Below, piece by piece: positions 1 to 64,000 of a stretch of 64,000 bases of DNA. A program made the translations under genes and the position numbers. A model generated the notes under the pieces. The model was not told the DNA's origin. It worked only from the letters and a program-made list of their open reading frames with translations, and ran no database searches. This DNA is from Bacilli bacterium (GTDB lineage Bacteria; Bacillota_I; Bacilli_A; RFN20; CAG-826), in contig JALCSW010000002.1 of the NCBI GenBank assembly GCA_022653695.1, positions 214,605 through 278,604 of the forward strand. The letters are read 5' to 3'. Positions within the stretch are counted from its first letter, which is position 1. The number at the start of each line of letters is the position of its first letter.

Positions 1-694
1 AACTGGAATAGGGAGAAGAGGCCCCGACGATGGAAACGGTCGTCAGTTTGGCCCCCATATCGAGCAGGAAATAATTCTCGGGCATGCTTTTGTCGCTCCC
101 GATAAGCTGCGAGGCGCAGTACGGCGCGACGCTTGCGTCCTTGATCCGGAACCCGGCCGCCTCGACGGTCGCGCGGAAAGCGTGGACGAGGGGTTCGGGC
201 AGGGTGTGGATCTTGGCCCGGATGGCGATGCTGTGGCTCTTTTCCCCAAGAGGCGGGTTAGAGTAGTTCTTGCCGTCGTCGAGGGTGAAAAAATCGGGGA
301 TGATGTCGACGATTATGTTGTCGCCCGGGATTTTGTCGTTCATGAGCATCGAATTCAGGTTCGTGATATCGATATAGTCGATGAGGCCCGAGGAAGAGGT
401 CAAGGTCGTGGATTTGGCGTTTTGGTAGATTTGGAAGCCAAGGGGCGGGATGATGATCGAAAGATTGTGGGCGTTGATCTTTAGCGAAGCCGCTTCGTCC
501 TCGATGTGGGCGAAGTCCTTGATGAGGTCGACGACCGCTTTTTGGTCGCTGATGTATCCGTCTTTCATGAACCCCTTAAGGGGGCGTTCCGTCTTATAGA
601 TAACGATCGGTTGCCCGCCGATGGCGCAACCGATGGCGAACTTGGCCGAATCGTCCGTTATTTCAAGGACGGCTGTCTTTTTGCTGGCTTCCAT
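1..694 (-). CDS. ftsA: Cell division protein FtsA-like (actin-like/SHS2), partial, runs off left edge
   Basis: My translation of the reverse strand from ATG at 694: MEASKKTAVLEITDDSAKFAIGCAIGGQPIVIYKTERPLKGFMKDGYISDQKAVVDLIKDF...FLLDMGAKLTTVSIVG. Open to the window edge, so absent from the ORF track. FtsA-like motifs plus mraZ/rsmH context. Confidence 0.75.
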   Translation of the reverse strand, partial: MEASKKTAVLEITDDSAKFAIGCAIGGQPIVIYKTERPLKGFMKDGYISDQKAVVDLIKDFAHIEDEAASLKINAHNLSIIIPPLGFQIYQNAKSTTLTSSSGLIDYIDITNLNSMLMNDKIPGDNIIVDIIPDFFTLDDGKNYSNPPLGEKSHSIAIRAKIHTLPEPLVHAFRATVEAAGFRIKDASVAPYCASQLIGSDKSMPENYFLLDMGAKLTTVSIVGASSPYSS

Positions 695-698
695 AATC

Positions 699-717
699 GT
701 ATTCTATATTAGAATAC
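699..717. promoter_or_regulatory. Perfect inverted repeat GTATTCTA-TAT-TAGAATAC directly upstream of ftsA
   Basis: 19-bp sequence with 8-bp perfect arms, 4 nt before the ATG. Confidence 0.6.
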
Positions 718-764
718 CCAAACCCGTCTTAAAAGCCTTTTCGATAGCGAATTAGTAGTTTTTT

Positions 765-800
765 GGAAAAAACAAAAGGCGCCGGTTTGACCCAGCGCCC
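765..800 (-). terminator. Rho-independent terminator after the FtsL-position gene
   Basis: Minus strand GGCGCTGG-GTCAAA-CCGGCGCC followed by TTTTGTTTTTT. Confidence 0.85.
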
Positions 801-817
801 GGTTTTTGCGAGGATAA

Positions 818-1072
818 TCAAAGGCCCGAATCGAGCGACTCGACGCTTGAAGAAGGGCCTTCCTCGCCAACGGACGAGGAGGTTTCCTCCGAACTTGAAA
901 CGGAGGGATCCGCCGTGGCTTCGGCGAGCGAAAGGCGATATGTGATCGCGATGGGGATCGCCGCGAAAAGCGTGACCACGATGGCGAGAGCAAGCCCCAC
1001 CAAGGCGGTTTGGATCCGGTAATAGAGTTTCCGGTGTCCGGTTTTGACGAGTTTGTCTTTCATGGGTTTCAC
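818..1072 (-). CDS. Small single-TM protein in the FtsL position (Ser/Glu-rich tail)
   Basis: 84 aa, basic N-terminus, one TM segment (ALVGLALAIVVTLFAAIPIAI); start overlaps the end of rsmH. Confidence 0.7.
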   Translation of the reverse strand: MKPMKDKLVKTGHRKLYYRIQTALVGLALAIVVTLFAAIPIAITYRLSLAEATADPSVSSSEETSSSVGEEGPSSSVESLDSGL

Positions 1073-2007
1073 TCCTTTCTTCTGCGGACGGCCCGCAATT
1101 TCGCGCTGGCGGCGCGATGGTTCTCCGTGAGTTCCGTGGCGTCGGCCACGATGGGCTTTTTGGTGAGGTTCGCGAAAGGGGCCTCCTCCGCCGCGATAGG
1201 AAGAGCGTCGGGCCCGTGGCGGCTGCCTTCCACCACGGTGAGGGAACGGAACTTGCTTTTGACGAGCCGATCCTCCAACGAATGGAAGCTGATGACGGCG
1301 ATGACGCCGTTAGGCGCCACGAGGCGGGGAATGGCGTCAAGGGCCCGGCGAAGATTGCCCAATTCGTCGTTCACCTCGATGCGAATGGCTTGGAAAACCT
1401 GCTTGGCGGGAAAGCCCTTTTTGCTTCGCGCCCGCCGGCTTTTGGCCCCGAGGACGATCTCCGAGAGCTCGGTTGTCGTCTCGATCGGCTTCTCGGACCG
1501 CCTCCGCACGATGGCTTTGGCGATCTGGTGGCTTTCGCTTTCCTCGCCATACTCGCGGAAGATCGTCGTGAGTTGGCGGAGGTCGTATCCGTTGACCACC
1601 TTATAGGCGGTGAGGGGATTCCTTCGGTCCATTCGCATGTCAAGCGGGGCCTCTTCCTTGTAGGAGAAACCGCGTTCGGCTTCGTCGAACTGGGGCGAGG
1701 ACACGCCCAGGTCCATCAGGATCCCGTCGACGGCGGGGATCCCTTCGCGGAGAAGAACCTCGCCGACATCGGCGAAATTCTCGCGGTAGATAACGTAATT
1801 GCTTCCAATGGCGTCCAGCCTTTTCTTGCTTTCCGCCACCGCTTCGCCATCGACGTCGAAGGCGATCAGGCGGCCATGCGGGATCCGTTTGAGGATCTCG
1901 CTGCTGTGCCCGCCGCGGCCCAATGTCAGATCGAGGTAAGTCCCCCCGTCGCGGACATCCAGCAAATCGATGCTCTCGCGAAGAAGGACGCTTATGTGCT
2001 CACCCAT
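1069..2007 (-). CDS. rsmH: 16S rRNA (cytosine(1402)-N4)-methyltransferase RsmH
   Basis: MGEHISVLLRESIDLL...YLDLTLGRGGHSSEIL...DLGVSSPQFDEAERGFSY...VISFHSLEDRLVK. Start trimmed from the 370-aa ORF to MGEHISVL. Confidence 0.97.
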   Translation of the reverse strand: MGEHISVLLRESIDLLDVRDGGTYLDLTLGRGGHSSEILKRIPHGRLIAFDVDGEAVAESKKRLDAIGSNYVIYRENFADVGEVLLREGIPAVDGILMDLGVSSPQFDEAERGFSYKEEAPLDMRMDRRNPLTAYKVVNGYDLRQLTTIFREYGEESESHQIAKAIVRRRSEKPIETTTELSEIVLGAKSRRARSKKGFPAKQVFQAIRIEVNDELGNLRRALDAIPRLVAPNGVIAVISFHSLEDRLVKSKFRSLTVVEGSRHGPDALPIAAEEAPFANLTKKPIVADATELTENHRAASAKLRAVRRRKE

Positions 2008-2437
2008 TTTCGCGCGAGCTCCTTTCGGCGAGGGATTCGTACTCCGGGCTGCGGGCCACAAGGTACTTGGCGTAGGCCACCGCGTCCCAAATCTCGAAAT
2101 GATCGAGCACGCCGATGATGGTGACGTTCCTGCCGATGCGATAGTCGTCGACGAGTTGCTTGGTGAGGGCGATTCGCCCATGGGAATCGACGGGCATCTC
2201 CGAAGCCGACGAGGCGGCTAAACGGATATAGGCGCGATTTGCCTCGCTGAAGAAAGAAAGGTTCTTAAGGCTCGCCAAGAGGTCTTTGAACGCCTCCTCC
2301 GGATAAACGGAGAGGCAACCTTCGAAACCTCGCAGGACATAAAACCTCGATGGGATCGAGTCAACCAGCTTCGTTGGAATCTGGAGTCGGCTCTTATCAT
2401 CAAGGGTTCGCGAATAGGTTCCGAAGAAATTTCCCAC
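2000..2437 (-). CDS. mraZ: Transcriptional regulator MraZ (GTG start)
   Basis: VGNFFGTYSRTLDDKSRLQIPTKL; GTG at 2437 preceded by a GCAGGTGG ribosome-binding site. Confidence 0.93.
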   Translation of the reverse strand: MGNFFGTYSRTLDDKSRLQIPTKLVDSIPSRFYVLRGFEGCLSVYPEEAFKDLLASLKNLSFFSEANRAYIRLAASSASEMPVDSHGRIALTKQLVDDYRIGRNVTIIGVLDHFEIWDAVAYAKYLVARSPEYESLAERSSRENG

Positions 2438-2508
2438 TCTTGCCCACCTGCAAATTAAGACTAACATTGCCTCGCGTGGGTGTAAATGAAAACCACGAAG
2501 AAAAAATG

Positions 2509-2528
2509 AAAGCACTTTTCACCCACTA
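2509..2528 (-). promoter_or_regulatory. Putative MraZ-box-like repeats upstream of mraZ
   Basis: Minus strand TTAGTGGGTGAAAAGTGC: two AGTG-type half repeats about 10 bp apart upstream of mraZ. Confidence 0.45.
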
Positions 2529-2604
2529 AAAACAGGTAATTAATTGGTATATTTTAAGTTTCCGATCAAAATGGCTTCGCCGCTGGGGTTTCCCGCCATT
2601 TAAA

Positions 2605-2648
2605 AAGAAAAAAACGACTGATGGGTCAGCCAAAGGCCCATTAAGTCG
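2605..2648 (-). terminator. Terminator downstream of the DUF177 gene
   Basis: Minus strand CGACTTAATGGGCC...CCCATCAGTCG followed by TTTTTTTCTTTTT. Confidence 0.8.
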
Positions 2649-2742
2649 CTCATCTTACCTTTTGCCTATCTTCAAAATCGGCTTTCCCGGACATTCAAAC
2701 GAAAGGCCCTTTTTCTCCAACGCGAAAATCAAGCAAAGGCTT

Positions 2743-3237
2743 TTATTTTCCGACGTCGAAGTCCTTTAGTTTGTCGAACGCGGGGTTACGCGATCCCCTT
2801 TTCTCCGCCGCTTTCTCCTCTTCGCTCAGAATCCGATATCCTTCTCCGCCTCTAGGGAGGACGCTTCCGGGGCGGGTCGCCTTGATCGGAAGCGACGAGA
2901 TGATGATCCGCAAGGCCAAATCGTCCAAGTCAATAAGGCTCCCGCTCACGAGGTAGCCCTCGCCATCCTCGTTCATTTCCTTCATGATGTCGCAGTCCTC
3001 GCGAAGGTCGACCTTCTTCTCGAAAAGGGCCCCGTCAACCGCGTCGATGAGCGTCAAATCGGCCTTGATGGAAAAACGCGCGTGGTCATAATCGCCGACC
3101 TTGGAAAGTTCGGCGAAGTAAGAGCAACTCCTCACCGCGCGGATCGGATAAGGCAAATCGTAGCCTTCGAAAACGGTCCTGTTCGCATAACTCAGAACAC
3201 GGCCTTTGACGATGGCCCCGCGAGGGACGCCGTTCAT
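2743..3237 (-). CDS. DUF177/YceD family protein
   Basis: 164 aa; acidic/Cys middle and C-terminal ...RNPAFDKLKDFDV typical of YceD proteins. Confidence 0.75.
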   Translation of the reverse strand: MNGVPRGAIVKGRVLSYANRTVFEGYDLPYPIRAVRSCSYFAELSKVGDYDHARFSIKADLTLIDAVDGALFEKKVDLREDCDIMKEMNEDGEGYLVSGSLIDLDDLALRIIISSLPIKATRPGSVLPRGGEGYRILSEEEKAAEKRGSRNPAFDKLKDFDVGK

Positions 3238-5627
3238 GAACGGATTTCCGCCCCAAAACGCGTTTTTATCGTCGCGACCGCCTTCTCCATAACCGCGGAC
3301 GCTTCGGAATCGGTCAGTGTTTTCTCGGGATCGAGGATCGTGATCGACAGCGCCACCGACTTCTTGCCGGGGGCGATATTGACGCCTTGGTAAACGTCAA
3401 AGACGTCGACCTTGGCGATCAGTTTGTCGGAACGCAGAATCTCCCGCCGGATGTCCTCGTAGGGCACCTTCTCGTCGACGAGGAAAGCCAAGTCGCGGCC
3501 GATTGAAGGGAATTTGGCCGGGACCGAGGCTTTTTCGGGCGAGGTCTTAAGAGCCAAAACGGCGCTTAGATCGAGCTCAAGGGCGACGGCGCCTTTGCTG
3601 AGGCCGTATTCCGCAAGGGCGGCGGGATGAAGGGCGCCCATGACGGCGACGAGCGTTTTGCCCAAATAGACGGCGGCGCTCCGTCCGGGGTGGAATTCCT
3701 TTTCCCCGCTTCGAAGGCGCTCGATGCGGTAACGGTTGTCGGCAAGGCCCAAAAGACCCATGAGTCCAACGAAGAGGCCCTTGATCGAATAGAAGTCGTA
3801 AGGGCGGACATCGAGGCCGCCTTGGAGACGCTCCTCGCCCGCGAGGACAATGCCCAAACGACGGCTTTTTTCGTTGGGGGCGTCGACGTCGCTGACCTCG
3901 AAGAGGGCCAAGTCCTTGATCTGGTGGGCGGCGTTGTATGCGGCCGCCGAAAGAAGCGAGGGCAAAACGTTCCGACGAACGTATTCATGGTCAGCGGTCA
4001 TCGGGTTGGAAAGCCTGTAGCTATCCCCGCCCCCAAGGTAATCGAAACGGTCCTTCTCCGAGGCGCCGACGAGGGTGTAGGTAAGAACTTCGTCGAGCCC
4101 CTGCTCACGGAGATAGCGACGGATGGCGACGACGAGCCTCTGCTCGTTGGTGAGGCCGCCCTCGCAATGGGCCTCCCCCGAAGGCAAACGGCTCGCGATG
4201 CGGTCGTAGCCAAGAAGGCGGATGACCTCCTCGCTGACATCGCACCCTTCGGCCATGTCGATACGATAAGCGGGCACGGAAACGCTGATTTCGTCGCCAT
4301 TTTCATTGACGCCCAAATGGTCTTTGCGAAGGACGGAGGCGATCTCTTCGTTCGTGAAGGAGGTGCCCAAGCGGCGATTGATGCGATCGTAAGAGGTCCT
4401 GATCAGCTTCGGCTCATGGGGCAAGGTATCGTAAACGAGGCTTTCGCTCACGGAGGCGGCCCCGCAAAGCCGCTCGAGGAGCGCGGAGGCGATTTCGAGA
4501 ACCCGTTCGGCTTGGCTCGGGTTGAGCCCTTTCACGAAACGGGAGGAGGATTCGCTGGCCAAGCCCAAGCGGTTCGAGGTGTGGCGGATGGCGGCGCCTT
4601 GGAACACGGCGGCTTCAATCGCGACGTTGGCGGTTTCCCCGTCGACCTCGCATTCCTTGGAAGTCATGATGCCGGCGAGACACATCCCCCGGCCCGCGCT
4701 CGTCACCACGAGATCGCCCTTGACGAGCCGATAGGTTTTCCCGTCCATGGCCACGAAATCGCCTTCGCAATCGTCGCGGACGACGAGTTCTTTCCGCGGC
4801 AATTTGTCGAGATCGTACATGTTGAGCGGCTGCCCCGTAAGCAGCATCACGAAATTGCCGACGTCCACGACGCTATCGATGCTGCGAACGCCTTCGCTGA
4901 AAAGAATCCGCCGCATCCATTCGGGGGAAGGGCCGACTTTTAGGCCATGGACTTCCCGAATCCAAAACGAAGGGCAGTTCTTGGTCTCGCTTCCGACCTT
5001 AAAAGCCGTCTTGACGTGTTTTTTGACGGCGAATTCGGGCAGTTTGACCGGGCGGTCGAGCAGGGTCCCCACCTCCTCCGCCACGTTCATCATGGCGTTG
5101 AGGTCCGGACGGTTGGCCAAAAGTTTGAGGTTGAGGATCGCGTCGTCTAGGCCAAGGTAACCCAAAACGTCCTCCTCCCCCACCGGAGCCTCCGCCGCCA
5201 ACTCTTCGATGCCGGCGCACTGCTTCTCGCTGAGGGACTTCCTGTCGACGCCGAGCTCATATAGAGCGCAGCACATCCCGTCGCTTTCCACGCCGCGAAT
5301 CACGCTCTTCGCGATGGTGATGGAGGGCAAAACGGCGCCTTCGCGGGCGACGATGACTTTAAGGCCTTTGCGGGCGTTGGGGGCGCCGCAGACGATTTGA
5401 TGGATGCCGTATTTGGGGCCTTCGTCCACCTGAAGAACGCGCAGATGGTCGCTGTCGGGATGGCTCTCGCAGGAAAGGATCTCGCCGATGAGGAGGCCGC
5501 TGGCTTTCGCCAAGCGGTCGATCGACTCGACTTCGACCCCGGCGAAAGTCATCTTCGAGGCCAACTCTTCCGGGGAGACGCCGCTCAGATCGACGAACTG
5601 CCCCAGCCAATTCCATGATACTTTCAT
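3234..5627 (-). CDS. pheT: Phenylalanine--tRNA ligase subunit beta
   Basis: MKVSWNWLGQFVDLSGVSPEELASKMTFAGVEVE..., tRNA-binding domain, B3/B5 and C-terminal anticodon-binding domain; adjacent to pheS. Confidence 0.98.
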   Translation of the reverse strand: MKVSWNWLGQFVDLSGVSPEELASKMTFAGVEVESIDRLAKASGLLIGEILSCESHPDSDHLRVLQVDEGPKYGIHQIVCGAPNARKGLKVIVAREGAVLPSITIAKSVIRGVESDGMCCALYELGVDRKSLSEKQCAGIEELAAEAPVGEEDVLGYLGLDDAILNLKLLANRPDLNAMMNVAEEVGTLLDRPVKLPEFAVKKHVKTAFKVGSETKNCPSFWIREVHGLKVGPSPEWMRRILFSEGVRSIDSVVDVGNFVMLLTGQPLNMYDLDKLPRKELVVRDDCEGDFVAMDGKTYRLVKGDLVVTSAGRGMCLAGIMTSKECEVDGETANVAIEAAVFQGAAIRHTSNRLGLASESSSRFVKGLNPSQAERVLEIASALLERLCGAASVSESLVYDTLPHEPKLIRTSYDRINRRLGTSFTNEEIASVLRKDHLGVNENGDEISVSVPAYRIDMAEGCDVSEEVIRLLGYDRIASRLPSGEAHCEGGLTNEQRLVVAIRRYLREQGLDEVLTYTLVGASEKDRFDYLGGGDSYRLSNPMTADHEYVRRNVLPSLLSAAAYNAAHQIKDLALFEVSDVDAPNEKSRRLGIVLAGEERLQGGLDVRPYDFYSIKGLFVGLMGLLGLADNRYRIERLRSGEKEFHPGRSAAVYLGKTLVAVMGALHPAALAEYGLSKGAVALELDLSAVLALKTSPEKASVPAKFPSIGRDLAFLVDEKVPYEDIRREILRSDKLIAKVDVFDVYQGVNIAPGKKSVALSITILDPEKTLTDSEASAVMEKAVATIKTRFGAEIRS

Positions 5628-5638
5628 TGCCCTTCTCC

Positions 5639-6679
5639 TTATTTTTCGAGGTAATCCTTAAGAAAACGCTCGTCGTTTTGGTAGAATCGGCGGATGTCGT
5701 CGATGCCGTATCGCAAGATGGCGATCCGTTCGACTCCGACGCCAAAGGCGAAACCGCTATAGACCTCAGGGTCGTATCCGCACATCCGAAGAACGTTGGG
5801 GTGGACCTCTCCGGCCCCCAGAATCTCGATCCAACCGGTGCCTTTGCACATATCGCAGCCCTTCCCGCCGCAATGGGCGCAGCTTACGTCCACCTCGACC
5901 GAAGGCTCCGTGAAGGGGAAATAGGAACTGCGGAGGCGGATTTGGCGTTTCTCGCCGAACATTTTCTTGACGAAAAGCTCGAGCGTTCCTTTAAGATCGG
6001 CCATGGAAACGCCTTTATCCACGACCAAGCCTTCTATTTGACCGAACTGATGGCTGTGGGTGGCGTCGTCGTCGTCCCGGCGGTAGCATTTGCCAGGGCA
6101 GATCATCTTGATGGGGCCCTTGTCCGCCTTTTCGACCATCGCGTGGGCTTGGGCGGCGCTGGTCTGAGTGCGAAGCAAAAGGCTGTCGGTGATATAAAAG
6201 GTGTCCTGCATGTCGCGGGCCGGATGGTCCTTAGGGACGTTTAAAAGCTCGAAATTGTAGTGATCGGTCTCGACGTCGCGGCCCTCTTTGACCTCGAAGC
6301 CCATGCCGACGAAGATGTCGGTCATTTCGTCGATGATCTGATAATAAGGATTCACATGGCCGATTTTCCGCTCCCGCGGAGGCAAGCTGATGTCGATGGT
6401 CTCAGCTTCGAGTTTCCTCGCCAAAACCGCGGCTTTGATGGCCTTTTCCTTTTCCGAATACGCCGTCTCGATCGCTTTTCGGCAATCGTTGACCGCTTTG
6501 CCGAAGGAGGCCCGCTCCGTGGGCGGGACGCTTTTCATGGCTCCCATGAGGGCGCTGAGTTCGCTTTTTTTGGCAAGATACGCGTTATGGACGCGGATGA
6601 GGGCGGCCTCGTCCGCGCACCCGGCGATCTCGCCAAGCGCCTTGCCTTTGATTTCCTCGATTTTCGCCTCTTGCTCCAT
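5639..6679 (-). CDS. pheS: Phenylalanine--tRNA ligase subunit alpha
   Basis: 346 aa; GHVNPYYQIIDEMTDIFVGMGFEV...THSHQFGQIEGLVVD...FGVGVERIAILRYGIDDIR. Confidence 0.98.
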   Translation of the reverse strand: MEQEAKIEEIKGKALGEIAGCADEAALIRVHNAYLAKKSELSALMGAMKSVPPTERASFGKAVNDCRKAIETAYSEKEKAIKAAVLARKLEAETIDISLPPRERKIGHVNPYYQIIDEMTDIFVGMGFEVKEGRDVETDHYNFELLNVPKDHPARDMQDTFYITDSLLLRTQTSAAQAHAMVEKADKGPIKMICPGKCYRRDDDDATHSHQFGQIEGLVVDKGVSMADLKGTLELFVKKMFGEKRQIRLRSSYFPFTEPSVEVDVSCAHCGGKGCDMCKGTGWIEILGAGEVHPNVLRMCGYDPEVYSGFAFGVGVERIAILRYGIDDIRRFYQNDERFLKDYLEK

Positions 6680-6697
6680 AGGGAAGCCTCCTTTAAC

Positions 6698-6915
6698 GAA
6701 AAAAGACGGCCGGGAGCGGGCCTAATGCCCGCGGTGCCATCCCACTTCCGTCTGGTTTCACCAGACGCTCACGGGCCCTAACCCTGCCGATGGGGAAGGC
6801 CTTATGAGCCTTCGTTCTCCGAGCTGAATTCCCTAACGCTATCCTGAGGCGGTTTCACTGTTCGCCCCTCCCTAAGAAGACACTCGCGAAAGGTACTGCT
6901 TCTCTTCGTCGAACA
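6698..6915 (-). ncRNA. T-box riboswitch (Phe) controlling pheST
   Basis: Minus strand AAGTGGGATGGCACCGCGGGC (T-box motif) followed by GCGGGC...GCCCGC and a T tract; candidate specifier UUC (plus-strand gaa, 6826-6828) in GGGAAUUCAGCUC. Confidence 0.92.
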
Positions 6916-7053
6916 TGCTTATTGTACGAGTTTTCCCGACAAAAGAAAGTAAAGAAAGAGGCCCAAGCGCCGTTTTTTGGGAAATAATGATTGAAATTGC
7001 GGAAAACGCTGGGCATCATCAACCCATCACCATAAAAAGGAAAAGGAGAAAAC

Positions 7054-8535
7054 ATGAGAAAACAAGTTCTGCTCGTGCTTGCTTCCGGGGCTCTCACGCT
7101 CGCCGGTTGCGCACAAGGGAGCAGCGGCGCCCCCGCCGTTAGCTCCTCCGGTTCCGATTCGGCTTCGGCGACATCCTCCAAGGAAGTCTCCAGCAGCCTC
7201 GCCAAACCGGTTCTATCCGATTTTTTGAAGAAATTCAGCGACGCCAACGCGACCATCGCCGTCAAAGTCGACGACAGCGATTTCCTCACCGCCTCGTTCT
7301 ATGGCGAGCGCGGTTTCTACGTCGACGCGGGGGGCGATACCTCATCCGGGGTCATCGCCAACCGCGAGGAAGGCTGCTTCGACTTCACTTACGAGGACGG
7401 GGCGCTCATCCTCGGTCAGGCCGAAAGCGACCTCAGGCGCGTCACGACCGCTTACTACACGCCTTTGGATTTGGCTGGCGCCACCGCGAATTTCTCCGTT
7501 GAAAAGGACGGCCTTACCTATGACCTTACCAAGGGGACGGCCGGCGATTACAGCACTGTCGAGACGGCCTACGCCATCCTTGGGATGTGCAACATCAATT
7601 GGCGATTCGCCAAACTGGGTTACTTGGCCGACGTCAAGCTCATCCTCGACGCGGATGGGGAGGGGGCCGCGTTTTCGTATGAGATCACCAACGTGGCTTC
7701 CGTAACCGCCCAAATCAGCGACATCGGCACGACCGAGAACGCGGCCTTCAGCGCTTACATCGCCTCGCCGAAATCGGCTCCGGTCCGCACCGCCTACACC
7801 GCGGAGAGCCTTGCGGCCTTCGGGGACATGTTCGGCGAAGGGGCCGTCGTGCCCTTCCCGAGCGCGGCTTCGGCCCTGTGGCGGGACGACGTGGTTTATG
7901 ATGACAACGACGTCGCCTCGGAAGTTGACTTCTACGAATTCGGATCCGACATCAGCGCGGCTTTCGCGGGCGAGCTCATCGCGGCAGGATTCAAGAAAGT
8001 CACCAGCACCAGCGTTTTAGGTGACGAGCTCGTCACTTACGAGAAGGTCTATAGCGCCGCGACCGAGACCATCGGCGATTCCGTGATCGCGGTCACGGTC
8101 AGCTACGACGCCGAGGCCGAGCGCACGACCGGCACCATCTCGAGTTACACCTACCCAAAACGGAAAGTCGACAAAACCGTCGCCACGGCCAACGAATACT
8201 TGACCGCCTATAACGACGGCGCCGCGACGATCCCCCTTCTCTCCGACTCCACGGACATCGTCTCCGTCACGACCCTCGACGCCTCGGAGCTAGTGGGGGA
8301 AACCCTCTATCTGCAGGCCAGCATCACGATTGACGACGAAACGGCTTGCGACGCCTACCGCCAGGCTTACCAAGCAGTCCTCGTCGACGCCGGTTACGAG
8401 GAGACGGACGAGTGGGACGAACTCGGCTTCAAGAGTTACGAGAAGGGCGACGTCACCATCGAAATCGACGGCTGGTTCGATGACAGCAACAACTTCGACG
8501 GCGGCTTCTCGATCATCTTCGAAGACATCGGCTGA
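7054..8535 (+). CDS. Putative lipoprotein
   Basis: 493 aa; lipobox LAGC then Ser-rich linker. Confidence 0.8.
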   Translation: MRKQVLLVLASGALTLAGCAQGSSGAPAVSSSGSDSASATSSKEVSSSLAKPVLSDFLKKFSDANATIAVKVDDSDFLTASFYGERGFYVDAGGDTSSGVIANREEGCFDFTYEDGALILGQAESDLRRVTTAYYTPLDLAGATANFSVEKDGLTYDLTKGTAGDYSTVETAYAILGMCNINWRFAKLGYLADVKLILDADGEGAAFSYEITNVASVTAQISDIGTTENAAFSAYIASPKSAPVRTAYTAESLAAFGDMFGEGAVVPFPSAASALWRDDVVYDDNDVASEVDFYEFGSDISAAFAGELIAAGFKKVTSTSVLGDELVTYEKVYSAATETIGDSVIAVTVSYDAEAERTTGTISSYTYPKRKVDKTVATANEYLTAYNDGAATIPLLSDSTDIVSVTTLDASELVGETLYLQASITIDDETACDAYRQAYQAVLVDAGYEETDEWDELGFKSYEKGDVTIEIDGWFDDSNNFDGGFSIIFEDIG

Positions 8536-8550
8536 TCGATTCGCCGACTC

Positions 8551-8583
8551 AAAAAGCGCTCTCCGCAAGGAGGGCGTTTTTTG
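8551..8583 (+). terminator. Rho-independent terminator
   Basis: AAAAAGCGCTCTCCGCAAGGAGGGCGTTTTTT. Confidence 0.85.
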
Positions 8584-8655
8584 CGAGCGGGAACCCTCGG
8601 CGCGAAACGAAAAAAGCCTTTGGGAAAACCAAAGGCGATTTTTGACAAAACGGAA

Positions 8656-9870
8656 TCACTCGATCACGGACGGCAGCTCAACCTCGCTGTAGCCAGCTAG
8701 ATCCGGCAACGCGATCGCGGCGGCCTCGCCTTGAAGAGGCTTCATCGTGCCGATAAGGTGAAAGGCCGATAGGCGCAGGTCCGGCAAGGAATAGGCGCCC
8801 GGACTCAGAAGGCCGTTCCAATAATCAATCGTCTCGCTCTTCTCGAGTTTGCTTTGATCGGTCTTGCAGTCAAGGTCCACCGTCGAGGAGACGAAATCGT
8901 CCGCCGTGAAAAAGAAGACGAAATCGGAATCCCACGTCGACACGGCCTCAAAGAAGGAACTGATGTCGTTGGCGAGCGGGATTTGGGCCAACCGCGGAAG
9001 CGAGGAAGCGTAGACGCGCCCCTGAAGGAAACGGGCGACCGTCTTGATGCCGGGAGCGTAAGTCAAACGATAGGAGCCAAGGCCGTTTTCGGCGATGGAA
9101 AGCGTGCTGTCGCTGGTCCCGCCAAGGGTCTTCATCATCTCGTCCACGAGCGCGTCGACCGAATCGCAAAGGCGCTCGGTGAGGCTCTTCTCGCCCGTGA
9201 AAAGGGAGTCGACGAACGTCCGCTCCTCTTTGGCGAGGGCGCGATAGCTTTTCCGAGGCATCGTCCAATCTTCCGTCCCATAGGCGTCATTGACGGTCGT
9301 TTCAAAGGCCTTCTTGGTCATGAGGGCTTTCGAAAGGTCGAAATACTCGCGATAGTCATCGGTCTTGTTGACGGTATAAACGTTCGGCGATTGGTCGGTG
9401 ACCTCAATTTCGCTGAGTTCGCTCGATCCGGCGGATGGTTTGAGGCTCATGTTCGCGATTTCCGTGGCGCTCACGAATTCTTTGGCCGAAAGCCCGTCGA
9501 CCCCGTTCGCGCGGAAAGAGACGGATTCGATGGTGCCATCGACCCCATAGAGCTCAGGACCGCTTTCCTCAGCCGAGGAAGAAGAGGACCCCTCATCGTC
9601 GTCGGGATATAAGTAGGCGGCAACGCCGAAGTCGGTGTCGTCGCGGCCCACATTGGCGGCTGGGGTGAAAACGAAGCCTTGGTCGTCGCTTCCGGCGACC
9701 CCCTTCATGTCCTTGCGGAAAAGGCTGATCGCGGCGCCGTATTCCGAAGGATCGAGATCGGCGTAGAGCGAAAGGTCAACGGCGGAGGAACTGCCTGCGC
9801 CCGAGCACGAGCAGGCGCCGGTGCCGAGAGAGAAGGCCAAAACGAGAAAGGGGATGATTTTCTTTTTCAT
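8656..9870 (-). CDS. Putative lipoprotein
   Basis: MKKKIIPFLVLAFSLGTGACSCSGAGSSS; start trimmed from 9909. Confidence 0.8.
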   Translation of the reverse strand: MKKKIIPFLVLAFSLGTGACSCSGAGSSSAVDLSLYADLDPSEYGAAISLFRKDMKGVAGSDDQGFVFTPAANVGRDDTDFGVAAYLYPDDDEGSSSSSAEESGPELYGVDGTIESVSFRANGVDGLSAKEFVSATEIANMSLKPSAGSSELSEIEVTDQSPNVYTVNKTDDYREYFDLSKALMTKKAFETTVNDAYGTEDWTMPRKSYRALAKEERTFVDSLFTGEKSLTERLCDSVDALVDEMMKTLGGTSDSTLSIAENGLGSYRLTYAPGIKTVARFLQGRVYASSLPRLAQIPLANDISSFFEAVSTWDSDFVFFFTADDFVSSTVDLDCKTDQSKLEKSETIDYWNGLLSPGAYSLPDLRLSAFHLIGTMKPLQGEAAAIALPDLAGYSEVELPSVIE

Positions 9871-9947
9871 ATCGCCCACATTATATAAGGAAAAGGAAGC
9901 CCGCACCATCTATTAATCAAAGGCGTTCCCCCGCGGGAAAAAGGGCG

Positions 9948-10658
9948 TCATTTTCTAAGTTCGTACATGAGGATTCCGCCAGCCACCGCCACGTTGAGCG
10001 AATCGATGCCGCTCATCTCAAGGCGGACCCGCGCGTCGGCCAAAGCCTGAATCGGCGAACTGACGCCTTGGCCTTCGCTACCCAAAACGAGGGCGATTTT
10101 CCCTTTTTTGGGAAGCGAAGAAAGGGAAGAAGAGGCTTTGAGATCCGTCGAAACGATCGCGTAGCCTTCGGATTTCAGAGTCCCGATCCGAGCGATGAGG
10201 TCGTCATGAGGGACGATGTGAAGCCTGAAAATGGCCCCTTGGCTCGCGAGGACGGCCTTTCGGTTCATCGGATCGGCCGACCCGTTCGACAAATACGCGT
10301 CCCGAAACCCAAACGAAAGGGCGGTTCTTAGCAACGTCCCGACGTTGCCAGGATCTTGCACGCCGTCAAGAACGAGGGCGCGGCCCGTGTCAAAGGGGTC
10401 GTTTTGGGGACGATGGCAAAGCGCCACGATGCCCTCGGGGCTCTTCGTCGCGGCGAGTTTGGCAATGATCTCGCGGCTGACCAAAGTGACGGGCGCGGCA
10501 GTTTCGTAGGGCTCAAGGGAAAAAATCTCCTCGGCGCAACCCTCTTCTAAGGCCATTTCGACGAGGTGAAAGCCCTCGACGAGAAACAAGCCGCCTTTGT
10601 TAGGAAGTTTGGCGAGAGCCTTGATGCGTTGGTTCCTCAGACTCGTGATTCTATCCAT
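9948..10658 (-). CDS. TrmH/SpoU-family RNA methyltransferase
   Basis: VLDGVQDPGNVGTLLRTA...LVLGSEGQGVS...DSLNVAVAGGILMYEL SPOUT motifs. Confidence 0.93.
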   Translation of the reverse strand: MDRITSLRNQRIKALAKLPNKGGLFLVEGFHLVEMALEEGCAEEIFSLEPYETAAPVTLVSREIIAKLAATKSPEGIVALCHRPQNDPFDTGRALVLDGVQDPGNVGTLLRTALSFGFRDAYLSNGSADPMNRKAVLASQGAIFRLHIVPHDDLIARIGTLKSEGYAIVSTDLKASSSLSSLPKKGKIALVLGSEGQGVSSPIQALADARVRLEMSGIDSLNVAVAGGILMYELRK

Positions 10659-11274
10659 TGCCGTAATCGTGTTTCCTTAAATTAGTGTACAGCCTCTTGT
10701 AGTCGGGGCAAAAGCGGAACACGATCTCGTAGAAGGCCTTTTGGTGGTTCCGCTCGAAATCGTGCGCCAGCTCATGGACGATGACGGAGTCGATGATCTT
10801 CGGGTCGTAATGGACGAGCTCAAGGGCGAATGTGAGCCGGTGGTTCGAGCGGCTGTTGACCCCATAACGGGACCGCATCGAACGGACTTTCAGTTCGTAG
10901 GGCCTTTCGATCCCCATCGCCTTTTCATAGAAGGGCTCCCTTTCTTTAATATAGGAAAGAAGCTTGCCCTTTAGGAACCCGGCTTTCTTTTTCTCGTCGA
11001 GAACACCATACCCGCCAATGGTGTTTTTAACGCCGAAAAGATAGACCTCATCGCCGCTTTCGGAAGGCTCAAATTCCAATTTCCTTTTCAATTTCGGAAA
11101 ATACTCGGCGATTTTCCTCTCGAGATAACGCCTTTCCGTGAGGCAAGGGCACGACACCTTCATGCTTCCCCCGTCGCGCGAAAGGCGGAAACTGATGTTC
11201 CGGACCCGTTTGAAAGTGACTTCGACGGGATAAGAGAGCCCTTCGTAAACGACGCTCATGACTTCGGTTCGCAT
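10651..11274 (-). CDS. YgjP-like metallopeptidase (DUF45/WLM type)
   Basis: MRTEVMSVVYEGLSYPVEVTFKRVRNISFRLSRDGG...DSVIVHELAHDFERNH (HELxH...H). N-terminal ORF extension to 12258 is antisense and excluded. Confidence 0.88.
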   Translation of the reverse strand: MRTEVMSVVYEGLSYPVEVTFKRVRNISFRLSRDGGSMKVSCPCLTERRYLERKIAEYFPKLKRKLEFEPSESGDEVYLFGVKNTIGGYGVLDEKKKAGFLKGKLLSYIKEREPFYEKAMGIERPYELKVRSMRSRYGVNSRSNHRLTFALELVHYDPKIIDSVIVHELAHDFERNHQKAFYEIVFRFCPDYKRLYTNLRKHDYGNG

Positions 11275-11334
11275 AGTGGCATTATAGCCTTTCTCATTGT
11301 CCTTAAGGACAAAAAAGAATAGACTTGTCTCGCT

Positions 11335-12318
11335 ATGGAAAAGATCCTCGTGAGCGCCTGCCTTCTGGGCGATAAAGTCCGCTACGACGGCGGAAGCAAT
11401 CCCGTCGGCTTTTTGTCCGAACTGGCCAAGCGTTTTCAGATCGTCCCCTTTTGCCCCGAGGTCGAAGGCGGCCTTGCGATCCCGCGCGATCCCGCGGAAA
11501 TCAGCGGTAATCGCGTCGTGACGAAAAACGGCGTTGACGTGACCGCCAATTACCATGAGGGGGCCCAAAAAGCCTTGACCCTTTGCAAATTTTTCGGCAT
11601 CCGTTACGCGATCCTCAAAGACGGGAGCCCCGCCTGCGGACCGCGCCAGATCCACGATGGCAAATTCGATGGGTTGAAGATCGACGGCCTCGGCGTCACC
11701 GCCCGTCTTTTGGTCGCTAACGGCATCAAAGTCTTCGCCGAAACCGACAACATCTCTTTCTTGTGGAATAAGCCGACCGAGTTCAAAAGGGACAAGCCGC
11801 TCCGCAAAAAGAGGAACGGCTTCCCGCGCAAGCCCCATACCCTCGCGGAGGCCGCCGAAGAAGCGGCGAAAAAGGAAACGCCGACCGAGCGGAACGGCAA
11901 AGGCGAGGCGCGAGGCGCCTCTTTCGATCGTCGCAAGAAACCTTATGGCGAGCGCCATTCCTACAACCGCAGGGCGCACGAGTTTGAGGCGAGGGGCAAA
12001 ACGGACGAACGCTACGGCGGGGAAAAGGCTCCCTACGGAAAAGGTGCCCCGCTTGCGAAAGGCAAATCGTTCGGGGAACGAAAAAGCTACGGAAAGAAAA
12101 AACCGTATGGGCGCAAACCTTACGGAACGCCTAAGCCCTACGGGGAGAAGGCAGGCCGCAAAGACGGCGGGCGGAAACCCGACGGCGGAAGCGGGTATTA
12201 CGACCATAAGCCCTACGGATCCCCTTCTAGCCACGGATTCAAGAAGGCCTACGGGCACAAAAACTACCGCAGATCCCCCTCGAATCGGGCGAAGGCCCCC
12301 TTCAATGAGAAAAAGTGA
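11335..12318 (+). CDS. DUF523-domain protein with long basic KPYG-rich tail
   Basis: MEKILVSACLLGDKVRYDGGSNP...PFCPEVEGGLAIPRDPAEI...LKDGSPACGP (DUF523); about 180-aa C-terminal low-complexity region with repeated PYG. Confidence 0.85.
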   Translation: MEKILVSACLLGDKVRYDGGSNPVGFLSELAKRFQIVPFCPEVEGGLAIPRDPAEISGNRVVTKNGVDVTANYHEGAQKALTLCKFFGIRYAILKDGSPACGPRQIHDGKFDGLKIDGLGVTARLLVANGIKVFAETDNISFLWNKPTEFKRDKPLRKKRNGFPRKPHTLAEAAEEAAKKETPTERNGKGEARGASFDRRKKPYGERHSYNRRAHEFEARGKTDERYGGEKAPYGKGAPLAKGKSFGERKSYGKKKPYGRKPYGTPKPYGEKAGRKDGGRKPDGGSGYYDHKPYGSPSSHGFKKAYGHKNYRRSPSNRAKAPFNEKK

Positions 12319-12844
12319 GCACGAAATAATCCTGCGCCTAACCGGCGTCGCCGTGTTTTCGGCGCTCGCTTTCGTCCTTACCGCCTATTGCCAAATCCCC
12401 TATGCCGGGGGAGCCGGATATTTCAATTTCGGCGACGTCGTGACCCTTTTCGTCGCGATGGTGTACGGCCCCCTCGAAGGGGCCCTCGTCGGCATCGTCG
12501 CCGGCAGCATGGGGGATTTCGTCGCGGGATACGCCGCCTACATCCCTTTCACCATATTGGCAAAAGGCATCATGGGGCTCGTCACCGGTTTACTCTTTAT
12601 CCTCTTGCGAAAGCGAAGGATCATGCGCTTTGCCTCGCCTTTCGTCGGAGCCACTCTGATGATCCTCGTCTATATGGCCGCTTATGCCGTTCTGATTGGG
12701 CAAGGCGTCTATCTCGGCACCGCCTTCGACTGCGTCCAAGGGTACGGAATGGCGATCCTCTCGATCCCACTCACCATCGGCTTTTTCAAAACCGGCCTTC
12801 AAAAAAGGCTTGATCGGGACGAAACGAACGAGCCCAAGAAATAA
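12305..12844 (+). CDS. ECF transporter S component-like membrane protein
   Basis: MRKSEHEIILRLTGVAVFSALAFVLTAYCQIPYAGGAGYFNFGDVVTLFVAMVYGPLEGALVGIVAGSMGDF...; overlaps the upstream gene by 14 nt. Confidence 0.85.
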   Translation: MRKSEHEIILRLTGVAVFSALAFVLTAYCQIPYAGGAGYFNFGDVVTLFVAMVYGPLEGALVGIVAGSMGDFVAGYAAYIPFTILAKGIMGLVTGLLFILLRKRRIMRFASPFVGATLMILVYMAAYAVLIGQGVYLGTAFDCVQGYGMAILSIPLTIGFFKTGLQKRLDRDETNEPKK

Positions 12845-12880
12845 AAAAATCCCCCATCGCGAAGACGGGGGATTTTTTCA
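12843..12880. terminator. Bidirectional terminator
   Basis: AAAAAATCCCCCATCGCGAAGACGGGGGATTTTTTC. Confidence 0.9.
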
Positions 12881-12886
12881 TATGGC

Positions 12887-13108
12887 TCAATGGGCTTTGG
12901 GGGGATTCTCCTCCGGTTTGTAGTTGCAACGATCCGCCTTCAGGGCGCAGACGAAGGCAAGGATGACGCACACGACCGCGACGACGATGCAGCCAAGGCC
13001 GACGTAAAGCGGAACGACGCCGTAATTGATGGCCAGGCAGCAGGAGACGATGCCGCCGACGAGGGTGGCGATGGCGACATAGAAGAAGACCTTCATTTTC
13101 GTAATCAT
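12887..13108 (-). CDS. Small two-TM membrane protein
   Basis: 73 aa, two hydrophobic segments, between terminator and promoter region. Confidence 0.6.
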   Translation of the reverse strand: MITKMKVFFYVAIATLVGGIVSCCLAINYGVVPLYVGLGCIVVAVVCVILAFVCALKADRCNYKPEENPPKAH

Positions 13109-13200
13109 AAGTGGGGAATTCCCCCTTTCTTTACTCTCAATTTAGCATAGCGGGCGACTTTAGCAAGGGAAAACGGAACCAAACGCCCGCAAAGGCGGCT

Positions 13201-13767
13201 TCACCGATGGCTGCCGAGCTGGAAATAAACCTCAAGAAGGAGGGCGTTATGGTAGTCGCGGATATCGAGTCCCGTCCTCTCGATGAAACGAGACAGCCGA
13301 TAGTTGAAGGTGTTGCGATGGATGATGAGGTTCTCGGAAGCCAGGGTGGCGTTAAGCCCGCAGCGGAGAAACGTCCCGGCGGTCAGCATAAGCTCATGGG
13401 GCACCCCCTTGAATTCGGCCGAAAGAAGCGGAAGCGAGCTATAGTCCCCGAAGCTGAATTCCTTCATGAGGACATCGGTCAGATAAAGGGCCTGATTCGG
13501 GAAATAGGCCACCGCCTGCCGAAGGGCTTTTTGCTCAAGGGGGCCCCTCGCATGGGCGCACAAAAAGGTGACGATGACCCGCAGGTCGTCGTGAAGCGGC
13601 ATCACGAGATTGCCGAGCCCCATCAGGAAATTCTCGTCGGCGACAAGGTATCCTTCCGTTGGGGAAAGAGCCGTCCAATCGTAAGGCGCCCCAAGGCTAT
13701 CGAGGGCGTTTCCAAAAGCCTTTTCGTCAAAGGGCGCGCTCGTTTGATAGAGGTAGAATTTGGTCAT
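13201..13767 (-). CDS. PucR/CdaR-type helix-turn-helix regulator
   Basis: C-terminal TAGTFLRCGLNATLASENLIIHRNTFNYRLSRFIERTGLDIRDYHNALLLEVYF resembles PucR HTH_30. Confidence 0.75.
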   Translation of the reverse strand: MTKFYLYQTSAPFDEKAFGNALDSLGAPYDWTALSPTEGYLVADENFLMGLGNLVMPLHDDLRVIVTFLCAHARGPLEQKALRQAVAYFPNQALYLTDVLMKEFSFGDYSSLPLLSAEFKGVPHELMLTAGTFLRCGLNATLASENLIIHRNTFNYRLSRFIERTGLDIRDYHNALLLEVYFQLGSHR

Positions 13768-15473
13768 CTTAACCTCAATAGATAAGTCTCAAAGGGCCGT
13801 AAAGCGAAAACGTGATCGCTCAAAAGCACTTGATCGTAATTATGGAGAAGGACGTCGCCCAAGGCGTAATAGAAAGAGAAACAAACCTGATAAGGCCGGA
13901 AGTTGGAAATCACCATGAGTTTGTCCTTGCCATCGTGGAGATAGGCGAAGACATCGGGGTGATCGTGATCGACGATTTCAAGGCGGCCCTCAAGGACCTG
14001 CTCGTTGATCACGGGATCCTTTCGCAAACCGATCGCGTACTGATAGAAATTGAGGATGCTCCACGGATCCGCCATCTCATCGGCGACGTTGACCCCGGAA
14101 AGATAGTTGTCGTTGACCCGGTTGATCCCATGATGGGCGCTGAAACCGGCGTAGGGGGTGCGATCCCATTGCATTGGGGTCCGCGCGTTGACGCGAGAGG
14201 TTCGGTTAAGGTATCCCAAGATCTTGCCGTCATCGTACCCGCGGGCCCGCAAGGAAGCGACGTCGTTCCTCGTCCCGACGTCGCTATAGAAATCCTCGCA
14301 TCGGGCGTAATTGACATTCGACATCCCGATTTCCTCACCATTGTAGATAAAGGGCGTCCCATACAGGAAAAGGATGGTGTTGAAAAGCATTTTGGCCGAT
14401 TCGGCGCGGAAAGCTATGGAGCCGTATTGGCTCACGAGGCGAGGGTGATCGTGATTGCACCAATATAGGGGCATATCCGCCCTTTCGTGGCAAACGTCGT
14501 ACCACCGCATGAAATTGTCCTTAAGGGAAATGACGTCGGTCCGGATGTCTTGGTCGTCCTTGTCGATCGAGCCATAGTTACCATTGTCCCAAACGGTGTC
14601 GAAATTGAAAACCAGGTTGATGGACCCGTTTTCCCGATCCGCCATCTTAAGGGCGTCCTGAGGGCTGATGTTGCCGCCGGCCTCGCCGACGGTCAAGCAA
14701 TCGTAATGGCTGAAAACGTTCTTTTTCAGCATTTGAAGATAATCGAAAAGCTCAGGCCGATTCGAGAATTTGCTTGTGTCATAGACGAAGCCGTCCTCAT
14801 CGGGTTGACCCGCGGAGTCGGCAAAAGAGAGGTCTTTGGCGAGATGCGCCACGGCGTCGAGCCGAAAACCGTCCACCCCCTTGTCGAGATAGAAACGGGC
14901 GATTTCGAAGTAGCGTTCCCTTAGTTCCGGGTTGGCCCAATTGACGTCCGGCATCTTCCTAGAAAAAATGTGCAGGTAATAAAGATCCGAATCCGGCAGC
15001 CTCTCCCAAGCCGAGGTGCTGAAGAAACCCTTCCAATTGTTCGGGGGCAATTCTTTCCCGTTCGCCTTCCTGCCTTGGCGGAAGAAATAGTAGCCCCGTT
15101 CCTTGCTGCCGGGATCCCTGATCGCGGTTTGAAACCACGGATGCTCGTCGCTGGTATGGTTGAGGACGAAATCGATGATAATCCTGATGCCCCGTTTATG
15201 GGTCTCCGAAAGAAGGCTGTCGAAATCCTCCATGGTACCGAATCGGGGATTGATTTGGCGGTAGTCGCTCACATCGTAGCCCCCATCGTCCATCGGCGAT
15301 TTAAAGAGGGGGCAAATCCATAAGAGATTCACTCCCAATTCTTTTAAATAATCGAGCTTCGAAACGATCCCGCGTATATCTCCGACGCCATCGTCGTTCG
15401 AATCCTTGAAGGATTCCGGATAGATGACGTAACCGATTGAGTTACGCCACCACGCAAGGCCTTTGTTATCCAT
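13764..15473 (-). CDS. GH13 alpha-glucosidase / oligo-1,6-glucosidase
   Basis: 569 aa; WWRNSIGYVIYPESFKDSNDDGVGDIRGI...GFRLDAVAHLAKD...LTVGEAGG...WCNHDHPR. Confidence 0.95.
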   Translation of the reverse strand: MDNKGLAWWRNSIGYVIYPESFKDSNDDGVGDIRGIVSKLDYLKELGVNLLWICPLFKSPMDDGGYDVSDYRQINPRFGTMEDFDSLLSETHKRGIRIIIDFVLNHTSDEHPWFQTAIRDPGSKERGYYFFRQGRKANGKELPPNNWKGFFSTSAWERLPDSDLYYLHIFSRKMPDVNWANPELRERYFEIARFYLDKGVDGFRLDAVAHLAKDLSFADSAGQPDEDGFVYDTSKFSNRPELFDYLQMLKKNVFSHYDCLTVGEAGGNISPQDALKMADRENGSINLVFNFDTVWDNGNYGSIDKDDQDIRTDVISLKDNFMRWYDVCHERADMPLYWCNHDHPRLVSQYGSIAFRAESAKMLFNTILFLYGTPFIYNGEEIGMSNVNYARCEDFYSDVGTRNDVASLRARGYDDGKILGYLNRTSRVNARTPMQWDRTPYAGFSAHHGINRVNDNYLSGVNVADEMADPWSILNFYQYAIGLRKDPVINEQVLEGRLEIVDHDHPDVFAYLHDGKDKLMVISNFRPYQVCFSFYYALGDVLLHNYDQVLLSDHVFALRPFETYLLRLR

Positions 15474-15507
15474 TTATTTTATTATAGCGGAACTTAGCGG
15501 CCTTGTG

Positions 15508-15522
15508 TGTGCATAATGCACA
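15508..15522. promoter_or_regulatory. Palindrome TGTGCAT-A-ATGCACA in the divergent GH13/ABC promoter region
   Basis: Perfect 7-bp arms in a 156-bp divergent intergenic region. Confidence 0.5.
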
Positions 15523-15590
15523 AAACGTCAATGAAACCTCTTTCCTCTCATCCTGAAGCGAGGAAAGGCGAATAATGTGTGGAAACCACC

Positions 15591-15607
15591 GTCTATCTTT
15601 GATAGAC
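15591..15607. promoter_or_regulatory. Palindrome GTCTATC-TTT-GATAGAC upstream of the ABC exporter
   Basis: Perfect 7-bp arms, 22 nt before the start codon. Confidence 0.5.
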
Positions 15608-15629
15608 TTTGTGGGCTAAAAGCCATCCT

Positions 15630-17420
15630 ATGAACAAACTCATCAGCATTTGCCATCGCTTAACCGAAGGGCACCACTTCATCTACTGGATCTCGATCTT
15701 CTCGCAGATCCTCATGGTCGTGGCGCAGGTTTTCACGACCTTTCTCATCAAAGTGACCGTCGACGCCATCCAAGGCACTCTCTACAAAGCCCAACTCGTC
15801 GAGGAGTGGGTCGTTTCCTTCATCACGGGCGGAGCGGGCAATCAGTACCTTTACGACAACGAAATCTCCGTTTTGGTGACTTCCATCGCCGTGGCCGGTT
15901 TCGTCACCGGCATCCTTTCCCTCATCCGCATGGGCTTGAGGAGCTGGGTCAGCGCGCTCGTGAACAGCTCGATGCAACTTACGGTCTTCAACCATCTGGA
16001 ACGTTTGCCTTACAGCTATTACAAACGGAACAAGTCAGGCGATCTCATCCAAACCTGCACCCGCGACCTCGACGTCCTCCGCCGCTTCCTCATAGGCGAC
16101 GTGGGGGAGATCAATTACACGTTTTGGATTTGCCTCTTCTGCTTCTCGATCCTCATGTCCATCAGCTGGCCCCTCACCGTCGTTTCGCTTTGCCTGTTCC
16201 CCGTCATGTTCGTCTATTCGTTCTTCCTCATCAAGTTCGTCAGGAAACGCTATCGGGCCACCGATGACAGCGAAGCCCACATGACCGACAAGATCAACGA
16301 GAACCTCGGGGCCGTCCGCATCGTCAAGGCCTTCAACGCCGAGCGTTACGAAATCGACTCATTCGAGGCGACCCTTCAGGACTACAAAGGGAAATTCATC
16401 AGTTGGCGCAAACTTTCGGCGTTCTTTTTCTCCTCAAGCGACGTCTTCGTCTTCGGCTCAAAGCTCCTTTCGCTCCTTTGGGGCTTCTATCTTTGCAGCC
16501 AAGGGGACATCACCGTCGGGGATCTCGTCCTCTCCTTCACGTTCGTGAACATGATGGTCTGGCCGCTCCGCAACGTCGCCACCTCCTTATCCAACATGGG
16601 CCAATACATCGCCAGCAGCGACCGCGTCTCGCTCATCCTCGACGAGCCGCTCGAGGACGTCGCGACCGGCTCGATGCCCCCGATCAAGGGCAACATCGAG
16701 TTCAACCACGTTGAATTCAAGTACGAGGACGCCTCGGTCGACACGATCCACGACGTCTCCTTTTCCGTCAAAGGCGGCGAAACGGTTGCCATCATGGGCA
16801 AAACCGGCAGCGGCAAAAGCACGCTTTCTCTCTTGCTCACCCGCCTTTACGACTACACGGGCGGATCCATCAAAGTGGACGGGGTCGAACTCAAGGACAT
16901 CCGGAAATCGTATCTGCGACGCAACATCGTCCCGGTCCTTCAGGACCCCTTCCTTTTCAGCAAATCCATCAGCGAGAACATCCTGATGGCCAACAAGAAA
17001 GCCACGAAGGACGACGTCGAGCGGGCGGCCAAAATCGCCGCCATCCATGACACCATCGCCAATTTCAAAGACGGATACGACACTCCGGTCGGCGAGAAGG
17101 GCATGTCCCTTTCGGGCGGACAAAAACAACGCGTCGCCATCGCCCGCACCATCGTGAGCAACGCCCCGGTCCTTATCTTCGACGACTCTCTTTCGGCGGT
17201 CGACACCGAAACCGATCGGACGATCCGCCAGAATTTGAAGGAACTTGAGAAAGGCACCACCACGTTTATCATCACCCACCGCGTCTCAACGGCCAAGGAC
17301 GCCGATCTCATCGTCGTTTTGGACGATGGCCGCGTAAGCGAAATGGGCACTCACGAAACGCTCATAGAAAAACCGGGTCTCTACAAACGGATCTACGAGA
17401 TCCAAAGCAAGATGGCCTAA
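15630..17420 (+). CDS. ABC exporter half-transporter (degenerate Walker B)
   Basis: GKTGSGKST, LSGGQKQR, LIFDDSLSAVDTET. Confidence 0.95.
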   Translation: MNKLISICHRLTEGHHFIYWISIFSQILMVVAQVFTTFLIKVTVDAIQGTLYKAQLVEEWVVSFITGGAGNQYLYDNEISVLVTSIAVAGFVTGILSLIRMGLRSWVSALVNSSMQLTVFNHLERLPYSYYKRNKSGDLIQTCTRDLDVLRRFLIGDVGEINYTFWICLFCFSILMSISWPLTVVSLCLFPVMFVYSFFLIKFVRKRYRATDDSEAHMTDKINENLGAVRIVKAFNAERYEIDSFEATLQDYKGKFISWRKLSAFFFSSSDVFVFGSKLLSLLWGFYLCSQGDITVGDLVLSFTFVNMMVWPLRNVATSLSNMGQYIASSDRVSLILDEPLEDVATGSMPPIKGNIEFNHVEFKYEDASVDTIHDVSFSVKGGETVAIMGKTGSGKSTLSLLLTRLYDYTGGSIKVDGVELKDIRKSYLRRNIVPVLQDPFLFSKSISENILMANKKATKDDVERAAKIAAIHDTIANFKDGYDTPVGEKGMSLSGGQKQRVAIARTIVSNAPVLIFDDSLSAVDTETDRTIRQNLKELEKGTTTFIITHRVSTAKDADLIVVLDDGRVSEMGTHETLIEKPGLYKRIYEIQSKMA

Positions 17421-17434
17421 GGAAAGGAGGAACC

Positions 17435-26669: not shown

Positions 26670-28088
26670 TTATTCGCTGCTGAGCCTCTTTTTCAGGTCG
26701 ATGAGGATTTGCTTGTTTCGCGGGCTCAGGGGTTCCAGCGTCTCGTCAAGCGAACGCCACGACAGACTTGCGACCTCTTGGCGCTCCGCGACGAGGGTCC
26801 CCTCGTAATCGTGGGTGTAGAAAACCGAGTCGACGCCCGAGATCTCGTCGCCGTTAGGATAACGGTGGTGCGTGAGGGCGCCCGAATAGGTTTTCAAAAA
26901 TATGAGATTCGTGGCGGTAAGGCCGGTTTCCTCGTGGAGTTCGCGCATGGCCGCCTCCTCGACGCTCTCGCCGAATTCCAAGGAACCGCCGGGGAAATCG
27001 AGGAACCCGTCATCGGCCCGGGTTTCCAAAAGGACCTCGTTCCTCTTATTGAGGACAAGAAGGACGGCGTTAGCGACGATCAGCGGCTTATTCCCCACAA
27101 GGGAGCGAAGGGTCCGCACGTATCCGCGGGCATCGGGGAAAGCCAAAGAAGCCGCGCCGATGAGCCCGGCGTCGTTCCCTAACCGCGAAAGCAGGATCCG
27201 CACCTTCGGGGCATGCTTGCCCCCGAACCCATAATCGTATTTCTCCAGGTACGCGATGAGGGGCGTCAGCAAAGCCTCCCCCGCCAAGGAAACCCCGCCC
27301 CCAAGGACGATCGCCTCGGGGCGGAAGACGCTGTCGATGTTGAGGATCCCCTCGCCGAGATAACGAACGTATTCGCCAAGAACCTTTTCCGCGTCTTCGT
27401 CGAAGTGCTCGACGAAACGGAAAAAAGAGGCGAGGTTGGGGTCCCCCTTCTTATCGAGCGTTTCGGCCAAAGACGAGGAAGGGGACCTCACAAGGAAATC
27501 GCCGATAAGGCGCTTGAGGCCGGTCGCCGAAGCGTAGCTTTCAAAGCATCCTAGGCGCCCGCACGTGCAGGGAGTCCCTCCCTCGTGGATCACCATATGC
27601 CCCAACTCCGCCCCCTTGCTTTCGGCGCCTTCGTAAAGGCGGCCATTGAGATAGAGGCCGCTGCCAACGCCGGTGCCAAGGGTCAGGAACACCACGTTTT
27701 CATAGTCGGAGGCGACGCCGTGGCGGACCTCTCCTAGAAGGGCCGCGTTCGCGTCGTTGAGCAAACGGACCCGCAAACCCGTTATCTTTTCCAGGATGGA
27801 GGCCAATGGGAGGTTTTCCCAGCGCAGGTTGTTGCTATAGTCGCAAATCCCGTTTTTCGAGTCGATCGAACCAGGGCAGCCGACCCCGATGCCGACGACG
27901 TCGAATCCGGGATGGGATTCGATCTCGGAAACGATCCTTTCCCCGAGCGCCTCGGCGCACCTCTCTTGGGGCGCCCCCTTAACGAACCTAACGGAAAAAC
28001 GGGATACGACCTCGCCCGAGGCGGAAACGAATCCGCATTTGGTGGACGTTCCGCCGATATCGATGCCGAGAGCGACTTCCATGCTCAC
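26670..28088 (-). CDS. ROK-family glucokinase fused to C-terminal NUDIX hydrolase
   Basis: N-terminus ALGIDIGGTSTKCGFV, CTCGRLGCFESYAS; C-terminus GGSLEFGESVEEAAMRELHEETGL (NUDIX box). Confidence 0.93.
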   Translation of the reverse strand: MSMEVALGIDIGGTSTKCGFVSASGEVVSRFSVRFVKGAPQERCAEALGERIVSEIESHPGFDVVGIGVGCPGSIDSKNGICDYSNNLRWENLPLASILEKITGLRVRLLNDANAALLGEVRHGVASDYENVVFLTLGTGVGSGLYLNGRLYEGAESKGAELGHMVIHEGGTPCTCGRLGCFESYASATGLKRLIGDFLVRSPSSSLAETLDKKGDPNLASFFRFVEHFDEDAEKVLGEYVRYLGEGILNIDSVFRPEAIVLGGGVSLAGEALLTPLIAYLEKYDYGFGGKHAPKVRILLSRLGNDAGLIGAASLAFPDARGYVRTLRSLVGNKPLIVANAVLLVLNKRNEVLLETRADDGFLDFPGGSLEFGESVEEAAMRELHEETGLTATNLIFLKTYSGALTHHRYPNGDEISGVDSVFYTHDYEGTLVAERQEVASLSWRSLDETLEPLSPRNKQILIDLKKRLSSE

Positions 28089-28112
28089 TGATTATACGAC
28101 GGACGGACGCTT

Positions 28113-29033
28113 TTACCTAGGCGCGGGGCCCGGAGTCTCCACTTCGAGGTAGGAGCCCTCGCCCTTAATGAGCCCACCCTTCCCCGCCGGGACGAAGAAA
28201 GTGTCGCCCCGATGGTAAGGCACACCCGCGAAACTCCCCTCTCCCGAGAGGAAGGTGACGCCCTTGAAGGAGGCGAGAGAGGCCATGACCTCGGAAGCGG
28301 GCCCGACATCAAGGAGGCGCGAGGCGAAATAGGGGCATTCCCCGATGAGGGGCGCCACGAACCTCGGGGCCTCGTAAGGCTCGTAACTCAGGACTCGAAG
28401 GGCCTTCTCGAGGTGAAGCTCGCGAGGCTTGCCATCCTTGCCGAGCCGCCCGTAATCGTAGAGGCGGTAGGTGAGGGTACTGTTCTGCTGAATCTCGATC
28501 AGGGTGACCCCGGCCCCGATCGCGTGCACGGTTCCGGACTCGATGAAAAAGTCGTCGCCCGGCTCCGTCTTTACGAAATCGAGAAGCCCCATGAGCGAGC
28601 CGTCCGCGGCGGCGCGCCTGATTTCGGAAGGATCCGTTTTCCGCCTCCACCCCACGTAGACGCCCGCCCCGGGCCGGCAAGAGATGATGTGCCACATCTC
28701 GGTTTTGCCATATTGGCCTTCGTTAGCCAGCGCGTAGGCGTCGCCAGGATGGACCTGAACGGAAAGGTCGCTTCCGCTGTCGATCAGCTTCACGAGGACG
28801 GGGAAGAACGGAAAAGAGGCCGCGACCGCGCCGATATCCTCTTTCGTGGCGACGTCCTTAAGCGGCTTCCCCGAGGCCGGCCCGCTCGCGATGAGCGAAG
28901 GCCCCTCGGGATTCAGCGAAAGCTCCCACGATTCGGCGATCGTCGGGCCGGCGGATCTCTTGCCCCACTTTTTGAGGGTGGTTCCGCCCCAGAGATAATC
29001 CTTGCAGAACCCCTCTAACTTGACGATATCCAT
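28113..29033 (-). CDS. manA: Mannose-6-phosphate isomerase, class I
   Basis: KDYLWGGTTLKKWGK, VQVHPGDAYA, KTEMWHII, ESGTVHAIGAGVTLIEIQQNSTLTYRLYDYGR. Confidence 0.95.
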   Translation of the reverse strand: MDIVKLEGFCKDYLWGGTTLKKWGKRSAGPTIAESWELSLNPEGPSLIASGPASGKPLKDVATKEDIGAVAASFPFFPVLVKLIDSGSDLSVQVHPGDAYALANEGQYGKTEMWHIISCRPGAGVYVGWRRKTDPSEIRRAAADGSLMGLLDFVKTEPGDDFFIESGTVHAIGAGVTLIEIQQNSTLTYRLYDYGRLGKDGKPRELHLEKALRVLSYEPYEAPRFVAPLIGECPYFASRLLDVGPASEVMASLASFKGVTFLSGEGSFAGVPYHRGDTFFVPAGKGGLIKGEGSYLEVETPGPAPR

Positions 29034-29034
29034 G

Positions 29035-30708
29035 TTAGCTGCCCATGAGGGCGGCGATGAAAGCCCGCTTCTCTTTCAGGGAGGCCTCGAGCCCTTCTTT
29101 CCGCGAGCCTCTGACCGAATAGTAGACCTTCAGTTTGGGTTCGGTCCCCGAAGGGCGGATCGTGACGCTCGCCCCGTCCTTGAAACCGAATTTCATGACA
29201 TCGCTCGAAGGAAGGGCGAGCTTCCCTTCCCCGTCGCTTCCCTTATGGGTCCCCGCAAGGTAATCGTCCACGAACGCGAAAGCGTCAAGATGGGCCTCAC
29301 CATAGGCGCGAAACGTATTCATCAGGCCCCTCATCTTTCCGAACCCCGCCTCGCCTTCGAATTCATAACTGTCGAGGGCGTTTTCGTAGTAACCGTATTT
29401 CCGATAGAGCTCATCGAGCCTCTCGAGCGGGCTCTTTCCTTCGTTCTTATAGCTTTGGAACATAAGGGCCACGTTAAGCGCGGCGTCCACCGCGTCTTTG
29501 TCGCGGACCTCGGTCCCGGTGAGATAGCCGTAGCTTTCCTCGAAACCCATGAAGAAGCGTTCCGGGTGCCCTTCCCTTTCGAGGCGGTTGATCTCTTCGC
29601 CGATGAATTTGAAGCCGGTGAGGGTCTCGACGACTTTCATGCCGTTATCCTCACCCATCGGGATGACCATGTCGGTCGTGACGATGGTCTTGACGAGGAC
29701 GGACTCGGCATCGTGCCTCTTGTGCCTCAAAAGGAAATCGCAGAGCAGGATCCCGATCTCGTTGCCGCTTAGCAAACAAGGCTCGCCCTTGACGGGGAAG
29801 GCGGTCCCGAGGCGGTCGCAATCGGGGTCGGTGACGAGAAGCAAATCCCCCTTCTTCTCGCGAAGGTCGCGGATCCCGAGAGCCAACGCCTCCCTAAGTT
29901 CGGGGTTGGGCTTCGGGCAGGTCGGGAAACCCCCGTCGGGGAGGGCCTGTTCCTTCACGGGGAAAACGTTCGCGAACCCCGCTTCGCGAAGCGCGTTGAG
30001 GACGGGGACGCGGCCCGTCCCGTTAAGAGGCGAGTAGACTATTCGCAGATCGCGCGGTTGGATCTCGGGGATATCCTTGCCCTTTATGTAACGCATGTAA
30101 GATTCGTAGCATTCCTGGGGGATATAGGCGATGAGGCCCTTCTCTAGGCCCTCCTGGAAAGGCAGGGAGCGGACGCCGTCGAAAACGTCGGTTTCCTCGA
30201 TGGCGCGCCCGATTTCCTTCGCCATCTCGAGAGTGATTTGGCAACCGCGGCCCTCATAGACCTTGTATCCGTTATATTCCTTGGGGTTATGGGAGGCCGT
30301 CACCATGACGCCCGCGGCGGCGTGAAGATAACGGACCGCGTAGGAAAGGCACGGGGTTGGCATCAGTTTGTCGAAAAGAAAGGCCTTAATGCCGTTGGCG
30401 GCGAATACGGACGCCGCCGTTTCCGCGAAAAGGCGGCTGTTGATCCGCGAATCGTAGGAAACGGCGATCGAGGGGTCCTTAAAATGGGCGTTCACGTAGG
30501 AGGCAAGGCCCTGGCTGATGCGCCCCACCGTATAGACGTTGAGGCGGTTGCTTCCGGCCCCCAAGAGGCCCCGGAGGCCCCCCGTCCCGAATTCGAGGTC
30601 TTTGTAGAAGGCGTCCTCCCTCTCCGCTTCGCCCATCGAAAGGAGCTCCTTATGGAGCGTCTCGTCCTTCACGCGCCTAAGCCAACGGGAATAGTCCTTC
30701 ATAGCCAC
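29035..30708 (-). CDS. Phosphoglucomutase/phosphomannomutase
   Basis: 557 aa; VMVTASHNPKEYNGYKVY, TDPDCDRLG, GFEESYGYLTG, RPSGTEPKLKVY. Confidence 0.95.
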   Translation of the reverse strand: MAMKDYSRWLRRVKDETLHKELLSMGEAEREDAFYKDLEFGTGGLRGLLGAGSNRLNVYTVGRISQGLASYVNAHFKDPSIAVSYDSRINSRLFAETAASVFAANGIKAFLFDKLMPTPCLSYAVRYLHAAAGVMVTASHNPKEYNGYKVYEGRGCQITLEMAKEIGRAIEETDVFDGVRSLPFQEGLEKGLIAYIPQECYESYMRYIKGKDIPEIQPRDLRIVYSPLNGTGRVPVLNALREAGFANVFPVKEQALPDGGFPTCPKPNPELREALALGIRDLREKKGDLLLVTDPDCDRLGTAFPVKGEPCLLSGNEIGILLCDFLLRHKRHDAESVLVKTIVTTDMVIPMGEDNGMKVVETLTGFKFIGEEINRLEREGHPERFFMGFEESYGYLTGTEVRDKDAVDAALNVALMFQSYKNEGKSPLERLDELYRKYGYYENALDSYEFEGEAGFGKMRGLMNTFRAYGEAHLDAFAFVDDYLAGTHKGSDGEGKLALPSSDVMKFGFKDGASVTIRPSGTEPKLKVYYSVRGSRKEGLEASLKEKRAFIAALMGS

Positions 30709-30763
30709 TTCTTATTATCCGCTTTTAGGATAGGCCCGAGTCCGCCGCTTATGTACCCTTGTT

Positions 30764-30779
30764 CAGTAAACAAACGGGG
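30764..30779. promoter_or_regulatory. Candidate LacI-type operator AGTAAACAAACGGGGG
   Basis: Shares GTAAACAAACGG with the site upstream of the LacI gene at about 49520. Confidence 0.45.
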
Positions 30780-30943
30780 GAGATTCGGAAACATCCGTGG
30801 TGACCTTTTCCAAAGGAAAAAAGCAAAGGAGAACAAAACTCGAGATGGAGCCTAACCTTTTTGGCGGCCTCGTTTCGAAGAGAGGCGTTCAAGGCCATGA
30901 AAATCGAGTTTCCTCAAAGGGAAGCCCGACGTATGATGAAGCC

Positions 30944-31840
30944 ATGAAAACGAAATTCCTTTTGCCGTTTCTCGCGCCCCTTTGCCTGTCCCTTTCCGGA
31001 TGCGGGGCCGCCAAGACCCCGGTCGACGTCATCATCATGGGCGGCCAATCGAACATGGTCGGCTGCTCCGTCTACTCCGGGCTCAAGGACGAGATCGGCT
31101 CCAGCCGTTACGAGGCCTTTGAGCGAGGCATGGACGGGGTCAAAACGAGCTATGACTGCTGGACGAAGGAGGGAGTCGGCGAATACAGAGAGCAGAACGG
31201 CTCGAAGGGCAAGTTCGTGAACGTCTTCCTGGGCCAAGGCAACAGCGACCTGACCTTCGGGCCCGAAATCGGGATGGCCGAAGCCTGGAACGAAAGCCGG
31301 GCCGGCAAGCTTTTCCTTATCAAATACGCCTGCGGAGCCTCGAATCTCCTTGACGATTGGGCGGCGCCCTCAAGCGGGAAAAAGACGACGATGTACGATA
31401 ATTTCGTCGCTTACGTCAGCGCCCAGCTCCAAGTCCTCGAGGATAGCGGCTACGCCCCCACCGTGCGCCTCATGTGCTGGATGCAAGGCGAGGGCGATTC
31501 CTATCCGGGGTATTACTCCGAGTATTATGAGCAACTGACCTATTTGGTCAAGGACCTGCGCAAGGAATTCGCCGACCATGAGCCCGAGGAAGGCTTCGCT
31601 TTCGTCGACGGCGGCATCAGCGACAGCCCCGCCTGGGCCTATTACAAAGAGGTCAACGAAGCCAAAGCCCAATACGCCGCGATGAGCGAGCGGAACGTCT
31701 ATATCGACACCATCGCCGCCGGCCTCACGAAAGACACGCTTCAAGACGATAACGCCCACTACCGGGGGCGGTACATGGTGCGGCTCGGAGGCCTTTTCGC
31801 GGACGCTTGCGAACCGTTTTTAAGCGATGTCAGCCAGTGA
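30944..31840 (+). CDS. SASA-type (sialate O-acetylesterase-like) esterase lipoprotein
   Basis: MKTKFLLPFLAPLCLSLSGCGAAKTPVDVIIMGGQSNMVGCSV...DNAHYRGRYMVRLGGLFAD. Confidence 0.8.
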   Translation: MKTKFLLPFLAPLCLSLSGCGAAKTPVDVIIMGGQSNMVGCSVYSGLKDEIGSSRYEAFERGMDGVKTSYDCWTKEGVGEYREQNGSKGKFVNVFLGQGNSDLTFGPEIGMAEAWNESRAGKLFLIKYACGASNLLDDWAAPSSGKKTTMYDNFVAYVSAQLQVLEDSGYAPTVRLMCWMQGEGDSYPGYYSEYYEQLTYLVKDLRKEFADHEPEEGFAFVDGGISDSPAWAYYKEVNEAKAQYAAMSERNVYIDTIAAGLTKDTLQDDNAHYRGRYMVRLGGLFADACEPFLSDVSQ

Positions 31841-32609
31841 CGGTTTCTCCCTGAACGCCCGCGATTTCTTCGTCGGCGGCCTTGGCTACGCGAAGCGGGT
31901 CAAAGTGTCGCTTCCCGAGGGGCCGGGCCCTTTTCCGCTCCTTATCGTCCACGATGGGAGGTGCGCTTTCAGGAAAGGGGCGCCCGAAGGATGCGAATGC
32001 CTCGCCATCGACGAGGCCCTCGCGGGACGGGGGCGAAGAATGGCCGTCGCGGCGATCGAAGAGGAACCGTGGCAAACGCGAACCAAAGAGTATTCGCCCT
32101 TTCCGTGGGTCGATGAGGCCTCGGTTTATCTGCCCGCGGGCGAGGAAAAGGGGAAAGCCTACGCCGAATGGGTAATGAAGGGGTTGCTTCCCGCCCTAGA
32201 AAGCGACCTCCCGATCGAACGGAACGGGAAGGGCCGCTATATGCTCGGATGCTCGCTCGGGGCCCTCATGAGCGCCTATATGTCTTTCGCCTATCCCGGA
32301 GCCTTCGGGAAAATCGGCTGCATGTCCCTCGCCAGTTGGGGCAACGAGCCCGCCTTCCTCTCTTTTTGCGAAAGCCGGGAGAGCCGTTCCGCGTATTTCC
32401 TTCGGGTCGGAACGGACGAGGGGACGCCGCGGGGCATCGCTTCGCTCGCGGGGGTTTATCCGCGGCTCGCCGAGGACTTCAGAGGGATCCTGATCGAAAA
32501 AGGCCGGCCCGTGGATTTCGCGATCAACGACGGACGGGCCCACAAAACGGCTGAGTGGAGCAAGGACATGCCGGCTTTCGTCGATTTTTTGTCGCCAAGA
32601 GCGATTTGA
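31827..32609 (+). CDS. Alpha/beta-hydrolase, esterase D/enterochelin-esterase-like
   Basis: PFPLLIVHDG, YMLGCSLGALMSAYMSFAYPGAFGKIGCMSLA (GCSLG nucleophile elbow). Confidence 0.8.
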   Translation: MSASDGFSLNARDFFVGGLGYAKRVKVSLPEGPGPFPLLIVHDGRCAFRKGAPEGCECLAIDEALAGRGRRMAVAAIEEEPWQTRTKEYSPFPWVDEASVYLPAGEEKGKAYAEWVMKGLLPALESDLPIERNGKGRYMLGCSLGALMSAYMSFAYPGAFGKIGCMSLASWGNEPAFLSFCESRESRSAYFLRVGTDEGTPRGIASLAGVYPRLAEDFRGILIEKGRPVDFAINDGRAHKTAEWSKDMPAFVDFLSPRAI

Positions 32610-33648
32610 TGAGGGCGAGCAGTTCGCGCGCGGCCTCCTCGTGCATCTTCGCGTTGGGATGGCCGCCGTTAGCCATATAGCCGCCGACTTTGAGGGAATC
32701 GAAACGGATGAAGCTCACCGGCTTAGGATAGGATAGGCACGCCTTTTCGATGAGCGGATCCACCACCTCGTTGGCGATCATGCCGGTCCCCGCGATGACG
32801 AGCGGGTCGCCGTAGGCGGCGAAGACGCGGTCGAGGAATTTCCTAAAAGCGGCTTGGAATCCTTTTTTTAAAGACTCCCGTTTCGACGGGTCGCTTTCGG
32901 AGCGGATGAGTTGATCGTCGTTGGTCCCCAAGTTGATGACCACGATGTCGGGGACGAAGGACGAATTGTCCCATCCGACCTTCTCGAGCGGGCCCATGCC
33001 CCACCGGAAATCCGCCATGTCGAACATCGTCGGGATGTCTTTGATTCTCTCTTGGGAGTTCCACGGGGATCGGTAGAGGGCGAAGCCCCCGATCGCGACG
33101 ATCGAGAAATCCGCGTCCAAGGCCTCCGAAACGAGACCCGCATAGCCGATGAGGGGGTTTTCGGTCCGCGTCTCGTAGGTATCGTCCCCGGGCAGGCCCT
33201 CGCTGCCGTTGCCGGCGGTGATCGAATCGCCGTAGAACTCGATTTTAAGGCGCTTTTGCGGCGATATCGGCCAAAAAGAGCCGTCGGTCGTCAGGCTTTG
33301 GAGACCCGTGAAGGAGCACGAGGCCTCGGTCCGCTTGTAGACGCGGACGCGATGGACGCCGTAAGGAAGGCCTTCGCAGATGGCGTATGAGGCCTTTTCC
33401 TTGTCGAGCCCGATGGTTTTGGCGCTGGCGAAGGATCCCCCGTCGACGAGGACGGCAAGGTAGGCCCGCCCGTCCTTTTGCCCGCAGCAATCGGCCACGA
33501 AATCGGCGGACAGCCGGCTTCCGAGGAAACGAACCTCGAAACCGGAGGCCGAGAAAGTGAACATATAGGCTTTCTTCCCACCGTTGTCAAAACCCCGGCC
33601 CAAAGGCCGAAGATACGTTTCGCCGAACGGGAAGGAGAGGGTTTTCAT
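32524..33648 (-). CDS. SGNH/GDSL esterase, CE2-like
   Basis: KIEFYGDSITAGNGSEG, INLGTNDDQL, GGHPNAKMHEEAARELL. Confidence 0.87.
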   Translation of the reverse strand: MKTLSFPFGETYLRPLGRGFDNGGKKAYMFTFSASGFEVRFLGSRLSADFVADCCGQKDGRAYLAVLVDGGSFASAKTIGLDKEKASYAICEGLPYGVHRVRVYKRTEASCSFTGLQSLTTDGSFWPISPQKRLKIEFYGDSITAGNGSEGLPGDDTYETRTENPLIGYAGLVSEALDADFSIVAIGGFALYRSPWNSQERIKDIPTMFDMADFRWGMGPLEKVGWDNSSFVPDIVVINLGTNDDQLIRSESDPSKRESLKKGFQAAFRKFLDRVFAAYGDPLVIAGTGMIANEVVDPLIEKACLSYPKPVSFIRFDSLKVGGYMANGGHPNAKMHEEAARELLALIKSLLATKNRRKPACPCSTQPFCGPVRR

Positions 33649-35522
33649 TTTTCGACCTTGATCGAGTCCTCGCCCAGCGCGAGCGTGAACGAGGGGGCCT
33701 TATAAACGCTGAAGTCGGCCGGAAGGAGGAAGGTGGCGTAATCCTCAAGCCCGCTCACCTGGACGAACGCGGCGTTATAAGAGCCCAGAAGATCCTCGTC
33801 GTAGGCCGAAACCTTGATGGCCCGGCTTTTATCGTAGGCGGGGTTTTTGCGGCCGATCTTTTTGGCGTCTTTTTTGCCAAGGATGGCCTCGCATCCGGTC
33901 TCCTTGAGGCGAATCGTGTGTTCCCCGTCGGGCACCCCTAAATCGGGAACCGCCACTTTGTTGCCGCCGAAGGAGACGACGCTTTTGCCGTTCCGAGTGA
34001 CGATGCTGGCCTTTGCGAGGTTCGGAAGGATCCTCTCCTTGCTGATCAGGCGGTTCCCCTCCTCGTCCTCGAAATAGATGTCCTTCGGCGCGACGTACAG
34101 CGAGACGGCGTCGCCCTTCTTGAGTCCGCTATCGAGGCCAGCGCTGGTGACGATGTATTTACCGATTCCCTCAGACGTCAGGAAAACGGTGAGGCAGTCG
34201 GTCTTTTTGACGACGAAACCCACTTTGCAGGCGATTCGGAAGGCGCCGGCTTTCTTTGCCAAGCCAACGTCTTTCGGCGCGAAGCACAGATACGTTTTCT
34301 TGGATTCGAAAGCCGTTTCGAGAAGCCGCTCCTTGTAATCCGAAGGATAGACGAACACGTTCTTGCCTACTGAGGCCGCGTCTTTGCCAATATGGCAGAA
34401 AAGGCGGTTCACCCTCGGCACGTCCATGACCGAATTGCCGCTCCTCTTGTCGAAAAGATGGGCTTCCCCCATCTCGAAGGAAAGAAAGATTTTGTCTTTG
34501 GGGTTGTATTGCCCCGTCGCGGCCCCTTTGACGAGGACGTTGTCGTCGCCGCCCTCGATTTTGGCGTAGACGATGGTCTCGTCGCCGAGTTGCTCGATGA
34601 CGTCGATTTCGGCCGGTATGCCGGCTTCGGCGATTCGGATGTGCTCGGGCCTGAGGCCAAGGAGCATTTCCTGGCCGATATAGCTTTCCTCGGACAGTTC
34701 CTTGGCTTTCAGCTCCGGGAAATCCACTTCGAGTTTCTCGAGGCCGTGGAGATAAGCGACCAACCGATCGCCTTTTTCCGCGAGTTTGCAGTCGATGATG
34801 TTCATCTGGGGGGAGCCAAGGAAAGTGGCGACGAAAAGGTTGGTTGGGTTCTCGTAGAGGTTGACGGGGGTGTCGACTTGCTGGATGAAGCCCTTGTTCA
34901 TGACGACGATGCGGTCGCCCATGGTCATGGCCTCGGTTTGGTCGTGGGTGACGTAAATGAAAGTCGTGGCCAGCCGCTTATGGAGTTTCGTGATCTCGGT
35001 GCGCATCTGGACGCGGAGCTTGGCGTCGAGGTTGCTTAAAGGCTCGTCGAGCAGAAAGACCTTCGGCTCGCGGACGATGGCGCGCCCGAGGGCCACGCGC
35101 TGGCACTGGCCACCGGAGAGGGCCTTCGGCTTTCGGGTGAGCAAATCGGTGATCTCGAGGATCTCGGCCGCCCGGTTGACGCGCTCCTCGATCTCTTTGG
35201 GCGGCAAGTGGCGGAGCCTCAGCCCGAACGCCATGTTCTGAAAGACGGTCATATGGGGGTAAAGGGCGTAGTTCTGGAAAACCATCGCGATGTCGCGGTC
35301 CTTCGAATCGACGTCGTTGACGAGGACATCGTCGATGTAAAGGCCGCCCGAGGTGATGTTCTCAAGCCCCGCGATCATGCGGAGGGTCGTCGATTTGCCG
35401 CATCCGGAAGGCCCGACGAAGACGACGAATTCGTCGTTTTTGACGTCGAGGGTGAAATCGTTGACGGCCCTCACGCCCCCGTCGTAGACCTTGTAAATGT
35501 GATTCAAGCGCACTTCGGACAT
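33645..35522 (-). CDS. MsmX/UgpC-type carbohydrate ABC ATPase with long C-terminal extension
   Basis: VFVGPSGCGKSTTLRMIAGLE, LSGGQCQRVALGRAIVREPKVFLLDEPLSNLDAKLR; 625 aa, versus about 370 typical. Confidence 0.93.
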   Translation of the reverse strand: MSEVRLNHIYKVYDGGVRAVNDFTLDVKNDEFVVFVGPSGCGKSTTLRMIAGLENITSGGLYIDDVLVNDVDSKDRDIAMVFQNYALYPHMTVFQNMAFGLRLRHLPPKEIEERVNRAAEILEITDLLTRKPKALSGGQCQRVALGRAIVREPKVFLLDEPLSNLDAKLRVQMRTEITKLHKRLATTFIYVTHDQTEAMTMGDRIVVMNKGFIQQVDTPVNLYENPTNLFVATFLGSPQMNIIDCKLAEKGDRLVAYLHGLEKLEVDFPELKAKELSEESYIGQEMLLGLRPEHIRIAEAGIPAEIDVIEQLGDETIVYAKIEGGDDNVLVKGAATGQYNPKDKIFLSFEMGEAHLFDKRSGNSVMDVPRVNRLFCHIGKDAASVGKNVFVYPSDYKERLLETAFESKKTYLCFAPKDVGLAKKAGAFRIACKVGFVVKKTDCLTVFLTSEGIGKYIVTSAGLDSGLKKGDAVSLYVAPKDIYFEDEEGNRLISKERILPNLAKASIVTRNGKSVVSFGGNKVAVPDLGVPDGEHTIRLKETGCEAILGKKDAKKIGRKNPAYDKSRAIKVSAYDEDLLGSYNAAFVQVSGLEDYATFLLPADFSVYKAPSFTLALGEDSIKVEK

Positions 35523-35524
35523 AA

Positions 35525-36379
35525 CTAGTCCTCCTTTTTATGCAAGCCTTTGCCCACGAGTTCGGGGTAATAGGTCTCGTTGATCGTCTGGTCGTAGACG
35601 CCGTTGGCGTATATCTGGAAGGCCACCGCCGCGTCCATCGCGAAAAAAAGAATCAGGGCGATGGCCACGTAAGCCGTCGTTTGGCTGATGAGGAACAGGG
35701 CGATGGCGATCCCCGGGCTCATGATGACGAAAAGGACGTTGACCGGCATTTTCATGAGAGCGAAAAGGAATGAATTCTTGAGAGTGGGGAAAAAGCCGTT
35801 ATCGTAGATGGCCTCCTGGCTCAAAAAGTAATAGCTGGTTGCGGTGACGAGGACGAAGACGAAGATGAGCAACCCCATCCCGATGCCCGTCGCGATCGGG
35901 GCGGAGGCGTAGAAAAGAAGGAGATAGAAGGACCCCATGAACGCGGCGGCCCCCGCGGTCCCTTCGATCGCCCCGACGGCGAGGGCCCGTTTCCAGCCGT
36001 CCCTAAGCCCGCGGAAGAAATCCGAGGTCGCCAAAGTCCCTTCGAGATACGCCAGGCGCTTGGCGAGGCAAAAAGCCCCCGAAAGGCCGACGTAAAGGGC
36101 CATGACGCAGGGGATCGCGAGAAGCGAGGCGTAGAAAAGGAGGGAGAAAACGGACGAGGAATAGCTCGAGGAGGAGGCGTCGAGGCCCCCGATGAGGGCG
36201 CTGAAGACGAAATAGTCGGCGAGCAAAGGCAAAACGAAAAGGGCGAGGAGCCAGGACGAGGCCATGAGGATCCGCCACTGCCCGCTCCAGCAATCCCACA
36301 GAAGGGCCCACCTCGTCGCCGGGAGCTCCCGGTTCGAGAAGTCGGTCTCGCGCGGGGCCTTCTTTTTAAATAGCCTCAT
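35525..36379 (-). CDS. YesL-like (DUF624) membrane protein
   Basis: MRLFKKKAPRETDFSNRELPATRWALLWDCWSGQW..., multiple TM segments within an ABC/GH operon. Confidence 0.6.
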   Translation of the reverse strand: MRLFKKKAPRETDFSNRELPATRWALLWDCWSGQWRILMASSWLLALFVLPLLADYFVFSALIGGLDASSSSYSSSVFSLLFYASLLAIPCVMALYVGLSGAFCLAKRLAYLEGTLATSDFFRGLRDGWKRALAVGAIEGTAGAAAFMGSFYLLLFYASAPIATGIGMGLLIFVFVLVTATSYYFLSQEAIYDNGFFPTLKNSFLFALMKMPVNVLFVIMSPGIAIALFLISQTTAYVAIALILFFAMDAAVAFQIYANGVYDQTINETYYPELVGKGLHKKED

Positions 36380-36993
36380 GAGGCGCCTCCCCGTAGATAA
36401 ACGAACTCCTTGAGGGCCAAATCGTACTCCGGGTTGTCGTAAAGCCCCATCGATCCGATGTTTTTCGAAATCGAGTTCACGCATAGATAATAGTCTTCGT
36501 CGAGGAAGGAGACATAATCCGACAGCCAGCCATCCGTGTCGATTCCGACGCCATAGGACTTGCCGTCCTGCTCAAAGAAGCCGCTCGCCCCCGCGCAATA
36601 GGACGCGACGAAACCATCGGCTTCCTCGAAGGGCAGCAGGATATCCGAGCAGGTCATGGATTCAAGGGTGCTTTTCGGAAGCAGGAAAAGGTCGCTGCCG
36701 TTGTAGCCGACGACCGAAAGCTTTTGGCTATAGAGGGGATCGCTCGGGTCGCAATAGGCGAAGGTGGCCTCTTTCATGCCCTCGTCGGACAACCTCGCTT
36801 CGATCTTTTTGGCCAAATCGTCTTTCCTTATGTCCCTCGCCCCGACGAAAACGTCGACCGTCTCGTAATAAGCCGGACGGTGACTGACGTAAAAGAGATA
36901 GCTCACCGTAAACCCAAGGATGAGCGGAAGGGCGAGGTAGAGGGGCCAACTGTAGGCGAGTCTTGCCTGGAATTTCCTATTCATGGGGATCAT
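36376..36993 (-). CDS. Membrane-anchored protein of unknown function
   Basis: N-terminal TM plus about 170-aa extracytoplasmic region; ATGA-type overlap with the YesL-like gene. Confidence 0.65.
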   Translation of the reverse strand: MIPMNRKFQARLAYSWPLYLALPLILGFTVSYLFYVSHRPAYYETVDVFVGARDIRKDDLAKKIEARLSDEGMKEATFAYCDPSDPLYSQKLSVVGYNGSDLFLLPKSTLESMTCSDILLPFEEADGFVASYCAGASGFFEQDGKSYGVGIDTDGWLSDYVSFLDEDYYLCVNSISKNIGSMGLYDNPEYDLALKEFVYLRGGAS

Positions 36994-37468
36994 CCTCGAT
37001 CGCCAAAACGACGTTGGAGAAGCTCTCGATGCGGACTTTGGACCCGGGAAGGAGCCTCACGCTCCCGCCCATCAGGTAAAAATCGCGCTCAAAGGTGCGG
37101 TTCCCCTCGCTGAAGGAGGTTTTGAGGGGGATCATGTCGATCCCCTCTTTCTCGACGGGCTCGCCTTGGCCTATGACGCTCACGAGCGAGGTTTCGCGCA
37201 GGCCCGTCTCGGCGCTAAGGAAGAAACGGAAACGCTTGTTCCGCTCACGGAAGGGGACCGTGAGGAAGTAAAGAAGCCACCAAACGTAGGCGACCCCGAC
37301 CCCCACGCACACCCACATCTCGGCAAGGTATTCCTCGCCCGAAAGGAAAAGGCACAGGGTCAGGAGCGTCAGATACGCGAGGCTCACGAAAACCATGAGC
37401 CAGATCCCGGCGCGTCGCCTGGCCCCCCAGTATTCCGTTTCCTTTTCGATGTCGAGGAGTTTCCTCAT
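36977..37468 (-). CDS. Two-TM membrane protein of unknown function
   Basis: MRKLLDIEKETEYWGARRRAGIWLMVFVSLAYLTLL...; overlaps neighbouring gene. Confidence 0.65.
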   Translation of the reverse strand: MRKLLDIEKETEYWGARRRAGIWLMVFVSLAYLTLLTLCLFLSGEEYLAEMWVCVGVGVAYVWWLLYFLTVPFRERNKRFRFFLSAETGLRETSLVSVIGQGEPVEKEGIDMIPLKTSFSEGNRTFERDFYLMGGSVRLLPGSKVRIESFSNVVLAIEDDPHE

Positions 37469-37473
37469 TTTTT

Positions 37474-38781
37474 CTATCCCAACCAGTTTTTGAGGGCTTT
37501 TTTGATCCGCGCGCCCCAAAGGACGTATCCGTATTCGGACATGTGCATGCTGTCGGCGCGGAAGTAAGCGGCGCTCGCCTCGCCGTTTTCCTTTTGGAGC
37601 GCCTCGCCGGCGGCGACGCCCTCGATCCAGCTTTTGCCTTCGATGTAGGCGGCGACGTTGGAATTGGTCTTGCGGATGCTATCGGCGTAACCGACGTTAT
37701 AACCCGGCAAGACGTTGATGTAGACGAAGAAGAGGTGGGCCTCGGGAAGCCGCTCGTGCGTTTTCCCCATGAGCTCTTCGACGTTGCCCGCGACCGTCTC
37801 GACGCTTAAACCGCCGTTGATCAAATCGTTGACGCCGACGTAATAGACGACGGCCTTCGGGCGATAGGGGACGACGAGGCGCTCCAGAAGGGCATCCCTC
37901 CATTGGGCCGCGGTCGTGCCGCCGATGCCATGATTATAGGCCACGATCGGATCGAGGGCGCGCTCGTAACCGTCCCAGAATTCCATGGACGAGGACCCGG
38001 CGAGCATGACGTGGTAATTTTCTTCCTCGCCGCCCTCCTCCTCGTAAGCCACCGCCTTGCCCTCGAAAGTCGAATTGCTTAAAACCAGCGACGGCGAGGC
38101 GTTTTCCGCCACCGAAAGCACGATGGTCTCCTCATTCCCGCCGTTACGGCTCGTGACGGTTATGGTCCCTTTCGCCGCCTCATAGACGGCCGCGGAGATC
38201 GAGGTGAGGCTCTTGCGCGTGTAATTGAGGGCGAAGCGGACGTCGCCCGGCGCGCTCCCAAGGCGCGCCAAAGCTCCCTTCGTCAGATAATAGGTCCCTC
38301 CCGTCGCCGCCACGTTCAGGACGCCGGTGATTTTCAGATTCCCCTCGATGCCGTCGTCGATCGATTCGACGGGCGTGTAAACAGGTTCCACGTACTCCCC
38401 TTCCCCCGTCTCGGTCCATTTGGCGTAAAGGAACGTCGAGGACGCGACGGAATCGCCGGCGAAATCGAAGGCCTCCTCGCAAGCGGAGTCGAGATACCAG
38501 CCGGCGAAGTCGTAGCCGGGCCTCGTCGGATTCTCGCTCGGGGGAGTGAGAAGGCACGGCACTTCGATGCTCTGCTTCGCGTAAACCAATTGGTTCGTGA
38601 CCCCTTCACCGTTCCCCTCGCTGAACGGGGCTCGGTCGTAATTGTAGTAGTAAGCGGCGATGTCTTGGCTTTCGAAAGTGGGCATGCTGCCCACCGCTAT
38701 GGGAGAGGAAGCCCCCTCGCCGCCGCACCCCGCAAGGCAAAGAAGCGCGGTCGCCCCCGCCGCCAAAAATCCTTTTCTCAT
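37474..38781 (-). CDS. SGNH-hydrolase lipoprotein with InlB-type (Flg_new) repeat
   Basis: Lipobox CLAGC; PTRPGYDFAGWYLDSACEEAFDFAGD...LYAKWTE; VMLAGSSSMEFWDGYERAL, YYVGVNDLINGG, RADSMHMSEYGY. Confidence 0.85.
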   Translation of the reverse strand: MRKGFLAAGATALLCLAGCGGEGASSPIAVGSMPTFESQDIAAYYYNYDRAPFSEGNGEGVTNQLVYAKQSIEVPCLLTPPSENPTRPGYDFAGWYLDSACEEAFDFAGDSVASSTFLYAKWTETGEGEYVEPVYTPVESIDDGIEGNLKITGVLNVAATGGTYYLTKGALARLGSAPGDVRFALNYTRKSLTSISAAVYEAAKGTITVTSRNGGNEETIVLSVAENASPSLVLSNSTFEGKAVAYEEEGGEEENYHVMLAGSSSMEFWDGYERALDPIVAYNHGIGGTTAAQWRDALLERLVVPYRPKAVVYYVGVNDLINGGLSVETVAGNVEELMGKTHERLPEAHLFFVYINVLPGYNVGYADSIRKTNSNVAAYIEGKSWIEGVAAGEALQKENGEASAAYFRADSMHMSEYGYVLWGARIKKALKNWLG

Positions 38782-39794
38782 AAGCGACCCTCCTTGAGTT
38801 CCTTCACCAGTTCGGCGAAATCGATCGTGGCGAGGCCGATGAAGCGATCGGCCGCCCCGTAATAGAGGTACAGAAGGCCGTCCTTGACGAGGTTGGCCGT
38901 CGGGAAAACGCACCCGTTGTAGTACCCTTCGGTCTCATAGGGGAACTCCGGCTCCATGAGCGGTTTTTTCGTTTTGGCCAATATCTTCCGCGGATCGTCG
39001 AGGTCGAGAAGGAAGGCCCCGACGCGATAGGCTCTATCGATCGCGGAGACCCCATGGTAAATCAGGAGCCACCCCTCTTTCGTCTCAAGTGGCGGGCACG
39101 AGGCGCCCACTTTGAGGCTCTCCCACTCCTCCGTTCCCTCATAAAGGAGGCTCAGGGGCTCGTCCCATTCGAGGAGATCCGTCGATTTGGTTATCCAGAT
39201 GGCCGGTTTCCGGTTGGGGTAACCCTTTCCGCAGCGGAGGCTCGGACGGGAGGTCCGGTAAAAACGGCCGCCGATTTGACGCGGGAAGATGACGACGTCG
39301 CGGTCGTCGTCCTTGGCGTTGGTTATGCGACCCAGTTTCTTCCAATGGAGAAGGTCTTTGGACACCGCCAAATGCGTCTCGGTGTCGTTGCGATTAAGAA
39401 CTTGGGGGCCGAATTCCGGATGGAAGCCGTAATCGTGGGGCTCGTTTTTCCAGTATTGGCCCGGGGCGAAAACGCGCGAGGCGTAAGTGAGGTAATAATA
39501 GTCCCCAATCCTGACGAGGCGCGGATCCTCCGTCCCGCCCCCGTCGGCCCCGTCTTTGTCGGGGGCGATGAGCGGGGTCGGCGAACGGCGGAGGAAATGG
39601 ACGCCGTCCTCCGAGGTGGCGTAACCCAAATAGATGTAATGGGTCGCGTCGTTCCCGGCCGCCCGATAGATCATGTGGAAAAGCCCGTCCTCCGGGCGGT
39701 AGACGACCGCCGGATTGAGGACGCAAAGGCTCTCCCAAGCGACTTCGGGGTTGGGTTTAAGGATGGGGTTGCCGGCGTATTTGGCGAATTTCAT
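38778..39794 (-). CDS. GH130 family beta-mannoside phosphorylase-like protein
   Basis: YAGNPILKPNPEVAWESLCVLNPAVVY, GGGTEDPRLV, RDVVIFPRQIGGRFY, YHGVSAIDRAYRVGAFLLDLDDP. Confidence 0.92.
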   Translation of the reverse strand: MKFAKYAGNPILKPNPEVAWESLCVLNPAVVYRPEDGLFHMIYRAAGNDATHYIYLGYATSEDGVHFLRRSPTPLIAPDKDGADGGGTEDPRLVRIGDYYYLTYASRVFAPGQYWKNEPHDYGFHPEFGPQVLNRNDTETHLAVSKDLLHWKKLGRITNAKDDDRDVVIFPRQIGGRFYRTSRPSLRCGKGYPNRKPAIWITKSTDLLEWDEPLSLLYEGTEEWESLKVGASCPPLETKEGWLLIYHGVSAIDRAYRVGAFLLDLDDPRKILAKTKKPLMEPEFPYETEGYYNGCVFPTANLVKDGLLYLYYGAADRFIGLATIDFAELVKELKEGRL

Positions 39795-39807
39795 GGTTGT
39801 TTTCCCC

Positions 39808-42480
39808 TCAAAGGGCCTCCGATATTTGGCTCGAGCGCTCGATGGCGCTGTCGAAGCGGATGTTGTCGACGAGGATCTGACGGGCCGAAGCGGAGCCGCC
39901 CTGATTGACGATGCCGATCGAAAACTGATAGATCGAGGGCACGTTGAGGGCCTTGAGGCTCGCCCCCGTCGGGCTCGCGTAATCGGTGAAAACCCCAAAA
40001 CCCAGCTCGTAATGGGCCCAGCCTTCGAGAAGCTCGCCCCTCTCGATCGTGTGGCGGACGTGATAGACCGACCCGTTCACGAGGTAATAGAAGTTGAGGT
40101 ACACGGTGGCGTAGCCGTCGCCCTTGAGGTCGATGTCGATGCCTTTGGCCCCAAAGGAGCTGCCGAGGCCGCCGTCGATCGTGAGCGGCAAAGCGTAGTT
40201 GACGGTCTCGTAGGAAAGGTAGTTCAGCGAGAGGGAGTGCGTTCCACCCTCGATGGAGACGTCATCGCTCAGGGTCAACTCGTTGTTCGCGCTGTCGTTG
40301 CCGTATCCCCAGACGTCGAGGGCCTCGGCGGTGCTCGCGTAACTTTCGGCCGTCTCGATCGTGGCTTTGGTGGGGTCCCCCTCGTCGGGCGCGATCGCGC
40401 TCTCAAGCGCCGTCGACGTGGCCTTCGTTGGGGCGTCCTCGAGGCAGACGTTGTCGCAATAGACGGCGCTGCCGTCGGTGTAGCGCGGATCGGCCGTGCC
40501 GTCTTCGGCGCGATAAAGATAGCTGAGCGCGATCGAAAACGACGAGATGGAGGCGCAGTCAAGGGTCCCGCTTCCGCTTGCGAAGGAGAAGGCGCTGAAG
40601 GGGATCTCGTATTTGGTCCAAACCTTCGGAAGGGCCTCGATCTCGTAGAAGGCCGTGGCCCCGCTCCCGAGCGTGAAGGCCAGATCGACCTTCGCGTTCA
40701 CCCCATCGAGATAAGAGAGGGCCGCGTCGCCGTCCTTGAGGGAGGCGTCCTTGAGCCAAAGCGACAGCCCATCGTATCCAAGGCCGTTCGAGGCGGCATC
40801 GATGGGGAGGGTGTAGGAGGCCGCCTCCATGTCGGCTTTGTAGGTGAGCTTCCCGCAATAGGGGTTATCGGCCCCGCGGGCCTGCAGCGAGTCGAGGGCG
40901 ATGTATTCGTCTTTGTTGTCGCGCGAAAGGCTCCACTGATAGAAAGGCTCGGCGGCGTTATGGTAGCCGTCGAAATCCTCGATAAGGCCATCGTTTCCGA
41001 TGAGGCGGGCGGACGTGTCGATCTCGTCGACGTCGGCTTTGCTCACGATTTCGATGTCCTTATACGTGAGGGTGCCCGTGCCATACATATCCGTGACGCC
41101 GAACTGGAGTTTCTTGATCCAGCCGAATTCCCGTTGGCCGTCCGCGGCGATCGAGGAGCTCGCGAAAGAGGCGAAAGGAAGATAGAAGGTCGTGAATCTA
41201 TCGGTCGAAAGGTCAGCGAGCGGAATCTGGAAGTACCAGAGGTCGCCGTCTTCCTCGTAGACGCGGAAGCTGGCTTTGCCGGCCCCGGAGCTCCCGGTGC
41301 TGCCGGAGTAGGTCAGCGACATCTTCACGGTGTCGCCCTCGTCGAAGAAACGCCCCACCGGGATCTTCGTGAAAGCGTAGCCCTTGCTCGACATGCCGAC
41401 GTCGTTGAGGCCGTTCGCGTTTTGGTCGTAATGGAGCGTGTAGCTGGCCCCGTCGTCGCCGATGTCGGTCCCGAAGTCGTAGCCGTTCTCGTGCTCCCAA
41501 GTCGCCGTCGGGTAATCGGCGAAATCGAATTTGTCGATGAAAAGGTTCCGGTAATCGGATTTTTTGACGCATTTGAGGCCGCTGACGAGGCAAACGCCGT
41601 CGCCCCACGTCTCCTCGAAGACGAGCTCGATCCGCTTGATGTGGAAATAATCGAAGGTGAAATTGGCCGTCGTGACGAGTTGCGTCGTCTGGGTGAAGGA
41701 ACTGAAAGGAAGGATGACGATCTGCTTCGAATTGTTGGAGATCGCGATCTCGCTCTTCCAGAATTCGCCGTCGTTGTCGATAAGGCGGATGTAGGCTTTC
41801 GCGTCCTGGCCCGAATAGAAGAAGCGAAGATAGAAGGCGTCCGTTCCGTACGTGTCAAGCTCGACCGTCTTCGTGAGGACGATCCATCCGATGTTTTGCG
41901 TGTCCTCTTTGAGGAAATTCACCGCGAGCGACTTCTGGCCGTTCAAGAAAAAATCGCTCGTGTCCATCGAAAGGCCGACGGGCGCCCCTTCCTTATGGAC
42001 CGACCAATCGCCCGTCGTGCCAAGAGGGAAGGGAACCTCCCCGTAATCAGGCGCCTTGAGGAAGAAAGTAAACGCGTTGGCGCACAGTTTGCTCGCGTTC
42101 CCGCAATAGGCGGTCACGCGCCAATAATAGGTGACATCCTTTTGGCTCAATTCCGCCGAGATAGAGTAGCTGGTCGAGGAGATGTAGTCGTGTTTGTAAT
42201 AGACGTAAGCGTTGTTGTTACTGACGAAATTTTCGCTCGAGGCGATCTCCAACATGTAGCGCGTGGCGTTTTCGCTCGCGTTCCAGCTGAACGTCGGGAC
42301 CTCGCTCAAGGAGGCCCCCAGAGTCGGGCTCACGAGCGAAAAGAGGCCGGGCGAGCCGCTGGGGGAGTGCTGATCGAACGAATTGGCCGCGGACGTATAG
42401 CCCCCGCCCTCGCCGCAGGAAGCGAGGCCAAGAGCCAGCAGAAGGGAACACAGAAACGCGAATAAGCGGTGTTTGCGCAT
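39808..42480 (-). CDS. Large surface lipoprotein with Fn3-like and CBM-like domains
   Basis: 890 aa; lipobox GLASC; FSLVSPTLGASLSEVPTFSWNASENATRYMLEI; repeated beta-sandwich-like segments. Confidence 0.75.
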   Translation of the reverse strand: MRKHRLFAFLCSLLLALGLASCGEGGGYTSAANSFDQHSPSGSPGLFSLVSPTLGASLSEVPTFSWNASENATRYMLEIASSENFVSNNNAYVYYKHDYISSTSYSISAELSQKDVTYYWRVTAYCGNASKLCANAFTFFLKAPDYGEVPFPLGTTGDWSVHKEGAPVGLSMDTSDFFLNGQKSLAVNFLKEDTQNIGWIVLTKTVELDTYGTDAFYLRFFYSGQDAKAYIRLIDNDGEFWKSEIAISNNSKQIVILPFSSFTQTTQLVTTANFTFDYFHIKRIELVFEETWGDGVCLVSGLKCVKKSDYRNLFIDKFDFADYPTATWEHENGYDFGTDIGDDGASYTLHYDQNANGLNDVGMSSKGYAFTKIPVGRFFDEGDTVKMSLTYSGSTGSSGAGKASFRVYEEDGDLWYFQIPLADLSTDRFTTFYLPFASFASSSIAADGQREFGWIKKLQFGVTDMYGTGTLTYKDIEIVSKADVDEIDTSARLIGNDGLIEDFDGYHNAAEPFYQWSLSRDNKDEYIALDSLQARGADNPYCGKLTYKADMEAASYTLPIDAASNGLGYDGLSLWLKDASLKDGDAALSYLDGVNAKVDLAFTLGSGATAFYEIEALPKVWTKYEIPFSAFSFASGSGTLDCASISSFSIALSYLYRAEDGTADPRYTDGSAVYCDNVCLEDAPTKATSTALESAIAPDEGDPTKATIETAESYASTAEALDVWGYGNDSANNELTLSDDVSIEGGTHSLSLNYLSYETVNYALPLTIDGGLGSSFGAKGIDIDLKGDGYATVYLNFYYLVNGSVYHVRHTIERGELLEGWAHYELGFGVFTDYASPTGASLKALNVPSIYQFSIGIVNQGGSASARQILVDNIRFDSAIERSSQISEAL

Positions 42481-42481
42481 A

Positions 42482-43993
42482 TTAAAGTTCCTCCGATGAC
42501 ACCACGACGAGGGAGTTCGAAGGCACGGAGAGGGAAAGCCATTTGTTCAAGGAGCCCTCGATCTCGTAGTTCGGTTTGACGAAACCGTCCTCGCCGAGTT
42601 TGATGAGACCTTCGCCGAACTCGTAGACATAGAGTTTGCCCGAGCCTTCCACGGCCGGGCCGAGAAGGAAGCGCCGGGTCGTGGCCTCGGTCCCCCGGTT
42701 GATCGCGCAGTAACCGCCGCTTTCGCCGTCTTTTGAAACCGCGGCGATGCAGCGGAACGAATCGTCGATCTCCCGCGAATTGGCCGCGTTGCCGTAAATC
42801 TTGCTGCCCGAAGAGAACAAATGCGTCAAAAGGCAGGAGCTATGATACCATGGGCGAAGCTCCTGGTTGTAGGAGGTGGCGCTTGAAAGGGAACTGAACA
42901 TGCCCCACATCTTCGGGGTGCTCACGTTGCCGCTGTACATCATGTTCTGCGCGTCGTCAAACGACCAATAGGTGAGGCTGTTGAAGCCCGATAGCATGGT
43001 TTGGATGGTGAAATCCGCCATGCGGACCCCGTAGGAGACGGTCTTGATGAGGGAGTTGCTGTCCGTCGAGGCGACCTTGCCGTCGAGGAGCCCGCATTCC
43101 CAGACGTCGAGCGGGCGCGACGTGCCGCATCCCCCGTCAAGCGTTCGTATCGCCGCGACGAGCTCGTCGGCGTATTCGCGGACGTAACCGCCGTCGATGT
43201 AATAATTCGACAGGTAGAAATGGGCGCCGTAATCGGCCACTTGGTCGCTGATTCGGTTGGCGATCCCGGTCCAATACTCCTTCGTTCCGTCGAAGCCGGT
43301 CGTGTCCCCGCCGATGATGCCGACCTCGGTGAGGCCCCTCGCGTCAAGGGCCGCGCGGACGTTTTTAACGCCCGCGATCCATTTGTCGAGGGTATTGTTG
43401 TAATTCTTGCTCGAGCCTTGGCTACCCGTGTAATTGGGCTCGTTTCCGTTCACGAACCACCGAATGCAGGTGAAGCCGGACACGTTGATGAGATAATCGA
43501 AGATGTCGGCGCTTATTTTGGCCCAGCGAAGATCCGCCGTGCACTCGTCCATCATGCCCCAGACGTCATTCCTGAGGTCGCCGATGACGTTCCAGGACCC
43601 GGCGGCCACCTGAATGCCGTGGCTTTGGCAATAACGGAGGATCTCGAAGAGGTTGTCGCCCCACTTGTTGGCGAAATCGTAGGTCCAGGTGTCGTTGGTT
43701 TTGTCATCGTCGCCTTTGTCGTCGAAATCCTTGACGAAAGAGTCGTAATTGAACATGCAGCGGATCCGCGCGGGGGCGAGTTCCTTGATGTTGGCGTAGA
43801 TCCGCTTGAAGGAGTTCTCGTCCAGCATGTCGGTGTCCTCGTAGACGCCCCACTCGACGCCTAAGCCCCCGAAGGAGCTTTGGACGAGGTCGTCCTCGCC
43901 GAAAACGATATCGGTGTAGTCCTGGCTTCCGCACGAGGATAGGGAAAGGGCTAGGAGAGCCGGAACCAGAAGCCGGAGACGTTCGCGTCTCAT
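42482..43993 (-). CDS. Putative TIM-barrel glycoside hydrolase lipoprotein (clan GH-A-like)
   Basis: Lipobox LSSC; RWFVNGNEPN (NEP), PLDVWECGLLDG (candidate nucleophile Glu). Confidence 0.7.
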   Translation of the reverse strand: MRRERLRLLVPALLALSLSSCGSQDYTDIVFGEDDLVQSSFGGLGVEWGVYEDTDMLDENSFKRIYANIKELAPARIRCMFNYDSFVKDFDDKGDDDKTNDTWTYDFANKWGDNLFEILRYCQSHGIQVAAGSWNVIGDLRNDVWGMMDECTADLRWAKISADIFDYLINVSGFTCIRWFVNGNEPNYTGSQGSSKNYNNTLDKWIAGVKNVRAALDARGLTEVGIIGGDTTGFDGTKEYWTGIANRISDQVADYGAHFYLSNYYIDGGYVREYADELVAAIRTLDGGCGTSRPLDVWECGLLDGKVASTDSNSLIKTVSYGVRMADFTIQTMLSGFNSLTYWSFDDAQNMMYSGNVSTPKMWGMFSSLSSATSYNQELRPWYHSSCLLTHLFSSGSKIYGNAANSREIDDSFRCIAAVSKDGESGGYCAINRGTEATTRRFLLGPAVEGSGKLYVYEFGEGLIKLGEDGFVKPNYEIEGSLNKWLSLSVPSNSLVVVSSEEL

Positions 43994-45594
43994 TTTCCGT
44001 ACCCCAATTCGCCGTTGATTTCGCTGAGGACGGAAGGCCACGGGCTCTTCGTCACGTTGTCGAGATAGGCCGCCTTGTCCTCCTTGCCGTAGCAATACTT
44101 GACGACCTCGTCGTTGGCGTCCTCGAGCATAGAGCCCTCGTATTTGTCCTTAAGGTCGGTGGAAAGCCACATGACCTCGCTCTTTTCCTTGAAGACGCGG
44201 AGGAGGCCCGAGGCTTCGGCCGCGTCCATTTCGCTTTGCCAGCCACTAAGGGCCCCATAGGCCTCGCGATCCGTCAGCGGGTCGTAGGAATCGTAATCGT
44301 TGCCCAAAGTGACCATGTAGCGGAGGTACTTGGCGCCGTTCTCTTTTTCGACGTAGGCGCCGGTATCATCCTTGGGCCAGCCGTTTTCCGTGAGGGCGAT
44401 GTTCCCGGCTCCGTCCTCGGTGTAGTCGTACCCCTTAAGGCCATAGACGGCGAGTTTGGTGCCCTCCGCCCCCAAAAGGTAATCCATGATGTCAAGGATG
44501 AGTTTCTGCTTCTTTTCGCTGATGTCGTAATTGAAGAAAGTCATCGAATACCAGTTCTCGGCCCCTTCGAGGGCGTATTTGCCATCCGGGCCCTTGACTT
44601 TCATGATGGCCGAGGCGTCATCGACGGAAAAAGAGGAGTCGAGGGCGTTCGAGGTCGCGAGGGACTTCCGAACCGCCTCGTAGTTCGATAGCGAGAGGTT
44701 TTCGTAAAGGACTCCGCAGTCGTTGCTGCAGTAGGCTTTGCGGGCCCCGCCTTCGGTCGCGGTGTATTGGTCGTAGCCATACACGAGGTCGTCGACGTAA
44801 CTCTTGGCTAGGTCCATGCCTTTCACATAGGCGTCCGTCGCGAAAGTCCCGACGTATTTCCTCGCCGTGGCGTCCCAACTGAAGCAATGCGGGCTGTCCT
44901 TGTAGAAGTTGGTCACCGAAGGGAAACTCCATTCGACGTCCGCCAAGGCGTATTTATCGCCTTTCCCGGTCGGGTTGAGGTGGCTATTGAAAACGTCAAG
45001 AAGGTTCTGGAACTGCTCCCATGAATAGACGTCGCCCTCCTGATAAACGTTCCATTTTTTGGCCCAATCGCGCCGGTAAACGTAGGTGAACGGCGAATAA
45101 TCCACGCCGTAATCCGAGATGTTCTTGGCTATAGGGATGCCATATAGCTTCCCATCGATCTTGAAGGCGTCGATGTCGCTGGTGGCGCTTAGCATGGCCT
45201 CGACGTTCGGCCACGGCGACAGGTCGTCCGGCAGGGCTTTGATCACCTGCGCGTCGGCCCAGTATCGGTAACTGTTGGCGCAGTTGAACTGCGTCAGGTT
45301 GTACTGAAAGACGTCGGTGAGGTTGTTGGCGTTGACGGCCGCCGAGACCTGGCTGCTCCAATCGTTGTAACTGTAGCTCGACGGGGTGATGTCCACCTTG
45401 AATTTGCCCTCGATCTCGTCGGTGTAGATGTCATTGCCCGTCCAACTCTCGAAATAAAGGTTGCGAAGGCTTATTTTGAGGTTGCCGGCGTCATCGTATT
45501 CGTCCTCTCCGCCGCCTCCGCACGAAACGAGGGCCAAGCTGGCCACCAGCGCCGCGAACAGCGGCAAGACAATTCTCTTCAAAGGGTTTTTCAT
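43990..45594 (-). CDS. Extracellular solute-binding lipoprotein (ABC importer)
   Basis: MKNPLKRIVLPLFAALVASLALVSCGGGG; directly downstream of two LplB/C-type permeases. Confidence 0.88.
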   Translation of the reverse strand: MKNPLKRIVLPLFAALVASLALVSCGGGGEDEYDDAGNLKISLRNLYFESWTGNDIYTDEIEGKFKVDITPSSYSYNDWSSQVSAAVNANNLTDVFQYNLTQFNCANSYRYWADAQVIKALPDDLSPWPNVEAMLSATSDIDAFKIDGKLYGIPIAKNISDYGVDYSPFTYVYRRDWAKKWNVYQEGDVYSWEQFQNLLDVFNSHLNPTGKGDKYALADVEWSFPSVTNFYKDSPHCFSWDATARKYVGTFATDAYVKGMDLAKSYVDDLVYGYDQYTATEGGARKAYCSNDCGVLYENLSLSNYEAVRKSLATSNALDSSFSVDDASAIMKVKGPDGKYALEGAENWYSMTFFNYDISEKKQKLILDIMDYLLGAEGTKLAVYGLKGYDYTEDGAGNIALTENGWPKDDTGAYVEKENGAKYLRYMVTLGNDYDSYDPLTDREAYGALSGWQSEMDAAEASGLLRVFKEKSEVMWLSTDLKDKYEGSMLEDANDEVVKYCYGKEDKAAYLDNVTKSPWPSVLSEINGELGYGK

Positions 45595-45607
45595 AGATTG
45601 ATACCTC

Positions 45608-46516
45608 CTATCCTTTGATGGCACCCACGACGATGCCTTTGACGAAGAAACGCTGCAAAAACGGATAGAAACACATCATCGGCACGATCGTGAAGAAGAT
45701 CGAGGCCATGACGAGCCCTTCGCTATAGGTCCTTGAGGTCGGGCTTTCGACGCTCGTGGACATGCTGGCGATCATCTCGCGGAGGACCAATTGGAGCGGA
45801 CGGAGGGTGCTTTTCTCGGTGAAGAGCATGCCGTTATACCAACTGTTCCAGTTGCCGACGGCGAAGAAAAGGCCCACCGTGGCCAGCATCGGAAGGGACA
45901 AAGGCAAATAGACCTTGACGAAAATCTGCATGTCGTTGGCCCCGTCGATGCGGGCGCTTTCCTCGAGCTCCTTCGGGAGCGAGGCGAAGTAGTTGCGCAT
46001 AAGAAGCATGTTGAAGGTGTCGATCGCCCCCGGGATGATCATGACCCAAATGGTGTTGTACATGCCTAAGTCCTTGATCAGATAGTAATAAGGGACGAGG
46101 CCGCCGCCGAAGAACATGGTGACGAGGATCATGTTCATGACGAAATTCTTGCCGACCCATCTTTCGCGCGACATCGCGTAACCGGTGATGACGGTGAAGA
46201 ACAGCTGATAGGCCGTCCCGCCGACAAGGAGGATCATCGTGATCCCGAAGCCGTTCCACATCTCGCTGTTGGTAAAGACGGACTCGTAGGCCTCGAAGGT
46301 GAGGTCGGTCGGCCACAGGAGGATATCGCTCGTCATGTAGGCCGTTTCGCTGGAAACGGATATCACGAAGCAGTAATAGAACGGGAAGATGACCGCCAGG
46401 ACATAGAACAGAAGGATAAGGAACAGGACGATGTCCATCGCGCTTCGGCGGTCGTTGGCGTTCTTCCCGTGCGGACGGAGGGGCAGCCTTTCGAGCGTGG
46501 CTTTCTTTTTTCCCAT
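45608..46516 (-). CDS. Carbohydrate ABC permease (LplC/YtcP-like)
   Basis: ARIDGANDMQIFVKVYLPLSLPMLATVGLF (EAA loop). Confidence 0.93.
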   Translation of the reverse strand: MGKKKATLERLPLRPHGKNANDRRSAMDIVLFLILLFYVLAVIFPFYYCFVISVSSETAYMTSDILLWPTDLTFEAYESVFTNSEMWNGFGITMILLVGGTAYQLFFTVITGYAMSRERWVGKNFVMNMILVTMFFGGGLVPYYYLIKDLGMYNTIWVMIIPGAIDTFNMLLMRNYFASLPKELEESARIDGANDMQIFVKVYLPLSLPMLATVGLFFAVGNWNSWYNGMLFTEKSTLRPLQLVLREMIASMSTSVESPTSRTYSEGLVMASIFFTIVPMMCFYPFLQRFFVKGIVVGAIKG

Positions 46517-46517
46517 G

Positions 46518-47471
46518 CTAGATGATCCCCCTTTCCCCGCACAGTTTGGCGATGCGGTCGACCGAGATGACGAGGATGAAGGAAACGACGGACTTGAAGA
46601 GGCCGATGGCCGTTCCGATGCCGGGGTTCACGAGATTCGTGAAGGTCTGACGGTATATATAGGTGTCGAGAATGTCGACCTGATCGTAAACCAAGGGGTT
46701 ATAAAGGTTGAAGATCTGGTCGAATCCGGCCGAGAGGATGCCGCCCACCGAAAGGATGAGAAGGAGAATCGCCGTGCTCTTGATGCCTGGCAAGGTGATG
46801 TGCCAGATTTTTTGGCTCCGGGAGGCCCCGTCGATGTCGGCGGCTTCGTATAGTTCGGGCGGGATCCCCGCCATGGTGGCTAAGTAAATGATGGAAGACC
46901 AGCCGGCCTCCTTCCAGATGTCGCTCACGAAAATAAGGCCGAGGAAGAAGCCCCCGTCGCCGAGGAAGGTCGTTCGGTCCCCGCCGCAGGCCACCGCGAT
47001 GTCGTTGACCACGCCGGTCCTGGAAAAGAGGACGTCGATGAAGCCGGCGATGACGATCCAGGAAAGGAAATGGGGGAACGTGACGATGGTCTGCGAGAAC
47101 TTCTTGAAGCGCTTGAGCCGGATTTCGTTGATGAGCAAAGCCACCAGAATCGCGGCCACGAAGGAAATGACGATTTTGCCCGCCCCGATCAGGATGGTGT
47201 TCCGTAAGACGTTCGCGAAATCGGGGTCGCTGCTGAAGATGTAGGTGAAGTTGCCCCACCCGACGAAATGCTCCTTCAGACTGCCGATGATGCCGAGTTT
47301 GGGGTAGTACTTGGTGAAGGCCATGAGGACCCCGTACATCGGGATGTAGCAGAAAATGAAATAGAACGCCACCGCCGGAACGATCATGGCGATCAGGTAG
47401 CGGGATTTGACGAAATTCCGCCCGAAATGGTGGAATCTCGACTGTCTTTTGCGGATGAGGACCCGTTCCAT
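46518..47471 (-). CDS. Carbohydrate ABC permease (LplB-like)
   Basis: YEAADIDGASRSQKIWHITLPGIKSTAILLL (EAA loop); start at MERVLIRKR. Confidence 0.93.
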   Translation of the reverse strand: MERVLIRKRQSRFHHFGRNFVKSRYLIAMIVPAVAFYFIFCYIPMYGVLMAFTKYYPKLGIIGSLKEHFVGWGNFTYIFSSDPDFANVLRNTILIGAGKIVISFVAAILVALLINEIRLKRFKKFSQTIVTFPHFLSWIVIAGFIDVLFSRTGVVNDIAVACGGDRTTFLGDGGFFLGLIFVSDIWKEAGWSSIIYLATMAGIPPELYEAADIDGASRSQKIWHITLPGIKSTAILLLILSVGGILSAGFDQIFNLYNPLVYDQVDILDTYIYRQTFTNLVNPGIGTAIGLFKSVVSFILVISVDRIAKLCGERGII

Positions 47472-48451
47472 TATCTGCTTCTTTCCTTGATGAAGCCCAC
47501 GAGGCGGTCGACATAGGAGAAGCAAAGCGACGTGTACGTGTCGGCGCTTCCGTAATAGATGGCCATCCGCCCTGTCCTCGCGTCCACTAGGGCGGACGTC
47601 GGGAAGCAGACGTTGGGCACGAAGCCAGACGTTTCGTAATCCTTTTCGGGCGTCAGAAGGTAATCGCGGCAGCGGAAAAGGACCTTTCCGGGACGCTCCC
47701 GGTCGAGGAGGGCGCCCGAGAAACTATAGACGAAGCCGTTGCAGGTGTTCGTGACCCCATGGAAAAGGAGAAGCCACCCTTCATCGGTTTCGATGGGGTT
47801 GCTTCCGGCGCCGATCTTGGTGAGGTTCCACCATTCCCAGCCCCGTTCCATCACATGCTCGTTCTCGCCCCAATGGATCAAATCGGGGGACTTGGAAAGG
47901 AAGATGTCCCCGAACGCCGTGTGGCCCGAGTCGCTGGGGCGGGACAGCATGACGTATTCGCCGCCGATCTTGCGCGGGAAAAGGACGCCGTTGCGGTTAT
48001 AGGGCAAAAAAGGATGCGGGTATTTGACGAATTTCCGGAAATCGGTCGTTTTCGCGATGGCGAGAGCCGGGCCAAAAAAGTCGTCGCACCAAGTGACGTA
48101 ATAGGCTCCCTCGATCTCGACGAGGCGCGGGTCGTACTGGTAGTGGCTTTCGGCCGCGTTCCCTTCCTCGTCCACGAAGACGATGGGCCTGTCCTCGAAT
48201 TCGATCGAAAGCCCATCCGCGGAGCGGCCAACGTACAAATGGGGGACCCCTGTGCGATCCTCGGCGCGGAAAACGCCGATGAAAGCCCCTTTGTAGGGAA
48301 CGAGGGCCGAGTTGAAGACGCGGGAGAGGGACCCGGCGGGGTTTCGCTTGATGAGCGGGTTGCCGCTGTAGCGCCACACGGGGTCCAGGCAGCCTTTCGG
48401 GCATTCCTCGAACGGGATGTTCGGTATGTCTTTTTCGTTGATGATCCTCAT
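47471..48451 (-). CDS. GH130 family beta-mannoside phosphorylase-like protein (second copy)
   Basis: PVWRYSGNPLIKRNPAGSLSRVFNSALVPYKGAFIGVFRAEDR, YDPRLVEIEG, NGVLFPRKIGGEYVMLSRPSDSG, LFHGVTNT. Confidence 0.92.
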   Translation of the reverse strand: MRIINEKDIPNIPFEECPKGCLDPVWRYSGNPLIKRNPAGSLSRVFNSALVPYKGAFIGVFRAEDRTGVPHLYVGRSADGLSIEFEDRPIVFVDEEGNAAESHYQYDPRLVEIEGAYYVTWCDDFFGPALAIAKTTDFRKFVKYPHPFLPYNRNGVLFPRKIGGEYVMLSRPSDSGHTAFGDIFLSKSPDLIHWGENEHVMERGWEWWNLTKIGAGSNPIETDEGWLLLFHGVTNTCNGFVYSFSGALLDRERPGKVLFRCRDYLLTPEKDYETSGFVPNVCFPTSALVDARTGRMAIYYGSADTYTSLCFSYVDRLVGFIKERSR

Positions 48452-48464
48452 AAAAGCGGGCCTC

Positions 48465-49475
48465 CTAAAGCCTCCGGGTCGAATCCCGCCTCACGAGCGG
48501 GCAATGGACGACGATCTGCGAATACTGGAGCCGCCGCTCCGAGAACATGCCGAGCAGATAGTCGGCGATCTCTTTCCCTAACTCCTCGCGGGGGACGTTG
48601 AACGTCGTGAGGGCTGGGATGGCCTCTTGGCCCTCCCGGACGTTGTCGAATCCCGTGACGCTGATGTCGTCGGGGATCCGCATGCCTATTCGGGCGATGA
48701 CCTTGTAGGCGTTGAGCGCGATGATGTCGTTCGCGCAGAGCAAGGCGGTTATTCTTTTCTCCCTCAAGGCCCTTTCGAGCATCGCGTCGTCGCTGTAATT
48801 GAGCGATGAGTTGTCGAAGTCGAGCGAGACGCCCGCGATGCCCTCTCCCTTATGGGAGGCGATCGCGGCTAAGAAACCCTCGTGCCGCTCCCGGAAGGAA
48901 GTCGAATGGGCGTCGCTTCCGTAGAAAGCCAGAATCCGATGGCCCTTGCCGATGAGCATTTCCGTGGCTTCGTAAAGGGAGTCGTAATTGGAGAACTTGA
49001 CCTTCGTGATGCAGTCGCTATGGAAGGTCTTGGGATCGACCTCCACCACCGGCTTGCCCAAGTCCTTGAGCCGGTCGTTGATGGGGGTGGGGTTGCTGTG
49101 GATGAGGATGTAGGCCGAGCAGGCGCTGGAAGCCAGTTTGCTCAGGCTTTCCTCGTCGAGTTTCCCCTCCTCGTAAACGAAGTAATCGAGGGTGATGGAA
49201 CTGAAGTCGAGGGTCTTGGCGACGGACTTGATGATCGGCTGCCAGTAGTCTTCCTTGAAGAGAAGGCGCGAAGGGATGACGAGGACGACGCGGCTGAGCG
49301 GCTTCACGGCGCTCCGCAGGCGCCCCTTGTCGTAGCCGAGTTCGAGGGCCTTTTTGACGATGCGGTTCTTGGTCTCGTCGCTCACGTTGTATTTCCCAGC
49401 CAAAGCGCGCGAAACCAATCCCTTGGTCACCCCGCACTCGCGGGCGATGTCCTCCAGTCGTATCCGATTGCCCAT
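48465..49475 (-). CDS. LacI-family transcriptional regulator
   Basis: MGNRIRLEDIARECGVTKGLVSRALAGKYNVSDETKNRIVKKALELGY. Confidence 0.95.
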   Translation of the reverse strand: MGNRIRLEDIARECGVTKGLVSRALAGKYNVSDETKNRIVKKALELGYDKGRLRSAVKPLSRVVLVIPSRLLFKEDYWQPIIKSVAKTLDFSSITLDYFVYEEGKLDEESLSKLASSACSAYILIHSNPTPINDRLKDLGKPVVEVDPKTFHSDCITKVKFSNYDSLYEATEMLIGKGHRILAFYGSDAHSTSFRERHEGFLAAIASHKGEGIAGVSLDFDNSSLNYSDDAMLERALREKRITALLCANDIIALNAYKVIARIGMRIPDDISVTGFDNVREGQEAIPALTTFNVPREELGKEIADYLLGMFSERRLQYSQIVVHCPLVRRDSTRRL

Positions 49476-49518
49476 AGCCAGCTTTTCCCCTCTCTTTGGT
49501 AAACTCGCCTCATAAATC

Positions 49519-49542
49519 GTAAACAAACGGCTTTTGTTTATC
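49519..49542. promoter_or_regulatory. Candidate LacI-type palindromic operator GTAAACAAACGGCTTTTGTTTATC
   Basis: Inverted repeat AAACAAA...TTTGTTT upstream of the LacI gene. Confidence 0.55.
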
Positions 49543-49557
49543 ACTTCGGCCAAACGA

Positions 49558-49585
49558 ATAGGGGCGGATAAAAACCCGCCCCTAT
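49558..49585 (-). terminator. Hairpin after the 980-aa lipoprotein gene
   Basis: ATAGGGGCGGATAAAAACCCGCCCCTAT; no strong T tract. Confidence 0.5.
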
Positions 49586-49592
49586 CAATCTT

Positions 49593-52535
49593 TCACCACG
49601 CCAAAACGTTATCGATCAGCATCGTTCCCGTCACGACATCGGAGGATGGGGCGTAATCGGTGTAGACGAAAATCGAGAAGCCGTATACGTCTTTGACGGA
49701 GGAAAGGGAACCGCTCACGGTCATCCAGTCCGATCCGGCGGCGACCGCGGAACCGGCCGACGTGCTGAGGCGAGTCGCGCTCGAGCCGCTCACCGTGCAA
49801 ACGTAAAGCTGCGCGGTGATCTTGAGCGAACTGGTGTTCTTGACGCGGAATGAGAAGTTGGAAAATGAGCCAAGCGAAGCCTCTTGCGACCAGCGGTAAC
49901 GGTATTTGCCGATTTTGGCCGCCGTGGTGTCGACCGCGAAAGCGGCCGAGGCGAAGCCCGCGTCCTGGCCAGTCGTCTCAAGGCCAACGAAATCGGAGTT
50001 GCCGCCTGGGGCATAGGTCGTGAAGGTGCCGCTGTTATTAAGATCGCGGTCGACGTAAACAAGGTCTTGCAAAGAAGAGGCCGTCATATTGTCGTAGCTG
50101 ATGAGCCTCGTTTTGTTAGGAAGCCGGGCCTGAAGGAAGAGGTTGGCGCAATAGGCGCCGTAATTGCCCGTCGCGCTGACGTAGCTGATGCAAGTGCGAT
50201 CGACTGAGAGAAGGCCGGTGTAAACGAGGTCGGCGCCGCAGTCGATGACGATTTCCTTCGTCTCGGCGTCGACCGTGTAGGTGCCCGCCAGATTGATCGC
50301 CGAAGCGCCTTTAGGGGTGGCGACGACGGAAATGGAGGAATGGTTGCCAAGCGTGCCGACGACCGAGCTCATGTAGGCGTTGGAACCGCCATAGACGGTC
50401 CCCGATTTGATGGGCGAACCGTCGACGAAATGGCTATAGGGGTTGACGCCGGTGTAAAGCTGAACGTCATCCACGTACATCCTGGATCCGGATTTGACGT
50501 AGCCGAAGTTGAGGCTGTAGCCATAGTAGTGTTTGCTGGCGCTCAAAGCGACGGTGTACTGAGCGTAATCGCTCGAGGCCGGGATCGTGATGGTGGCCAA
50601 AGCGTCGCCGATGTTGCCGATATTGACGCTGGCATATTGGAAGAGACGGACGTAGCAGGTCACGTCGCTTGCGCTGGCGTTTTTCGCGAAGAACGAGAAC
50701 GTGTCGCCCCTAGGAAGCGCCGTAGCCGTGCCGTCGCTCACGCCGTAGGTGGAGTAACGCATGCTGTTGCCGGTCTTGAAGTCCGCGGCTTGTTTGCCGC
50801 TGTGGACTTCGCTCGCGTCGGTCGCGAGGTTCAGGTAATTGTCGGATCCCATAAGGGACCACTTGCTGCCCGAGAGCTCATCGCTGTCGGAGGCGTCGCC
50901 GCTATAGTATTCGCTATAATAGGCGGCGCGCAGACCGGTCCGGTTTCCGGGATTCTTGTTATTCTTGTCGTAACCGACGCCGGTTTCGGCGTAATCCTCG
51001 AAGTCGTCGATGGTATAGACGTAGTTGAAACTGACGTTGGTCAGATAGGGGGCGTAGGTTCCGCTCGCCGACTTAAAGGCGATCGCGCGCCCTTTTTCGG
51101 TCACGGTGCCGACGTATGTGAGCGAAGCGCCGCCGTCGGCGGTCTTGAACGTGACGGCGTCGCCCTCGTCCGTTTCGGCGAGGGTGGCATTGAGGTTGCT
51201 CTCAAGGTTGAGGGAAGACAGCGTGATGGCCGTCCCGTCCGATTCGAGTTTGAAATCGATGCCGGAGGTTGCGTTGACGCCGGTATAGGAGCCAGCCACG
51301 GTCCAATCGTCGCTTTGCGAGAAAGAGCCATCGCCCTTCGCGACGAGCGTCATGTCGCTGAGGTAATCGTGGGTGTACTGATAACTGCTGTCGCCAACGG
51401 TCTTGTAGACGAGGTCGATCTCATTGAAGGCGTAGAGGGCATCGCTAGCCGAGCCGAAGCCTTTGGCCGTCGCGAATTGGGCGAGGGTGTACGAAGTGCC
51501 GCCGACGATCCATCCCGCATCGGAGAAAGGAACGTAGATGAGGTTCCAGTTCGAGGAGATGACGCCGAGATTGAGGGAGACGTAGCCCTCCGATCCGGTC
51601 AGTTGGATGAGCATGGCGGTCTTGTCGTCGCCTTTGACTTTGAGCGAAAGGCCCGCATAGGAATCAAGGGTCGAAACGGATGAGGCGAACTTATAAGGGA
51701 AGGATTGCTGGATCTTGAAATCGATCACGGGATCCGCCTCTTCGACGTCGGCGGGGTTGACGGAAAGGGCCGCGTGGGCCCCCGCGTCCTCCCACGCGTT
51801 CGTGCTCGGGGAATAAAAATAGGAAATGAGGCCGTCGTCGACCTCGGTCTTGTTGCTAAGAACGACCCTGTTTTCGGTGGCCGCTTCGACGATCCAACGG
51901 TATTCGGTCGCCGCGGTGCCGACGTAATTAAGGTTATCGTCGGAGTCGTAGCCCGGGTTGACGGAGACGCCCAACTTGCCGGAAGAGGCGGCCGCGTAGG
52001 CGCCGCCGACCGCGGCGGACCAGGTCTCGCTATCGAGATCGCCGGTCGCCGAGAAGGCGCTCGTGACGTTGCCGACGGCCGTCCAAGTGGCCGTCATTCC
52101 GGAAACGCTGATGGCGCTAAGGCTGATTTCTTTGGTTTCATAGTCCCAAGTCGCCGCTTCCGAATCAGAGTAATTCGTTCCATCGCCGACGGATTTCACG
52201 GAAACGGCGTATTTGCCGACCGCGGCGGAAAAGTCGTAAGAGGCGGCGGCGGCGTATTCGCCGTCGTTGACTTTGACCTCGTAACCGGAGGCTCCGGTCA
52301 CATCGGCCCAAACGAGGCCGGTCTTTTCGGCGTTGAGGGTCAAACTCGGGGCCGCCAAAACGACGGGAACGACCGAGGATGAGCTCCCCGCTATGGATGA
52401 AGAGGTGCTTGCGACATGGCTTTCGGAGGAAGAGCCCGCCGCGGATGTGGCCCCAGAACCGCTTGATGTCCCGCCGCAGCTCGTCAAAGCGAGGAGGGCG
52501 CCAGCGGTAACGAGAAGGTAATTTCGTTTCTTCAT
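49593..52535 (-). CDS. Giant surface lipoprotein with CBM-like domains
   Basis: 980 aa; MKKRNYLLVTAGALLALTSCGGTSSGSG, Ser-rich linker, Fn3-like start and repeated beta-sandwich-like segments. Confidence 0.75.
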   Translation of the reverse strand: MKKRNYLLVTAGALLALTSCGGTSSGSGATSAAGSSSESHVASTSSSIAGSSSSVVPVVLAAPSLTLNAEKTGLVWADVTGASGYEVKVNDGEYAAAASYDFSAAVGKYAVSVKSVGDGTNYSDSEAATWDYETKEISLSAISVSGMTATWTAVGNVTSAFSATGDLDSETWSAAVGGAYAAASSGKLGVSVNPGYDSDDNLNYVGTAATEYRWIVEAATENRVVLSNKTEVDDGLISYFYSPSTNAWEDAGAHAALSVNPADVEEADPVIDFKIQQSFPYKFASSVSTLDSYAGLSLKVKGDDKTAMLIQLTGSEGYVSLNLGVISSNWNLIYVPFSDAGWIVGGTSYTLAQFATAKGFGSASDALYAFNEIDLVYKTVGDSSYQYTHDYLSDMTLVAKGDGSFSQSDDWTVAGSYTGVNATSGIDFKLESDGTAITLSSLNLESNLNATLAETDEGDAVTFKTADGGASLTYVGTVTEKGRAIAFKSASGTYAPYLTNVSFNYVYTIDDFEDYAETGVGYDKNNKNPGNRTGLRAAYYSEYYSGDASDSDELSGSKWSLMGSDNYLNLATDASEVHSGKQAADFKTGNSMRYSTYGVSDGTATALPRGDTFSFFAKNASASDVTCYVRLFQYASVNIGNIGDALATITIPASSDYAQYTVALSASKHYYGYSLNFGYVKSGSRMYVDDVQLYTGVNPYSHFVDGSPIKSGTVYGGSNAYMSSVVGTLGNHSSISVVATPKGASAINLAGTYTVDAETKEIVIDCGADLVYTGLLSVDRTCISYVSATGNYGAYCANLFLQARLPNKTRLISYDNMTASSLQDLVYVDRDLNNSGTFTTYAPGGNSDFVGLETTGQDAGFASAAFAVDTTAAKIGKYRYRWSQEASLGSFSNFSFRVKNTSSLKITAQLYVCTVSGSSATRLSTSAGSAVAAGSDWMTVSGSLSSVKDVYGFSIFVYTDYAPSSDVVTGTMLIDNVLAW

Positions 52536-52688
52536 GGCTTCCTTTCAGCGCGATTTCCGCGCGCATGACGAACAATAAATGAGGTTAAGGGCATTGAAAG
52601 GTGTCCAAACGCGTATTGCTCGCACGGCTTCATTATCGACCGCGTAAGCGCTTCCACAACAAACTTCAGGTAAACTTTGCCACATTTT

Positions 52689-52711
52689 CGTAAACTTTTT
52701 CAAGTTGTTTA
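52689..52711. promoter_or_regulatory. Candidate operator GTAAACTTTTTCAAGTTGTTTAC
   Basis: Perfect GTAAAC...GTTTAC half-sites; further GTAAAC sites nearby at about 52669, 52811 and 52875. Confidence 0.45.
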
Positions 52712-53156
52712 CTAAAACTGTCGCGGGAGAGCAGACGAAAGAAAACGAATAGGCGCCTTCAACAAAGCGTTTTCGGCGAATTGTAATTTCGCATGTTTAA
52801 TAAACCGATCGGTAAACGCTAGGCGCGTCGCGGTTCGTTTTACCCAAACATTCGTGGACGAAAGGCCATTCGGTTGTAAACAAAGCGGAGACGTCTGGGC
52901 GCTCTTTGAAAAAGGCGGAAGAACCGTTTCAAGGCCTCATCGGCTTTTTTCAAAGCCGATTAGGATGACGAACGCAACGAAAAACGTCTACCCGCCATGA
53001 AAGGTCACAAAAAAGCTTCCTCGCTTACGATAAGAGGAGGAAACGCGCGGCAGACGGCCTCGAAGGAGAACAAAAATCCGCCATAGCGCCTTTCCATGAC
53101 GCCACGCCGAATCAATCAAGATGGCCCGTTTCCTTTTATTCTTTTTTGCCTATCGC

Positions 53157-53171
53157 TTACGCTAAGCGTAA
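53157..53171. promoter_or_regulatory. Palindrome TTACGC-TAA-GCGTAA upstream of ackA
   Basis: Perfect 6-bp arms about 32 nt before the ackA start. Confidence 0.5.
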
Positions 53172-53202
53172 AATCGTACACGGAAAAAAGAGGTAATCGT
53201 CT

Positions 53203-54405
53203 ATGTATAAGTGCATGGCTGTCAACGCCGGTTCGAGTTCGCTCAAGTACAAGCTTTTCGAAATGCCGGAAGAACAGGTCATCTGCTCAGGCATCGTCGA
53301 CCGCATCGGCCACGACGACGGGATTTTCAAAATCAAGTTCAACGGGAAGTCCCACGAAAGCGTCTTGCCCATCACGGATCACGCCCAAGGCGTCCAACTT
53401 GTTCTCGACGCCATCAAGGAATATGGCATCGTCAAGGACCTTAACGAGATCTCCTGCGTTGGCCACCGCATCGTCCAAGGCGGGAAATATTTCAGCAAAT
53501 CGGCCCTTTTCGACAAGGATACCGAAGCCAAGATCACGAAGCTCATCCCGCTTGACCCTCTTCATGCCCCCGCCCACCTCGTGGGATTCCACGCGTTCAA
53601 AAAAGCCTTGCCTAACGCTATCTCCATCGCCGTCTTCGACACCGCGTTCCACCAAACGATGAAGCCGGAGGATTACCTTTATCCGATCCCTTACGAGATG
53701 AGCGAGGAATACGATTGCCGGCGATACGGCGCCCACGGCACGAGCCACAACTACCTCGCCGCCAAAGCCATCAAGGATTACCTCGGCGGCAAGCCCAACA
53801 CGAAAATCATCTCCTGCCACATCGGCAGCGGCGCGTCTTTATGCGCCGTGTACGACGGCAAATGCGTCGCCACATCCATGGGTTTGACTCCCCTTGGCGG
53901 CGTCATGATGGGCACCCGCTCGGGCGACCTTGACCCTTCCGTCGTGGACTACCTTTGCGACCGCTCGGGCAAAAACGTCGACGAGATATACGAAATCCTC
54001 AACAAGAAGAGCGGGCTCCTCGGGGTTTCGGGCGTCAGCAACGACACCCGCGACATCGAAGCCGCCATCAAAAAGGGCGACAAGCGCGCCATCATGGCCG
54101 GCGACCTCTTCGTCCGCCGCATCGCTGATTTCGTGGGCCAGTATTATGTGCGGCTCGGCGGGGCGGACATGATCGTCTTCTCGGCCGGCATCGGCGAGAA
54201 CAGCTCTTTCTTCCGCGCCCGGATCCTCGCGGCCATCGCCCCGGCTCTAGGCATTACCTACGATCTGGCGAAAAACGAAGAACTTAACCACAAAGAGGGG
54301 ATCATCAGCAAACCGGACAGCAAGATCCTCGTCGCCATCATCCCGACGGACGAGGAAGTGATGATCGCCCGCGATTGCTACAAAGCCCTCAAAGGAACCC
54401 TATAG
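53203..54405 (+). CDS. ackA: Acetate kinase
   Basis: MYKCMAVNAGSSSLKYKLFEMPEEQVICSGIVDRIG, HRIVQGGKYF, TAFHQTM, GTSHNYLA. Confidence 0.97.
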   Translation: MYKCMAVNAGSSSLKYKLFEMPEEQVICSGIVDRIGHDDGIFKIKFNGKSHESVLPITDHAQGVQLVLDAIKEYGIVKDLNEISCVGHRIVQGGKYFSKSALFDKDTEAKITKLIPLDPLHAPAHLVGFHAFKKALPNAISIAVFDTAFHQTMKPEDYLYPIPYEMSEEYDCRRYGAHGTSHNYLAAKAIKDYLGGKPNTKIISCHIGSGASLCAVYDGKCVATSMGLTPLGGVMMGTRSGDLDPSVVDYLCDRSGKNVDEIYEILNKKSGLLGVSGVSNDTRDIEAAIKKGDKRAIMAGDLFVRRIADFVGQYYVRLGGADMIVFSAGIGENSSFFRARILAAIAPALGITYDLAKNEELNHKEGIISKPDSKILVAIIPTDEEVMIARDCYKALKGTL

Positions 54406-54422
54406 ACGAAGCGAACCGAATA

Positions 54423-54450
54423 AAGGCACCGCCTTGGTGCCTTTTTTTAT
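54423..54450 (+). terminator. Rho-independent terminator
   Basis: AAAGGCACCGCCTTGGTGCCTTTTTTT. Confidence 0.9.
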
Positions 54451-54508
54451 CGACTGCCCTTTTTTGAGGACCGCTTGACCAACGGACGATTAGCCTATTC
54501 AAACGGGG

Positions 54509-54625
54509 ATTCCCTTGAAAAAGGTGCAAACTTGCCGAATGATTCCCTTGAAAAAGGTGCAAACCTATCAATCAATTCCCTTTAAAAAGGTGCAAACTTG
54601 CCGAATGATTCCCTTGAAAAAGGTG
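54509..54625 (+). repeat. Four direct repeats ATTCCCTTGAAAAAGGTGCAAAC at exact 33-bp period (last copy partial)
   Basis: Starts 54509, 54542, 54575 and 54608; 10-bp spacers TTGCCGAATG, CTATCAATCA, TTGCCGAATG. Leads into TATTATAAC and the DUF4143 gene. Confidence 0.97.
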
Positions 54626-54656
54626 TATTATAACAAAAGAAAGAAGGTTTTATCGA

Positions 54657-55991
54657 ATGTTTGAAAGAAAGATAACATCGATCTTCGAAAATTGGTATCA
54701 TTCAAATCGGAAAAAAGCCCTCTTGATCAAGGGGCTCCGCCAAGTTGGTAAAACTTACATCGTCAGAGACTTTTGTCAAAAACATTACCAAAATTTCATC
54801 GAGATCAACTTCAAAAACGACCGAACATTAAAGGAAGCTTTCGACGGGGACCTGTCCGTCGATCGCTTGATTATGAGGATCTCCGCTTTGAAACCAAACG
54901 CCAGGTTCGTCCCTCATAAAACCATCATTTTCTTTGACGAAATCCAGGAATGCGCCAGAGCGAGGGCTTCCATTAAACCTTTCGTCGACGACGGACGCTA
55001 CGACATAATCGCCTCCGGATCATTGCTTGGGTTACGCAACTACAATAAAAAACTCAACCAAGACGTCCCCGTTGGTTATGAGCGAATCGTTCCGATGCAC
55101 GCCCTCGACTTCGAGGAATTCCTTTGGGCGCGAGGGATTTCCAAAAACATCATTGCCTATCTGCGCAAGTGTTTCGCTGAGGAGAAACCGGTCGATGTCC
55201 CAATACACAAGGCGATGCTCTCCTACTTCAAGGAATATCTCGTCGTAGGAGGAATGCCTTCGATCGTTGACACGTTTTTGGAAAACCATGACCTCAACGC
55301 AACCATAAACGGGCAAAGGGATCTCATTGAGGAATACAAAGATGATTTCGGAAAGCATCTCGACGAAAAGGAAAACGAAGATATCGATCGAACTCTTTTG
55401 GCCAGAATCGAAGCGGTTTTCTCATCTCTGCCAAGCCAACTAGCCAAGGAGAACCAAAAATTCACATATTCAGGAATCGCGACCAAAGCCAAAGGACGCG
55501 ATTACGACAATGCCATTCAGTGGCTGGTGGATTATGGCTTGGCGATGAAATGCTTCAACCTACGAAAACCCGAGTTGCCGCTCGAAGGCAACAAAATCAA
55601 TGAATCGTTCAAACTTTTCCTATCCGATAGCGGCCTGCTTGTTTCCCTCTTGGAGGATGGCACCGCCGCAAATATCCTGCAAGGCGATCTTTACGTCTAC
55701 AAAGGAGCGATTTTCGAAAACGCGGTAGCCGATGCCATCGCCACGAAAAACGAACCTCTCTATTACTTCCGAAAAGATTCCGGGCTTGAAATCGATTTTG
55801 TCAAGCAAATCGATGGAAAAGCCACTCTCATTGAGGTAAAATCCGTCTCCGGAAGAACCAAAGCGGCCGATGAAGTCCTATCCCATCCGGATAAATACCA
55901 CGTCGATTCCTGCATAAAACTAGGGGAATACAACATCGGACACGGCGGGACCAAACTCACAATCCCATATTACATGGCCTTCCTTTTGTGA
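54657..55991 (+). CDS. AAA_14/DUF4143 ATPase with C-terminal PD-(D/E)XK-like motif (second copy)
   Basis: Walker A KGLRQVGKTYIVRDF, IIFFDEIQECARARASIKPFVDD, MHALDFEEFLWARG, GLEIDFVKQIDGKATLIEVKSVSGR. Confidence 0.93.
   Translation: MFERKITSIFENWYHSNRKKALLIKGLRQVGKTYIVRDFCQKHYQNFIEINFKNDRTLKEAFDGDLSVDRLIMRISALKPNARFVPHKTIIFFDEIQECARARASIKPFVDDGRYDIIASGSLLGLRNYNKKLNQDVPVGYERIVPMHALDFEEFLWARGISKNIIAYLRKCFAEEKPVDVPIHKAMLSYFKEYLVVGGMPSIVDTFLENHDLNATINGQRDLIEEYKDDFGKHLDEKENEDIDRTLLARIEAVFSSLPSQLAKENQKFTYSGIATKAKGRDYDNAIQWLVDYGLAMKCFNLRKPELPLEGNKINESFKLFLSDSGLLVSLLEDGTAANILQGDLYVYKGAIFENAVADAIATKNEPLYYFRKDSGLEIDFVKQIDGKATLIEVKSVSGRTKAADEVLSHPDKYHVDSCIKLGEYNIGHGGTKLTIPYYMAFLL

Positions 55992-64000: not shown

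Follow-up and report, generated by a model that had tools for sequence, protein, structure and literature searches.

A 33-bp-phased repeat array upstream of AAA_14-DUF4143 (PDC-S01) genes, a probable operator of the encoded ATPase-nuclease

Genes for AAA_14-DUF4143 proteins of the candidate defence family PDC-S01 are, in most of the homologues that we analyzed, preceded by a short array of direct repeats that are phased at 33 bp, overlap the predicted promoter and follow the sequence of the encoded protein rather than the host phylum. We consider it likely that this array is the cognate operator, or binding platform, of the adjacent protein, which would bind the copies side by side and repress its own promoter, with the gene and the array moving as one unit. 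The starting point was a stretch of 64,000 nucleotides of contig JALCSW010000002.1 from a Bacilli bacterium (assembly GCA_022653695.1), hereinafter the window, in which two such genes are found (Table 1).

For the array upstream of the gene at 54657-55991, TRF gives a period of 33, 3.6 copies and a score of 185. The copy starts listed in the earlier note (54509, 54542, 54575 and 54608, hence spacings of 33/33/33) were recovered, and so was the identity of spacers 1 and 3, both of which read TTGCCGAATG, spacer 2 being CTATCAATCA. The description of this array as four exact copies holds for the spacing but not for the sequence: copies 1 and 2 match over all 23 bp, whereas copy 3 carries a G to T change and copy 4 is shortened. 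Nor does the 66-bp duplication unit proposed from the two identical spacers generalize to the family, since the spacers of other arrays are normally unrelated, and the core, which had been described as palindromic, is no more self-complementary than shuffled sequences (p=0.83). Allowing up to 3 mismatches, the 19-mer core has 3 matches in the window against 0.02 expected from shuffling, so that chance can be dismissed as the source of the array; across the whole 1.29-Mb genome, this core is confined to its own array. The -35 element of the gene itself is poor.

Table 1. Features of the window discussed in the text (positions are those of the window)
Feature	Position	Strand	Details
Other AAA_14-DUF4143 (PDC-S01) gene	25133..26482	-	family start codon (MFERKI) is the ATG at 26464
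Second array	26530..26610	-	TTGCGAGTTACGGGA in three copies, starts 33 bp apart, upstream of the DUF4143 gene 25133-26482
Inserted unit (array and gene)	54406..56193 (approximate)	+	between acetate kinase and DHH genes; absent from 25 same-genus genomes
Terminator-like hairpin	54422..54444	+	3' of the acetate kinase gene and 5' of the array
Repeat copy 1	54509..54531	+	ATTCCCTTGAAAAAGGTGCAAAC
Repeat copy 2	54542..54564	+	same sequence as copy 1
Repeat copy 3	54575..54597	+	single G->T change, CCCTTTAAAAAGG
Repeat copy 4	54608..54625	+	shortened to 18 bp, ATTCCCTTGAAAAAGGTG; continues as TATTATAAC into the putative promoter
Putative -10 box	54626..54631	+	TATTAT; inferred; 16 bp past the core start of copy 4, 25 bp before the start codon
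AAA_14-DUF4143 gene	54657..55991	+	PADLOC candidate PDC-S01; predicted AAA+ ATPase, winged helix and PD-(D/E)XK nuclease
HepT-like/nucleotidyltransferase (MNT-HTH) pairs	57291-58098, 60994-61780	-	
Schlafen-group-3 helicase protein	58631-60493	-	AbiO/Nhi similarity
MazG-like protein	60490-60897	-	

The assignment of the encoded protein to the AAA_14/DUF4143 class was confirmed. Compared with the PADLOC profiles, the protein matches PDC-S01 end to end (residues 1-443, E 4.7e-135) and, as described for this family (PMC12988326), combines an ATPase with a PD-(D/E)XK domain. The motifs GKT, DE, D380, E393 and K395 are all present, and among the homologues K32 is conserved in 177/177, D/E380 in 175/177 and K395 in 175/177. 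The AlphaFold2 model, which is of high confidence (pLDDT 92, pTM 0.90), can be read as an AAA+ module (residues 1-230), a winged-helix-like segment (approximately 240-325) and a nuclease (346-443); the conserved residues, the C-terminal module of the model and the literature (PMC12988326) all support the PD-(D/E)XK reading offered in the earlier note. In a fold search with this model, the best PDB match was 2qby_A, Orc1/Cdc6 on origin DNA (E 2.2e-6), a remote similarity (TM 0.30) that is nevertheless in line with a relationship of the predicted fold to DNA-binding AAA+ proteins; a sequence search of the PDB produced only a marginal match to the C-terminal region.

PDC-S01 has been reported as the fourth most common prokaryotic defence (candidate), with about 39,000 detected systems, an untested mechanism and, as for most PDCs, experimental validation pending (PMC12988326). 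We found no earlier account of repeats upstream of PDC-S01 or DUF4143 genes in a literature search that did not cover the preprint defining PDC-S01 (doi 10.1101/2024.01.29.577857); the main text of PMC12988326 mentions neither 'tandem repeat' nor 'promoter', and the array extends the description given there. In the one paper that our search found to name DUF4143, a gene of this class from Thermus is up 6.6-fold in the joint presence of a plasmid and Argonaute (PMC4406477), evidence at least that such genes can be regulated.

The homologue set comprised genomes of the genus and the order, a wider sample of the phylum and a species-genome scan that took in Lachnospiraceae, Treponema and other Spirochaetes, Fibrobacter, Bacteroidales, Coriobacteria, Endomicrobium and Proteobacteria, for a total of 188 homologues from at least six phyla. 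For each gene, the best internal repeat of the 250-bp upstream region at any lag from 15 to 120 was compared with dinucleotide shuffles. A significant repeat was detected upstream of 158 of the 188 genes (66/81 in the first set and 92/107 in the second), counts that do not represent independent events given that the homologues are related and were collected by similarity. The best lag was 32-34 or 63-66 in 154 of these 158 regions. The same test was positive for only 3/80 intragenic stretches, 1/25 other genes of the window and 5/33 downstream stretches. Autocorrelation, which the earlier note had suggested, yielded a clear peak at 33 bp with a lineage-specific repeat sequence: over 181 genes, the mean self-match score was 18.2 at lag 33 and 9.7 at lag 32, with echoes at 64-66, against approximately 4.1 in shuffles, and no further lag stood out between 10 and 120. 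The array is kept in close homologues. Inheritance of a single DNA segment does not account for the arrays, as their lineage-specific sequences show.

Members carried by plasmids of cultured Acinetobacter, Vibrio, Glaesserella, Parabacteroides, Agathobacter, Collinsella and Criblamydia also possess the array; in the members from Ruminococcus albus and Fusobacterium vincentii, the upstream repeat is below significance. A search for archaeal homologues among plasmids returned no archaeal record among the matches listed. Relatives in viral contigs are few (29 among 2.9 million), and 15 of 21 virus-borne copies show a significant repeat at some lag. Viral decoy sites were considered and rejected: the core matched one sequence context in two viral contigs, at one site each, with no array there. 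About 16% of the homologues lack a detectable array, including 15 with intact motifs, so that the array either is not strictly required or can degenerate beyond detection. Proteins with degenerate motifs are more common where no array is detected (6/21, compared with 6/156 in genes with an array). Three proteins from one genus (L182, L183 and L186 in genomes G170, G144 and G066) have N or D in place of the Walker B glutamate E95, and for two of them no array was detected either.

A chain model of the repeats identified an array in 153 of 190 genes, with three copies in 97, four in 35 and two in 16. Of the 338 intervals between copies, 229 measure 33 bp and 82 measure 32 bp (311 in this range), and the median distance from the start of the last copy to the start codon is 52 bp. 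The usual array thus consists of three direct, polar cores of about 20 bp separated by variable spacers of about 13 bp. Between the copies of one array, the core is 73-87% identical and the other 13 bp are 34-44% identical, the former level being biased upward because the core is the best 20-mer chosen. Dyad symmetry at p<=0.05 was detected in only 6% of 146 homologous cores and, with core similarity on the opposite strand at baseline, a palindromic operator of the TetR/LacI type is not supported. In the Acinetobacter and Vibrio plasmids (L238, L239), the core recurs with a period of 32 bp and looks palindromic (TTTTATGCGCATAAAA-like), in contrast to the polar cores of the other arrays; in this gammaproteobacterial branch, dimeric binding may have evolved.

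The arrays appear to overlap the promoters. In the subfamily that includes the gene at 54657-55991, -10-like boxes cluster 14-18 or 25-28 bp past the core start, and with a box at 27 bp, the TTGAAA of the core falls at the -35 distance (17-bp spacer). Compared with an equal-sized stretch 66 bp upstream, the region adjoining the gene has the stronger -10-like boxes (48/79 vs 29/79, p=6e-5).

Comparison of the arrays across the family indicates that the core evolves with the protein. Core similarity is 4.6-5.4 for pairs of proteins below 40% identity, where the shuffled-core baseline is 4.6, and rises to 7.9 at 45-50%, 9.0 at 50-60%, 10.1 at 60-80% and 13.8 above 80% identity (Mantel test, 0/300 permutations), whereas opposite-strand core similarity is flat whatever the protein identity, and spacer similarity in the same gene pairs is flat at 3.3-3.6. 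At 50-60% protein identity, core similarity is 9.25 between different phyla and 8.73 within a phylum. The core sequence therefore tracks the protein and not the host phylum, and the spacers track nothing; given that core similarity is equal within and between phyla and that the spacers show no rise, selection ties the core to its protein in any host. When partial Mantel tests were run by windows along the protein, no window was significant family-wise as the segment that tracks the repeat.

The second array of the window, which the earlier note had overlooked, is unrelated in sequence to the one at 54509, and two more intact AAA_14-type DUF4143 genes of the genome each have an array of their own, CTCGCTCCGAAA..TGTA in three copies and TTCGAAAAGTGCAAC in two. 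In a genome search, the cores of three genes were found only in their own arrays, except for one match with 2 mismatches for one core. Within a genome, the cores of close paralogues seem to be less alike than the cores of equally close pairs drawn from different genomes (similarity of 6.75 vs 8.12 and of 6.00 vs 9.56, based on only 6 same-genome pairs). The same genome also encodes a DUF4143 protein of a different subfamily (L002; G000 contig C2:195469-195960), and inspection by eye revealed no 33-bp array upstream of this gene.

The genomic context of the gene at 54657-55991 suggests mobility. In this genome (G000) and its sister G015, the array and the gene (approximately 1.8 kb) are inserted between the acetate kinase and DHH phosphoesterase genes, which abut in all 25 same-genus genomes that have a readable downstream flank and lack such a gene (0-51 bp, mostly less than 15); the empty site in these 25 relatives is repeat-free. 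The other window gene, 25133-26482, is flanked by a different gene order in relatives. Its ortholog in G015 (L093, contig C8:31815-33287) is broken by indels and its array has lost exactly 66 bp, that is, two units, a natural contraction of the array alongside the decay of the gene. Together with the identical spacers 1 and 3 of the array at 54509, this deletion indicates that gain and loss of units occur. Beyond the PDC-S01 gene, a small defence-like cluster is located on the opposite strand (57291-61780, minus strand; Table 1).

The most plausible mechanism, in our view, is that an Orc1/Cdc6-like AAA+ domain together with the winged-helix part binds about three direct sites of approximately 20 bp, 33 bp apart, in a cooperative manner; since 33 bp correspond to about three helical turns, the sites would lie on one face of the DNA. 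The bound protein would then repress its own promoter, which the array overlaps, keeping the nuclease-bearing ATPase scarce and/or parked, and the array may additionally keep the nuclease inactive. The gene and its array would travel between genomes as a single unit. From sequence comparison, autorepression appears to be the most likely role of the array, and we infer that the encoded protein itself is the binder and that its binding represses the promoter; activation by the array-bound protein instead of repression is possible. The ATP or nuclease state of the protein would control binding or repression, and the array and the protein would act jointly in phage defence. Of the two functions proposed in the earlier note, we strongly favour the autoregulatory, iteron-like operator: the array is family-wide, fixed in phase and gene-specific, overlaps the promoter and is faithful to the protein across phyla.

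Several other explanations have to be weighed against autorepression. An origin-like or iteron-like element, on which the Orc/Cdc6-like protein would assemble to act on DNA replication, on a plasmid or on a mobile replicon, autoregulation being incidental, would fit the best fold match, the plasmid-borne members and the haloarchaeal origins that are specified by a co-located cdc6, with diverse ORBs within one genome (PMC3936714, PMC3528665). This appears unlikely, however, given that most copies are single chromosomal genes without a second replication gene, with up to 11 matches per genome, that the window unit is inserted inside a metabolic operon, and that the nuclease site conserved in the family is not known from initiators. 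Slightly less probable still is binding of the array by a host transcription factor rather than the encoded protein: defence-island regulators that bind three direct promoter repeats are known (RptR, PMC12255303), but the cores differ among paralogues of one genome while being common to homologues from different phyla, and they occur at no other promoter.

The other function envisaged in the earlier note, a recognition or target site, here taken as the place where an ATPase-nuclease that homes or transposes would land, could account for the patchy distribution and for the insertion inside an operon, but is disfavoured by the repeat-free empty site in the 25 relatives, the absence of the cores from the rest of the genome and the lack of a flanking repeat copy at the other end of the insertion; we regard it as very improbable. 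In type III toxin-antitoxin loci (ToxIN), tandem repeats are located just upstream of the toxin gene and the tandem-repeat RNA is the antitoxin. The layout of PDC-S01, with tandem repeats of approximately 33 nt immediately upstream of a single effector gene, is similar, so that the repeats might likewise act as RNA; we give this equally little credence. The array folds no better than shuffles (RNA z +0.21; DNA z -0.79), an Rfam search with it yielded matches only far below the gathering score, free spacer takes up roughly one third of every unit, and the protein is not ToxN-like; moreover, the -10 box lies downstream of most copies, which therefore would not be transcribed from it. Neutral tandem duplication or replication slippage, to which the identical window spacers 1 and 3 and the exact two-unit deletion in L093 might be attributed, is the least credible of all: elsewhere the spacers have diverged and the cores are kept, the period is constant across phyla, and the controls lack it. 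As a general cause, it is ruled out by the contrasting selection on cores and spacers.

Among known systems, the closest parallels to the proposed operator come from archaeal initiators and a defence-island repressor. In haloarchaea, the Cdc6 encoded beside an origin is the one that reads it, and a single genome holds diverse ori-cdc6 pairs (PMC3936714, PMC3528665); Orc1-2 is a non-initiator Orc that regulates transcription (PMC9738581). PDC-S01 would share with Orc1/Cdc6 a predicted combination of AAA+ and winged-helix modules and the reading of repeated sites adjacent to the gene by the co-located protein, and likewise has several diverse pairs per genome, but differs in being bacterial, in the C-terminal nuclease and in the simple direct repeats at a fixed 33 bp in its own promoter, with no sign of origin function. 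RptR represses its own promoter in a defence island through three 9-bp direct repeats (PMC12255303), and the PDC-S01 arrays resemble its operator in the placement of three direct repeats over the promoter of a defence locus. Whereas RptR is a small repressor distinct from the effector and has a palindromic site of 6 bp, the likely binder here is the effector itself, and the cores are non-palindromic, about 20 bp long and repeated every 33 bp.

The near-universal 33-bp cis element, with a sequence matched to the protein, provides a concrete and predictable candidate DNA ligand for PDC-S01, such that EMSA and footprinting, reporter and orthogonality assays as well as structural work could be planned for any member of the family on the basis of its sequence alone. 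The array also offers a second criterion for the annotation of true PDC-S01 members, and the arrays amount to a large natural collection of candidate protein-DNA specificity pairs. A more far-reaching reading, possible although in our judgment doubtful, is that the array is a functional half without which PDC-S01 does not work: an ORC-like ATPase would assemble on three phased cognate sites adjacent to its gene, with this assembly or its loss switching the nuclease; assembly would be lost when foreign DNA titrates the protein or when the ATP state changes. If so, each PDC-S01 copy would combine sensor and effector in a cassette of one gene and one array, and would have a DNA address of its own.
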